Positions 1 through 37,301 of a DNA stretch of 37,301 bases are shown here, one piece after another. How positions within the stretch are numbered: the stretch's first letter is position 1; each line of letters begins with the position of its first letter. The position numbers and the translations under genes were made by a program. The notes under the pieces are model-generated. The model did not search any database. It was not told the DNA's origin and worked only from the letters and a program-made list of their open reading frames with translations. Source of the stretch: Eggerthellaceae bacterium (GTDB lineage Bacteria; Actinomycetota; Coriobacteriia; Coriobacteriales; Eggerthellaceae); NCBI GenBank assembly GCA_017440565.1, contig JAFSHA010000131.1, positions 1 through 37,301 of the forward strand. Reading direction: 5' to 3'.

Positions 1-1
1 G

Positions 2-442
2 CGCGTCGCCATTGCCCGCGCGCTCGCTAACGATCCCAAGATCATGCTGTGCGATGAGGCCACGAGCGCGCTTGACACGCGTACGACGGTCTCCATCCTG
101 AACCTTCTGAAGGAAATCAACGAGAAGCTTGGTGTGACCATGGTGGTCATCACGCACTCGCTTGCCGTGGCTCAGAAAATCTGCAATCGCGTCGCCGTTA
201 TCGATTTCGGCGAGGTGGTGGAAGAGGGCTCAACCGCCGAGGTGTTCGGCAACCCGCAAAGCCCCGTGACACGCGAGCTCATCGAGAACGATAGCTTCAC
301 CTCCTCGGTTTCGGCTTCCGCTACCGCTTCGGACAAGGTTCCCGGCCCTGCTGCCGGCGTGGGCGCGTTTGCCATGGCTGCGGCTGGTATGCCGCCTGTC
401 ATCGTCGGTTCGGTTGTCGACGCAACGAAGAAGGTGAAGTAA
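2..442 (+). CDS. metN: Methionine ABC transporter ATP-binding protein MetN, 3' part only
   Basis: The reading frame enters from the left edge, so only the last 146 residues are visible. MetN hydrolyses ATP on the cytoplasmic face to drive methionine import with MetI and MetQ. The end of the signature helix (RVAIARAL), Walker B with catalytic Glu ([12 protein letters not shown]) and the H-loop His (VITHS) are present. Assignment rests on these motifs and on metI starting directly after the stop (taaATG). Characterised MetN proteins carry a C-terminal NIL domain of about 80 residues that senses methionine. Here the ABC domain ends at about RELIEN and is followed by some 45 Ser/Ala/Gly-rich residues with no NIL-like sequence. 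Confidence 0.9.
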
Positions 443-1117
443 ATGGAGTTTCTTACCGCATTCTTCGAGCAGTACGGTGCCCTCCTGCTTGACGGCACCA
501 TTGACACGTTGGTCATGACCATCGTGGCCACGTTCTTCGCCTACGTGCTTGGCGTGCCCATTGGCGTGCTTCTGGTTGTTACCGGGCCCAATGGCCTTCG
601 TCCGCACAAGGTCCTCAACACCGTGTTGGGCTGGATCGTCAACATCGGCCGCTCCATCCCGTTCATCATCTTGCTGGTGGCCATCATTCCGTTCACGAGG
701 TTTATCGTGGGCACGTCGCTTGGCGTGCCGGGCGCTATCGTGCCTTTGGTGGTTACCGCCGCGCCGTTTGTGGGACGTATGGTCGAGCAGTCGCTTGAGG
801 AAGTGGACGGCGGTTTGGTTGAGGCGGCGCAGAGTTTCGGCGCGAGCACGTGGCAGATCGTGCTGAAGGTGTATTTGCGCGAGAGCCTGCCGAGCCTTAT
901 CCGCGGCGTCTCCATCACGTTCATCACGCTGTTTGGCTATTCCGCCATGGCGGGCACGGTCGGCGCGGGCGGCTTGGGCGATATCGCCATCCGCTACGGT
1001 TACCAGCGCTACCAGACTGACGTCATGCTGGCGGCGGTTATCCTGTGCGTCGTGCTGGTGCAGGCGTTCCAGACTGCCGGCGACGTGCTGGCGCGCAAGA
1101 TCGACAAGCGTCGCTAG
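443..1117 (+). CDS. metI: Methionine ABC transporter permease MetI
   Basis: This 224-residue inner membrane permease forms the methionine channel and couples to MetN. The length matches the family (about 217). Hydrophobic segments fall near residues 20-42, 55-78, 85-110, 150-170 and 190-212. The binding-protein-dependent transport signature (EAAQSFGAS, then a conserved Gly and YLRESLPSLIRG) sits near residues 132-155 and docks on the ATPase. The ATG follows the metN TAA without a gap, so translation is probably coupled. A hairpin terminator lies about 75 bases downstream, so metQ is probably made mainly from its own promoter. Confidence 0.93.
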   Translation: MEFLTAFFEQYGALLLDGTIDTLVMTIVATFFAYVLGVPIGVLLVVTGPNGLRPHKVLNTVLGWIVNIGRSIPFIILLVAIIPFTRFIVGTSLGVPGAIVPLVVTAAPFVGRMVEQSLEEVDGGLVEAAQSFGASTWQIVLKVYLRESLPSLIRGVSITFITLFGYSAMAGTVGAGGLGDIAIRYGYQRYQTDVMLAAVILCVVLVQAFQTAGDVLARKIDKRR

Positions 1118-1193
1118 GAAGTGGCGGCGACGGCGCTGTCCGCCTATCTTCCCCGCAGCGAACGGCGCGTTCTTTCGGGTGAATAGCCTTGGC

Positions 1194-1229
1194 AAGGAGA
1201 CCTACCTTTGGGTTGGTCTCCTTCTTTTT
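1194..1229 (+). terminator. Rho-independent terminator after metI
   Basis: Nine-base-pair stem AAGGAGACC (1194-1202) / GGTCTCCTT (1215-1223), a short inner ACC/GGT stem, then a T-rich tract CTTTTT (1224-1229). It separates metNI from metQ. Confidence 0.85.
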
Positions 1230-1302
1230 CGGGGTAAAAGCCCAGTTCAAGCTATGGTATATAAATAACAGATAGCTGAGTATGCTATTTTGCCTATTTA
1301 CG

Positions 1303-1330
1303 TTGACGAATTGCAGTGGAATACTATGCG
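1303..1330 (+). promoter_or_regulatory. Possible metQ promoter
   Basis: TTGACG (1303-1308), a 16-base spacer and TATGCG (1325-1330). The -35 is good and the -10 mediocre. The site lies in an AT-rich stretch between the metI terminator and metQ, where a promoter is expected. The rest of the 1118-1433 gap holds no gene. Confidence 0.35.
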
Positions 1331-1358
1331 GCGTCCGAAAATCGGGCGTGCCGTGAGG

Positions 1359-1415
1359 ATCTTCGCCTCGCAGGCGAAGATGGCAAGAGGCTTTTCCTCC
1401 CGTAGGGGAGAAAGC
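1359..1415 (+). promoter_or_regulatory. Tandem hairpins in the metQ 5' leader
   Basis: A perfect 10-bp stem with a 3-base loop (ATCTTCGCCT 1359-1368, loop CGC, AGGCGAAGAT 1372-1381) is followed at once by an imperfect hairpin (about 1391-1413, CTTTTCCTCCC / GGGGAGAAAG). The first stem lacks a long U-tract, so it is not a classic terminator. It could stabilise or attenuate metQ mRNA. No SAM riboswitch core was recognised. Confidence 0.5.
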
Positions 1416-1433
1416 AGATAGAAGGGAAAGAAC

Positions 1434-2294
1434 ATGAAGAAATCCATCAAGTCCATTTTGGCTGCCGGCATTGCGACGGCCGCCGTCGTGGCGCTGGTCG
1501 GTTGCGGCGGTGGCGGCGAGGCCGCCGGTGCTAAGGTTGCCGTTCCGTCCGACCCCACCAACGAGGGTCGCGCGCTGCTGCTTCTGCAGGATCAGGGCCT
1601 TATTAGCCTTAACGAGGACGCTGGTCTGACCGCCACCGTCAACGACATCATCGACAACCCCAACAACCTCGAGATCATCGAGATGGAGGCTGCGGCCATT
1701 CCGTCCGCCATCGCTGACGTTGACTTCGCCATCATCAACGGCAACTATGCTATCGGTGCTGGCATCGACACCGCCACCGCCCTTGCCAACGAGGATCCGG
1801 CTGGCGACGCTGCCCAGATTTACGCGAACATCATCGCCGTCGCCGAAGGCGAGGAGGCCACTCCGAAGACCCAGGCTCTCGTGAATGCGCTTTGCACGCA
1901 GGAAGTTGCCGATTACATCGCCGCCACCTATAACGGTGCCGTCGTTGCCGCCTTCTCCACCTCCGGCGACATTCCGGCCGCTGCTGGCGAGGACACCACC
2001 ATCAAGGTGGGCGCCTCCCCGGCCCCGCATGCCGAGATTCTCGCACTCGTGGCTGACGACCTGGCTGCCGCCGGTTGGACGCTTGAGGTTGTCGAGTTCT
2101 CCGACTACATCCAGCCCAACGTTGCCCTGACCGAGGGCGAACTGGATGCCAACTACTTCCAGCACATCTCCTACCTCGACGACTACAACGCCGAGAACGG
2201 CACCACCATTGCCAGTGCCGCGCTCATCCACTTCGAGCCCCTGGGCCTCTATCCTGGCAAGACCGCCACGCTTGAGGGCCTGACCACGCTGTAG
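1434..2294 (+). CDS. metQ: Methionine-binding lipoprotein MetQ, circularly permuted
   Basis: A 286-residue NlpA/MetQ-family lipoprotein, expected to sit on the outer membrane face and deliver methionine to MetNI. Residues 1-20 form a signal peptide with lipobox LVGC, lipidated Cys24. All family landmarks are present but in reversed block order. Residues 34-174 (SDPTNEGRALLLL, DNPNNLEI, FAIINGNYA, NGAVVAAF) are what is normally the C-terminal half. Residues 189-286 (IKVGASPAPHAEIL, FSDYIQPNVAL, GELDANYFQH, FEPLGLYPGKT) are normally the N-terminal half. Residues 175-188 act as a linker. The old ends are joined and the new ends lie where canonical proteins run from the SLDEL region into VAVPNDPTN. 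There is no frameshift or leftover copy. RBS GAAGGGA precedes the ATG. Confidence 0.93.
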   Translation: MKKSIKSILAAGIATAAVVALVGCGGGGEAAGAKVAVPSDPTNEGRALLLLQDQGLISLNEDAGLTATVNDIIDNPNNLEIIEMEAAAIPSAIADVDFAIINGNYAIGAGIDTATALANEDPAGDAAQIYANIIAVAEGEEATPKTQALVNALCTQEVADYIAATYNGAVVAAFSTSGDIPAAAGEDTTIKVGASPAPHAEILALVADDLAAAGWTLEVVEFSDYIQPNVALTEGELDANYFQHISYLDDYNAENGTTIASAALIHFEPLGLYPGKTATLEGLTTL

Positions 2295-2317
2295 GCTTTC
2301 GCCTGATAGGTCAAATC

Positions 2318-2350
2318 AAGGGGTCCGCCGATTTTCGGCGGGCCCCTTTT
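2318..2350 (+). terminator. Rho-independent terminator after metQ
   Basis: AAGGGGTCCGCCG (2318-2330), 5-base loop, CGGCGGGCCCC (2336-2346) with one T-G wobble, then TTTT. It starts 24 bases after the metQ stop. Confidence 0.92.
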
Positions 2351-2390
2351 GCGTGCGAGGCCGAAAAAACACCTCCGCAGGCAGGCCTTC

Positions 2391-2583
2391 TGTGCGAAAC
2401 TTCGACTTGTGCAGGCTTTAAGGGCGCAAAATGCCAGTTTTGATTTGCGTTGCGGATGTTATATTATCTGAGAATAATTCTGACCTCGTGATATAGTGGG
2501 CAGGGTTTTTTCGAAGCAGACGCGTGGACGCGGTTGGGCGCCGTTGGGCGCGAAAAATCCTGCACAAGTCGAAGTTTCGCACA
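2391..2583. repeat. Perfect 25-bp inverted repeats flanking a 143-bp promoter segment
   Basis: Arm 1 (2391-2415) begins TGTGCGAAACTTCG and arm 2 (2559-2583) is its exact reverse complement. The 143 bp between them hold no gene but contain a promoter-like pair reading towards the NTPase gene. Arm 2 ends 38 bases before the chosen start codon. The arrangement resembles an invertible promoter. No target-site duplication was seen outside the arms, and no recombinase gene is in the window. Confidence 0.9.
2440..2467 (+). promoter_or_regulatory. Candidate promoter inside the inverted-repeat segment
   Basis: TTGATT (2440-2445), 16-base spacer, TATTAT (2462-2467), in an AT-rich pocket of otherwise GC-rich DNA. 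In the present orientation it reads towards the NTPase gene at 2622. Confidence 0.5.
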
Positions 2584-2621
2584 TGCAACCGGCTTTAGAC
2601 GCGCTGAAGGGGGCTGTTTTC

Positions 2622-3212
2622 ATGCTGTTCGTGCTTACCGGTGATGTTCAGACGGGCAAGACCCGCTGGCTTCAGGCGCTGTTGGACGAATTGCGCGAGG
2701 GAGGCGTGGCCGTGAGCGGCGTTTTGGCGCCTGGCGTGTGGCGGGAGCTTCCTGAGGGTGGCTTCGAGAAGCTGGGCATCGACAACGTGCTGCTGCCCCA
2801 AGGCGAGCGCCTGGCGTTTGCACGCCGTCGTGATTTGGCGTTGGCAGAAGGGGCCTTCGTGGCTGAAAGCCAAAGCGCGCAGGCCAATTTGAAGTGGGAG
2901 ATGCCCGAGGGCGCGCTCGAGCGTGTGAACGCCCATTTGGCGAGCTTGGCGCACGTGCAGCCCGATGGGCGCCCGTCGCTTTTGGTCATCGACGAGGTGG
3001 GGCGTTTGGAGCTTTTGCGCAACGGCGGGCTTGTCGAGGCGCTGCGCCTTCTTGATGGGGGTCCTTGCGAGGCATACCGCCATGTTTTGGTCATCGTGCG
3101 CGAGGCCTTGCTCGAGGCGGCGCGGGAACGCTTCGAGCCGGTATGGGGTCCGCTGGTCGTTATCGGAGCCGATGACGCTGGTCGGGCCGCCGTTTTGAAT
3201 GCGTTTGCGTAG
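2622..3212 (+). CDS. THEP1-like P-loop nucleoside triphosphatase
   Basis: This 196-residue protein resembles the NTPase_1/THEP1 family of small P-loop nucleoside-triphosphatases, whose biological role is poorly known. Walker A is GDVQTGKT at residues 7-14, right at the N-terminus. Walker B is LLVIDEVGRLEL near residues 124-135. The end carries a VIGADDAGRAAV segment. The ATG at 2622 was chosen because GAAGGGGG lies just upstream and the family starts a few residues before the P-loop. The frame is open further upstream through the inverted repeat (ATG at 2583), but that would add non-conserved residues. It stands alone between two terminated units. The substrate cannot be deduced. Confidence 0.75.
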   Translation: MLFVLTGDVQTGKTRWLQALLDELREGGVAVSGVLAPGVWRELPEGGFEKLGIDNVLLPQGERLAFARRRDLALAEGAFVAESQSAQANLKWEMPEGALERVNAHLASLAHVQPDGRPSLLVIDEVGRLELLRNGGLVEALRLLDGGPCEAYRHVLVIVREALLEAARERFEPVWGPLVVIGADDAGRAAVLNAFA

Positions 3213-3349
3213 AACCGAGTTTTTCTGCCGTAAAATGCCGCTGGTGCTGGGGGCTCATTTTGCCGGGCGTTTTCCAAGTCGGACTATCCGCTGTCCGTTA
3301 TGCCTTCGCGTTTCCCCGACGCTTGGCCGCACTCGTTTCCCTGTTCTTT

Positions 3350-3355
3350 TATACT
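3350..3355 (+). promoter_or_regulatory. Possible thyX -10 element
   Basis: TATACT lies 32 bases before the thyX start in a T-rich stretch. No convincing -35 is visible at 16-18 bases. The rest of the 3213-3387 gap shows nothing identifiable. Confidence 0.4.
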
Positions 3356-3387
3356 TGCGAAAGTTGATGAACAAGCGAGGAGGTCCC

Positions 3388-4068
3388 ATGAACGTTGAGC
3401 TGCTGTACCATACGCCCGATCCCGAGCGAGCCATCGCCACGGCTGCGCGCTTGTGCTATGCGCCCGTCGGTGCCTCCGAGCTCATGGAAACCATGCCTGT
3501 CGAGCGCATGGCAAGCGTCCTTTCCACCATCATGAAGGGCGGACACTTCTCGACGCTCGAGCATGCCAGCTACACCTTTGCCATTGACGGCGTCTCGCGT
3601 GCGCTCACGCATCAGCTGGTGCGCCATCGTCTTGCCAGCTTCAACCAGCAAAGCCAGCGCTACGTCAAGTTCAAGAACGGTATCGAGGTGGTGAAGCCGC
3701 ATACGATTGCCGAAAACGCCGAGGCTGAGGCCGTGTTCGACGAGGCCATCAAGCAGGCCGAGGAAGCTTACGCGAAGCTGCTTGCCCTGGACATTCCCGC
3801 CGAAGACGCGCGCTACTTGCTCCCGAACGCGGCCGAGACGAAGATCGTCGTGACCATGAACGCTCGTGAGCTGCTCCATTTCTTCGACGTGCGCTGCTGC
3901 AATCGCGCTCAGTGGGAGATTCGCGAGTTGGCTCATAGGATGCTCGAGCTCGTGCGCCCCACCGCGCCCTACGTGTTCGCCGACGCCGGCGCCCCTTGCG
4001 TGCGCACCTCGTGCCCCGAGGGTAAGATGACGTGCGGCAACCCCTTCCCGAAGGTGGTTCGCGACTAG
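3388..4068 (+). CDS. thyX: Flavin-dependent thymidylate synthase ThyX
   Basis: ThyX makes dTMP from dUMP using FAD, NADPH and methylene-tetrahydrofolate. The 226-residue length fits the family. The ThyX signature RHRLASFNQQSQRY (RHRxxSxNxxSxRY) lies near residues 78-91, after the substrate-binding segment GHFSTLEHASYTFAI. A second conserved part, RELLHFFDVRCCNRAQWEIR, lies near residues 161-180. The ATG at 3388 follows a strong GAGGAGG and matches the family N-terminus; the open frame upstream is non-conserved. It is monocistronic with its own terminator. It fits thematically with tmk, the next enzyme in dTTP synthesis, found 8 kb away. Confidence 0.96.
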   Translation: MNVELLYHTPDPERAIATAARLCYAPVGASELMETMPVERMASVLSTIMKGGHFSTLEHASYTFAIDGVSRALTHQLVRHRLASFNQQSQRYVKFKNGIEVVKPHTIAENAEAEAVFDEAIKQAEEAYAKLLALDIPAEDARYLLPNAAETKIVVTMNARELLHFFDVRCCNRAQWEIRELAHRMLELVRPTAPYVFADAGAPCVRTSCPEGKMTCGNPFPKVVRD

Positions 4069-4132
4069 CTCGCGCTTCTCGGGCGGCCCTTCTTTCGCTT
4101 TCGGGCGCCCTTGATCTCGCTCGACCGATTTG

Positions 4133-4168
4133 ACGCCCGTCCCATGTTTGGGGCGGGCGTGTGTTTTA
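4133..4168 (+). terminator. Rho-independent terminator after thyX
   Basis: ACGCCCGTCCC (4133-4143) pairs with GGGGCGGGCGT (4150-4160) with one wobble, followed by GTGTTTTA. Confidence 0.85.
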
Positions 4169-4302
4169 GGGGGTCTTTTCAAATGCCGCTGGCGTTTGGG
4201 GGTCTCATGCGGCAAACTATCGAAGGTTAAACGATGACGATGCCGTCGTCGGGCGCCCCAAGTTGAATGCGCCTGGCGACGAGTTTGAAAGGGATAGATA
4301 AC

Positions 4303-5553
4303 GTGGCTTCCGACAAGAAGAAGAGCGAATCGGCGCGCGCTTTTGCCGAAGACGGCGCCTGCAAGACGCATGTGGGCGGTCAAGCGCTTATCGAGGGCGT
4401 CATGATGCGCGGTCGTTACAACTGGGCGGTTGCCGTGCGTGAGCCTGCGGGCGGGATTTACCTCGAGGAGCATGACCTCGCATCCGGCAAGGACAAGAAC
4501 GGTTGGCTGTATTGGCCCTTCGTGCGCGGTTGCCGTGCGTTCGTCGAGTCGCTCATGCTGGGCTTCCAGGCGCTCGAGATAGCGGCGCTGCATGCATTTG
4601 GCGAAGAGGACGAAGAGGAAAAGCCCGCCGATCGAAACGAGCTCGTGGCCGAGAGGGAGGGCGCGCGAGCCGTGGAGGGCGAAGCTGCGAGCTCTGCGTT
4701 TTCTTGGAAAGAGGACTTCGGCCGTCCCGATACCATGATTGACGCGCTTGGCGCGCAGAGGACGCTCGAGGTGGTAACCGAACCCGCCCCCGATCAGGTT
4801 GTTCAGGCAGCCAAGCCTAAGGAAGAGGAAGAGGCCGAGTTCGGGCATCGCGAGATGGTGTTCTCCATGGTTTTGGGCCTTGTCCTCGGCGTCGTTTTGT
4901 TCGTGGTAGCGCCGGCGGTGCTTACCAACCTTATCGTGGGTGAGTACGACGAGAACACGCTGGCTTGGAACATCGTCGATGGCGTTATCCGCGTAGGCGT
5001 GTTCGTGTTCTACATCTGGATTATCGGGCGCATGGAGGAGATCAAGCGCATGTTCTCCTATCACGGCGCCGAGCACAAGACCATCCACTGCTTCGAGCAC
5101 GGCTTGCCGCTGACGGTTGAGAACGCGCGCTCGTTCCCGCGCCTGCACGTGCGTTGCGGCACGGCGTTTCTCATCATGGTCATGCTTATCGCCATCTTGG
5201 TTTACACGCTCGTGCCGCTTGACCGTTTGATCTTGGCGCTTGGCGTGCCCGACGGTGCTGTGAAGCTCATTTTGGTCATGTTGGTACGCATTGCGCTCAT
5301 GCCTGTCATCGCTGGCATATCCTACGAGATCACGGTGAAGTGGGCGGGAAGCCATCCCGATAATCCGCTGGTGAAGGTTGTTTTGTGGCCGGGCATGCAG
5401 ATGCAGCGCCTCACCACCAAAGAGCCCGATGACGGTATGATCGAATGCGCGATCGCGTCTATGGAAGCGGTGCTTGCGCGCGAGGATGCCGAGGCCGCCA
5501 AGGCGCAGGCCCTTTCTCAGGCGTCCGAAGCGAAGGCGTCTGCGGCTGCTTAG
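4303..5553 (+). CDS. DUF1385 (YqhQ-like) membrane protein
   Basis: A 416-residue protein of the DUF1385 family (B. subtilis YqhQ), often labelled a metal-dependent enzyme without a known reaction. The hallmark GGQALIEGVMMRGR is near residues 26-39. A His-rich motif YHGAEHKTIHCFEHG sits in the middle, followed by a conserved C-terminal part (WPGMQMQRLTT). Four or more membrane segments flank the His motif. Residues of roughly 105-185 are an acidic, low-complexity insertion, and the last 30 are Ala-rich. The GTG at 4303 has AAGGGA nine bases upstream; an in-frame ATG at 4267 without a clear RBS is the alternative. Function remains unknown. Confidence 0.85.
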   Translation: MASDKKKSESARAFAEDGACKTHVGGQALIEGVMMRGRYNWAVAVREPAGGIYLEEHDLASGKDKNGWLYWPFVRGCRAFVESLMLGFQALEIAALHAFGEEDEEEKPADRNELVAEREGARAVEGEAASSAFSWKEDFGRPDTMIDALGAQRTLEVVTEPAPDQVVQAAKPKEEEEAEFGHREMVFSMVLGLVLGVVLFVVAPAVLTNLIVGEYDENTLAWNIVDGVIRVGVFVFYIWIIGRMEEIKRMFSYHGAEHKTIHCFEHGLPLTVENARSFPRLHVRCGTAFLIMVMLIAILVYTLVPLDRLILALGVPDGAVKLILVMLVRIALMPVIAGISYEITVKWAGSHPDNPLVKVVLWPGMQMQRLTTKEPDDGMIECAIASMEAVLAREDAEAAKAQALSQASEAKASAAA

Positions 5554-5576
5554 GACTTGGGCGCCTGGCTTTCTGT

Positions 5577-5712
5577 GGGGGCGGCTTGCGTTTGGTACCA
5601 GATCTTCCGCGGGGGCGGCTTGCGCCCAGCGTCAGACCTTTTGCGAAGACGCTTCGCGTCCGATGTTCGATCCTCCACGGAAACGGCTTGCGTCCGACAT
5701 CTGACCTTCCAA
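5577..5712. repeat. Four copies of a degenerate 34-bp tandem repeat
   Basis: The core GGGGGCGGCTTGCG recurs with exact 34-bp spacing at 5577, 5611, 5645 (GAAGACGCTTCGCG) and 5679 (GGAAACGGCTTGCG), each followed by a diverged tail ending near GATC/GACCTTCC. A weaker fifth unit may start near 5726. Because 34 is not a multiple of three, the repeat is unlikely to be coding. It occupies the start of the 489-bp gap between the YqhQ-like gene and topA. Confidence 0.75.
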
Positions 5713-5869
5713 TCGCTTGACAGGCGGACGGCTTCCGACCCTCCAAGAGGGCGGTTGGCGGACGGTTTTCCTGCGGCGAATCCGCAAGGTTGTCGCGTCG
5801 ATTACACGGTTTGCGATCGGTAGGATGAGGCACCCCTCGATTTTCCGCGCTTGCGCGGGCGTGTTCGTG

Positions 5870-5875
5870 TATCAT
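5870..5875 (+). promoter_or_regulatory. Possible -10 element upstream of topA leader
   Basis: TATCAT in a locally AT-richer stretch; no good -35 is evident. If used, the transcript would start near 5882 and carry a 160-base structured leader before topA. Confidence 0.35.
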
Positions 5876-5917
5876 TGCGCATTGCTGCCGTGCGTTAGGC
5901 GACGTGCAGCGAAAGCC

Positions 5918-6030
5918 AACCCCGCACACGTTAATAAACAAGTTGGGGTAACCGTGTGAAGGTAAGCCGTGGCCGGCCTTGCCTGAGGGTCGAAAACCTC
6001 AAGCTGTCTGGCGAAACGGCGTGAACGAAG
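5918..6030 (+). promoter_or_regulatory. Structured 5' leader of the topoisomerase gene
   Basis: The leader contains an H-type pseudoknot pattern: ACCCC (about 5920) pairs with GGGGT, while CACACG just after it pairs with CGTGTG (about 5953-5958), in interleaved order. It is followed by GGTAAGCC/GGCCTTGCC, by TGAGG/CCTCA, and by GCCGT/ACGGC enclosing the latter part. An AAGGAG ribosome site and the ATG at 6043 follow. It matches no riboswitch class I recognise, so this is only a candidate cis-regulatory RNA. Confidence 0.4.
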
Positions 6031-6042
6031 GAGAACGACGCG

Positions 6043-8568
6043 ATGAGATTGGTCGTTACCGAGAAGAACGATGCGGCGCAGAAGATCGCCGATTTGCTGT
6101 GCACCGGCAAGCCCAAGGCCGACAAGGTGTACTCCACGCCGGTGTACCGATTCGAGATGAACGGCGAGGAGTGGGTGACCATTGGCTTGCGCGGGCACAT
6201 TCTCGAACCCGATTTCACGCCGCAGCTCGTATACAAGAAACGTGGCGGCTGGCATGGCGTTACCTCCGAGGGCGAGGCTTTGAAGGCAAGCCTTCCGCCC
6301 GATTTGCCGAAACCCCCTTTCAAGAAGAAAAAGCCGTTTACGGAAGACGGCGTGGACTTGAAGGGTTGGAAGATGGAGGCGCTGCCCTATTTGGTGTACG
6401 CGCCCATCGAGAAGCTCCCAAAGGAAAAGGACATCATCCGTTCTCTGAAGAATTTGGCGAAGAAGGCTGACTCCATCATCATCGCCACCGACTTTGACCG
6501 AGAGGGCGAGCTTATTGGTTCCGACGCGCTGGCGTGCTGCCGCGAGGTCAATGTCACCGCTCCGGTTTCGCGCGCACGGTATTCGGCGTTTACGAAGGCC
6601 GAGATAACCAGCGCGTTCGAGAACTTGGTCGAGATGGACGATTGCCTGGCGGCTGCGGGTGCTTCGCGCCAGGACATTGACCTTATTTGGGGCGCGGTCT
6701 TGACGCGCTACCTCACGCTGGTGAAGTTCGCCGGATTCGGAAACGTGCGCAGCTCGGGGCGCGTGCAGACGCCCACGCTTGCGCTCATTTGCGAGCGCGA
6801 ACGCGAGCGCCTTGCGTTCGTCCCCGAGGACTACTGGGTGATCAAGGGCGCTTTCGATGCCGGCGCTCAGGTCGGGCCTACGTCGGGCGAGGGTTCGGGC
6901 GCGTTTGAGGCGCCGCACGCCACGGGACGCTTTAAGTCTCAGGAAGAGGCCGATCGCGCGATGACCGCCGTTAGCGGCGCGACGAGTGCGCGCGTGGCTG
7001 AGGTTGAGACGAAGCGCCGCAAGGTGGCGCCTCCCGTGCCGTTCAACACCACGTCGCTCATGGCGGCGGCTTCTGCCGAGGGGCTTTCTCCCGCGCGCAC
7101 CATGCGCATTGCCGAGAGCCTCTACATGGACGGCTACATTTCCTATCCGCGCGTCGACAACACGGTGTACCCCGCATCGCTCGACTTGGCCGAGGTGGTG
7201 CGCACTGTCGCGGGCAATCCCGCTTACGCGCCCTTCTGTAAGCAGCTTCTTGCCAAGGGCAAGCTGACCGCCACGCGCGGCAAGAAGGAAACCACCGACC
7301 ATCCGCCCATTTATCCCACGGCGAAAGCCACGCCCGACGATCTGCCGCCGGCTGAATACAAGCTGTACAACCTGGTGGCGCGCCGCTTCCTGGCCACGCT
7401 TGCCGATGCGGCCGTGGTCGAGGGAACGAAGGTGACGCTTAGCGTGGCAGACGAGCCCTTTGTGGCGAAGGGCGATGTGCTGGTGGAGCCGGGCTTTCGT
7501 GCCATCTACCCGTACGGCCTGAAGAAGGACGAGCAGTTGCCGGCGCTTTCCGAAGGGCAAGTCGTGGCGTTTAACGGCGCCACCTGCGCCAAAAAGCAAA
7601 CCGAGCCGCCTGCGCGCTACAGCCAGGGCAAGCTCATCCAAGAGATGGAGAAGCTGGGCCTGGGCACGAAGTCTACGCGCCATTCCATAATCGAGCGTCT
7701 GTATCAGGTGAAATACATCCAGAATGATCCCATCGAGCCTTCTCAGCTGGGCATGGCGGTGGTGGACGCGCTGGGCAAGTTCGCGCCGCACATCACGCAT
7801 TCGCAGATGACGGCTAACCTCGAGGCCGAGATGGACGACATTGCCGCGGGTGCCGTGAGCCGCGAGGCCGTGGTAACCAACTCGCGCAATCTGCTGCTCG
7901 AGCAGTTGGGCGTGCTCATGCCGCATTCCGAAGAGGTCAAGGAGGCTCTTTCCGATGCGGTGGCGGCCGACGCCTACGTGGGCAAGTGCCCGAAGTGCGG
8001 CCACGACCTTCAGATGCGTGCTTCGCAGAAGACCAAGTCGATGTTCATCGGCTGTTCGGGCTGGCCGGAGTGCGACGTGACCTACCCGCTGCCCTCGGGC
8101 AAGGTGGAAGCGGTCGAGGAGCTGTGCGTCACATGCGGCATGCCCCAGGTGAAGGTGACGGCCTTCAGGTCGAAGCCGCGCGTCGCGTGCATCGACCCGG
8201 CGTGCGCAACCAACCAGGAGCCCGAGGTCATGGTGGGCCTGTGCCCGACTTGCGGGGATGCGGGCGTCGACGCGCGTCTGTTCGCTAGGCGCAACCCGCG
8301 TACGCTCAAGCGCTCCATCACTTGCGAGAATTTCGACTCATGCAACACGCGCTACCCGCTGCCGCAATACGGTAACCTCACGCCCACCGAGGAGGCGTGC
8401 GAGCACTGCGGTGCGCCCATGGTGGTGGTAACCACCTCGCGCGGCCCGTGGAAGCTGTGCCCGAACTTCGATTGCCCGGGCAAGGCGGATGCGGAGGCCG
8501 CCAAGGCTGAGAAGACGGCGAAGAAGAAGCCGGCTGCCAAGCGCAAGGCGCCCGCGAAAAAGAAATAG
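6043..8568 (+). CDS. topA: Type IA DNA topoisomerase (archaeal-like TopA)
   Basis: An 841-residue enzyme that relaxes negative supercoils by transient single-strand cleavage. The Toprim domain is N-terminal, with Glu7 in LVVTEKN and DFDREGE at residues 150-156. SSGRVQTPTL follows near 240. The catalytic tyrosine is Tyr368 in YISYPR, and HPPIYPT lies near 425. Four Cys4 zinc ribbons follow from about residue 648 (KCPKCG, LCVTCG, LCPTCG, ACEHCG), then a Lys/Ala tail typical of DNA-binding ends. The YISYPR and HPPIYPT variants resemble archaeal TopA/Top3 more than E. coli TopA (ITYMRTDS). An excellent AAGGAG fixes the start. It is probably the main relaxing topoisomerase; a topoisomerase III label is possible. 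Confidence 0.93.
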   Translation: MRLVVTEKNDAAQKIADLLCTGKPKADKVYSTPVYRFEMNGEEWVTIGLRGHILEPDFTPQLVYKKRGGWHGVTSEGEALKASLPPDLPKPPFKKKKPFTEDGVDLKGWKMEALPYLVYAPIEKLPKEKDIIRSLKNLAKKADSIIIATDFDREGELIGSDALACCREVNVTAPVSRARYSAFTKAEITSAFENLVEMDDCLAAAGASRQDIDLIWGAVLTRYLTLVKFAGFGNVRSSGRVQTPTLALICERERERLAFVPEDYWVIKGAFDAGAQVGPTSGEGSGAFEAPHATGRFKSQEEADRAMTAVSGATSARVAEVETKRRKVAPPVPFNTTSLMAAASAEGLSPARTMRIAESLYMDGYISYPRVDNTVYPASLDLAEVVRTVAGNPAYAPFCKQLLAKGKLTATRGKKETTDHPPIYPTAKATPDDLPPAEYKLYNLVARRFLATLADAAVVEGTKVTLSVADEPFVAKGDVLVEPGFRAIYPYGLKKDEQLPALSEGQVVAFNGATCAKKQTEPPARYSQGKLIQEMEKLGLGTKSTRHSIIERLYQVKYIQNDPIEPSQLGMAVVDALGKFAPHITHSQMTANLEAEMDDIAAGAVSREAVVTNSRNLLLEQLGVLMPHSEEVKEALSDAVAADAYVGKCPKCGHDLQMRASQKTKSMFIGCSGWPECDVTYPLPSGKVEAVEELCVTCGMPQVKVTAFRSKPRVACIDPACATNQEPEVMVGLCPTCGDAGVDARLFARRNPRTLKRSITCENFDSCNTRYPLPQYGNLTPTEEACEHCGAPMVVVTTSRGPWKLCPNFDCPGKADAEAAKAEKTAKKKPAAKRKAPAKKK

Positions 8569-8598
8569 CCAAAAGGGGAGGGGCCGCACGGCTCCTCG

Positions 8599-10107
8599 CT
8601 ACCCTTCGATTTCGCGGTAGAGGTCGCGGCCTTGGGCGTCGATGGCCACGTAAGCGGGGAAGTCGTGCAGGGTGAGGCGGCGAAGAGCCTCGGTGCCCAG
8701 ATCTTCCCAAGCTACAAGCTCGCTGTCGGTCACGCGGGTGGCCAGCAGCGCGGCGACGCCGCCGACGGTGGCAAGGTAGATGGAGCCGTTTCGCTTGCAA
8801 GCCTCGATGACCTCGGGCGCGCGCTTTCCCTTGCCGATGCAGGCGACGATGCCAGCATCCATGAGGGCAGGCGTGGCGAAGTCCATGCGGGAGGCGGTGG
8901 TTGGGCCGACTGAGCCTAAGGGGCGTCCGGCAGCCGCGGGTGTGGGGCCTGCGTAGAAGAGCGTCTGGCCTGCGAGGTTAAAGGGAAGCTCGTCGCGTTC
9001 GCGCAGGTAGTCGAGGGCGCGTGCATGCCCGGCGTCGCGCATGGTGTATACGGGGCCGCTCATCAGCACCTCTTGGCCAGCGGTAAGGCCCGCGAGGTCT
9101 TCTGCGGCAAGCGGAAGCGTGAGGCGAAGGGGCTCGGCATCCTGGCTGCTCGTCGATAAGCCAGGCTTTGCGGAACGCGATGCCGCGGTGCGGGGCGCGG
9201 CTGCGGATCGAGTGGATTCCGCAATTTCTTCCGAATGCGATGCCGACGTCGAGCCTGCCGCCCGCTCGACCAGGTCGATGCTTGCGCTTCGCATGGCGCA
9301 GCAGCCCATGTTGATGGCAAGCGGCAGGGCCGCAATATGGCAGGGCGCGGTTTCCACGTGCACGGCAAGCGCGGTGACGTGACCGCCAAGCGCGGCTGGC
9401 CCGATGCCGAGCGCGTTGATTTCCGTAAGAAGTTCGGCCTCGAAGGCTGCGGCCTCGGGGGAGGCGGCGGGGCTTCCAACCGGGCGAAGCAGCGCGTGCT
9501 TGGCAAGGCCTGCCACCTTGTCGAAGGTGGCGCCGATGCCGATTCCCGCAAGTAGCGGCGGGCAGGCGTTGGCGGCCTTTTCGCGCACGCAGGCCAAAAC
9601 CTCGCGCACGATGCCCTCGCGGCCGGCGCCCGGAGGCAGCATGATCACGCGCGAGGCGTTGTCGGATCCGCCGCCCTTGAGCATGACGTGCAGGCGCGCG
9701 CCCATACCGGGGACCAGTTTGATCTCGCAGAATGCCGGCGTGTTCGTGTTCGTGTTCACGCGGTTGAGCAGCGCGTCGGCAAGCACGCTCTTGCGCAGGA
9801 TTCCGTCATCGTAGGCCCGGGCGACCGCATCGTCGACGAGAGAGAACACGTTGCCGGGTACGGCAAGATCTTCGCCCACCTCAAGGCATACCCACACGGT
9901 GCCAGTGTCTTGGCAAAGCGGCACCCCGTCGGTGCGTGCGATATGCGCGTTCTCGAGCATCTGGTCGAGCACGCGCCGTGCGCGCGGGTTCTCCTCGCGC
10001 TCAAGCGCCGCGCGCACTCCCGCCTCAAAGTCGGGGCGCAGCGTGGTGGCGCACTTTCGTATGGCGTCGTAGACTGCGTTTGCGACAAGCTCGGCGCTCA
10101 GCTGCAT
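8599..10107 (-). CDS. Class I fumarate hydratase, fused alpha and beta parts
   Basis: A 502-residue [4Fe-4S] hydro-lyase interconverting fumarate and malate. The N-terminal part (about 1-282) is the alpha-type catalytic domain: Cys65 in LCQDTGT, Cys182 and GCCAMRS at 268-274 are the likely cluster ligands, with LKGGGSDN in the active site. The C-terminal part (about 325-502) is the beta-type swivel domain (SGPVYTMRDAGHAR, GPTTASRMD). Ser/Ala-rich residues 283-322 link them, as if two subunit genes had fused. AGAGGAAC lies before the ATG. It converges on topA, with only 30 bases between their stops, and is divergent from the malic enzyme. A closely related tartrate dehydratase activity cannot be excluded. 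Confidence 0.9.
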   Translation of the reverse strand: MQLSAELVANAVYDAIRKCATTLRPDFEAGVRAALEREENPRARRVLDQMLENAHIARTDGVPLCQDTGTVWVCLEVGEDLAVPGNVFSLVDDAVARAYDDGILRKSVLADALLNRVNTNTNTPAFCEIKLVPGMGARLHVMLKGGGSDNASRVIMLPPGAGREGIVREVLACVREKAANACPPLLAGIGIGATFDKVAGLAKHALLRPVGSPAASPEAAAFEAELLTEINALGIGPAALGGHVTALAVHVETAPCHIAALPLAINMGCCAMRSASIDLVERAAGSTSASHSEEIAESTRSAAAPRTAASRSAKPGLSTSSQDAEPLRLTLPLAAEDLAGLTAGQEVLMSGPVYTMRDAGHARALDYLRERDELPFNLAGQTLFYAGPTPAAAGRPLGSVGPTTASRMDFATPALMDAGIVACIGKGKRAPEVIEACKRNGSIYLATVGGVAALLATRVTDSELVAWEDLGTEALRRLTLHDFPAYVAIDAQGRDLYREIEG

Positions 10108-10226
10108 GGGGTTCCTCTCATCGACGCGCTACCTTGCGTTTGAAGACCGAGGTGATGCGCGAGCCATTGGTTTGGAGACAGTGTAGCATTTGCGCTGTTG
10201 GCGGATGCGGTTTGATGCGAAAGGTT

Positions 10227-10232
10227 TACAAT
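10227..10232 (+). promoter_or_regulatory. Possible malic enzyme -10 element
   Basis: TACAAT lies about 60 bases before the malic enzyme ATG, in the 185-bp divergent region shared with the fumarase. The -35 is not clear. The complementary strand has TACACT near 10185 as a possible fumarase -10. Confidence 0.35.
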
Positions 10233-10292
10233 AGTTCAGTTTACGCAGCAGATTCCGCCGCAAAGGCGTTTTTATTGAAAGGCTTATAACCT

Positions 10293-11456
10293 ATGGACAT
10301 CGCACAGGAGTCGCTTGCCCAGCATGCCCTGTGGCAGGGCAAGATAGAGTGCACGCCGAAAATGGATTTGAAGACCCGCCACGACCTTGCCGTGGCCTAT
10401 ACGCCGGGCGTAGCCGAGCCATGCAAGGCCATCGCGGCCGATTCCGCATGCGTCTACGACTACACCATCAAGCGCAACACCGTGGCTGTGGTGACCGACG
10501 GCAGCGCCGTGCTCGGCCTGGGCAACATCGGGCCCGCCGCGGCCATGCCGGTCATGGAGGGCAAGGCCGTGTTGTTCAAGGAGTTCGGCGGCGTCGATTC
10601 GTTCCCCATTTGCCGGGGAACGCAGGATACCGAAGAGATCATCAAGTCCGTATGCGCCATTGCGCCGACGTTTGGCGGCATCAACCTGGAGGACATCTCG
10701 GCTCCCCGCTGCTTTGAGATCGAGGAGCGCCTGAACGACCTTCTGGACATCCCCGTGTTTCACGACGACCAGCATGGCACGGCCATCGTGGTGCTTTCGG
10801 GCCTTATCAACGCGCTTGCGCTGGTGGGTAAGCGTGCCGAGGACGTGCGCGTGGTCATCAACGGCGCGGGGTCGGCGGGTATCGCCATCGCGAAGCTCAT
10901 GTTGGCCTACGGCTTCAAAAACATCATTCTGGCAAACAGCCAAGGCCTCGTTTCCTCGGCCAACACGCGCAACCAAGCCCAGGCCGACATGCTGGCGGTG
11001 ACCAACCTTGACAACATGGTGGGCACGTTGGCCGATGGCCTGCGTGGTGCCGACGTTGTCATCGGCGTTTCCGCGCCGGGCGTCATTTCCCAGGAGATGG
11101 TGGCGTCCATGGCATCTGACCCTATCGTGTTCGCCCTGGCCAATCCCGTTCCCGAAATCTATCCGGATGAGGCGAAGGCGGCAGGTGCGCGCGTCGTCGC
11201 TACGGGAAGGTCCGACTTCCCCAATCAGGTGAACAACGTGGTCGCGTTCCCGGGCATCTTCAAGGGCGCTCTTGAGGCCCGCGCCGAGCGCATTACGCTC
11301 GAGATGAAGCTCGCCGCCGCGCAGGCGCTTGCTCAGCTGGTTGGCGAAGACGAGCTTTCCGAAGAGTTCATCATGCCCGATCCGTTTGACGCACGCGTGG
11401 CAGAGGCGGTGTCCGCGGCTGTTCGCAGCTGCGCGGCGGGCAGCGCGTCGGCGTAG
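10293..11456 (+). CDS. Malic enzyme, NAD(P)-dependent
   Basis: A 387-residue cytoplasmic enzyme converting malate to pyruvate and CO2. The short bacterial form is recognised from YTPGVAEPC, TDGSAVLGLGNIG, the metal-site segment FHDDQHGTAIV near 157-167, the dinucleotide fold GAGSAGIAIA at 191-200 and ALANPVPEI near 281. The C-terminal Ala-rich 20 residues are not conserved. GAAAGG precedes the ATG. It lies divergent from the fumarase, so fumarate to malate to pyruvate flow can be set from one intergenic region. Cofactor preference (NAD or NADP) cannot be read with certainty. Confidence 0.93.
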   Translation: MDIAQESLAQHALWQGKIECTPKMDLKTRHDLAVAYTPGVAEPCKAIAADSACVYDYTIKRNTVAVVTDGSAVLGLGNIGPAAAMPVMEGKAVLFKEFGGVDSFPICRGTQDTEEIIKSVCAIAPTFGGINLEDISAPRCFEIEERLNDLLDIPVFHDDQHGTAIVVLSGLINALALVGKRAEDVRVVINGAGSAGIAIAKLMLAYGFKNIILANSQGLVSSANTRNQAQADMLAVTNLDNMVGTLADGLRGADVVIGVSAPGVISQEMVASMASDPIVFALANPVPEIYPDEAKAAGARVVATGRSDFPNQVNNVVAFPGIFKGALEARAERITLEMKLAAAQALAQLVGEDELSEEFIMPDPFDARVAEAVSAAVRSCAAGSASA

Positions 11457-11488
11457 CGGACGATAAGACGGCGGAAGGCAAAACACGG

Positions 11489-12235
11489 ATGACCGAAAAG
11501 CGTGGCATATTCATCACCTTCGAAGGCGGCGATGGCGTGGGCAAGTCCACGCATATCCGCTTCCTTGCGAACACTCTGGAGAACCAGGGCTTTAAGGTGC
11601 TGTGCCTGCGCGAGCCGGGTGGGACCGCCATTGGCGAAAGCCTGCGCTCCATCGTGCTTGATCCTGCGCACGAGGCCATGGCGCCCGAAGCCGAGCTGCT
11701 CATCTACGAAGCCGCACGTGCCCAGATTGTCGCGGAGGTCATTCGGCCGGCGCTTGATCGCGGCGCGGTGGTGCTGTGCGACCGCTTCTTCGATTCGACC
11801 GTGGCTTACCAGGCGTTTGGCCGTGGGCTTGACCGGGCGTTCGTCGATGCCGCCAACGTGTTTGCCACGGGCGGCCTTATGCCCGATCGCACCATTTTGC
11901 TTACGCTTGGCGAGGCGTCGCAAGGCGCCGATGCAGGGCTTGACCGCGCGGCGGGCCGTGCTGATGCCGATCGTCTTGAGCTTGCGGGCCATGATTTCCA
12001 CACGCGTGTGGCAGCGGGCTTTCTTGCGCTTGCCGAGGAGTTTCCCGATCGCGTGCGCACGGTTGATTCCTCGGGCGACCGCTCGCTTACCTCTGCCATG
12101 ATCTTCCATGAGCTTTCCGACCTCTTCCCCTGGATGCGCGACGCGTCTCTGTGCAGCGAAGAGTTCTTCGCCGTGCTTGACGCGCCCTTTGTCGCGCAGG
12201 CTTCATCGACGCATGGGGGAGGTGCACGTGGCTGA
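11489..12235 (+). CDS. tmk: Thymidylate kinase Tmk
   Basis: Tmk phosphorylates dTMP to dTDP. The P-loop FEGGDGVGKST is at residues 11-21, the LREPGGT motif near 42-48, and the DRFFDSTVAYQ segment near 94-104. The LID region (GLDRAAGRADADR) lacks the dense Arg run of some forms. At 248 residues it is about 35 longer than usual, the excess being a C-terminal extension. It begins the tmk-holB-yaaT block also known from B. subtilis. Its stop overlaps the holB start by eight bases. Confidence 0.95.
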   Translation: MTEKRGIFITFEGGDGVGKSTHIRFLANTLENQGFKVLCLREPGGTAIGESLRSIVLDPAHEAMAPEAELLIYEAARAQIVAEVIRPALDRGAVVLCDRFFDSTVAYQAFGRGLDRAFVDAANVFATGGLMPDRTILLTLGEASQGADAGLDRAAGRADADRLELAGHDFHTRVAAGFLALAEEFPDRVRTVDSSGDRSLTSAMIFHELSDLFPWMRDASLCSEEFFAVLDAPFVAQASSTHGGGARG

Positions 12236-13385
12236 CGCATTCGACGGCATCCTCGGGCAGCCCCAGGTGCGCGATTTCCTTCGCACCAGCATGATGGCGG
12301 GGCGCGTAAGCCATGCGTACCTGTTCACGGGGCCGTCTGGTTCCAACAAGACCATGGCCGCCTACGCGCTTGCGCAGGCCATCATGTGCCCGAAGGGGCC
12401 GAAGGGCCCGCGCGGTGGCGCATGCGGCGACTGCACCGCCTGCGGCCGCGTCATGCGCAAGAAGCACCCTGACGTGCGCTACTATGCGCCGGCGGGAGCT
12501 AATGGGTACCTGGTCGAGCAGATTCGCGAGATCGTGGCCGACACGGCGCTTGCGCCCATCCAGGCCACGCGCAAGTTCTACATCATCGATCGCGCTGACC
12601 TGCTGGGAACGGCGGCGGCCAACGCCTTTCTGAAGACGCTCGAGGAGCCTCCGGCCGACGTGGTGCTCATCTTGCTCGGCCGCACGCGCGAAAGCGTCCT
12701 GCCCACCATCCTGTCGCGCTGCCAGGTGGTGCCGTTTCGGCACATCCCGGCAAGCGAGGCGGCGGGGATCGTGGCTCAGAACACCGGCGCGTCGCTTGAG
12801 AACGCCCGCATCGCCATCGAGGCGTGCGGCGGCTCCGTCACGCGTGCGGTTGAGTTCCTGAAGGCTCCGGGCAACGAGCGCCTGAACTTCCGACGCAAGG
12901 TGCTTGACGTCATGGCGTCGCTGCGCCATGCCGATGATTGGGACGTCATCGGCTACGCGGCTGCGCTGGTGGCCGCCTCGAAGGCGCCGCTTGACGTGGT
13001 GCGCGAGGCGCAGGAGTCCGAGCTTGCCGAAAACGCCGACTTCTTGGCCAAGTCGGCCATTCGCCAGATAGAGGCGCGCAACAAGCGCCAGCTTTCGGCG
13101 AAGACCACCGAGTGCCTGCGTCAGCTGACGGCCATCATGCGCTCGTGGATGCGCGACGTCATGATGGTGTGCGCTGCCACGCCCGACTTGGTTATCAACG
13201 TCGATGCGCGCCGCGCTATCGAGGAGGCCGCCATGGCCACCGACTGCGCGCGCGTGCTTGCGGCCTTCGTGGCGCTTGACCGCTGCGACGAGGCCATTTC
13301 GTATAATGTATCCCCAGAAACGTGCGTTGACGCGTTGCTGTTTGAAATGAGAGAGGTTTTTGATGGCTCGGGTAGCACCGATTAA
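12228..13385 (+). CDS. holB: DNA polymerase III delta' subunit HolB
   Basis: A 385-residue clamp-loader subunit that helps place the sliding clamp on DNA. The AAA+ part starts FDGILGQPQV and has a degenerate Walker A GPSGSNKT, as in delta' proteins that do not hydrolyse ATP. A zinc-binding cluster of four Cys follows in the segment ending ACGDCTACGR. LKTLEEPPADVVLIL and the sensor-like LPTILSRCQ are typical. GTG 12228 was chosen because GGGGAGG lies directly upstream (12216-12222); an ATG at 12213 lacks an RBS. It overlaps tmk by 8 bp and yaaT by 23 bp, so the three genes form one operon. Confidence 0.93.
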   Translation: MADAFDGILGQPQVRDFLRTSMMAGRVSHAYLFTGPSGSNKTMAAYALAQAIMCPKGPKGPRGGACGDCTACGRVMRKKHPDVRYYAPAGANGYLVEQIREIVADTALAPIQATRKFYIIDRADLLGTAAANAFLKTLEEPPADVVLILLGRTRESVLPTILSRCQVVPFRHIPASEAAGIVAQNTGASLENARIAIEACGGSVTRAVEFLKAPGNERLNFRRKVLDVMASLRHADDWDVIGYAAALVAASKAPLDVVREAQESELAENADFLAKSAIRQIEARNKRQLSAKTTECLRQLTAIMRSWMRDVMMVCAATPDLVINVDARRAIEEAAMATDCARVLAAFVALDRCDEAISYNVSPETCVDALLFEMREVFDGSGSTD

Positions 13386-14970
13386 TCTTGCGAACAATCC
13401 GCGAACCCTGTGGTTCGATCCCGGCGACTTCGAGATCGCCAAGGACGTGGCCGTGGTGGTGGAAACCGCGCGCGGCATTGAGTACGGCGTTGCGGCGTCC
13501 GATATCATCGAGGTGGGTGACGAGGAAATCCAGGCGCTGAAGTCGCCGCTTAAGCCGGTGCTGCGCCTTGCCACGCCCGAGGATGCCGAGTTCGCCCGCG
13601 AGATGGAGGAAAGGAGCCGCGAGGCGCTTCCCGTGTTCAAGCAGATGGCCGCCGAGGCTCATCCCGACATGCGTCCGGTATCGGTTGAGTTTCTGCTTGA
13701 CGGCGACAAGGCGGTCTTCTACTTCGAGGCCGAGGACCGCATCGACTTCCGCGAGCTGGTGCGTCGTTTGGCCGCGCATTTCAAGGTGCGCATCGACATG
13801 CGCCAGATCGGCGTGCGCGATGAGGCCCGCATGGTGGGTGGCCTGGGCCATTGCGGCCAGGAGCTGTGCTGCAAGCGCATGGGCGGCGAGTTCTGCCCGG
13901 TTTCCATCCGCATGGCCAAAGAGCAGGATCTCTCGCTTAACCCTCAGAAGATCTCGGGTTTGTGCGGGCGCCTCATGTGCTGCCTGCGCTACGAATACGA
14001 CGCCTACAAAGATTTCAAGAGCCGCGCGCCGAAGATGGGCGCCACCATTCAGACGCCTGCGGGTGCCGCGAAGGTGGTCGAGCTTGACGTTCCGCGCGAG
14101 ATCGTCTCCCTCAAGGTGGGCGACGAGAAGCCGGTGAAGGTGCCTCTGGCCGATTTCGACGAGCCTGCCGAAGCGGGCGCTCGCCCGACGAGCGTGGGCG
14201 TTGAGGCGTGGGACGAGGCTACTGCCGAGGCGGTGCCTGGCTATGGCACTGAGGCCCTCACGTTCCTGACCTCGCAGTTCACGGGCACCGACAAGCTGGC
14301 CGAGAAGGGAAGCGTGCGTCACGGCTCCTCGAGCAAGGGAAAGCGCGCCGCTGCCGATCCGGATGCCGCCTCGAATTCGCGTCGCAGTCGTCGTTCGCGG
14401 GGCTTGCAATCCAAGGCTGCCGAGCCGGCGCCCGAAACGCGCAAGCCGCGTCGCCGTTCTACCAAGATTGCCGCGGGTGAGGCCGATTCCGCCGTTGCAA
14501 ACCAGGATGTGCCTGTGCGTCGGAAGCCTGCCGCCGAGGCGGCCGAGGGCGCCGAGGTTCGTTCCGGTAGGCGCAGCCGCTCGCGCAGCCATCAGGCCAA
14601 GGCTTCGGTTGGTACGTCTTCCGAGGCCGCTTCGCGCAGCCAGGCTGCCGAAGGCGCCGAGCGCTCCGAGTCCGGCAAGCAGAAGGCGCCCGCCAAGCAG
14701 ACTCGCTCCGGCCGCGTCAAGCGCGAGCGCAAGCAGCAGGCCGCCGACTCCCCGCGCGAGGCAAGCGGCGAACGTACGGCTCAGAAGGCTTCCGCCAAGC
14801 CTTCGGTTCGTCCCGGCCAGAAGTCTTCGGGCCTGCGCGCCAAGCCGCAGGAAAGGCCCGAGGGCGCCGCTGAGGGCAAGGGCGCCGAAGGCCAGGGGCA
14901 GGCGGCCCAGCATCGTCGTCCGCGCCGCCGTCGCTCGCAGGGAGCGCAGGGACAGGGAGGTAACGAGTAA
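13363..14970 (+). CDS. yaaT: PSP1-domain protein YaaT with long disordered tail
   Basis: Residues 1 to about 262 match the PSP1/YaaT family. B. subtilis YaaT works with YlbF and YmcA to steer RNase Y and binds Fe-S clusters. Cysteines at 164, 169, 170, 178, 201, 206 and 207 (GHCGQELCCKRMGGEFCP and LCGRLMCCLRY) are probable ligands. Residues of about 263-535 are a low-complexity tail rich in Ala, Arg, Lys, Ser and Glu, absent from B. subtilis YaaT (275 residues). It could bind RNA or form a scaffold. The ATG follows AGAGAGG inside the end of holB. tmk-holB-yaaT is a conserved order. The stop overlaps the next ATG (TAATG). Confidence 0.9.
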   Translation: MARVAPINLANNPRTLWFDPGDFEIAKDVAVVVETARGIEYGVAASDIIEVGDEEIQALKSPLKPVLRLATPEDAEFAREMEERSREALPVFKQMAAEAHPDMRPVSVEFLLDGDKAVFYFEAEDRIDFRELVRRLAAHFKVRIDMRQIGVRDEARMVGGLGHCGQELCCKRMGGEFCPVSIRMAKEQDLSLNPQKISGLCGRLMCCLRYEYDAYKDFKSRAPKMGATIQTPAGAAKVVELDVPREIVSLKVGDEKPVKVPLADFDEPAEAGARPTSVGVEAWDEATAEAVPGYGTEALTFLTSQFTGTDKLAEKGSVRHGSSSKGKRAAADPDAASNSRRSRRSRGLQSKAAEPAPETRKPRRRSTKIAAGEADSAVANQDVPVRRKPAAEAAEGAEVRSGRRSRSRSHQAKASVGTSSEAASRSQAAEGAERSESGKQKAPAKQTRSGRVKRERKQQAADSPREASGERTAQKASAKPSVRPGQKSSGLRAKPQERPEGAAEGKGAEGQGQAAQHRRPRRRRSQGAQGQGGNE

Positions 14971-16433
14971 TGGCACCCGTCGACACCAACTACGCCCTCT
15001 TGACTGACTTGTACCAGCTCACCATGGCCCAAGGTTACTGGGCGGCGGGCAAGACGCGGGAAGAGGCGTGCTTCCACATGTTCTTCCGCGACTACCCCTT
15101 CGAGGGTGGTTACGCGGTGGCGTGCGGCATGGCCCAGCTTGCCGACATGGTGGAAGGCTTCCGCTTCACCGAGGGTGACATCGACTACCTGGCCGGCCTC
15201 AAGACCGCCGACGGGCGCGCCCTGTTCGACGAGGGCTTCCTTTCCTATTTGGCCGACTTCCGCCTGACCTGCGACATCGATGCGGTGCACGAGGGCACCA
15301 TCGTGTTTCCCTACGAGCCCATCGTGCGCGTCAAGGGGTCTATCGTCGAGTGCCAGCTGCTTGAGACGGCCCTTCTGAACTGCGTGAACTTCCAGACGCT
15401 CATCGCGACGAAGGCGGCGCGCGTGTGCCGTGCGGCCAAGGGCCTGCCGGTGGCGGAGTTCGGCCTGCGCCGCGCCCAGGGCTTGGGCGGCGTGTGGGCA
15501 AGCCGCGCCGCCGTGGTGGGCGGGTGCTCCTCGACAAGCGATGTCCTGGCCGGGCGCGTGTTCGACCTGCCCGTTTCGGGAACGCACGCGCATTCGTGGG
15601 TCATGTCATTTCCCGATGAGCTCACCGCGTTTCGCGAGTACGCGCGCTCCTTCCCGCACAACTGCATCCTCCTGGTCGATACCTACGATGTGGTCGAGGG
15701 CGTGCGCAACGCCATTACGGTGGGCCTTGAGATGCGTGAGCGCGGCGAGCGCCTGACTGCCATCCGCATCGACTCGGGCGACCTTTCCTGGCTTGCCAAG
15801 CTGGCGCGCGGCATGCTCGACGAAGCGGGGCTTGAGGATGTGGGCATCGTGCTTTCCAACGACCTTGACGAGCACCTCATCAAGTCCATTCTCGAAGAGG
15901 GCACCCCGGTGACCTCGTTTGGCGTTGGGACCAAGCTGGCCACGGCTTACGACCAGCCCACGCTCGGCGGCGTCTACAAGCTCTCGGCCGTGCGCGATGC
16001 GGAGACGGGCGAGTGGATCGACCGCCTGAAAATTTCCGAGTCGGCGGCGAAGCTGACCACGCCCGGCGTGCTCGACGTGCGTCGCTACTACCACGAGAAC
16101 GGCACGATCGCCGGTGACATGGTGTTCGACGAGCTTCGGGGAGTGGAATCGGCTCAGATCATCGTCGATCCGCTTGACGACATGCGCCGCAAGTGGCTGG
16201 CGGGCAAGCGCTTCGAGACGCTGCTTGCACCCCTGGCCCGAGGTGGCGAGGTTGTCCTTGGCGCCGAAGAGCGCAATGCGCAGGCCGCGCGTCAGCGCGC
16301 CGCCAAGGGACTCGAGACGCTTGACGAAAGCCAGCTGCGCATGCTTAACCCGCATACGTACCCCGTTGGACTCGAGCTGGGCCTGTTTGAGCGCCGGCGC
16401 AACCTCGTGGCCGTTTTGCGCGGTCTTGCGTAA
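14970..16433 (+). CDS. pncB: Nicotinate phosphoribosyltransferase
   Basis: A 487-residue NAD-salvage enzyme joining nicotinate to PRPP to give nicotinate mononucleotide. The family start LLTDLYQLTMAQGYW, the central EFGLRRAQG, SGTHAHSWVM (with the His that is phosphorylated in the family), RIDSGDL and FGVGTKL are all present. Length agrees with the bacterial NAPRTase type 2 subgroup. Its ATG overlaps the yaaT stop by one base, so it is co-transcribed although it is functionally unrelated to the replication genes upstream. A 91-bp gap precedes the DegV gene. Confidence 0.95.
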   Translation: MAPVDTNYALLTDLYQLTMAQGYWAAGKTREEACFHMFFRDYPFEGGYAVACGMAQLADMVEGFRFTEGDIDYLAGLKTADGRALFDEGFLSYLADFRLTCDIDAVHEGTIVFPYEPIVRVKGSIVECQLLETALLNCVNFQTLIATKAARVCRAAKGLPVAEFGLRRAQGLGGVWASRAAVVGGCSSTSDVLAGRVFDLPVSGTHAHSWVMSFPDELTAFREYARSFPHNCILLVDTYDVVEGVRNAITVGLEMRERGERLTAIRIDSGDLSWLAKLARGMLDEAGLEDVGIVLSNDLDEHLIKSILEEGTPVTSFGVGTKLATAYDQPTLGGVYKLSAVRDAETGEWIDRLKISESAAKLTTPGVLDVRRYYHENGTIAGDMVFDELRGVESAQIIVDPLDDMRRKWLAGKRFETLLAPLARGGEVVLGAEERNAQAARQRAAKGLETLDESQLRMLNPHTYPVGLELGLFERRRNLVAVLRGLA

Positions 16434-16524
16434 CCTGCTCGGCGGCCTGCGGCCGTCGTGGTATCGTATTCGTTTGACGTAATGCAGTCGACGGGCCAAG
16501 TGCCCGCCTTGGAAAGGCTTGAAC

Positions 16525-17454
16525 ATGCCTCAGTGCAATTTGATCATCGACTCCTGCTGCGACCTTCCGCCGAGCTTGGTTGACCAAGATGGCGTGACGC
16601 TGCTGCGTTTTCCGTACATCATCAACGGAACGGTGCATGAGGACGACCTGTTCCGCACCGCAAGCGCGCATGAGTTCTACGAGTCCATGCGAGCCGGCGC
16701 CGAGCCGTCCACCTCGCAGCTTTCCATCCCCGTGCTTACGCAGGCCTTCGAGGCCGCCGTCGTAACTGGCGTGCCCACCGTGTACCTCTCGTTCACAAGC
16801 GGGCTTTCGGGCAGCTTCGACGCGGCGCTTCTCGTGCGCGATCAGGTGCTTGCTGATCATCCCGAGGCCGAGCTGCACGTGGTCGACACCATGCTGCCTT
16901 CCATTGCCGAGGGCGTGCTGGTTTACGAGGCGTTGCGCCAGCGGGAGAAGGGCATGACGGCGCGCGAGCTGGTCGCCTGGGCCGAGGAGGCTCACTACTT
17001 CGTGAACGAGCAGTTCATGGTGGATGACCTGAAGGCCCTGCAGCGCGGCGGGCGCATTCCCGGCTCGGTGGCTGTGGCCGGCGCGGCGCTTGACGTGAAG
17101 CCGCTCCTTTCCGTCGATGTCGAGGGCCGCCTTACCATGAGCGGCATGGCGCGCGGGCGCAAGAAGGGCGTCAAGCAGCTGGCGGAGTTTTACGCCAAGC
17201 ATCGCGCGGGCAACGGCCTGCAGCCCTATGCTTTTATCGGGCATTCCGATTGCCCGAAGGACCTCGAGCGCCTGAAGGATGCGCTGCTGAAGGTCGATTC
17301 GAACCTCGTGTTCGTCGAGTGCAACATCGGTCCTGTCATCGGAAGCCACGTGGGTCCCGGCATGGTGGCCGTGAGCTTCTGGGGCGGTGACAAGCGCGAG
17401 AACATGTCGGTCGCCGATCGCATTGCGCGCAAGGTGAAGAAGGGAGCCGAGTAA
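16525..17454 (+). CDS. DegV/FakB-family fatty-acid-binding protein
   Basis: A 309-residue cytoplasmic DegV-family protein. In Firmicutes the FakB members hold a fatty acid for phosphorylation by FakA. The N-terminal IIDSCCDLP, the TSQLSIPVL segment, LSFTSGLSGSF and the C-terminal GPVIGSHVGPGMVAV are the family landmarks that clamp the carboxylate. ATG 16525 has GAAAGG seven bases upstream. No FakA kinase gene is in the window. The TAATG overlap with the next gene implies coupled expression. Confidence 0.92.
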   Translation: MPQCNLIIDSCCDLPPSLVDQDGVTLLRFPYIINGTVHEDDLFRTASAHEFYESMRAGAEPSTSQLSIPVLTQAFEAAVVTGVPTVYLSFTSGLSGSFDAALLVRDQVLADHPEAELHVVDTMLPSIAEGVLVYEALRQREKGMTARELVAWAEEAHYFVNEQFMVDDLKALQRGGRIPGSVAVAGAALDVKPLLSVDVEGRLTMSGMARGRKKGVKQLAEFYAKHRAGNGLQPYAFIGHSDCPKDLERLKDALLKVDSNLVFVECNIGPVIGSHVGPGMVAVSFWGGDKRENMSVADRIARKVKKGAE

Positions 17455-18422
17455 TGGCCAAAGCATATGCGTACTATGGAAACGCCGCGGTGCTTTCGTT
17501 CGTCGCGCCGCGCATGGAGCAGGCCGGCTTCACGCGGGTGGAGAATCCGGGTGCGGCCGATGTAGCTCTGACGTACTGCGCCACGCAGGCAGACCTGGAG
17601 GAGGCGTACTTCGGCGATCGCGGTTTCGTTTCCGAGATGGCGCCGGGTTCTTTGCTTATCGACCTTTCCGCTGCAAGCCCCAGCTTTGCGCGCGAGCTTT
17701 CCGCCGTTGCCACGGTGAACGATCTGGTTATGGTCGAGGCGCCGCTTGCGGTGTCCGACATGGTGGCGCCCGATGCCTTCGCGCTTGAGAACGTGTCGTG
17801 CTTCGCCGCTGGCGAGGAGGATGCCGTGAAGCGTGCGAAGGGCGTGCTGGAGGCGTTGTTCGGGTACGTGCACGTTACCGGTGGGCCGGGGACGGCGCAG
17901 CTGGCGCGCGCGGCTTTCACGTTGCAGGTTGCGGCGCAGGTGGTTGCCGCTGTCGAGGCCGATGCGCTGTACCGCTCGTTTAGGAAGTCGGTTGCAGGCT
18001 CGGGTTTGGTTGACGCGCAGCCGGGTGCTGCTTCGCCGTGGGCCGATTCCATGATGCTCGCGGTGGCCGAGGGGCGTTTCGAGGGCGCGTACACAGTCGA
18101 GATGTTCATGGGCGAGCTTTCGGCGGCGCTCATGGCGGCCGATGATGTGGAGCTTATCCTGCCTCAGGCCGAGGCGGCCATGCATCTGCTCGAGCTTTTG
18201 GCGGTGATCGGCGGTGCCGAGAAGTCTCCGGCGGCGCTTTCGCTCGTGTATGGCGATGAGGCTTCCTGTGCGGCGGCTGGTCTTGACTGGACGCGCGCCG
18301 AGCAGGCTTACGGCGACCACGGCCACGATTGCGATTGCGGCTGCGATCACGACCATGGCCATGACCACGACGACTTCGACGATTTCGACGATTTCGAATA
18401 TCGCGGCTTCGGCTTTAACTAG
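17454..18422 (+). CDS. NAD-binding 6-phosphogluconate-dehydrogenase-like protein with metal-binding tail
   Basis: A 322-residue protein resembling the beta-hydroxyacid dehydrogenase family (Rossmann N-terminus, helical C-domain with GPGTAQLARAAFTLQVA). The N-terminal glycine motif is degenerate (YYGNAAVLSF), so cofactor binding or catalysis may be altered. The last 37 residues (286-322) are exceptional: rich in His, Asp and three Cys (HGHDCDCGCDHDHGHDHDD, then repeated DDF), typical of Ni, Zn or Co storage or delivery tails. Both junctions are tight (TAATG upstream; 7 bp to the radical SAM start). The substrate is unknown. It may be an enzyme with metal handling attached. Confidence 0.75.
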   Translation: MAKAYAYYGNAAVLSFVAPRMEQAGFTRVENPGAADVALTYCATQADLEEAYFGDRGFVSEMAPGSLLIDLSAASPSFARELSAVATVNDLVMVEAPLAVSDMVAPDAFALENVSCFAAGEEDAVKRAKGVLEALFGYVHVTGGPGTAQLARAAFTLQVAAQVVAAVEADALYRSFRKSVAGSGLVDAQPGAASPWADSMMLAVAEGRFEGAYTVEMFMGELSAALMAADDVELILPQAEAAMHLLELLAVIGGAEKSPAALSLVYGDEASCAAAGLDWTRAEQAYGDHGHDCDCGCDHDHGHDHDDFDDFDDFEYRGFGFN

Positions 18423-18429
18423 GTGGTTC

Positions 18430-19392
18430 GTGACTGCTGTTTCTTGCGACATATGCCCGCGGGGGTGCTCGGTTGACCGGGCTTCGGGGCAGCGTGGCGT
18501 GTGCGGGGCGTCTGATGAGTTGGTGGTGGCGCGTGCGGCCCTGCATTTTTGGGAAGAGCCGCCTATAAGCGGTGAGTCGGGCAGTGGGACCGTTTTCTTC
18601 GGCAACTGCCCGCTTCGATGCAATTATTGCCAGAACACGGTGATAGCCCATGGCGATGTGGGCCAGGTGGTGAGTGTCGCCGATGTGGCCCGCATGTGCC
18701 TTGACCTGCAGGAACAGGGTGCGCTTAACATCAACTTCGTCACGCCGACGCACTACACGACCCAGGTACGTGAAGCTACCGTCTTGGCGCGTTCGAAGGG
18801 GCTGCATCTGCCTGTGGTGTGGAACACCGGAGGTTACGAGCGTGCGGATGTGATTCGCGGAAATGCCGGAACGGTGGATGTGTACCTGACCGACTTCAAG
18901 TACGCCGATGCGGCGTTGGGTGAGCGCTACTCTCGCGTTTCCGACTACCCCGATCGGGCTCTCGAGGCGCTTGACGCCATGGTCGAGACGGCAGGTCCGT
19001 TGGAATATGATGAATATCGCGGCCAGGAGCGCCTTGTGCGCGGTGTGGTGGTGCGTCACCTTTTGCTTCCGGGTAATTTGGAAGACTCAAAGCGCGTGGT
19101 GCGCCTGCTGCACGAGCGGTATGGCTCGGCGATTCGCCTGTCGCTCATGAACCAGTACACGCCGGTTCTCGCTACGGCAGCTGCAGCCGGCGACGCGCGT
19201 GCGGCCGCCGAACTGGCGCGTTGCCCTGAGTTGGCAGGGCGCGTGCCCGACTGGCAGTACGAGGAGCTGCTTGACTTCGCAGACGCCCTCGGGGTCGAAG
19301 ACTACTTCTGGCAAGAAGGCGGTGCCTGCGAGGAAAGCTTCATCCCCGCGTTCACTTCCGAAGGGTGGGCCAACGGGGGAGATGGCGTATGA
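18430..19392 (+). CDS. PflX-like radical SAM protein
   Basis: A 320-residue radical SAM enzyme similar to COG1313 (PflX, related to pyruvate formate-lyase activases). The SAM-cluster motif is C60xxxC64xxC67 (FGNCPLRCNYCQN). A second N-terminal Cys set (C6, C9, C13, C25; CDICPRGC...RGVCGA) is characteristic of this subgroup. FVTPTHYTTQV and NTGGYE follow. Family members are thought to install glycyl radicals or related modifications, but no target is adjacent. GTG 18430 was chosen because it lies just past the preceding stop and begins the conserved Cys region; AGGTGG lies close upstream. It overlaps the next gene by ATGA. Confidence 0.85.
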   Translation: MTAVSCDICPRGCSVDRASGQRGVCGASDELVVARAALHFWEEPPISGESGSGTVFFGNCPLRCNYCQNTVIAHGDVGQVVSVADVARMCLDLQEQGALNINFVTPTHYTTQVREATVLARSKGLHLPVVWNTGGYERADVIRGNAGTVDVYLTDFKYADAALGERYSRVSDYPDRALEALDAMVETAGPLEYDEYRGQERLVRGVVVRHLLLPGNLEDSKRVVRLLHERYGSAIRLSLMNQYTPVLATAAAAGDARAAAELARCPELAGRVPDWQYEELLDFADALGVEDYFWQEGGACEESFIPAFTSEGWANGGDGV

Positions 19393-19913
19393 CGCTTGTG
19401 GGCATACTATCCGATACGCACGGGCAGCTGGCTGAAGCGGCGTATGCCTCGCTGGCTGAATGCGATCACATCATCCATGCGGGCGATATCTGCGGCCCGC
19501 ACGTGCTGCGCGAGCTCGAGACGCTTGCGCCCGTGACGGCTGTGCTGGGCAACAACGACTTTGACGAGTACGGAACGCATGTGGGACGTTTCGCGCGCCC
19601 GGTCATCGACGGCGTGCGGTTTCTGGTCGCTCACTACCCGCGCGACGTTGCCATCGGCGTGCATGGTTGCGCGGGGTTGGCGCCGGGGGATCCCATTCCG
19701 CATGTGCGCGTGCACGGCCATACGCACGTGCCTCACCTGACCGTTGGGCCCGACGCGCGCCCTTCGAACCTGCTCATGTGCCCGGGTGCGGTGTTCCGTC
19801 CGCGCGGCGGCTTCCCGCGTTGTCTGGCGAAGCTCGAGGTATCTGAAGGTCGCATTCTGGGCGCTCGCATCGAGGGCCTAGCCGGCGGCGTGCTCATGGA
19901 GCTGCCGAAATAG
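19389..19913 (+). CDS. YfcE/MJ0936-type metallophosphoesterase
   Basis: A 174-residue calcineurin-like phosphoesterase. Metal-binding motifs appear in family order: SDTHG (D8, H10), HAGD, GNND, H in FLVAHYP, and HGHTHVP. Small proteins of this group hydrolyse phosphodiesters in vitro; physiological substrates are mostly unknown. The ATG overlaps the radical SAM stop (ATGA) and GGGGGAG lies seven bases upstream. It is the last gene of the long operon. No hairpin terminator was found after it, only a pyrimidine-rich stretch. Confidence 0.88.
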   Translation: MTLVGILSDTHGQLAEAAYASLAECDHIIHAGDICGPHVLRELETLAPVTAVLGNNDFDEYGTHVGRFARPVIDGVRFLVAHYPRDVAIGVHGCAGLAPGDPIPHVRVHGHTHVPHLTVGPDARPSNLLMCPGAVFRPRGGFPRCLAKLEVSEGRILGARIEGLAGGVLMELPK

Positions 19914-19980
19914 GCCGGGTGACGGATCGGGCAACGGAAACCGCGCGGTGTGTCGGGCGGGTTGGCTGGTGCCTATTTGC

Positions 19981-20032
19981 TTTTCTTTTGCTTCGAACGC
20001 TATCTTTTCTTTTAGTTTGATTCTTTTCTTTT
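19981..20032. repeat. Polypyrimidine tract with three TTTTCTTTT copies
   Basis: TTTTCTTTT occurs at 19981, 20005 and 20024 in a low-GC, pyrimidine-biased stretch within otherwise GC-rich DNA, between the phosphoesterase gene and the SOS-type promoter. No gene is apparent in 19914-20192. Confidence 0.6.
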
Positions 20033-20116
20033 GGCATCCTTTGTGGTTTTTGGTAAGAGACGCACGGCGGCAAAAAAACGAAGAGAGTGTCGAAGCGAAA
20101 CGATTTGGAATGCCGA

Positions 20117-20145
20117 TTGACAGCGGCTGGGTGCTTCCTTATTAT
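20117..20145 (+). promoter_or_regulatory. Sigma-70-type promoter of the radical SAM repair operon
   Basis: Consensus TTGACA (20117-20122), exactly 17 bases, then TATTAT (20140-20145). Transcription should start near 20152, inside the first LexA-like box. Confidence 0.85.
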
Positions 20146-20147
20146 GA

Positions 20148-20177
20148 CAAACGTATGTTCGCGAGAACGAATGTTTG
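20148..20177. promoter_or_regulatory. Two LexA-like SOS boxes
   Basis: Box 1 CAAACGTATGTTCG (20148-20161) and box 2 AGAACGAATGTTTG (20164-20177) each fit the Gram-positive LexA pattern CGAAC-N4-GTTCG with one or two mismatches. They lie side by side just after the -10 and cover the transcription start, the expected place for repression. AAGGAGG (20181-20187) follows directly. Confidence 0.7.
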
Positions 20178-20192
20178 CCTAAGGAGGACGCG

Positions 20193-21620
20193 ATGGATTT
20201 GGCGGAGAAGCTGGGGGTTTTGGCCGATGCCGCCAAGTACGACGTCGCATGCACGTCTTCGGGCATCGACCGCGACGCGCAGCGCGGTTGCCTGGGTTCC
20301 ACAACCTCTGCGGGGATCTGTCATTCGTTTACGGCCGACGGGCGCTGCATTACTCTGCTCAAGGTGCTCATGACCAACGCCTGCGTTTACGACTGCGCCT
20401 ATTGCGTGAACCGCGTGAGCAACGAGGGCGTGCGCCGCGTGGCGTTCAAACCGCGTGAACTGGCCGACCTCACCATTGGGTTCTATCGGCGCAACTACAT
20501 CGAGGGCCTGTTTCTCAGCTCGGGCGTGGTGCGAAATCCCGATTTCACCACCGAGCTCATGATCCAAACGCTTGAGATCCTGCGCTTCGAACATGGCTTC
20601 CGGGGCTACATTCACGCCAAGGCGGTGCCCGGCACCTCGCCCGAGCTCATCGACAGGCTGGGGCATCTGGCCGATCGCATGAGCGTCAACCTCGAGCTTC
20701 CCTCGCAGCAAAGCCTGGCCCTGCTTGCCCCCGACAAAAGCAGGCAGGATATCTTGGCGCCCATGCGCCGCATACGGGAAAACATCGCCGAGGATCGCGA
20801 GGTGCGTGCCATGATGCGCCGCCAAACCGCCTACTTGGCGCAAACGCGTCCCAAGCGGAAGACGCGTGCGTATGCGCCCGCCGGGCAGAGCACGCAGATG
20901 ATCGTCGGGGCCACGCCTGAATCCGACTTCCAAATTCTCAAGCTTTCGGGTGCGCTGTACCAGCATATGGGCCTCAAGCGCGTGTTCTTCAGCGCCTACC
21001 TGCCCGTGAACGATGACGTGCGCCTGCCGTCGAGCGACGCCGTGCAGCTTGATCGCGAGCACCGCCTGTACCAGGCTGACTGGCTTTTGCGCTTCTACGA
21101 CTTCAACGTCGACGAAATCATCGATGCCGACCATCCGTTTCTCGACCCGTACGTCGACCCGAAGGCCAATTGGGCGCTCAACCATCTGGACCTGTTTCCC
21201 GTCGAGGTGAACACCGCGCCGTACGAGATGCTTCTGCGTGTGCCGGGCATCGGGGTGAAGGGCGCGAAGCTCATCATGAAGGCGCGACGCGAGCGTGCGC
21301 TTGGGGAAGAGGAGCTGCGCCGCTTGGGAGTGGCGTACAAGCGGGCCCGCTATTTCGTCACCTGCAACGGCCGGTACGGCGGCGTGGGCGTCGCCTTCGA
21401 GCGTGATGCGTTGCGCGCGAGGTTGATGGCGCCCATCGAAGGCGGGCGTCATGGGCGACGCTCTGCCCGTACGTGCGAGGGGCAGCTCTCGCTGTTTGAG
21501 GAAGTCGAAACGCCGGAGAAGGCGCGGGCGCGTGGCCAGGCGCGTCGCCTGGATGCCGCGCCGGCCGCGCTTGCCGAGCCCGCGGGTCCCGCCACCCCCG
21601 AAAGGCTGTTCGCATGTTAG
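20193..21620 (+). CDS. Putative DNA repair/modification radical SAM protein (TIGR03916-like)
   Basis: A 475-residue protein matching the radical SAM family usually annotated as putative DNA modification/repair and linked to an uracil-DNA-glycosylase-type partner. The SAM cluster motif is C64xxxC68xxC71. YIHAKAVPG and MSVNLELPS follow. A helix-hairpin-helix motif (LLRVPGIGVKGAKLI, about 346-360) suggests DNA binding. Near the C-terminus QLSLF (431-435) is the consensus beta-clamp-binding pentapeptide, set in a disordered tail. The start is fixed by AAGGAGG. Control by two LexA-like boxes and the overlap with the DUF4130 partner support a damage-response role. The actual lesion is unknown. Confidence 0.88.
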   Translation: MDLAEKLGVLADAAKYDVACTSSGIDRDAQRGCLGSTTSAGICHSFTADGRCITLLKVLMTNACVYDCAYCVNRVSNEGVRRVAFKPRELADLTIGFYRRNYIEGLFLSSGVVRNPDFTTELMIQTLEILRFEHGFRGYIHAKAVPGTSPELIDRLGHLADRMSVNLELPSQQSLALLAPDKSRQDILAPMRRIRENIAEDREVRAMMRRQTAYLAQTRPKRKTRAYAPAGQSTQMIVGATPESDFQILKLSGALYQHMGLKRVFFSAYLPVNDDVRLPSSDAVQLDREHRLYQADWLLRFYDFNVDEIIDADHPFLDPYVDPKANWALNHLDLFPVEVNTAPYEMLLRVPGIGVKGAKLIMKARRERALGEEELRRLGVAYKRARYFVTCNGRYGGVGVAFERDALRARLMAPIEGGRHGRRSARTCEGQLSLFEEVETPEKARARGQARRLDAAPAALAEPAGPATPERLFAC

Positions 21621-22447
21621 CGCGGGGAGAGCAAGCGGAGCTGTTTTCGGAGGTTGCGTATGCCTACGACGGCAGCCTCGAGGGGCTGCTCTCGGCTATC
21701 TTCGCCGCATACGAGCGGCGTGAGAACCCTACCGATGTCGAGCCCAGGTTCCGCTTGCAGCCGAGGCTCGACCAGCGCGTTTCCCTCATTGACGTGAACC
21801 TCGAGCACGCCGAACGCGTGCGTGCGGGGTTGGCGGGCTCGTGCGGGCCCGCTGCCTACAGCGCCATGAAGGCGGCGGCGCTTTGCTCGGAGGCGGGGTC
21901 TGGCACGGCGGCTTACCGGTTCGTCCGCTACGCCTACGACGCGGCTCCAAGCAGGCGCAGGGCTTTTTCCGATGTGGCGCACCCCGACGTGGCGCCGCTG
22001 CGGCGCATTTGGAAGCGCGTCGGCACCGAGCGCGAGCGCATGCTGCAGTTCGTTCGCTTCGAAGAGCTGGAAGGGGGTTTGTGGTTTGCGCGCTGCAACC
22101 CGCAGGACAGCGTGATTCCGCTGGTCATGGACCATTTCGCCAGCCGCTTCAACACGCAGGCGTTTGTTATCTACGACGAGACTCACGGAGTTGCCGGCGT
22201 GTACGAAGGCCGCGACTGGTACTTGGTTAACGTAGCGGATGGGGGTTCCCTCAACATTCCGCCCGCCACGGCGCGCGAAGCGCAGATGCGTGCGGCTTGG
22301 AAGGCCTTTTATCGCAGCGTATCGGTAGAGGCTCGCTACAACCCAGAGCTCCGCCGCCATTTCATGCCCAAGCGCCTGTGGCGCAACATCACCGAGATGC
22401 AGGAGGACCTGCCGGGTCTTTCGCGTAAGGGTTCGCCTTGCGCTTGA
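21614..22447 (+). CDS. DUF4130/TIGR03915-like putative DNA metabolism protein
   Basis: A 277-residue partner of the preceding radical SAM protein; the two families usually occur together. Recognised from the AYDGSLEGLLSAIF start, the RFVRYAYDAAP segment and the C-terminal half with DVAPLRRIWKRVGTERERMLQFVRFEEL and the end FMPKRLWRNITEM. In some organisms the C-terminal part is fused to a uracil-DNA-glycosylase-like domain; no such fusion is seen here. The ATG overlaps the upstream stop by seven bases, with coupled translation. QAELF at residues 7-11 is a weak version of a clamp-binding motif. Function is not experimentally established as far as I know. Confidence 0.85.
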   Translation: MLARGEQAELFSEVAYAYDGSLEGLLSAIFAAYERRENPTDVEPRFRLQPRLDQRVSLIDVNLEHAERVRAGLAGSCGPAAYSAMKAAALCSEAGSGTAAYRFVRYAYDAAPSRRRAFSDVAHPDVAPLRRIWKRVGTERERMLQFVRFEELEGGLWFARCNPQDSVIPLVMDHFASRFNTQAFVIYDETHGVAGVYEGRDWYLVNVADGGSLNIPPATAREAQMRAAWKAFYRSVSVEARYNPELRRHFMPKRLWRNITEMQEDLPGLSRKGSPCA

Positions 22448-22567
22448 CGTTGCGGGGCGGGTTGATGCTCGTCAAGCCTTTCGGGGCTGTGGGGGAGCGG
22501 CGTTCTTTGACGATCTGATTGCAGCTGATGCGAAAGAGGCGGGCTCATACGGGCGGGGGGCTGCCCG

Positions 22568-22773
22568 AAAAGCAACGAAGCCCGCGGGAGGGGGATTCCG
22601 CGGGCTTCGTTTGTGATGCCGGCCAGACGAGGAGAGCCGCACCACCCAGTAAAGCAAAGAGAGGAGGAGTTGCATTTGACGAACGCGGACTGGAGTGGAG
22701 TTCGGCTGGCTTTCCGTGAGCGATTCGGCAAGCCTTCCTTCGTCAGAATTCAGATCCCGTCCGTCTCTTGACG
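22568..22773 (-). ncRNA. Candidate small RNA with own promoter and terminator
   Basis: A 206-base transcript is predicted from a good minus-strand promoter to a 14-bp stem terminator ending in TTTT (22571-22568). Within it lie a hairpin (GGCTT/AAGCC with inner CCG/CGG, 22708-22734) and a longer-range pairing, GCCAG to CTGGC with CCAC-CCAGT to ACTGG-GTGG, enclosing a pyrimidine-rich loop. A Leu/Val-rich 67-codon frame (22675 leftward) has no ribosome site and runs through the terminator stem. No minus-strand gene follows, so it is not an attenuator of an obvious operon. It matches no RNA family I recognise. Confidence 0.5.
22574..22611. terminator. Strong, possibly bidirectional terminator
   Basis: Perfect 14-bp stem AACGAAGCCCGCGG (22574-22587) / CCGCGGGCTTCGTT (22598-22611), 10-base loop. 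The T-run is better on the minus strand (TTTT at 22571-22568). On the plus strand it could also end the repair operon. Confidence 0.85.
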
Positions 22774-22779
22774 ATGATT

Positions 22780-22808
22780 ACTATAAGGTAACCATGGTTA
22801 ACTTTCAA
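22780..22808 (-). promoter_or_regulatory. Minus-strand promoter with palindromic spacer
   Basis: On the minus strand TTGAAA (22808-22803), exactly 17 bases, TATAGT (22785-22780). The spacer contains the 12-bp palindrome TAACCATGGTTA, a possible operator. It drives the candidate small RNA. The remaining gap up to 22879 shows nothing else. Confidence 0.65.
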
Positions 22809-22879
22809 GAGGTTTTTTGAAAAAGTATAATTCGGTTTACTTTTGCCGTTCGCCGCCGGCGAGCGGTTTAGGAGCCTGT

Positions 22880-23692
22880 TTAGGACAGTGCGCGCTCTTC
22901 TTCGAGACCGTCGTCGGCAATGGGGATGAGCGAAGCCGCCAGCTTGTCCTCGCCGTGCGTGGCCAGGTAGCGGTAGCCGAAGATGCTGAACACGAGCGCG
23001 CCGACGGCGTTGACGAACATGTCTTGCATGGTGTCGTACAGGCCGATGTCCAGGTAACCGCCCAGACCGTAGTCGATGCCGTTGATGGTCGAGGCGGTAA
23101 TGTCGTTAAGGAAAAGCGGGCGCGTGCCATCGCCGCCGAGCATGACGGAGGCGAAGCTGTTCACCACCACGTCCTTCTGCATGTCCTGCCCAAAGAAGTA
23201 GTCGACGGAAAACTCGAAGAACTCCCATACGGTGCCCACCGTCATGGCAAAGCAGATGGCCACGAAGGTGCAGTAGGCGGGGCTGAGGTCGAACTTGACC
23301 GAGGGCGTGCGGTTGAGGATGTCGACCAGCGCGAAGCCAACGGCCGCCGCCAAAAAGCCGCAGAGCGTGTGCAGCATGGTGTCCCACCAGGGAATGGCCT
23401 GGTAATAGCCTCCGATCTCACCCAGGATCTCCGCGGCGAACGCGAACAACAGCACGATGACCTCGAGCGTCGAGGGGATTTCCATCTTGAATTTCCGCTC
23501 GAGCAGGCTGGGCACGATAAACAGGAACAGCACCACCAGGCACAGCATGAACTGCTCCCAGCGCCCCGCCCATGCGCAGCGGATGGCCACCAGCACCACG
23601 ATGGTTCGCAGCACGACGGCAAGCTTCCAAACGCCGGGGTTTTCCTTGATTCGGTCGTTAAGCGATTTGTGAAAGTCCCTGAGTTTGCCCAT
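22880..23692 (-). CDS. YjdF/DUF2238-like integral membrane protein
   Basis: A 270-residue membrane protein. Six or so hydrophobic segments are visible (about 25-42, 48-66, 78-94, 108-125, 140-160, 218-245). Polar motifs in or near them are typical of DUF2238: WWDTMLHTLCGF (about 102-113), VWEFFEFSVDYFFG and LYDTMQDMFVNAVGA. The family (E. coli YjdF) has no proven function. GGAG lies before the ATG, and TATAAT at 23730-23725 provides a -10. The gene is convergent with the repair operon. Confidence 0.75.
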   Translation of the reverse strand: MGKLRDFHKSLNDRIKENPGVWKLAVVLRTIVVLVAIRCAWAGRWEQFMLCLVVLFLFIVPSLLERKFKMEIPSTLEVIVLLFAFAAEILGEIGGYYQAIPWWDTMLHTLCGFLAAAVGFALVDILNRTPSVKFDLSPAYCTFVAICFAMTVGTVWEFFEFSVDYFFGQDMQKDVVVNSFASVMLGGDGTRPLFLNDITASTINGIDYGLGGYLDIGLYDTMQDMFVNAVGALVFSIFGYRYLATHGEDKLAASLIPIADDGLEEERALS

Positions 23693-23724
23693 GATGTGCT
23701 CCGTTCGCCTTGTTCCGAAAGGGC

Positions 23725-23730
23725 ATTATA
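23725..23730 (-). promoter_or_regulatory. -10 element for the YjdF-like gene
   Basis: Consensus TATAAT on the minus strand, about 33 bases before the ATG. The -35 region is poor. Confidence 0.5.
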
Positions 23731-23890
23731 GCGCGAGGCTTTGCGGCGTGCGCATCCGCGCCGCTTCTCCACGGAATGAGTCGACTTGCGTAGTCCGTCG
23801 GCTTATTGTCTGCGATCGGTGGGCTGGCCGCTTCTCGATGCAGGGTTTGTGAAGGCGGAATTGTTACCTGGCGCGGGCGCGGCTGTGCGC

Positions 23891-23896
23891 TAGCAT
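23891..23896 (+). promoter_or_regulatory. -10 element of a probable leaderless EamA transcript
   Basis: TAGCAT followed by exactly seven bases and then ATG (23904). The transcript would start at the start codon. No ribosome site is visible. Confidence 0.5.
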
Positions 23897-23903
23897 GGCC
23901 GCT

Positions 23904-24962
23904 ATGACTTTCCAGGACAGACAGATTGAAGAAGCAGGTGGGGCGCCCGAGGGCGCGCGCGGCGGTATGCGCACGCGGTGGACCATTCCCACGTGGGGTT
24001 ACATGGCCATGCTCGTGCTGGCTGCGGCCATTTGGGGTTTGGGTACCGTGGTTATCAAGGACGCGGTTGACGAGATTCCGCCTGTGTGGCTGGTGGGCCT
24101 GCGCTTCCTTTCTGCCGGCGTTCTGCTTTCGGCTGTGCTGGCGCCGCGCATGGTGCGCACCTTGGATGCGGGGCATGTGAAAGCGGGTGCCGTTTTGGGC
24201 TCGTTTGTGGCCCTGACTTACCTGTTCAACACGACGGGACTGGCGTACACCACAGCGTCGAACAGCTCGTTTCTCACGGCCACGTACTGCGTGATGGTGC
24301 CGTTTTTGGCATGGTGGCTCATGCGAAAGAGGCCGAGCCGCTTCAACGTGGGGGCGGGCGTGCTGTGCCTAGCGGGCATCGCGCTTGTGGCCTTGCCTGC
24401 GGGCGGTGGCTTCAGCGTCGGATTGGGCGATGGGCTGACGCTCGTTTCGGCGCTGTTCTGCGGAATTCACATTACGCTTATCTCGAAGCTTTCGCCCGGG
24501 CGCGATGCGCTGGTGCTCACGGCGCTGCAGTTTCTGGTTGCGGGGGTTATCGCGTGCGCATGTGCCGCGTTCGTGCAGGAGCCGCCGAGTTTGGCGGTTT
24601 TGGTCGACCCCGACATGCTGGGGAGTTTGGCGTACCTGATCGTGTGCGCGACGTGCGCGACGCTTGCTTTGCAGAACGTGGGGTTGGCGCACGTGGATCC
24701 GGCGCCGGCGTCGCTCATGCTTTCCACCGAGGCGGTGTTCGGTGTGGTGTTCTCGGTCGTGTTCTTGGACGAGATGCTCACGGTGCCCATGCTGGCGGGC
24801 TTCGCCCTGATTTTCGTTGCCGTGCTGGTAAGCGAATGGCTGCCCCTGCGCCTAGCGGCGAAAGAGGGGCGTGCGGAGGCGATGCGGGAGACGGTCTCCG
24901 AACCCGCAATAGCGCCCGCTTTTGCTTCCGAAGGGTTCCAAGACGAAGAACGGGTCGGATAG
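23904..24962 (+). CDS. EamA (DMT) family transporter
   Basis: A 352-residue drug/metabolite transporter-type permease. Two EamA repeats give ten hydrophobic segments: AAAIWGLGTVVIKDAV opens the first (about residue 34), and GLTLVSALFCGIHITLISK the second. The repeat ends TEAVFGVVFSVVFLDEML and LAGFALIFVAVLVSEWLPL are typical. The first 25 residues and last 35 are polar tails. ATG 23904 fits a leaderless start; ATG 23895 overlaps the -10 element and is less likely. The substrate cannot be inferred. The gene is convergent with tRNA-Thr. Confidence 0.88.
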   Translation: MTFQDRQIEEAGGAPEGARGGMRTRWTIPTWGYMAMLVLAAAIWGLGTVVIKDAVDEIPPVWLVGLRFLSAGVLLSAVLAPRMVRTLDAGHVKAGAVLGSFVALTYLFNTTGLAYTTASNSSFLTATYCVMVPFLAWWLMRKRPSRFNVGAGVLCLAGIALVALPAGGGFSVGLGDGLTLVSALFCGIHITLISKLSPGRDALVLTALQFLVAGVIACACAAFVQEPPSLAVLVDPDMLGSLAYLIVCATCATLALQNVGLAHVDPAPASLMLSTEAVFGVVFSVVFLDEMLTVPMLAGFALIFVAVLVSEWLPLRLAAKEGRAEAMRETVSEPAIAPAFASEGFQDEERVG

Positions 24963-24981
24963 AGTATTCTCAGGTTTCGTC

Positions 24982-25018
24982 AAAAATAAAAGCAGGTCAG
25001 ATTTACTATCTGACCTGC
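24982..25018 (-). terminator. Terminator of tRNA-Thr
   Basis: On the minus strand GCAGGTCAGAT (25018-25008), 5-base loop, ATCTGACCTGC (25002-24992), then TTTTATTTTT (24991-24982). Perfect 11-bp stem. Confidence 0.93.
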
Positions 25019-25026
25019 GTAAATAC

Positions 25027-25101
25027 TGGAGCCAGCGACAGGAATCGAACCCGCAACCAGCTGATTACAAATCAGCTGCTCTACCGTTGAGCCACGCTGG
25101 C
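25027..25101 (-). tRNA. tRNA-Thr (anticodon UGU)
   Basis: Read on the minus strand, the acceptor GCCAGCG pairs with CGCTGGC. The D-arm has GCTCAACGGTAGAGC, the anticodon stem CTGAT/ATCAG holds TGT, and the T-arm is GCGGGTTCGATTCCTGT. CCA is encoded (25029-25027) after discriminator T. It has its own promoter and terminator. Confidence 0.95.
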
Positions 25102-25130
25102 GTATGCGCGCGAATCGCGCGTGCTTGCGT

Positions 25131-25158
25131 ATTGTACGACAACCGCGCGATTTCTCAA
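25131..25158 (-). promoter_or_regulatory. tRNA-Thr promoter
   Basis: On the minus strand TTGAGA (25158-25153), 16 bases, TACAAT (25136-25131); a start near 25125 leaves a 24-base 5' extension. It lies at the end of the AEC remnant. Confidence 0.7.
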
Positions 25159-25406
25159 AACACAGAATCCGTCGACGGAGGGGGTAGGGCGCTTGCGCTG
25201 CCGGCGAAGGCTTCGCCTGAACCAGCATGGGGCAAGATTCGCGATCCTCGATCATTCGGTAAAACTAAAGAAACTAAAGTTGTGATGAGTTTGGAAAGCT
25301 CCGGCAGGTACCCCCTCGCGATAATGCCTTTCTTCCCCGCGAAAAAGCCGATTGAGAGGATGAGAAGGAATATCACCATCTGGTAGAGGGTGACGGTGAA
25401 GGCCAT
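25155..25406 (-). pseudogene. Truncated AEC (auxin efflux carrier) family permease
   Basis: The first 47 or so residues (MAFTVTLYQMVIFLLILSIG, then FFAGKKGII, LSKLITTLV) look like the N-terminus of an AEC-family permease. Full members have about 310 residues and ten membrane segments. After SLVLP the frame changes to unrelated Pro/Ser/Gly-rich sequence and stops at 83 residues. No further permease sequence follows, so most of the gene has been lost. The junction lies near 25260 in an AT-rich spot. It begins four bases after the pyrE stop, indicating a former pyrE-AEC transcription unit. tRNA-Thr lies immediately downstream. Confidence 0.65.
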
Positions 25407-25410
25407 GGCG

Positions 25411-26091
25411 TTACTTTGCGCCGTACTGCTCGTAGTAGGCGTCGATAGCTGCCTTGATGGCGTCGTCGATGACCACGCGGCCGCGCACCTCGCGGTTGTG
25501 CAGGCACTCGGTCACCTCCGCCATATCCACGATGGCCGCGGTGGGGAAGCCGTACAGATCGGCCACCTCGTCAAGGGCGCACTTTTCGCCACCCTTGCCA
25601 ACTTCCATGCGGTTCAGCGACACCATGAGGCCCTTGACCTCGACGTTTGCCGCCGCCATGAGAATGGGGTGCGTCTCCTCGATGGACTTGCCGGAAGTGG
25701 TCACGTCCTCGACGATGATCACGCGGTCGCCATCGCGCAGCTCGGTGCCCAAAAGGTTGCCCGCGTCGGCGCCGTGGTCCTTCGCCTCCTTGCGGTTCGA
25801 GCAATAGCGCACCTGTTTGCCGTAGAGCTCGGAAATGCCCATGGCGGTGATGACTGACAGCGGGATGCCCTTGTACGCCGGGCCGAACACCACGTCGAAA
25901 TCAAGGCCGAAGCGGTCGTTGATGGCCTGCGCGTAGTACAGGCCCAGGCGGTGCAGCTGATCGCCCGTCACGTAGGCGCCCGCATTCATGAAGAAGGGGG
26001 ACTTGCGGCCGCTTTTCAGCGTGAAGTCGCCGAACTTCAGCACGTCGCTTTCAACCATGAACTCGATGAACTCTTGCTTGTAGGCCTCCAT
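25411..26091 (-). CDS. pyrE: Orotate phosphoribosyltransferase
   Basis: A 226-residue enzyme joining orotate to PRPP in UMP synthesis. The PRPP-binding loop VIIVEDVTTSGKS is near residues 122-134. FGDFTLKSGRKSPFFMNAG near 19-37 and GPAYKGIPL are typical OPRT segments. ATG 26091 was chosen over an upstream open frame because AAAGGA precedes it and family members start there. A -10-like TAGTAT (minus strand 26134-26129) leaves a short leader. It is divergent from the nuclease gene and followed by the AEC remnant. No other pyr genes are in the window. Confidence 0.95.
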   Translation of the reverse strand: MEAYKQEFIEFMVESDVLKFGDFTLKSGRKSPFFMNAGAYVTGDQLHRLGLYYAQAINDRFGLDFDVVFGPAYKGIPLSVITAMGISELYGKQVRYCSNRKEAKDHGADAGNLLGTELRDGDRVIIVEDVTTSGKSIEETHPILMAAANVEVKGLMVSLNRMEVGKGGEKCALDEVADLYGFPTAAIVDMAEVTECLHNREVRGRVVIDDAIKAAIDAYYEQYGAK

Positions 26092-26287
26092 GGGAATCCT
26101 TTCGCTTTGGGAAGTGCTTCGCCCCATGATACTAGAAAGGGCGTGTTGCGGGGTGGGATCCTCGAGGGAGGGGTTCAACCGCTCCGCCCTCGGCTGGGGC
26201 AGTTGGGCGTTCGCGATTCGAGCGCCTTGCCATGTCGGTTAAGATGAGCGGGAACGAAAACGCGCAAACGAAGGGGACTTCTTCACT

Positions 26288-26899
26288 ATGGAACGCAACG
26301 TATCTTCCAGGCCTTCGGGCTTTTGGGGGCTTTTCGCCACTTTCGCCGTTGCCGTCTGCACGCTGTCGGGTGTGCTTGCCGGGTGCGCGGCGGATGATTA
26401 CGCGAGTGTCTTCGCGACGTCGGGCGACGGAGCTCAGGCGGGCGTCCCCGACGGCTTCGAAGAGGCCGAGGTGGTGCGCGTGGTCGACGGCGACACGCTG
26501 CAGGTCTACCTCAACGGCGAGAAGCAGAAGGTGCGCCTCATTGGCATCAACTGCCCCGAAAGCGTGGCCACCGACGAAAGCCGCAACACCGCCGAGGGCC
26601 GCGACGCATCCGGGTTCACGCACGAGCTGCTTTCCGAGGGCGATGTCGTGTGGTTGCAAAGCGACGTGAACGACACCGACCAGTACGACCGCCTTCTGCG
26701 TTACGTGTGGATCGAGGCGCCGGCCAACCCCTATAACGAGGACGAGGTGGCCGCCAAGATGCTCAATGCCATTCTGGTGGCAGAGGGCTTCGCCGAGGCG
26801 CGCGTCTACGGCGCCGACGACCTGTACGCCGACGTCCTTGATGACCTCGAGCGCGAAGCCGTTGCCAACGAGCGCGGCGTGAGCTATATGTGGGCGTAG
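26288..26899 (+). CDS. Lipoprotein staphylococcal-nuclease-like protein
   Basis: A 203-residue secreted, lipid-anchored SNase-fold protein. A signal peptide (1-32) ends in lipobox LAGC with Cys33. The nuclease domain shows VVRVVDGDTLQVYL (about 62-75), VRLIGINCPES (about 82-92) and YDRLLRYVWIE (about 137-147). These supply the calcium-binding Asp and catalytic Arg/Glu positions of thermonucleases. The C-terminal helix region is shorter than in S. aureus nuclease. AGGGGA lies upstream of the ATG. It probably degrades or recycles extracellular DNA, though activity is inferred from motifs only. Confidence 0.87.
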   Translation: MERNVSSRPSGFWGLFATFAVAVCTLSGVLAGCAADDYASVFATSGDGAQAGVPDGFEEAEVVRVVDGDTLQVYLNGEKQKVRLIGINCPESVATDESRNTAEGRDASGFTHELLSEGDVVWLQSDVNDTDQYDRLLRYVWIEAPANPYNEDEVAAKMLNAILVAEGFAEARVYGADDLYADVLDDLEREAVANERGVSYMWA

Positions 26900-26933
26900 C
26901 CGCACGCTTCGCCTTCGCCGGCGTGCGAGATGG

Positions 26934-26939
26934 TAGAAT
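26934..26939 (+). promoter_or_regulatory. -10 element of a probable leaderless transcript
   Basis: TAGAAT, seven bases, then ATG at 26947. No ribosome site precedes the ATG. Confidence 0.6.
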
Positions 26940-26946
26940 CTGCCCT

Positions 26947-27246
26947 ATGAACACCTACATTGCATATTATCGTTCCCCGAACGCTTCAGCCGAGCGCGCC
27001 AAAGGCGTCTTCGAGTTCACCAGCTCCGCCAATGCGGGCTCGAAGGCAAACATACACGACGCGCGTGTGCGCATGCTCGAGCTGCATGGCAGCAAGGCGG
27101 TTTCGTGGGTGATCGAGAAAACTGAGATCAAACGCGAATCTAAGGGGTCGACGCCTCTCGATGGGCAGCTGACGCTCGATTTCCGCGATCCCGTTCCCGA
27201 GAAGAAGCGCAAGAAGAGGACGACCGACCGAGGAAAGGTTCAATAG
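26947..27246 (+). CDS. 99-residue hypothetical protein with clamp-like motif
   Basis: I do not recognise this protein. The first 65 residues (MNTYIAYYRSPNA, then SKANIHDARVRMLELHGSKAVSWVIEKTEI) look folded, with alternating beta and alpha pattern. The C-terminus is Lys/Arg-rich and probably disordered. QLTLDF at residues 74-79 resembles the hexapeptide beta-clamp motif (QLxLxL/F). It is probably leaderless, since a -10 lies seven bases before the ATG. The M42 peptidase gene starts immediately after its stop, so the two are co-expressed. It might be a DNA-associated accessory protein, but this is speculation. Confidence 0.65.
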   Translation: MNTYIAYYRSPNASAERAKGVFEFTSSANAGSKANIHDARVRMLELHGSKAVSWVIEKTEIKRESKGSTPLDGQLTLDFRDPVPEKKRKKRTTDRGKVQ

Positions 27247-28386
27247 ATGGAACATGTTGACTTTCTGAAAGAGATGCTCGAGGCGCCCTCGCCGACGGGT
27301 AGCGAAGAGCCCGTTGCCGCGCTCGTTCGCGCGCGCCTGGCCGAGGTGGCCGATGAGATAGAGACCAACACTATGGGCTCGGTGCATGCGCGCCTCGAGG
27401 GCGCGGGCGAGGGTCCTTCGCTCATGATCGCCGCGCATATGGACGAGATCGGCCTCATGGTCACCTACATCAGCGACGAAGGCTTCCTGTCCATCGCCGC
27501 GGTGGGCGGCGTGGATGCGGCTATCCTGCCCGGCATGCGCGTCGACGTGCACACGCGCGAGGGTGCGCTGCGCGGCGTGGTAGGCCGCAAGCCCATTCAC
27601 CTCATCACCCCCGATGAACGCAAAACCGTCACCTCCATCGACAAGCTCGTCATCGACCTCGGCCTTCCCGCTGAGCGCGTGAAGGAGGCCGTGCGTATCG
27701 GCGACGTCATCACGTTCGGCGTGGGCTTCGAGGAGTTCGGCGAAGGGTTCGCCGTCTCGCGCGCCTTCGACGACAAGTGCGGCGTGTGGGTTGCCGCGCG
27801 CGTCATGGAGGAGCTTGCGGCAGCGGGGCGTGCGAAGGGCGCCTACATTGCGGCCGCTACCGTGCAGGAGGAGATCGGCACGCGCGGCGCTATGACCAGC
27901 GCCTATGGCGTGAACTCCGATGTCGCGATTGCCTTTGACGTCACGCATGCCACCGACTACCCCGGCATCGAGAAGACGAAGTACGGCGACATCAAGTGCG
28001 GCGGCGGCCCGGTTATCGCGCGCGGCCCGAACATCAACCCGGTGGTCTTCGAGCGTCTCGTGGCGGCGGCCGAGGCCGAGGGCATTGCCTACCAGCTTGA
28101 GGCCGAGCCCTCCGTCACCGGAACCGATGCGCGTGCCATCCAGGTGACGCGCGGCGGCATTCCCTGCGGCTTGGTTTCCGTTCCGCTTCGCTACATGCAC
28201 ACGCCCACCGAGGTGGTGGCGCTTTCCGACCTCGAGGACACGGTGCGCCTGCTTGTGCGCTTCGCCCTCGACTTGGACGAGAATGCCTGCTTCGTTCCCG
28301 GCATCGCGCTTCCCGTACGCGAGGAGTGCGACGAGCCGGAAGTGGAAGCTGAGGCCGAGCCTGCATACGTAGCCGTCGAAGAGTAA
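27247..28386 (+). CDS. M42-family aminopeptidase
   Basis: A 379-residue metallo-aminopeptidase/endoglucanase-type M42 peptidase (FrvX/YsdC-like). The dinuclear metal ligands and catalytic residues lie in AAHMDEIGLM (His64, Asp66), AFDDKCGVW, VQEEIGTRGA and the AFDVTHATDYPG segment. A late His occurs in RYMHTPTEVV. The last 25 residues are acidic and not conserved. The ATG is adjacent to the preceding TAG, and AGGAAAGG lies in the upstream gene's end. It presumably trims intracellular peptides. It could be involved in protein turnover with no direct tie to smpB, which starts 115 bases later. Confidence 0.92.
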   Translation: MEHVDFLKEMLEAPSPTGSEEPVAALVRARLAEVADEIETNTMGSVHARLEGAGEGPSLMIAAHMDEIGLMVTYISDEGFLSIAAVGGVDAAILPGMRVDVHTREGALRGVVGRKPIHLITPDERKTVTSIDKLVIDLGLPAERVKEAVRIGDVITFGVGFEEFGEGFAVSRAFDDKCGVWVAARVMEELAAAGRAKGAYIAAATVQEEIGTRGAMTSAYGVNSDVAIAFDVTHATDYPGIEKTKYGDIKCGGGPVIARGPNINPVVFERLVAAAEAEGIAYQLEAEPSVTGTDARAIQVTRGGIPCGLVSVPLRYMHTPTEVVALSDLEDTVRLLVRFALDLDENACFVPGIALPVREECDEPEVEAEAEPAYVAVEE

Positions 28387-28501
28387 CAGGGAAGGCTGGG
28401 CACCGAACTAAGATCGCTCTCCCTCTGGGGGGCAGATCCCGACTCGGCGCCCCGCCCGACTTGCGCTTCACTTGCCAGATGAATTCGCTCTGGGAGGAAA
28501 C

Positions 28502-28972
28502 ATGAACAAGAAGAAGGACGAGAAGTCCATCGCGAAGAACCGTCGCGCGTTCCATGAATACGAGATTCTCGAAACGTGGGAGGCGGGCATCGAGCTGACA
28601 GGCTGCGAGGTGCGCTCGCTGCGCGAGAACAACTGCCAGCTTACCGACTGCTTCGTGCTCATTCGCGGCGGTGAGGTGTGGCTCAACAACGTGCACATCC
28701 CGCCGTATTCCAACGGCACGTACAACAACCCCGACCCCGACCGCAAGCGCAAGCTGCTCATGCACAAGAAGCAGATCCGCTACCTGCATGCGAAGGTGGC
28801 CGAGAAGGGCTTGGCCCTCGTGCCGCTCAAGATGTACTTCAACGATAAGGGTTTGGTGAAGGTCGAGGTTGCGCTCGCGCGCGGCAAGAAGCTGCATGAC
28901 AAGCGCGCCAGCATGAAGGAACGCGACACGAAACGCGAGATCGATCGCGCGCTCAAAGAGCGCCTGCGCTAG
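28502..28972 (+). CDS. smpB: SsrA-binding protein SmpB
   Basis: SmpB binds tmRNA and brings it to stalled ribosomes for trans-translation. The 156-residue protein has the family landmarks RRAFHEYEILETWEAGIEL, GCEVRSLRE, HIPPYSNGTYNNPDP and the basic C-terminal tail (KKLHDKRASMKERDTKREI). ATG 28502 follows GGGAGG. The tmRNA gene lies 1.5 kb downstream on the same strand, the usual close association. Confidence 0.97.
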   Translation: MNKKKDEKSIAKNRRAFHEYEILETWEAGIELTGCEVRSLRENNCQLTDCFVLIRGGEVWLNNVHIPPYSNGTYNNPDPDRKRKLLMHKKQIRYLHAKVAEKGLALVPLKMYFNDKGLVKVEVALARGKKLHDKRASMKERDTKREIDRALKERLR

Positions 28973-29033
28973 GATCGGCCGGGGGAGGGCGCGGCCCTTT
29001 TCCCGTTGAGAAAATGGAGAGGAAGGCTTTGCC

Positions 29034-29690
29034 ATGGAGGAGAAGTTCGAAGCGAAGAAGGACGAGCTCGAAGCTAAATTCGATGCGATGGAGGATCGCG
29101 CTGAGGCGAAGGCCGACGCGCTCGAGGACAGGGTCGAGGTCAAGCTCGACGCGCTCGAGGATGCTGCCGAGGCGAAGTTCGCCGGCGTGAAGGCCGCCAT
29201 TGAGGATATTCTCGACGATGTGGAGGCTGCCGCCGAGGCGCATGCCGACACCTTCGAGGACATCGTAGATGACCTCACGGGCGATTCCGATGACGAATGC
29301 GACCACGACGACGATTGCGAATGCGGCTGCTGCGAGGAGTCCGAGCTGTTCGAGATCGAGATCGACGAGGACGATATCATCGGCTATATCTACGACGAGG
29401 ACGACAACGAGATCGGCTTCATCATCGAGGAAGACGGCGAGGAAATCGAGCTGTACTACGCCGCTGATGACGAATACGAATACGTCGAGGAGGAAGAGGA
29501 AGAGCCCGCCAAGAAGGCGAAGAAGGCTTCCGACAACGAGTTCGACTTAGGTATAACCCGCGAGAACGTGGCCTCAGCCACTGACGACATGAACGCCATC
29601 TACAAAGACGGCATTCAGATTGCCGCCGAGCTGAAGGACACCTTCGACGACATCAACTCCAGCTTCGACTTCCTGCGCAAGAAGAAGTAG
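29034..29690 (+). CDS. Acidic protein with 11-residue repeats and Cys-rich metal motif
   Basis: I do not recognise this 218-residue, very acidic protein. Residues 14-57 are four 11-residue repeats (AKFDAMEDRAE, AKADALEDRVE, VKLDALEDAAE, AKFAGVKAAIE), suggesting a long amphipathic helix or right-handed coiled coil. Near residues 96-111 is DECDHDDDCECGCCEE, a likely metal site. A region of alternating hydrophobic and acidic residues with Tyr follows, then a run of Glu, and a helix-like C-terminus ending in KKK. No signal peptide or membrane segment is seen. AGGAAGG precedes the ATG. It lies between smpB and tmRNA but has its own terminator. Confidence 0.75.
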   Translation: MEEKFEAKKDELEAKFDAMEDRAEAKADALEDRVEVKLDALEDAAEAKFAGVKAAIEDILDDVEAAAEAHADTFEDIVDDLTGDSDDECDHDDDCECGCCEESELFEIEIDEDDIIGYIYDEDDNEIGFIIEEDGEEIELYYAADDEYEYVEEEEEEPAKKAKKASDNEFDLGITRENVASATDDMNAIYKDGIQIAAELKDTFDDINSSFDFLRKKK

Positions 29691-29713
29691 GCAAGCTAGC
29701 ATATTGAAACGTA

Positions 29714-29743
29714 AAGCGGGCCCGAGGTTTCTCGGGCCCGCTT
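29714..29743 (+). terminator. Hairpin after the acidic protein gene
   Basis: Perfect 13-bp stem AAGCGGGCCCGAG (29714-29726) / CTCGGGCCCGCTT (29731-29743), GTTT loop. The U-tract is short (CTTCT). Confidence 0.8.
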
Positions 29744-29749
29744 CTGGAA

Positions 29750-29797
29750 CGGGGGTCGTAGCTCCGTTTCAGAAGCGGATAGGGGCTACGACCCCCG
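29750..29797. repeat. Long inverted repeat / two-stage hairpin
   Basis: Outer arms CGGGGGTCGTAGC (29750-29762) and GCTACGACCCCCG (29785-29797) are perfect. Inside, TCCGTTT (29763-29769) pairs with AAGCGGA (29773-29779). It follows the terminator directly and is not needed for it, so it may be a copy of a dispersed palindromic element. Confidence 0.8.
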
Positions 29798-29864
29798 CTC
29801 GAACTCGCCCCCGTTGCGTGGGGGCGTCTTGACGGGCCTCCATCGCTCCTTCACAGGGGGTCGC

Positions 29865-29870
29865 TAGAAT
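29865..29870 (+). promoter_or_regulatory. Possible -10 for the small membrane protein
   Basis: TAGAAT 39 bases before the ATG at 29910. No good -35 is visible at 16-18 bases. Confidence 0.4.
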
Positions 29871-29909
29871 GGACGCCGACGGAAGCGTCTTTTCGGAAGG
29901 GAGCGAATC

Positions 29910-30284
29910 ATGGCTCGCAAGGTGCTTGTCGCGGCGTATCCGGTGATATGGGTGTTCTCGGTTGCGTTTTTCTGGCTGCTCACGAGTGGTTCTGACGCCA
30001 TGGGCTACTCGCTGCTGTTCATCTGGATCCTGAGCCCGCTTGCCATTGCCGTCATCTCGTTTCTCATGGGGCGCGTTCGTGCGTGGGGCGCGGGCGTGTG
30101 GGCAGCGCCGGTGGCGCTTGGCCTTGCGTACATGATGCTTCCTTGGGCGACGTTCAGCATGGGCAACACGATCATGACGGGGAACGTGCATGCGCCTGAT
30201 TTCGGCATGGCGCTCGTGGCTGCGTTCATTTCCGCCATCGCGCTGTTTGCCGGCCGCGCAACCGCTGCGAAACGCATGGCTTGA
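29910..30284 (+). CDS. Small membrane protein, unknown
   Basis: A 124-residue hydrophobic protein with four predicted membrane segments (about 5-25, 31-53, 59-80 and 98-116) and a short basic C-terminus. I recognise no family. GGAAGGGAG lies just upstream of the ATG. It stands alone between the acidic protein gene and the tmRNA promoter. Confidence 0.7.
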   Translation: MARKVLVAAYPVIWVFSVAFFWLLTSGSDAMGYSLLFIWILSPLAIAVISFLMGRVRAWGAGVWAAPVALGLAYMMLPWATFSMGNTIMTGNVHAPDFGMALVAAFISAIALFAGRATAAKRMA

Positions 30285-30336
30285 ACTCGCTTTTCGCATT
30301 CGTTTCCGTTTGATATCGGGTGTCTGATTCGCATGC

Positions 30337-30364
30337 TTGACAAGCGTGCATTCGCGGCTAGAAT
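30337..30364 (+). promoter_or_regulatory. tmRNA promoter
   Basis: Consensus TTGACA (30337-30342), 16 bases, TAGAAT (30359-30364). Transcription would start near 30371, leaving about 60 bases to be removed from the precursor. Confidence 0.88.
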
Positions 30365-30432
30365 GTAATATCCCTTTGTTTACCCGCGCGTTTTTCGCGG
30401 TCCTCACAAGGGCCGTATGGCGCTGAAACTTT

Positions 30433-30799
30433 GGGGGCGACTGGTTTCGACATGGTAAGTTTGATATGAGGAGCAGGCCGTGGTCTCCTCGCCACGATAA
30501 ACAGGGGTAAAGTCAATTTAATTGGCAAATCTTCTTTCCAGGGCCGTCAGATGGCCCTCGCCGCATAACATAAGCCGGCGCGCCAAACTTGGAAGGTCCC
30601 CGATCCAAGGGCGGTGTCATCTTAGGGGAATGCTCCCTTGCCACGTAGTCGGTATGGGCTAGGGAAAAGATCGAACCGGCTAGGGACGCTAACGTTGGTC
30701 GGCGAACCGCAGGTCCCGAAGCTTGATCGTCGACTAAGCTTGTAGAGCCTGATTGAGAATTTAGTATGGACCGGAGTTCGATTCTCCGCGCCTCCACCA
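30433..30799 (+). ncRNA. ssrA: Transfer-messenger RNA (tmRNA)
   Basis: The 5' end GGGGGCGACTGGTTTCGAC and the 3' end CGGAGTTCGATTCTCCGCGCCTCCACCA form the tRNA-like domain; GGGGGCG pairs with CGCCTCC and CCA is encoded (30797-30799). The tag frame ends GCC CTC GCC GCA TAA (stop 30566-30568), giving the usual ALAA end. AGTC at 30511-30514 is the likely pre-resume signal, so the tag would be NLIGKSSFQGRQMALAA (17 residues). It acts with SmpB to rescue stalled ribosomes. Confidence 0.96.
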
Positions 30800-30810
30800 G
30801 TCATTCGAAA

Positions 30811-30837
30811 GGCCGTCTGTTCTTCGGGCGGCCTTTT
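30811..30837 (+). terminator. tmRNA terminator
   Basis: GGCCGTCTG (30811-30819), loop TTCTT, CGGGCGGCC (30825-30833) with two wobble pairs, then TTTT. Confidence 0.9.
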
Positions 30838-30863
30838 CTGTTGCCAAAATGAGGGCGAGGTCT

Positions 30864-30888
30864 TGATACAATGTCAAGTTAGGACATT
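30864..30888 (+). promoter_or_regulatory. Extended -10 promoter and possible operator of the L,D-transpeptidase gene
   Basis: TGATACAAT (30864-30872) is an extended -10. Overlapping its end is the inverted repeat AATGTC-N7-GACATT (30870-30888), which covers the start site and might bind a repressor. Confidence 0.45.
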
Positions 30889-30941
30889 TCGGCGACGACC
30901 AATCGCCTTCACGCATACCGAACCCAACACGAAAGGCCACG

Positions 30942-32483
30942 ATGGCGAAACACGCAAAGCACGCGAAACCCGCTTCTGGAAAAGGCCAGACCCAGGCTAT
31001 TTCCGTTCCCGATATCAAGCCTGAGGACATGCAGGTCCCCGCGCCGACGCCCTTCAGCCTCGACAAGCAAATCAAGGAGGAACGCCGCAAGAAGCGGCGC
31101 GGCAAGATTGCCGTCGCTGCCGTGGTGCTTGTGCTTGCGGGCGCATATGTGGCGGGCTGCTTCGCGTTCACGCAGTATTTCTACCCCAACACCACGTTTG
31201 CCAATCATGACGTCTCTCTTAAGTCCAACGAGGAAGTGGCTGCGCTCATCGAGCAGATCGAGGCCGACTACGTGGTTAACGTCGTGGGCCATGGAGTTGA
31301 TTTCAGCATGAAGGGCACCGATGCGGGCGTTTCCATCGACGGGCCTGCGGTCGTGGCCTCCATTCACGATGCGGGCGAAGCGTGGAAGTGGCCCTATGAG
31401 CTTTTCCAGGAGCGCGACCTGACCGATTACCTCAAGGCGTCTATTTCCGGTACGCAGCTTTCCGATGCCCTGTCGGCCGAGGTCGCTGTCATCAACGAGA
31501 GCGCAACGCCGCCCGTCGACGCCACGGTTGGCTACGATTCTGCCAAGCAGGGTTACGTGGTGGTTCCGGAGGTCGCGGGCACGCAGCTTGAATGCGACGT
31601 GGTGGTCAACGAGGCCATCGCCGGGGCGGCGGTGTTCGCCCCGTCCATCGATCTTTCCGATGCCGTGCTGACGCCGGCGTCTGTCCTTCAGGATGATCCG
31701 ACGCTTCCCGAGGCAGCCGAAGCCGCCAACGCGCTTCTGACCGCCGATGTGTCGCTTAAGATGGGCGGCATCGAGGTTGCGCGGCTGGGGCATGACGCCA
31801 TATCCGCTTGGATAGAGTTTGACGAGGCGCTCGTTCCCGCCGTCAATGAGGAGAAGAAGGCTGCTTGGGTGCAGGCGCACATCGATGAGCTGACTACCAA
31901 GGGCGAGGCGCGCTCCTACAAGCGCGGCGAGAAGGAAATCGAGGTCGAAGGTGGCGACTACGGCTGGGACGTCGATGATGAGGCGTTCGCCCAGCTGGTT
32001 GAGACTGCGCTTGCCGAGGGGCAGTCGGGTGAGGCCGACGTGCCGCTTAAGCAGGAAGCCTTCATATGGCTGGGTGCCGGACAGCCCGACTGGGGCAGCC
32101 GCTACATCGACATCGACCTTTCCGAGCAGCATGCGTACATGTACGACGAATCGGGCGAGCTCGTGTGGGAAAGTGACGTGGTGAGCGGTTCGCCGCGCAC
32201 GCCCACTCCCACTGGCGTGTATTACATCAAGTCGAATAACGGTCCTGCCACACTTAAGGGAACCAACCTCGACGGAAGCAAGTACGAGTCGAAGGTAAGC
32301 TATTGGATGCCCTTCCGCAGCCATACGCACGGTCTGCACGATGCCGACTGGCAGTGGGCCTTCGGCGGGACGCGCTATCGCGATGGCGCGGGTAGCCACG
32401 GCTGCGTGAACCTGCCCGTGTCGAAGGCCAAGGAGCTTTCGAAGATCATCGAAGTGGGCGACCCGGTCGTCGTGCACTGGTAG
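30942..32483 (+). CDS. L,D-transpeptidase (YkuD) with N-terminal peptidoglycan-binding region
   Basis: A 513-residue membrane-anchored cell wall enzyme making 3-3 cross-links or attaching proteins to peptidoglycan. A basic cytoplasmic segment (1-54) precedes one membrane helix (about 55-78). The outer part contains a region like the PG-binding_4 domain pair (about 90-360). The YkuD catalytic domain follows (about 385-513): IDIDLSEQHAYMY, SGSPRTPTPTGVYYIK, SHTHGLHD and SHGCVNLP with nucleophile Cys488. The architecture matches Gram-positive L,D-transpeptidases of 450-500 residues. It is monocistronic. Confidence 0.93.
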   Translation: MAKHAKHAKPASGKGQTQAISVPDIKPEDMQVPAPTPFSLDKQIKEERRKKRRGKIAVAAVVLVLAGAYVAGCFAFTQYFYPNTTFANHDVSLKSNEEVAALIEQIEADYVVNVVGHGVDFSMKGTDAGVSIDGPAVVASIHDAGEAWKWPYELFQERDLTDYLKASISGTQLSDALSAEVAVINESATPPVDATVGYDSAKQGYVVVPEVAGTQLECDVVVNEAIAGAAVFAPSIDLSDAVLTPASVLQDDPTLPEAAEAANALLTADVSLKMGGIEVARLGHDAISAWIEFDEALVPAVNEEKKAAWVQAHIDELTTKGEARSYKRGEKEIEVEGGDYGWDVDDEAFAQLVETALAEGQSGEADVPLKQEAFIWLGAGQPDWGSRYIDIDLSEQHAYMYDESGELVWESDVVSGSPRTPTPTGVYYIKSNNGPATLKGTNLDGSKYESKVSYWMPFRSHTHGLHDADWQWAFGGTRYRDGAGSHGCVNLPVSKAKELSKIIEVGDPVVVHW

Positions 32484-32512
32484 GTCAGCAGAGCGTCAAG
32501 TCCCCGATGGTC

Positions 32513-32543
32513 GCCGCACGGAACCCCCGCCCACCCGTGCGGC
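32513..32543. terminator. Hairpin between convergent genes
   Basis: Perfect 9-bp stem GCCGCACGG (32513-32521) / CCGTGCGGC (32535-32543), 13-base loop. It lies between two convergent stops. It has no good T-run on either strand, so it is a weak terminator candidate. Confidence 0.5.
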
Positions 32544-32565
32544 TGTTGGGAGCGAATTGGTTTTC

Positions 32566-33051
32566 CTACACGGTCAGATCGGCGTATTCGAAGGGAACCA
32601 CGCCCGCAAGGTCGTCGGGGGCCATCTCGATTTGGCAGCCTATTTTTCCGCCCGAGAACATGATGCTGTCGAACAGCTGCGCCGTCTCGTCCATGCGCGT
32701 GACGAAAAGCTTCTTCATGCCGATGGGCGAGCACCCGCCGTGCACGTAGCCGGTAAGCGGCAAAAGCTCCTTCGACTTGATCATCTGCACGGCTTTCTCG
32801 CCGACGGCACCTGCGGCTTTCTTCAGGTCGAGCTCTTCGGCCACGGGAATCATGAACACGTAGTGCTCACCCGATTTCCCCTGTGTGACCAAGGTTTTGA
32901 AGACGCGTTCGCGCTCGAGGCCTAGAAGGTCAGCCACCTCTATGCCGGAAAGCGCGTGTTCGCAGGGGAAGACGCGGTAATCGTAGTCGATGTGCGCTGC
33001 GTCAAGTGCGCGCATGCCGTTTGTCTTGTTCTCTTTCGGCGCCTTCGCCAT
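32566..33051 (-). CDS. ybaK: YbaK/EbsC-type aminoacyl-tRNA deacylase
   Basis: A 161-residue protein of the YbaK/EbsC group, which hydrolyses mischarged Cys-tRNA(Pro) and related species. Recognised from NGMRALDAAHIDYDYRVF, VFKTLVTQG, the conserved KKAAGA segment with its Lys, TGYVHGGCSPIG and the end IMFSGGKIGCQIEM. ATG 33051 has GGGAGG just upstream; a longer open frame exists but is not conserved. It is divergent from murI with 94 bp between the starts. Confidence 0.92.
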   Translation of the reverse strand: MAKAPKENKTNGMRALDAAHIDYDYRVFPCEHALSGIEVADLLGLERERVFKTLVTQGKSGEHYVFMIPVAEELDLKKAAGAVGEKAVQMIKSKELLPLTGYVHGGCSPIGMKKLFVTRMDETAQLFDSIMFSGGKIGCQIEMAPDDLAGVVPFEYADLTV

Positions 33052-33132
33052 GCTTGCCTCCCCATTGTCGTGCGGCGCTTGTCCGTGCGGTTGCGAACTT
33101 GTGGTGTTGTCGTAGCGTGCATCGAGGTGCGG

Positions 33133-33138
33133 TATACT
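33133..33138 (+). promoter_or_regulatory. -10 element of a probable leaderless murI transcript
   Basis: TATACT, seven bases, then ATG 33146. No ribosome site is visible. Confidence 0.65.
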
Positions 33139-33145
33139 CACGAAC

Positions 33146-34039
33146 ATGGATATTCTCACGCAAGATAGCACCCAGTTCAACGATGCGCCCATTGGCGTGT
33201 TCGATTCCGGCTTTGGCGGGCTTACCGTGGCGCGCGAGATTATGCGCGCCCTGCCTCGGGAGAGCATCGTCTACGTCGGTGACACCAAGCGCTGCCCGTA
33301 CGGCCCGCGCGATTTGGCCGAGGTAAACGGCTTCGTACGTCAGATTGGCTCATGGCTGGTGGAGCGCGGCGTGAAGATGGTGGTTATCGCGTGCAATACC
33401 GCCACGGCTGCCGGTCTTGCCGACGCGCAGCGCGTTTTGCCCGTGCCGGTTATCGGCGTGGTCGAACCAGGCGCGCGGGCTGCGGCCATGGTCACGCGCA
33501 ACCGCAAGGTGGGCGTCATCGCCACGAAGGGCACGGTGGAGTCGAACGCCTATTCCCAGGCCATTCGCCGCATTGACGCGGGCATCACGGTGTTCTCGAC
33601 TGCCACGCCGCGTTTCGTCGAGATTGCCGAGCTGGGCATTCGCATGGACGAGGGGCCTATCGAAGGCTTCTGGTCGGAGATGTCGAAGGTCTACATTCGC
33701 CCTGAGTTCGAGGAAATCGCGCGCGATTACCTGGAGCCGCTGCGGCGCTGCGGTGTGGATACGCTGGTTTTGGGTTGCACGCACTTCCCCCTGCTCAAAG
33801 CTCTCATCGGCGGTGTGGTGGGACGTGAGGTGACGCTCATCTCGTCGGCGCAGGAGGTGGCACGCGACGTTACCGAGATCCTCGGACGTCGTGGGGCTCT
33901 TGCATCCGAGGATGCGACGGTGCGCCACGAGTTCTTCACGACGGGGGCCGATGTGGAGGAATTCCGCGCCTTTGGCAGCCGCGTGCTCAGCATGGACATG
34001 GAACGTGTGGCGCATCTGGATTTACCCGAGCTCGTGTGA
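33146..34039 (+). CDS. murI: Glutamate racemase
   Basis: A 297-residue enzyme making D-glutamate for peptidoglycan. The two catalytic cysteines are in VIACNTATA (Cys83) and VLGCTHFPLL (Cys211). The N-terminal IGVFDSGFGGLTVAREI and GDTKRCPYGPR are classical. The ATG is probably leaderless. The rdgB gene follows after 24 bases with its own RBS, so the two form an operon. Confidence 0.97.
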   Translation: MDILTQDSTQFNDAPIGVFDSGFGGLTVAREIMRALPRESIVYVGDTKRCPYGPRDLAEVNGFVRQIGSWLVERGVKMVVIACNTATAAGLADAQRVLPVPVIGVVEPGARAAAMVTRNRKVGVIATKGTVESNAYSQAIRRIDAGITVFSTATPRFVEIAELGIRMDEGPIEGFWSEMSKVYIRPEFEEIARDYLEPLRRCGVDTLVLGCTHFPLLKALIGGVVGREVTLISSAQEVARDVTEILGRRGALASEDATVRHEFFTTGADVEEFRAFGSRVLSMDMERVAHLDLPELV

Positions 34040-34063
34040 CGGGCTTTTCGCAAGGAGGAACGC

Positions 34064-34657
34064 ATGAAGACGGTTGTCATCGCGACGAACAACGCGCACA
34101 AGGTTGCCGAGATTCGCACGGCGCTAAACTTCGAAGGCTGGGAGTTCAAGACGCTGCGCGACTTGGGCATCGAGTCGAATCCCGAGGAGGACGCGGATTC
34201 TTTTCTGGGGAATGCCTTCATCAAGGCGCGTGCCGCGCATGAGGCAAGCGGCGGCTTGGCTGCATTGGCGGATGATTCGGGTCTTGAGGTTGATGCGTTG
34301 GGCGGGGCGCCGGGCGTGTACTCCTCGCGTTACGCGGGCGAGGACGGCAACGATGAGGCCAACAACGCGAAGCTGCTTGTGGAAATGGCTGACGTGCCCG
34401 AGGCTCGGCGCACGGCGCGTTTTGTGAGCGTGATTGCATTCGTTGACGAGGACGGCACCGAGACGTTTGCCCGCGGCACCATCGAGGGTCGCGTCGGGTA
34501 TGAGGAGCGGGGGAGCGAGGGTTTCGGTTACGACCCGCTGTTCCTTCCCGATGAGTACGAGGGCAAGCTTACCTTGGCCGAGGTGAGCCAAGATGCCAAG
34601 AACGCCATCTCGCATCGCGGAAACGCCCTGCGTGCCCTGAAGGCGCTTCTGGGGTAG
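34064..34657 (+). CDS. rdgB: RdgB/Ham1 non-canonical purine NTP pyrophosphatase
   Basis: A 197-residue house-cleaning enzyme hydrolysing dITP and XTP to monophosphates. The substrate-binding start TNNAHKVAEI (about 8-17), DSFLGNAFIKA, ADDSGLEVDALGGAPGVYSSRYAG, GFGYDPLF and SHRGNAL are all present. AAGGAGG lies before the ATG. murI-rdgB pairing is common in bacteria. Confidence 0.97.
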   Translation: MKTVVIATNNAHKVAEIRTALNFEGWEFKTLRDLGIESNPEEDADSFLGNAFIKARAAHEASGGLAALADDSGLEVDALGGAPGVYSSRYAGEDGNDEANNAKLLVEMADVPEARRTARFVSVIAFVDEDGTETFARGTIEGRVGYEERGSEGFGYDPLFLPDEYEGKLTLAEVSQDAKNAISHRGNALRALKALLG

Positions 34658-34694
34658 GGGCTGACCTGCTTTTGCCGCGGGCGCGTCCCGCGCG

Positions 34695-34735
34695 CTGGCC
34701 GCGCGTTTTCGCCACGCGAAACCTTTCGCGGCCAG
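34695..34735. repeat. Cruciform-like inverted repeat between rdgB and tRNA-Arg
   Basis: Outer arms CTGGCCGCG (34695-34703) and CGCGGCCAG (34727-34735) and an inner TTTCGC-CAC-GCGAAA (34707-34721). It may end the rdgB transcript, but there is no T-run. Confidence 0.75.
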
Positions 34736-34751
34736 TCGGCTTGAGCTGGGA

Positions 34752-34757
34752 TATAAT
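34752..34757 (+). promoter_or_regulatory. -10 element for tRNA-Arg
   Basis: Consensus TATAAT 53 bases before the mature tRNA 5' end. The -35 is poor. Confidence 0.55.
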
Positions 34758-34810
34758 GGGCAAGCTGCGTTTGCGCGTTGCGAGTTGCCGGCGCGGGCAG
34801 CATGCATAAC

Positions 34811-34886
<76 letters not shown>

Positions 34887-34895
34887 CAAAACATC

Positions 34896-34922
34896 ACGGG
34901 CCGGAGATTCTCCGGCCCGTTT
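34896..34922 (+). terminator. tRNA-Arg terminator
   Basis: Perfect 10-bp stem ACGGGCCGGA (34896-34905) / TCCGGCCCGT (34911-34920), 5-base loop, followed by TT. Confidence 0.85.
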
Positions 34923-34939
34923 GGCTTCCGCATGGGATA

Positions 34940-34978
34940 CGAAGTGGGACACAGAGCCGGGATCCGTGTCCCACTTCG
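34940..34978. repeat. GTGGGACAC-type palindrome, copy 1
   Basis: CGAAGTGGGACAC (34940-34952) and GTGTCCCACTTCG (34966-34978), a perfect 13-bp stem; the loop contains GAGCCGGGATCC. It is the first member of a family with copies at 35003 and 37136. Confidence 0.9.
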
Positions 34979-35002
34979 AACGATCTTGCGGGGCAGATAA
35001 TG

Positions 35003-35040
35003 AAAATGGGACACAGGCCCGGGGTCTGTGTCCCATTTTT
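35003..35040. repeat. GTGGGACAC-type palindrome, copy 2, also a terminator
   Basis: AAAATGGGACACAG (35003-35016) and CTGTGTCCCATTTT (35026-35039), a perfect 14-bp stem with A and T runs on both sides. It is well placed to end the purine permease transcript on the minus strand. Confidence 0.9.
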
Positions 35041-35063
35041 CGCGACGAGCGCGTGCTTGGTTC

Positions 35064-36377
35064 CTACAGGAAGATGAACATCGCGAGGAACGCAACGATG
35101 GCAACCCACATGAGGGGCTTGATGTCCTTGGCGCGGCCCATGGCGATCATGATGATGCCGTAGGAGATGAAGCCAAGGCCGATGCCGTTGGTGATGGAAT
35201 ACGTGAACGGGATTCCGATGATGGTGATGAACGCCGGGAACGCGATTTCGGGCTTGTTCCACTCGATCTCGCCGATGTCGGTCATCATGAGGTAGCCCAC
35301 GACAACCAGGGCACCGCACGTAGCGGCACTCGAAACCATGCCGAACAGCGGCGCCAGGAAGGCGCACAGCAGGAACAGCACGGCAATGACCAGGTTCGAA
35401 AGACCCGTGCGCGCGCCAGCGGCTGCGCCCGAGGTGGACTCGACGTAGCTCGTGATGGAGCTGGCGCCGAAGAAGCCGCCTACGGCAGCTGCGATGGAGT
35501 CAACCACCAGGATGGGCTGGATGTCCTCAACGTTGTCGTCCTCGTCGATGAAGTCAGCCTGCTGGGCCACGGCGGTAACCGTGCCCATGGTGTCGAAGAA
35601 GTCGCTCATGAGCAGGCTGAATGCCAGCGGAATGACGAGCGGCATGGTGATGGCCTCGATGAGGGCCATGCCGCCGCCCTCGATGGGCTGGAGCGGTGCG
35701 GCGAAGGCCGAGAAGTCAAGGCCGAAGGACCATTCGGTGGGGATGACGGTCACGCCAACCGGGATGCCGGCGAGCACGGCGACGATGATGGAGATGAACA
35801 GAGCGCCTCGGATTTTCATGACCTGAAGCACGATAGCCACGAGCAAGGAGAGCATGGCGATAGCGCACGTGGGGGAGGCGAGATCGCCCATGGCGATGTA
35901 GGTCGACTCGTCGGTGACGATGATGCCCGCGCCCTTAAGGCCGATGAACGCGATGAACAAGCCGATGCCCATGCCGATGGCGCGGCGCAGGCCGGCGGGA
36001 ATGGCATCCATGATGGCCTTGCGCAAACCCAAAAGCACGAGGATCAGGATGACAACGCCCTCGATGAACACGATGGACATGGAGATACGCCAGTCCAGAC
36101 CGTACGCGCCGCAGAACGAGAACGCGACTACGGCGTTGATGCCCATGCCCGATGCCAGGGCGATGGGTCGATTCGCTACCAAACCCATGATGGCGCACAT
36201 GATGGCAGCACCGAGGCAGGTCGCGGTCAGGCCCGCGGAAAACGGGATGCCCGCCGCCGACAGGATGCCGGGGTTGACGGCCACGATGTAGGCCATCGCC
36301 AGGAACGTGGTAAGGCCGCCGAGGATTTCCCCGGAAACGGTCGAGCCGCGTTCGCTGATCTTGAAGAACTTGTCCAC
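35064..36377 (-). CDS. NCS2-family purine permease (AzgA/PbuG-like)
   Basis: A 437-residue, 12-14-segment membrane transporter for adenine, guanine or hypoxanthine. The start EILGGLTTFLAMAYIVAVNPGIL, GMGINAVVAF, the DFFDTMGTVTAVA signature (about 256-268) and STSGAAAGARTGLSNLV (about 312-328) are characteristic of the AzgA subgroup. GTG 36377 has AAGGAGG ten bases upstream. It is divergent from hpt, whose product uses the imported bases. No purine riboswitch core was found in the 205-bp shared region. Confidence 0.94.
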   Translation of the reverse strand: MDKFFKISERGSTVSGEILGGLTTFLAMAYIVAVNPGILSAAGIPFSAGLTATCLGAAIMCAIMGLVANRPIALASGMGINAVVAFSFCGAYGLDWRISMSIVFIEGVVILILVLLGLRKAIMDAIPAGLRRAIGMGIGLFIAFIGLKGAGIIVTDESTYIAMGDLASPTCAIAMLSLLVAIVLQVMKIRGALFISIIVAVLAGIPVGVTVIPTEWSFGLDFSAFAAPLQPIEGGGMALIEAITMPLVIPLAFSLLMSDFFDTMGTVTAVAQQADFIDEDDNVEDIQPILVVDSIAAAVGGFFGASSITSYVESTSGAAAGARTGLSNLVIAVLFLLCAFLAPLFGMVSSAATCGALVVVGYLMMTDIGEIEWNKPEIAFPAFITIIGIPFTYSITNGIGLGFISYGIIMIAMGRAKDIKPLMWVAIVAFLAMFIFL

Positions 36378-36504
36378 TGCTTACAACCCTCCTTCACAAA
36401 GGCAACAAAACGTGTTCACTTTACTACAGAAAAGAGGCCTTTGCTGACGGGATCGCGCTTTTTGGAACGACGAAAGGGTCTGGGTGCTCGCGCCGCAAGA
36501 GTGA

Positions 36505-36510
36505 TAAACT
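36505..36510 (+). promoter_or_regulatory. Possible extended -10 of hpt
   Basis: TAAACT preceded by TGA gives an extended -10 (TGATAAACT, 36502-36510), about 70 bases before hpt. Nothing else was identified in 36378-36582. Confidence 0.4.
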
Positions 36511-36582
36511 TTCGAAAGCTGGGAATCGGGGCGTTTCGCGCCCGACAGCCATCTTGTTAACACGGAAATCGGAGGGTCCCAA

Positions 36583-37131
36583 GTGCACGAGGACGTATCG
36601 AAAATCATCTATTCGGAAGATGAGATCCAAGCCAAGATTCGAGAGCTCGGCCAAGCGCTGACGCGCGACTACGCTGACGCGGCTCGAAACGAGGGCCTCG
36701 TCCTCATCTGCGTATTGCGCGGGGCGGCTACCTTCATGGCCGATCTGGCGCGTGCTATCGAGCTGCCGCTCGAGATGGACTACATGGCCGTTTCCTCTTA
36801 CGGCAACTCCACGAAGAGTTCGGGCAGGGTGCGCATTCTGAAGGACCTCTCCTCGGATATCGAGGGCAAGCACGTCGTCATCGCGGAGGACATCCTCGAT
36901 TCGGGCCTTACGCTCATGCGTCTCATGGAGGAGCTGCAGTGCCGTAGGCCGGCTTCGCTTGAGGTATGCACGCTTCTGCGCAAGGATCGCGAGGGCCAGG
37001 CTCCCATCAAATGCCGCTACACCGGCTTCGAGGTACCTGACGAGTTCATCGTCGGCTACGGCCTTGACTACGCCGAGCGTTATCGCAACCTTCCCTACAT
37101 CGGCGTCCTGAAACCGGAAGTCTACTCGTAG
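36583..37131 (+). CDS. hpt: Hypoxanthine phosphoribosyltransferase
   Basis: A 182-residue purine-salvage enzyme making IMP or GMP from the base and PRPP. The PRPP-binding loop VVIAEDILDSGLTL lies near 98-111. The N-terminal VLICVLRGAATFMADLARAI (about 40-59) and the flexible-loop SSYGNSTKSSG are typical. The C-terminal DEFIVGYGLDYAERYRNLPYIGVL is a strong family match. The GTG start follows GGAGGG by six bases. Its neighbour, the purine permease, forms a salvage pair with it. Confidence 0.96.
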   Translation: MHEDVSKIIYSEDEIQAKIRELGQALTRDYADAARNEGLVLICVLRGAATFMADLARAIELPLEMDYMAVSSYGNSTKSSGRVRILKDLSSDIEGKHVVIAEDILDSGLTLMRLMEELQCRRPASLEVCTLLRKDREGQAPIKCRYTGFEVPDEFIVGYGLDYAERYRNLPYIGVLKPEVYS

Positions 37132-37135
37132 GAAA

Positions 37136-37197
37136 GTGGGGTGGGAGCCGGGTTCTCTGTCTCACTGGGACACCGAGCCCGGCTCCCTGTCGCATTT
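37136..37197. repeat. GTGGGACAC-type palindromes, copies 3 and 4, diverged
   Basis: Two adjacent diverged units: one starts GTGGGAGCCGGG and ends CTGTCTCAC; the other runs TGGGACACCGAGCCCGG to CCCTGTCGCA and then TTTTT. GGGAGCCGGG (37143-37152) also pairs perfectly with CCCGGCTCCC (37178-37187), so the pair folds as one long hairpin that probably ends hpt. Confidence 0.8.
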
Positions 37198-37213
37198 TTG
37201 TCGGAAGGTTTTC

Positions 37214-37244
37214 TGGAGCGGGTGACGGGAATCCCGCGTAGCTC
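37214..37244 (-). pseudogene. Scar of a tRNA-Gly 3' end
   Basis: On the minus strand the sequence GAGCTACGCGGGATTCCC followed by GTCACCCGCTCCA matches the T-arm, acceptor and CCA of a tRNA-Gly. It lacks four bases of the T-loop (GGGATTCCC for GGGTTCGATTCCC). No anticodon or D-arm lies beyond it. It may be a remnant of a deleted gene or of an attachment site. The final 57 bases of the window show nothing identifiable. Confidence 0.6.
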
Positions 37245-37301
37245 TTTGCGCAACGCTCGACCCCTTGGCGCAAGCGCCTGCGGGCGAAAGCCTAAAAACG
37301 C

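Follow-up and report, generated by a model that had tools for sequence, protein, structure and literature searches.

Predicted LexA (SOS) control of a radical SAM/DUF4130 operon in the Eggerthellaceae

The window, which is the whole stretch of 37,301 nucleotides of Eggerthellaceae DNA analysed here, carries genes for a radical SAM/helix-hairpin-helix (HhH) protein and its DUF4130 partner behind a promoter with two adjacent palindromes. The question raised by this locus is whether the palindromes are binding sites for LexA and whether the operon belongs to the SOS response. The features concerned are as follows.

20117-20122, forward strand: -35 element TTGACA, read directly
20140-20145, forward strand: -10 element TATTAT, with a 17-bp spacer to the -35 element, read directly
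20148-20161, forward strand: predicted LexA box 1, CAAACGTATGTTCG, 17.7 bits with the lexA-promoter matrix
20164-20177, forward strand: predicted LexA box 2, AGAACGAATGTTTG, 15.9 bits with the lexA-promoter matrix
20181-20187, forward strand: Shine-Dalgarno sequence AAGGAGG, read directly
20193-21620, forward strand: radical SAM/HhH protein, TIGR03916, 475 aa, 598 bits
21614-22447, forward strand: DUF4130 partner, TIGR03915, 277 aa, 204 bits
22576-22609, forward strand: inverted repeat CGAAGCCCGCGG / CCGCGGGCTTCG, read directly, probable terminator by inferred role

Direct reading confirmed the arrangement given in the preliminary description, that is, TTGACA and TATTAT separated by 17 bp and followed by two adjacent boxes resembling CGAAC-N4-GTTCG. 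Each box is an imperfect palindrome of 14 bp, and the two are 16 bp apart from start to start, leaving a gap of 2 bp. With the transcription start set by inference at ~7 nt past the -10 element, on which the box positions relative to the start depend, box 1 would lie over the predicted start, right after the -10 element, and box 2 would extend from about +13 to +26. Box 1 is situated where the promoter can be blocked, in line with the placement of sites in LexA regulons. The radical SAM gene starts with the ATG at 20193 and overlaps the DUF4130 gene at 21614-21620, the start of the latter lying within the end of the former, and the two-gene operon probably ends at the inverted repeat, the T-run of which is short. 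The upstream neighbour (19365-19913), a YfcE family phosphodiesterase gene in the same direction, ends ~280 bp before the ATG.

The proposed identity of the two products was borne out by the family models. The radical SAM protein matched TIGR03916 with 598 bits (cut-off, 343.5), and its partner matched TIGR03915 with 203.8 bits (cut-off, 112.25) and PF13566 with 141.7 bits (cut-off, 27). The Radical_SAM domain was also over the Pfam cut-off, and its CX3CX2C motif, consisting of C64, C68, and C71, was conserved without exception in the 22 sequences compared, which came from several phyla. The C-terminal HHH_3 match (E 4e-4) was under the Pfam cut-off, with a conserved VPGIG at 350-354. A DUF4130 orthologue was found directly downstream of the radical SAM gene in 32 of 34 related loci, and a DUF4130 match was absent in the remaining two (L184 and L199).

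The LexA matrix was constructed from 84 sites of 30 Eggerthellaceae lexA promoters, with the radical SAM locus not included. These promoters had two or three boxes each, with a spacing of 28 or 29 bp in nearly all cases; the strict 28/29-bp spacing of the three-box promoters, which make up most of the loci L017-L046, differs from the 16-bp spacing of the boxes in front of the radical SAM operon. Scoring of the two boxes resulted in 17.7 and 15.9 bits, indicating the same motif as that of the lexA and recA promoters, and the boxes ranked first and second in the 37-kb window, where the third-ranked site reached 7.3 bits. As estimated from 1 Mb of simulated sequence with matched dinucleotide make-up, the chance per position of scores as good was ~1e-6 for box 1 and ~5e-6 for box 2, and no pair of equally good sites was present in that sequence. 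Simple pattern counts over the genome gave fewer matches to GAAC-N4-GTTC with one mismatch than the control, and those to the stricter pattern CRWAC-N4-GTTYK were below the reversed control. Because both were below control, the counts carry no weight, and the case consists of the matrix scores, the position, and the conservation of the boxes.

The draft genome from which the window comes (2.4 Mb in 172 contigs) encodes recA and lexA, with lexA represented by its C-terminal part only, at the start of a contig. Since that contig begins inside the gene and lacks its promoter, the motif was taken from the recA, uvrA, and ruvC genes of the same genome and from relatives; uvrA and ruvC were named by reading their protein sequences. 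Two boxes, scoring 13.8 and 12.2 bits, were found in the recA promoter, the stronger of them lying between the -35 and -10 elements, the ruvC promoter had two boxes of 13.4 and 16.9 bits, and the uvrA start was preceded by CGAACAGAAGTTCT with 17.0 bits. The lexA promoter of a congener had three boxes of 19.4, 19.2, and 17.4 bits. Thus, the reservation that a different LexA consensus might apply in this organism did not hold, as the lexA promoters of the family and of the congener and the genome's own recA, uvrA, and ruvC all have the same motif, and the predicted boxes of the radical SAM operon are as strong as those of these core SOS genes.

Conservation was examined in the family, in which TIGR03916 was present in 96 of 138 genomes and LexA in 58 of 60, and the radical SAM orthologues of Adlercreutzia, Enterorhabdus, and Anaerotardibacter were 69-77% identical to the protein in the window. 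In a survey of the 300-bp regions upstream of 90 TIGR03916 genes, including that in the window, all 90 promoters had a site scoring 10 bits or more, compared with 2.7% of shuffled promoters. Two or more such sites were found in 77 (0.09% of shuffled promoters), and the exact 16-bp pair was found in 46 (0.04%). As a further control, 5 of 300 other 300-bp stretches of the same lexA loci contained such a site, this control being confined to the lexA-locus set, as sets containing promoters of reverse-strand loci were discarded. The promoters of the family are otherwise only ~27% identical in ungapped comparison, and the retention of the boxes in such diverged promoters indicates that they are held by selection. 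The survey also bears on the possibility that the inverted repeats represent an RNA leader structure instead of repressor sites, with which the presence of imperfect palindromes within the predicted leader would be consistent. The repeats are short, no Rfam match was obtained in 19700-22900, and the sites of relatives also fall within the spacer between the -35 and -10 elements, outside the transcript. Considering in addition that other lineages have other LexA motifs in place of these repeats, as described below, we regard an RNA leader structure as extremely unlikely.

Outside the family, the orthologues were accompanied by the LexA motif of their own lineage. Those of Clostridia and of one Negativicutes genome mostly had the Gram-positive box, in most cases at about -30 to -75, with boxes at -116 and -147 in one Lachnospiraceae MAG. 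Eleven Gilliamella genomes had a perfect CTGT-N8-ACAG, the gamma-proteobacterial box, around -45, and one Rhodospirillales genome had a perfect GTTC-N7-GTTC, the alpha-proteobacterial box. The lexA promoter was of the same motif type as that of the orthologue in the Gilliamella, Rhodospirillales, and Negativicutes genomes concerned. At the level of sequence, nothing speaks more strongly against a motif that arose by chance or is unrelated to LexA than this replacement by the local LexA motif. In keeping with this, no box was found at the orthologues of one Elusimicrobia and one Sulfuricurvum genome, in neither of which lexA was recognisable. Among the exceptions, one Christensenellaceae genome with a weak lexA match had no box at its orthologue, and no convincing box match was found at that of a Geobacter genome with lexA. 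Two Clostridia with a clear lexA (L205 and L206) had weak sites of 9.0 and 8.0 bits upstream of lexA, and lexA was not found in the Lachnospiraceae MAG with boxes at its orthologue, perhaps owing to incompleteness. The Gilliamella pair (L187-L198, of which L188 and L197 are other taxa) is ~55% identical to the radical SAM/DUF4130 pair in the window, and a match over the cut-off was obtained in 1 of 140 sampled genomes of the class, the one being Gilliamella itself. This looks like transfer followed by re-wiring to the SOS box of the E. coli type.

The replacement of the motif is also informative about whether the boxes could instead be bound by another regulator that recognises a similar palindrome, leaving the operon outside the SOS response. 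A motif match by itself does not tell which protein binds, and several boxes of the family have a recurrent A at position 10 that departs from the lexA consensus, as in CGAACAGATATTCG. The matrix was, however, built from the lexA promoters themselves, and the unrelated LexA motifs of their own lineages at the Gilliamella and Rhodospirillales promoters would require the regulator to switch in step with LexA, which is not expected of any other single regulator. Such a regulator is, hence, very unlikely. Taken together, the reading of the twin sites as LexA boxes, as originally proposed, was supported by the matrix scores, by their presence in all 90 family promoters, and by the motif replacement in two proteobacterial lineages, and we are highly confident in the prediction that the radical SAM/DUF4130 operon is under LexA (SOS) control; its induction by DNA damage is very probable.

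In the undamaged cell, the twin boxes, which would cover the transcription start and the first part of the leader, would be occupied by one or two LexA dimers that stand in the way of RNA polymerase. Upon DNA damage, activated RecA would induce the self-cleavage of LexA and free the boxes, allowing joint production of the radical SAM/HhH protein and DUF4130. Their most probable target is DNA that has been damaged or miscopied. The radical SAM enzyme would supply a 5'-deoxyadenosyl radical for the repair or modification of bases, and the HhH motif and DUF4130 would make contacts with DNA or a partner. Judging from this context, a role in DNA repair is likely. A LexA-repressed operon could also serve another function, such as the modification of DNA or nucleotides against phage, or mutagenesis, and DUF4130 was indeed called a predicted mutagenesis-related enzyme by Aravind and colleagues, who linked it to radical SAM proteins and uracil-DNA glycosylases (UDGs) (PMC3765255). 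The predicted sharing of a LexA motif with recA, uvrA, and ruvC favours repair, as does the fused DUF4130-UDG protein of a Rhodospirillales genome (L200), and we consider a function other than repair rather unlikely.

With respect to known systems, COG4277 is presumably the same radical SAM/HhH family as the TIGR03916 protein in the window. The operon of COG1573 and COG4277, encoding a UDG and its partner, belongs to SOS networks in Bacteroidetes and was reported in Verrucomicrobia and Alphaproteobacteria (PMC8565304); SOS control is likewise reported or predicted there, whereas the partner has a UDG domain and that in the window consists of DUF4130 alone. The CAC3343-CAC3344 operon of Clostridium acetobutylicum was predicted in the LexA regulon (PMC3828012); this concerns one predicted promoter from a different phylum, in contrast to the two adjacent boxes of the window, which occur family-wide and have their motif replaced in proteobacteria. 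The spore photoproduct lyase SplB, SOS-regulated in several species (PMC8565304), is similar to the protein in the window in being a radical SAM protein tied to DNA repair, but it is of a different family, and the radical SAM protein in the window has lipoyl synthase, HydE, and biotin synthase as its best listed structural matches and carries three invariant cysteines in addition to its CX3CX2C motif. Predictions or reports of LexA control of the radical SAM/DUF4130 family, hence, exist for other phyla, and the present evidence is not the first of its kind. Within the open-access literature, our searches yielded no study of the LexA regulon in Eggerthella and related bacteria. The new element, strongly supported by sequence comparison, is an unusually well supported case in Eggerthellaceae, which would place a widespread pair among the damage-induced genes of a family of gut anaerobes. 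The link with LexA outlasts changes of the LexA recognition sequence, and the search for the substrate gains both a reason and a condition, namely DNA damage in the absence of oxygen.

The three additional cysteines, C20, C43, and C52, were invariant in the same 22 sequences as the CX3CX2C motif. The model of the radical SAM protein (mean pLDDT, 72; under 50 for residues 15-40) had lipoyl synthase as the best of its listed structural matches (Z 16.7, 3.5 Å over 229 residues), followed by HydE and biotin synthase. SplB was absent among the listed fold matches, which excludes nothing, and the sequence search against solved structures gave only a weak radical SAM match, 4wcx (E 3e-4). Lipoyl synthase and biotin synthase contain a second iron-sulphur cluster, and by analogy an auxiliary metal site formed by C20, C43, and C52 is a testable idea.

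For the DUF4130 model (pLDDT, 85), the best Foldseek match was PAP phosphatase (E 2e-4), followed by RecJ, and the list was filled almost throughout by DHH proteins (PAP phosphatase, RecJ, Cdc45, and pyrophosphatase), with Z of 8.9 to 8.0 and an rmsd of ~5 Å over 184-197 residues. An hhalign comparison with local DHH families gave a probability under 1% and, thus, no profile support, nothing credible was obtained by the sequence search against solved structures, and the DHH catalytic motif was found neither in the DUF4130 protein of the window nor among the conserved columns of the family. D19, an Asp after the first strand, was nearly invariant. Whether DUF4130 has a DHH/RecJ/Cdc45-like fold is, judging from these models, about an even bet. 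We offer as a tentative and rather doubtful proposal that DUF4130 may be a compact, catalytically degenerate DHH/Cdc45-like protein working with a radical SAM/HhH enzyme that bears an auxiliary metal site (C20, C43, and C52). In this proposal, the two would form a radical-based DNA-repair machine that is induced by the SOS response, differs from photolyase and spore photoproduct lyase, and has been repeatedly re-wired to the LexA motif of the host.

Several other observations were made in the same genome. The window also contains thyX (3199-4068) and genes for dTMP kinase (11489-12235) and XTP/dITP pyrophosphatase (34064-34657), all without LexA boxes, and a thermonuclease-like ORF (26288-26899) that matched NucI with 81 bits, below the cut-off. 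The strongest LexA-like site seen in this genome was AGAACATATGTTCT, with 21.3 bits (contig C148:13276-13289; L078 1077); a solute-binding-protein-like ORF lies ~500 bp downstream of it, and no SOS gene was recognised there. Three moderate LexA-like sites of 10.7, 11.6, and 14.5 bits, the first two of which are 16 bp apart, lie close to the end of a contig, where no downstream gene was recognised (G000 contig C47:19482-19563; L152 1501-1581); they may belong to a further SOS promoter truncated in the assembly. Furthermore, a gene that appears from its sequence to encode a Y-family polymerase was observed near a site of 19.2 bits on contig C120.
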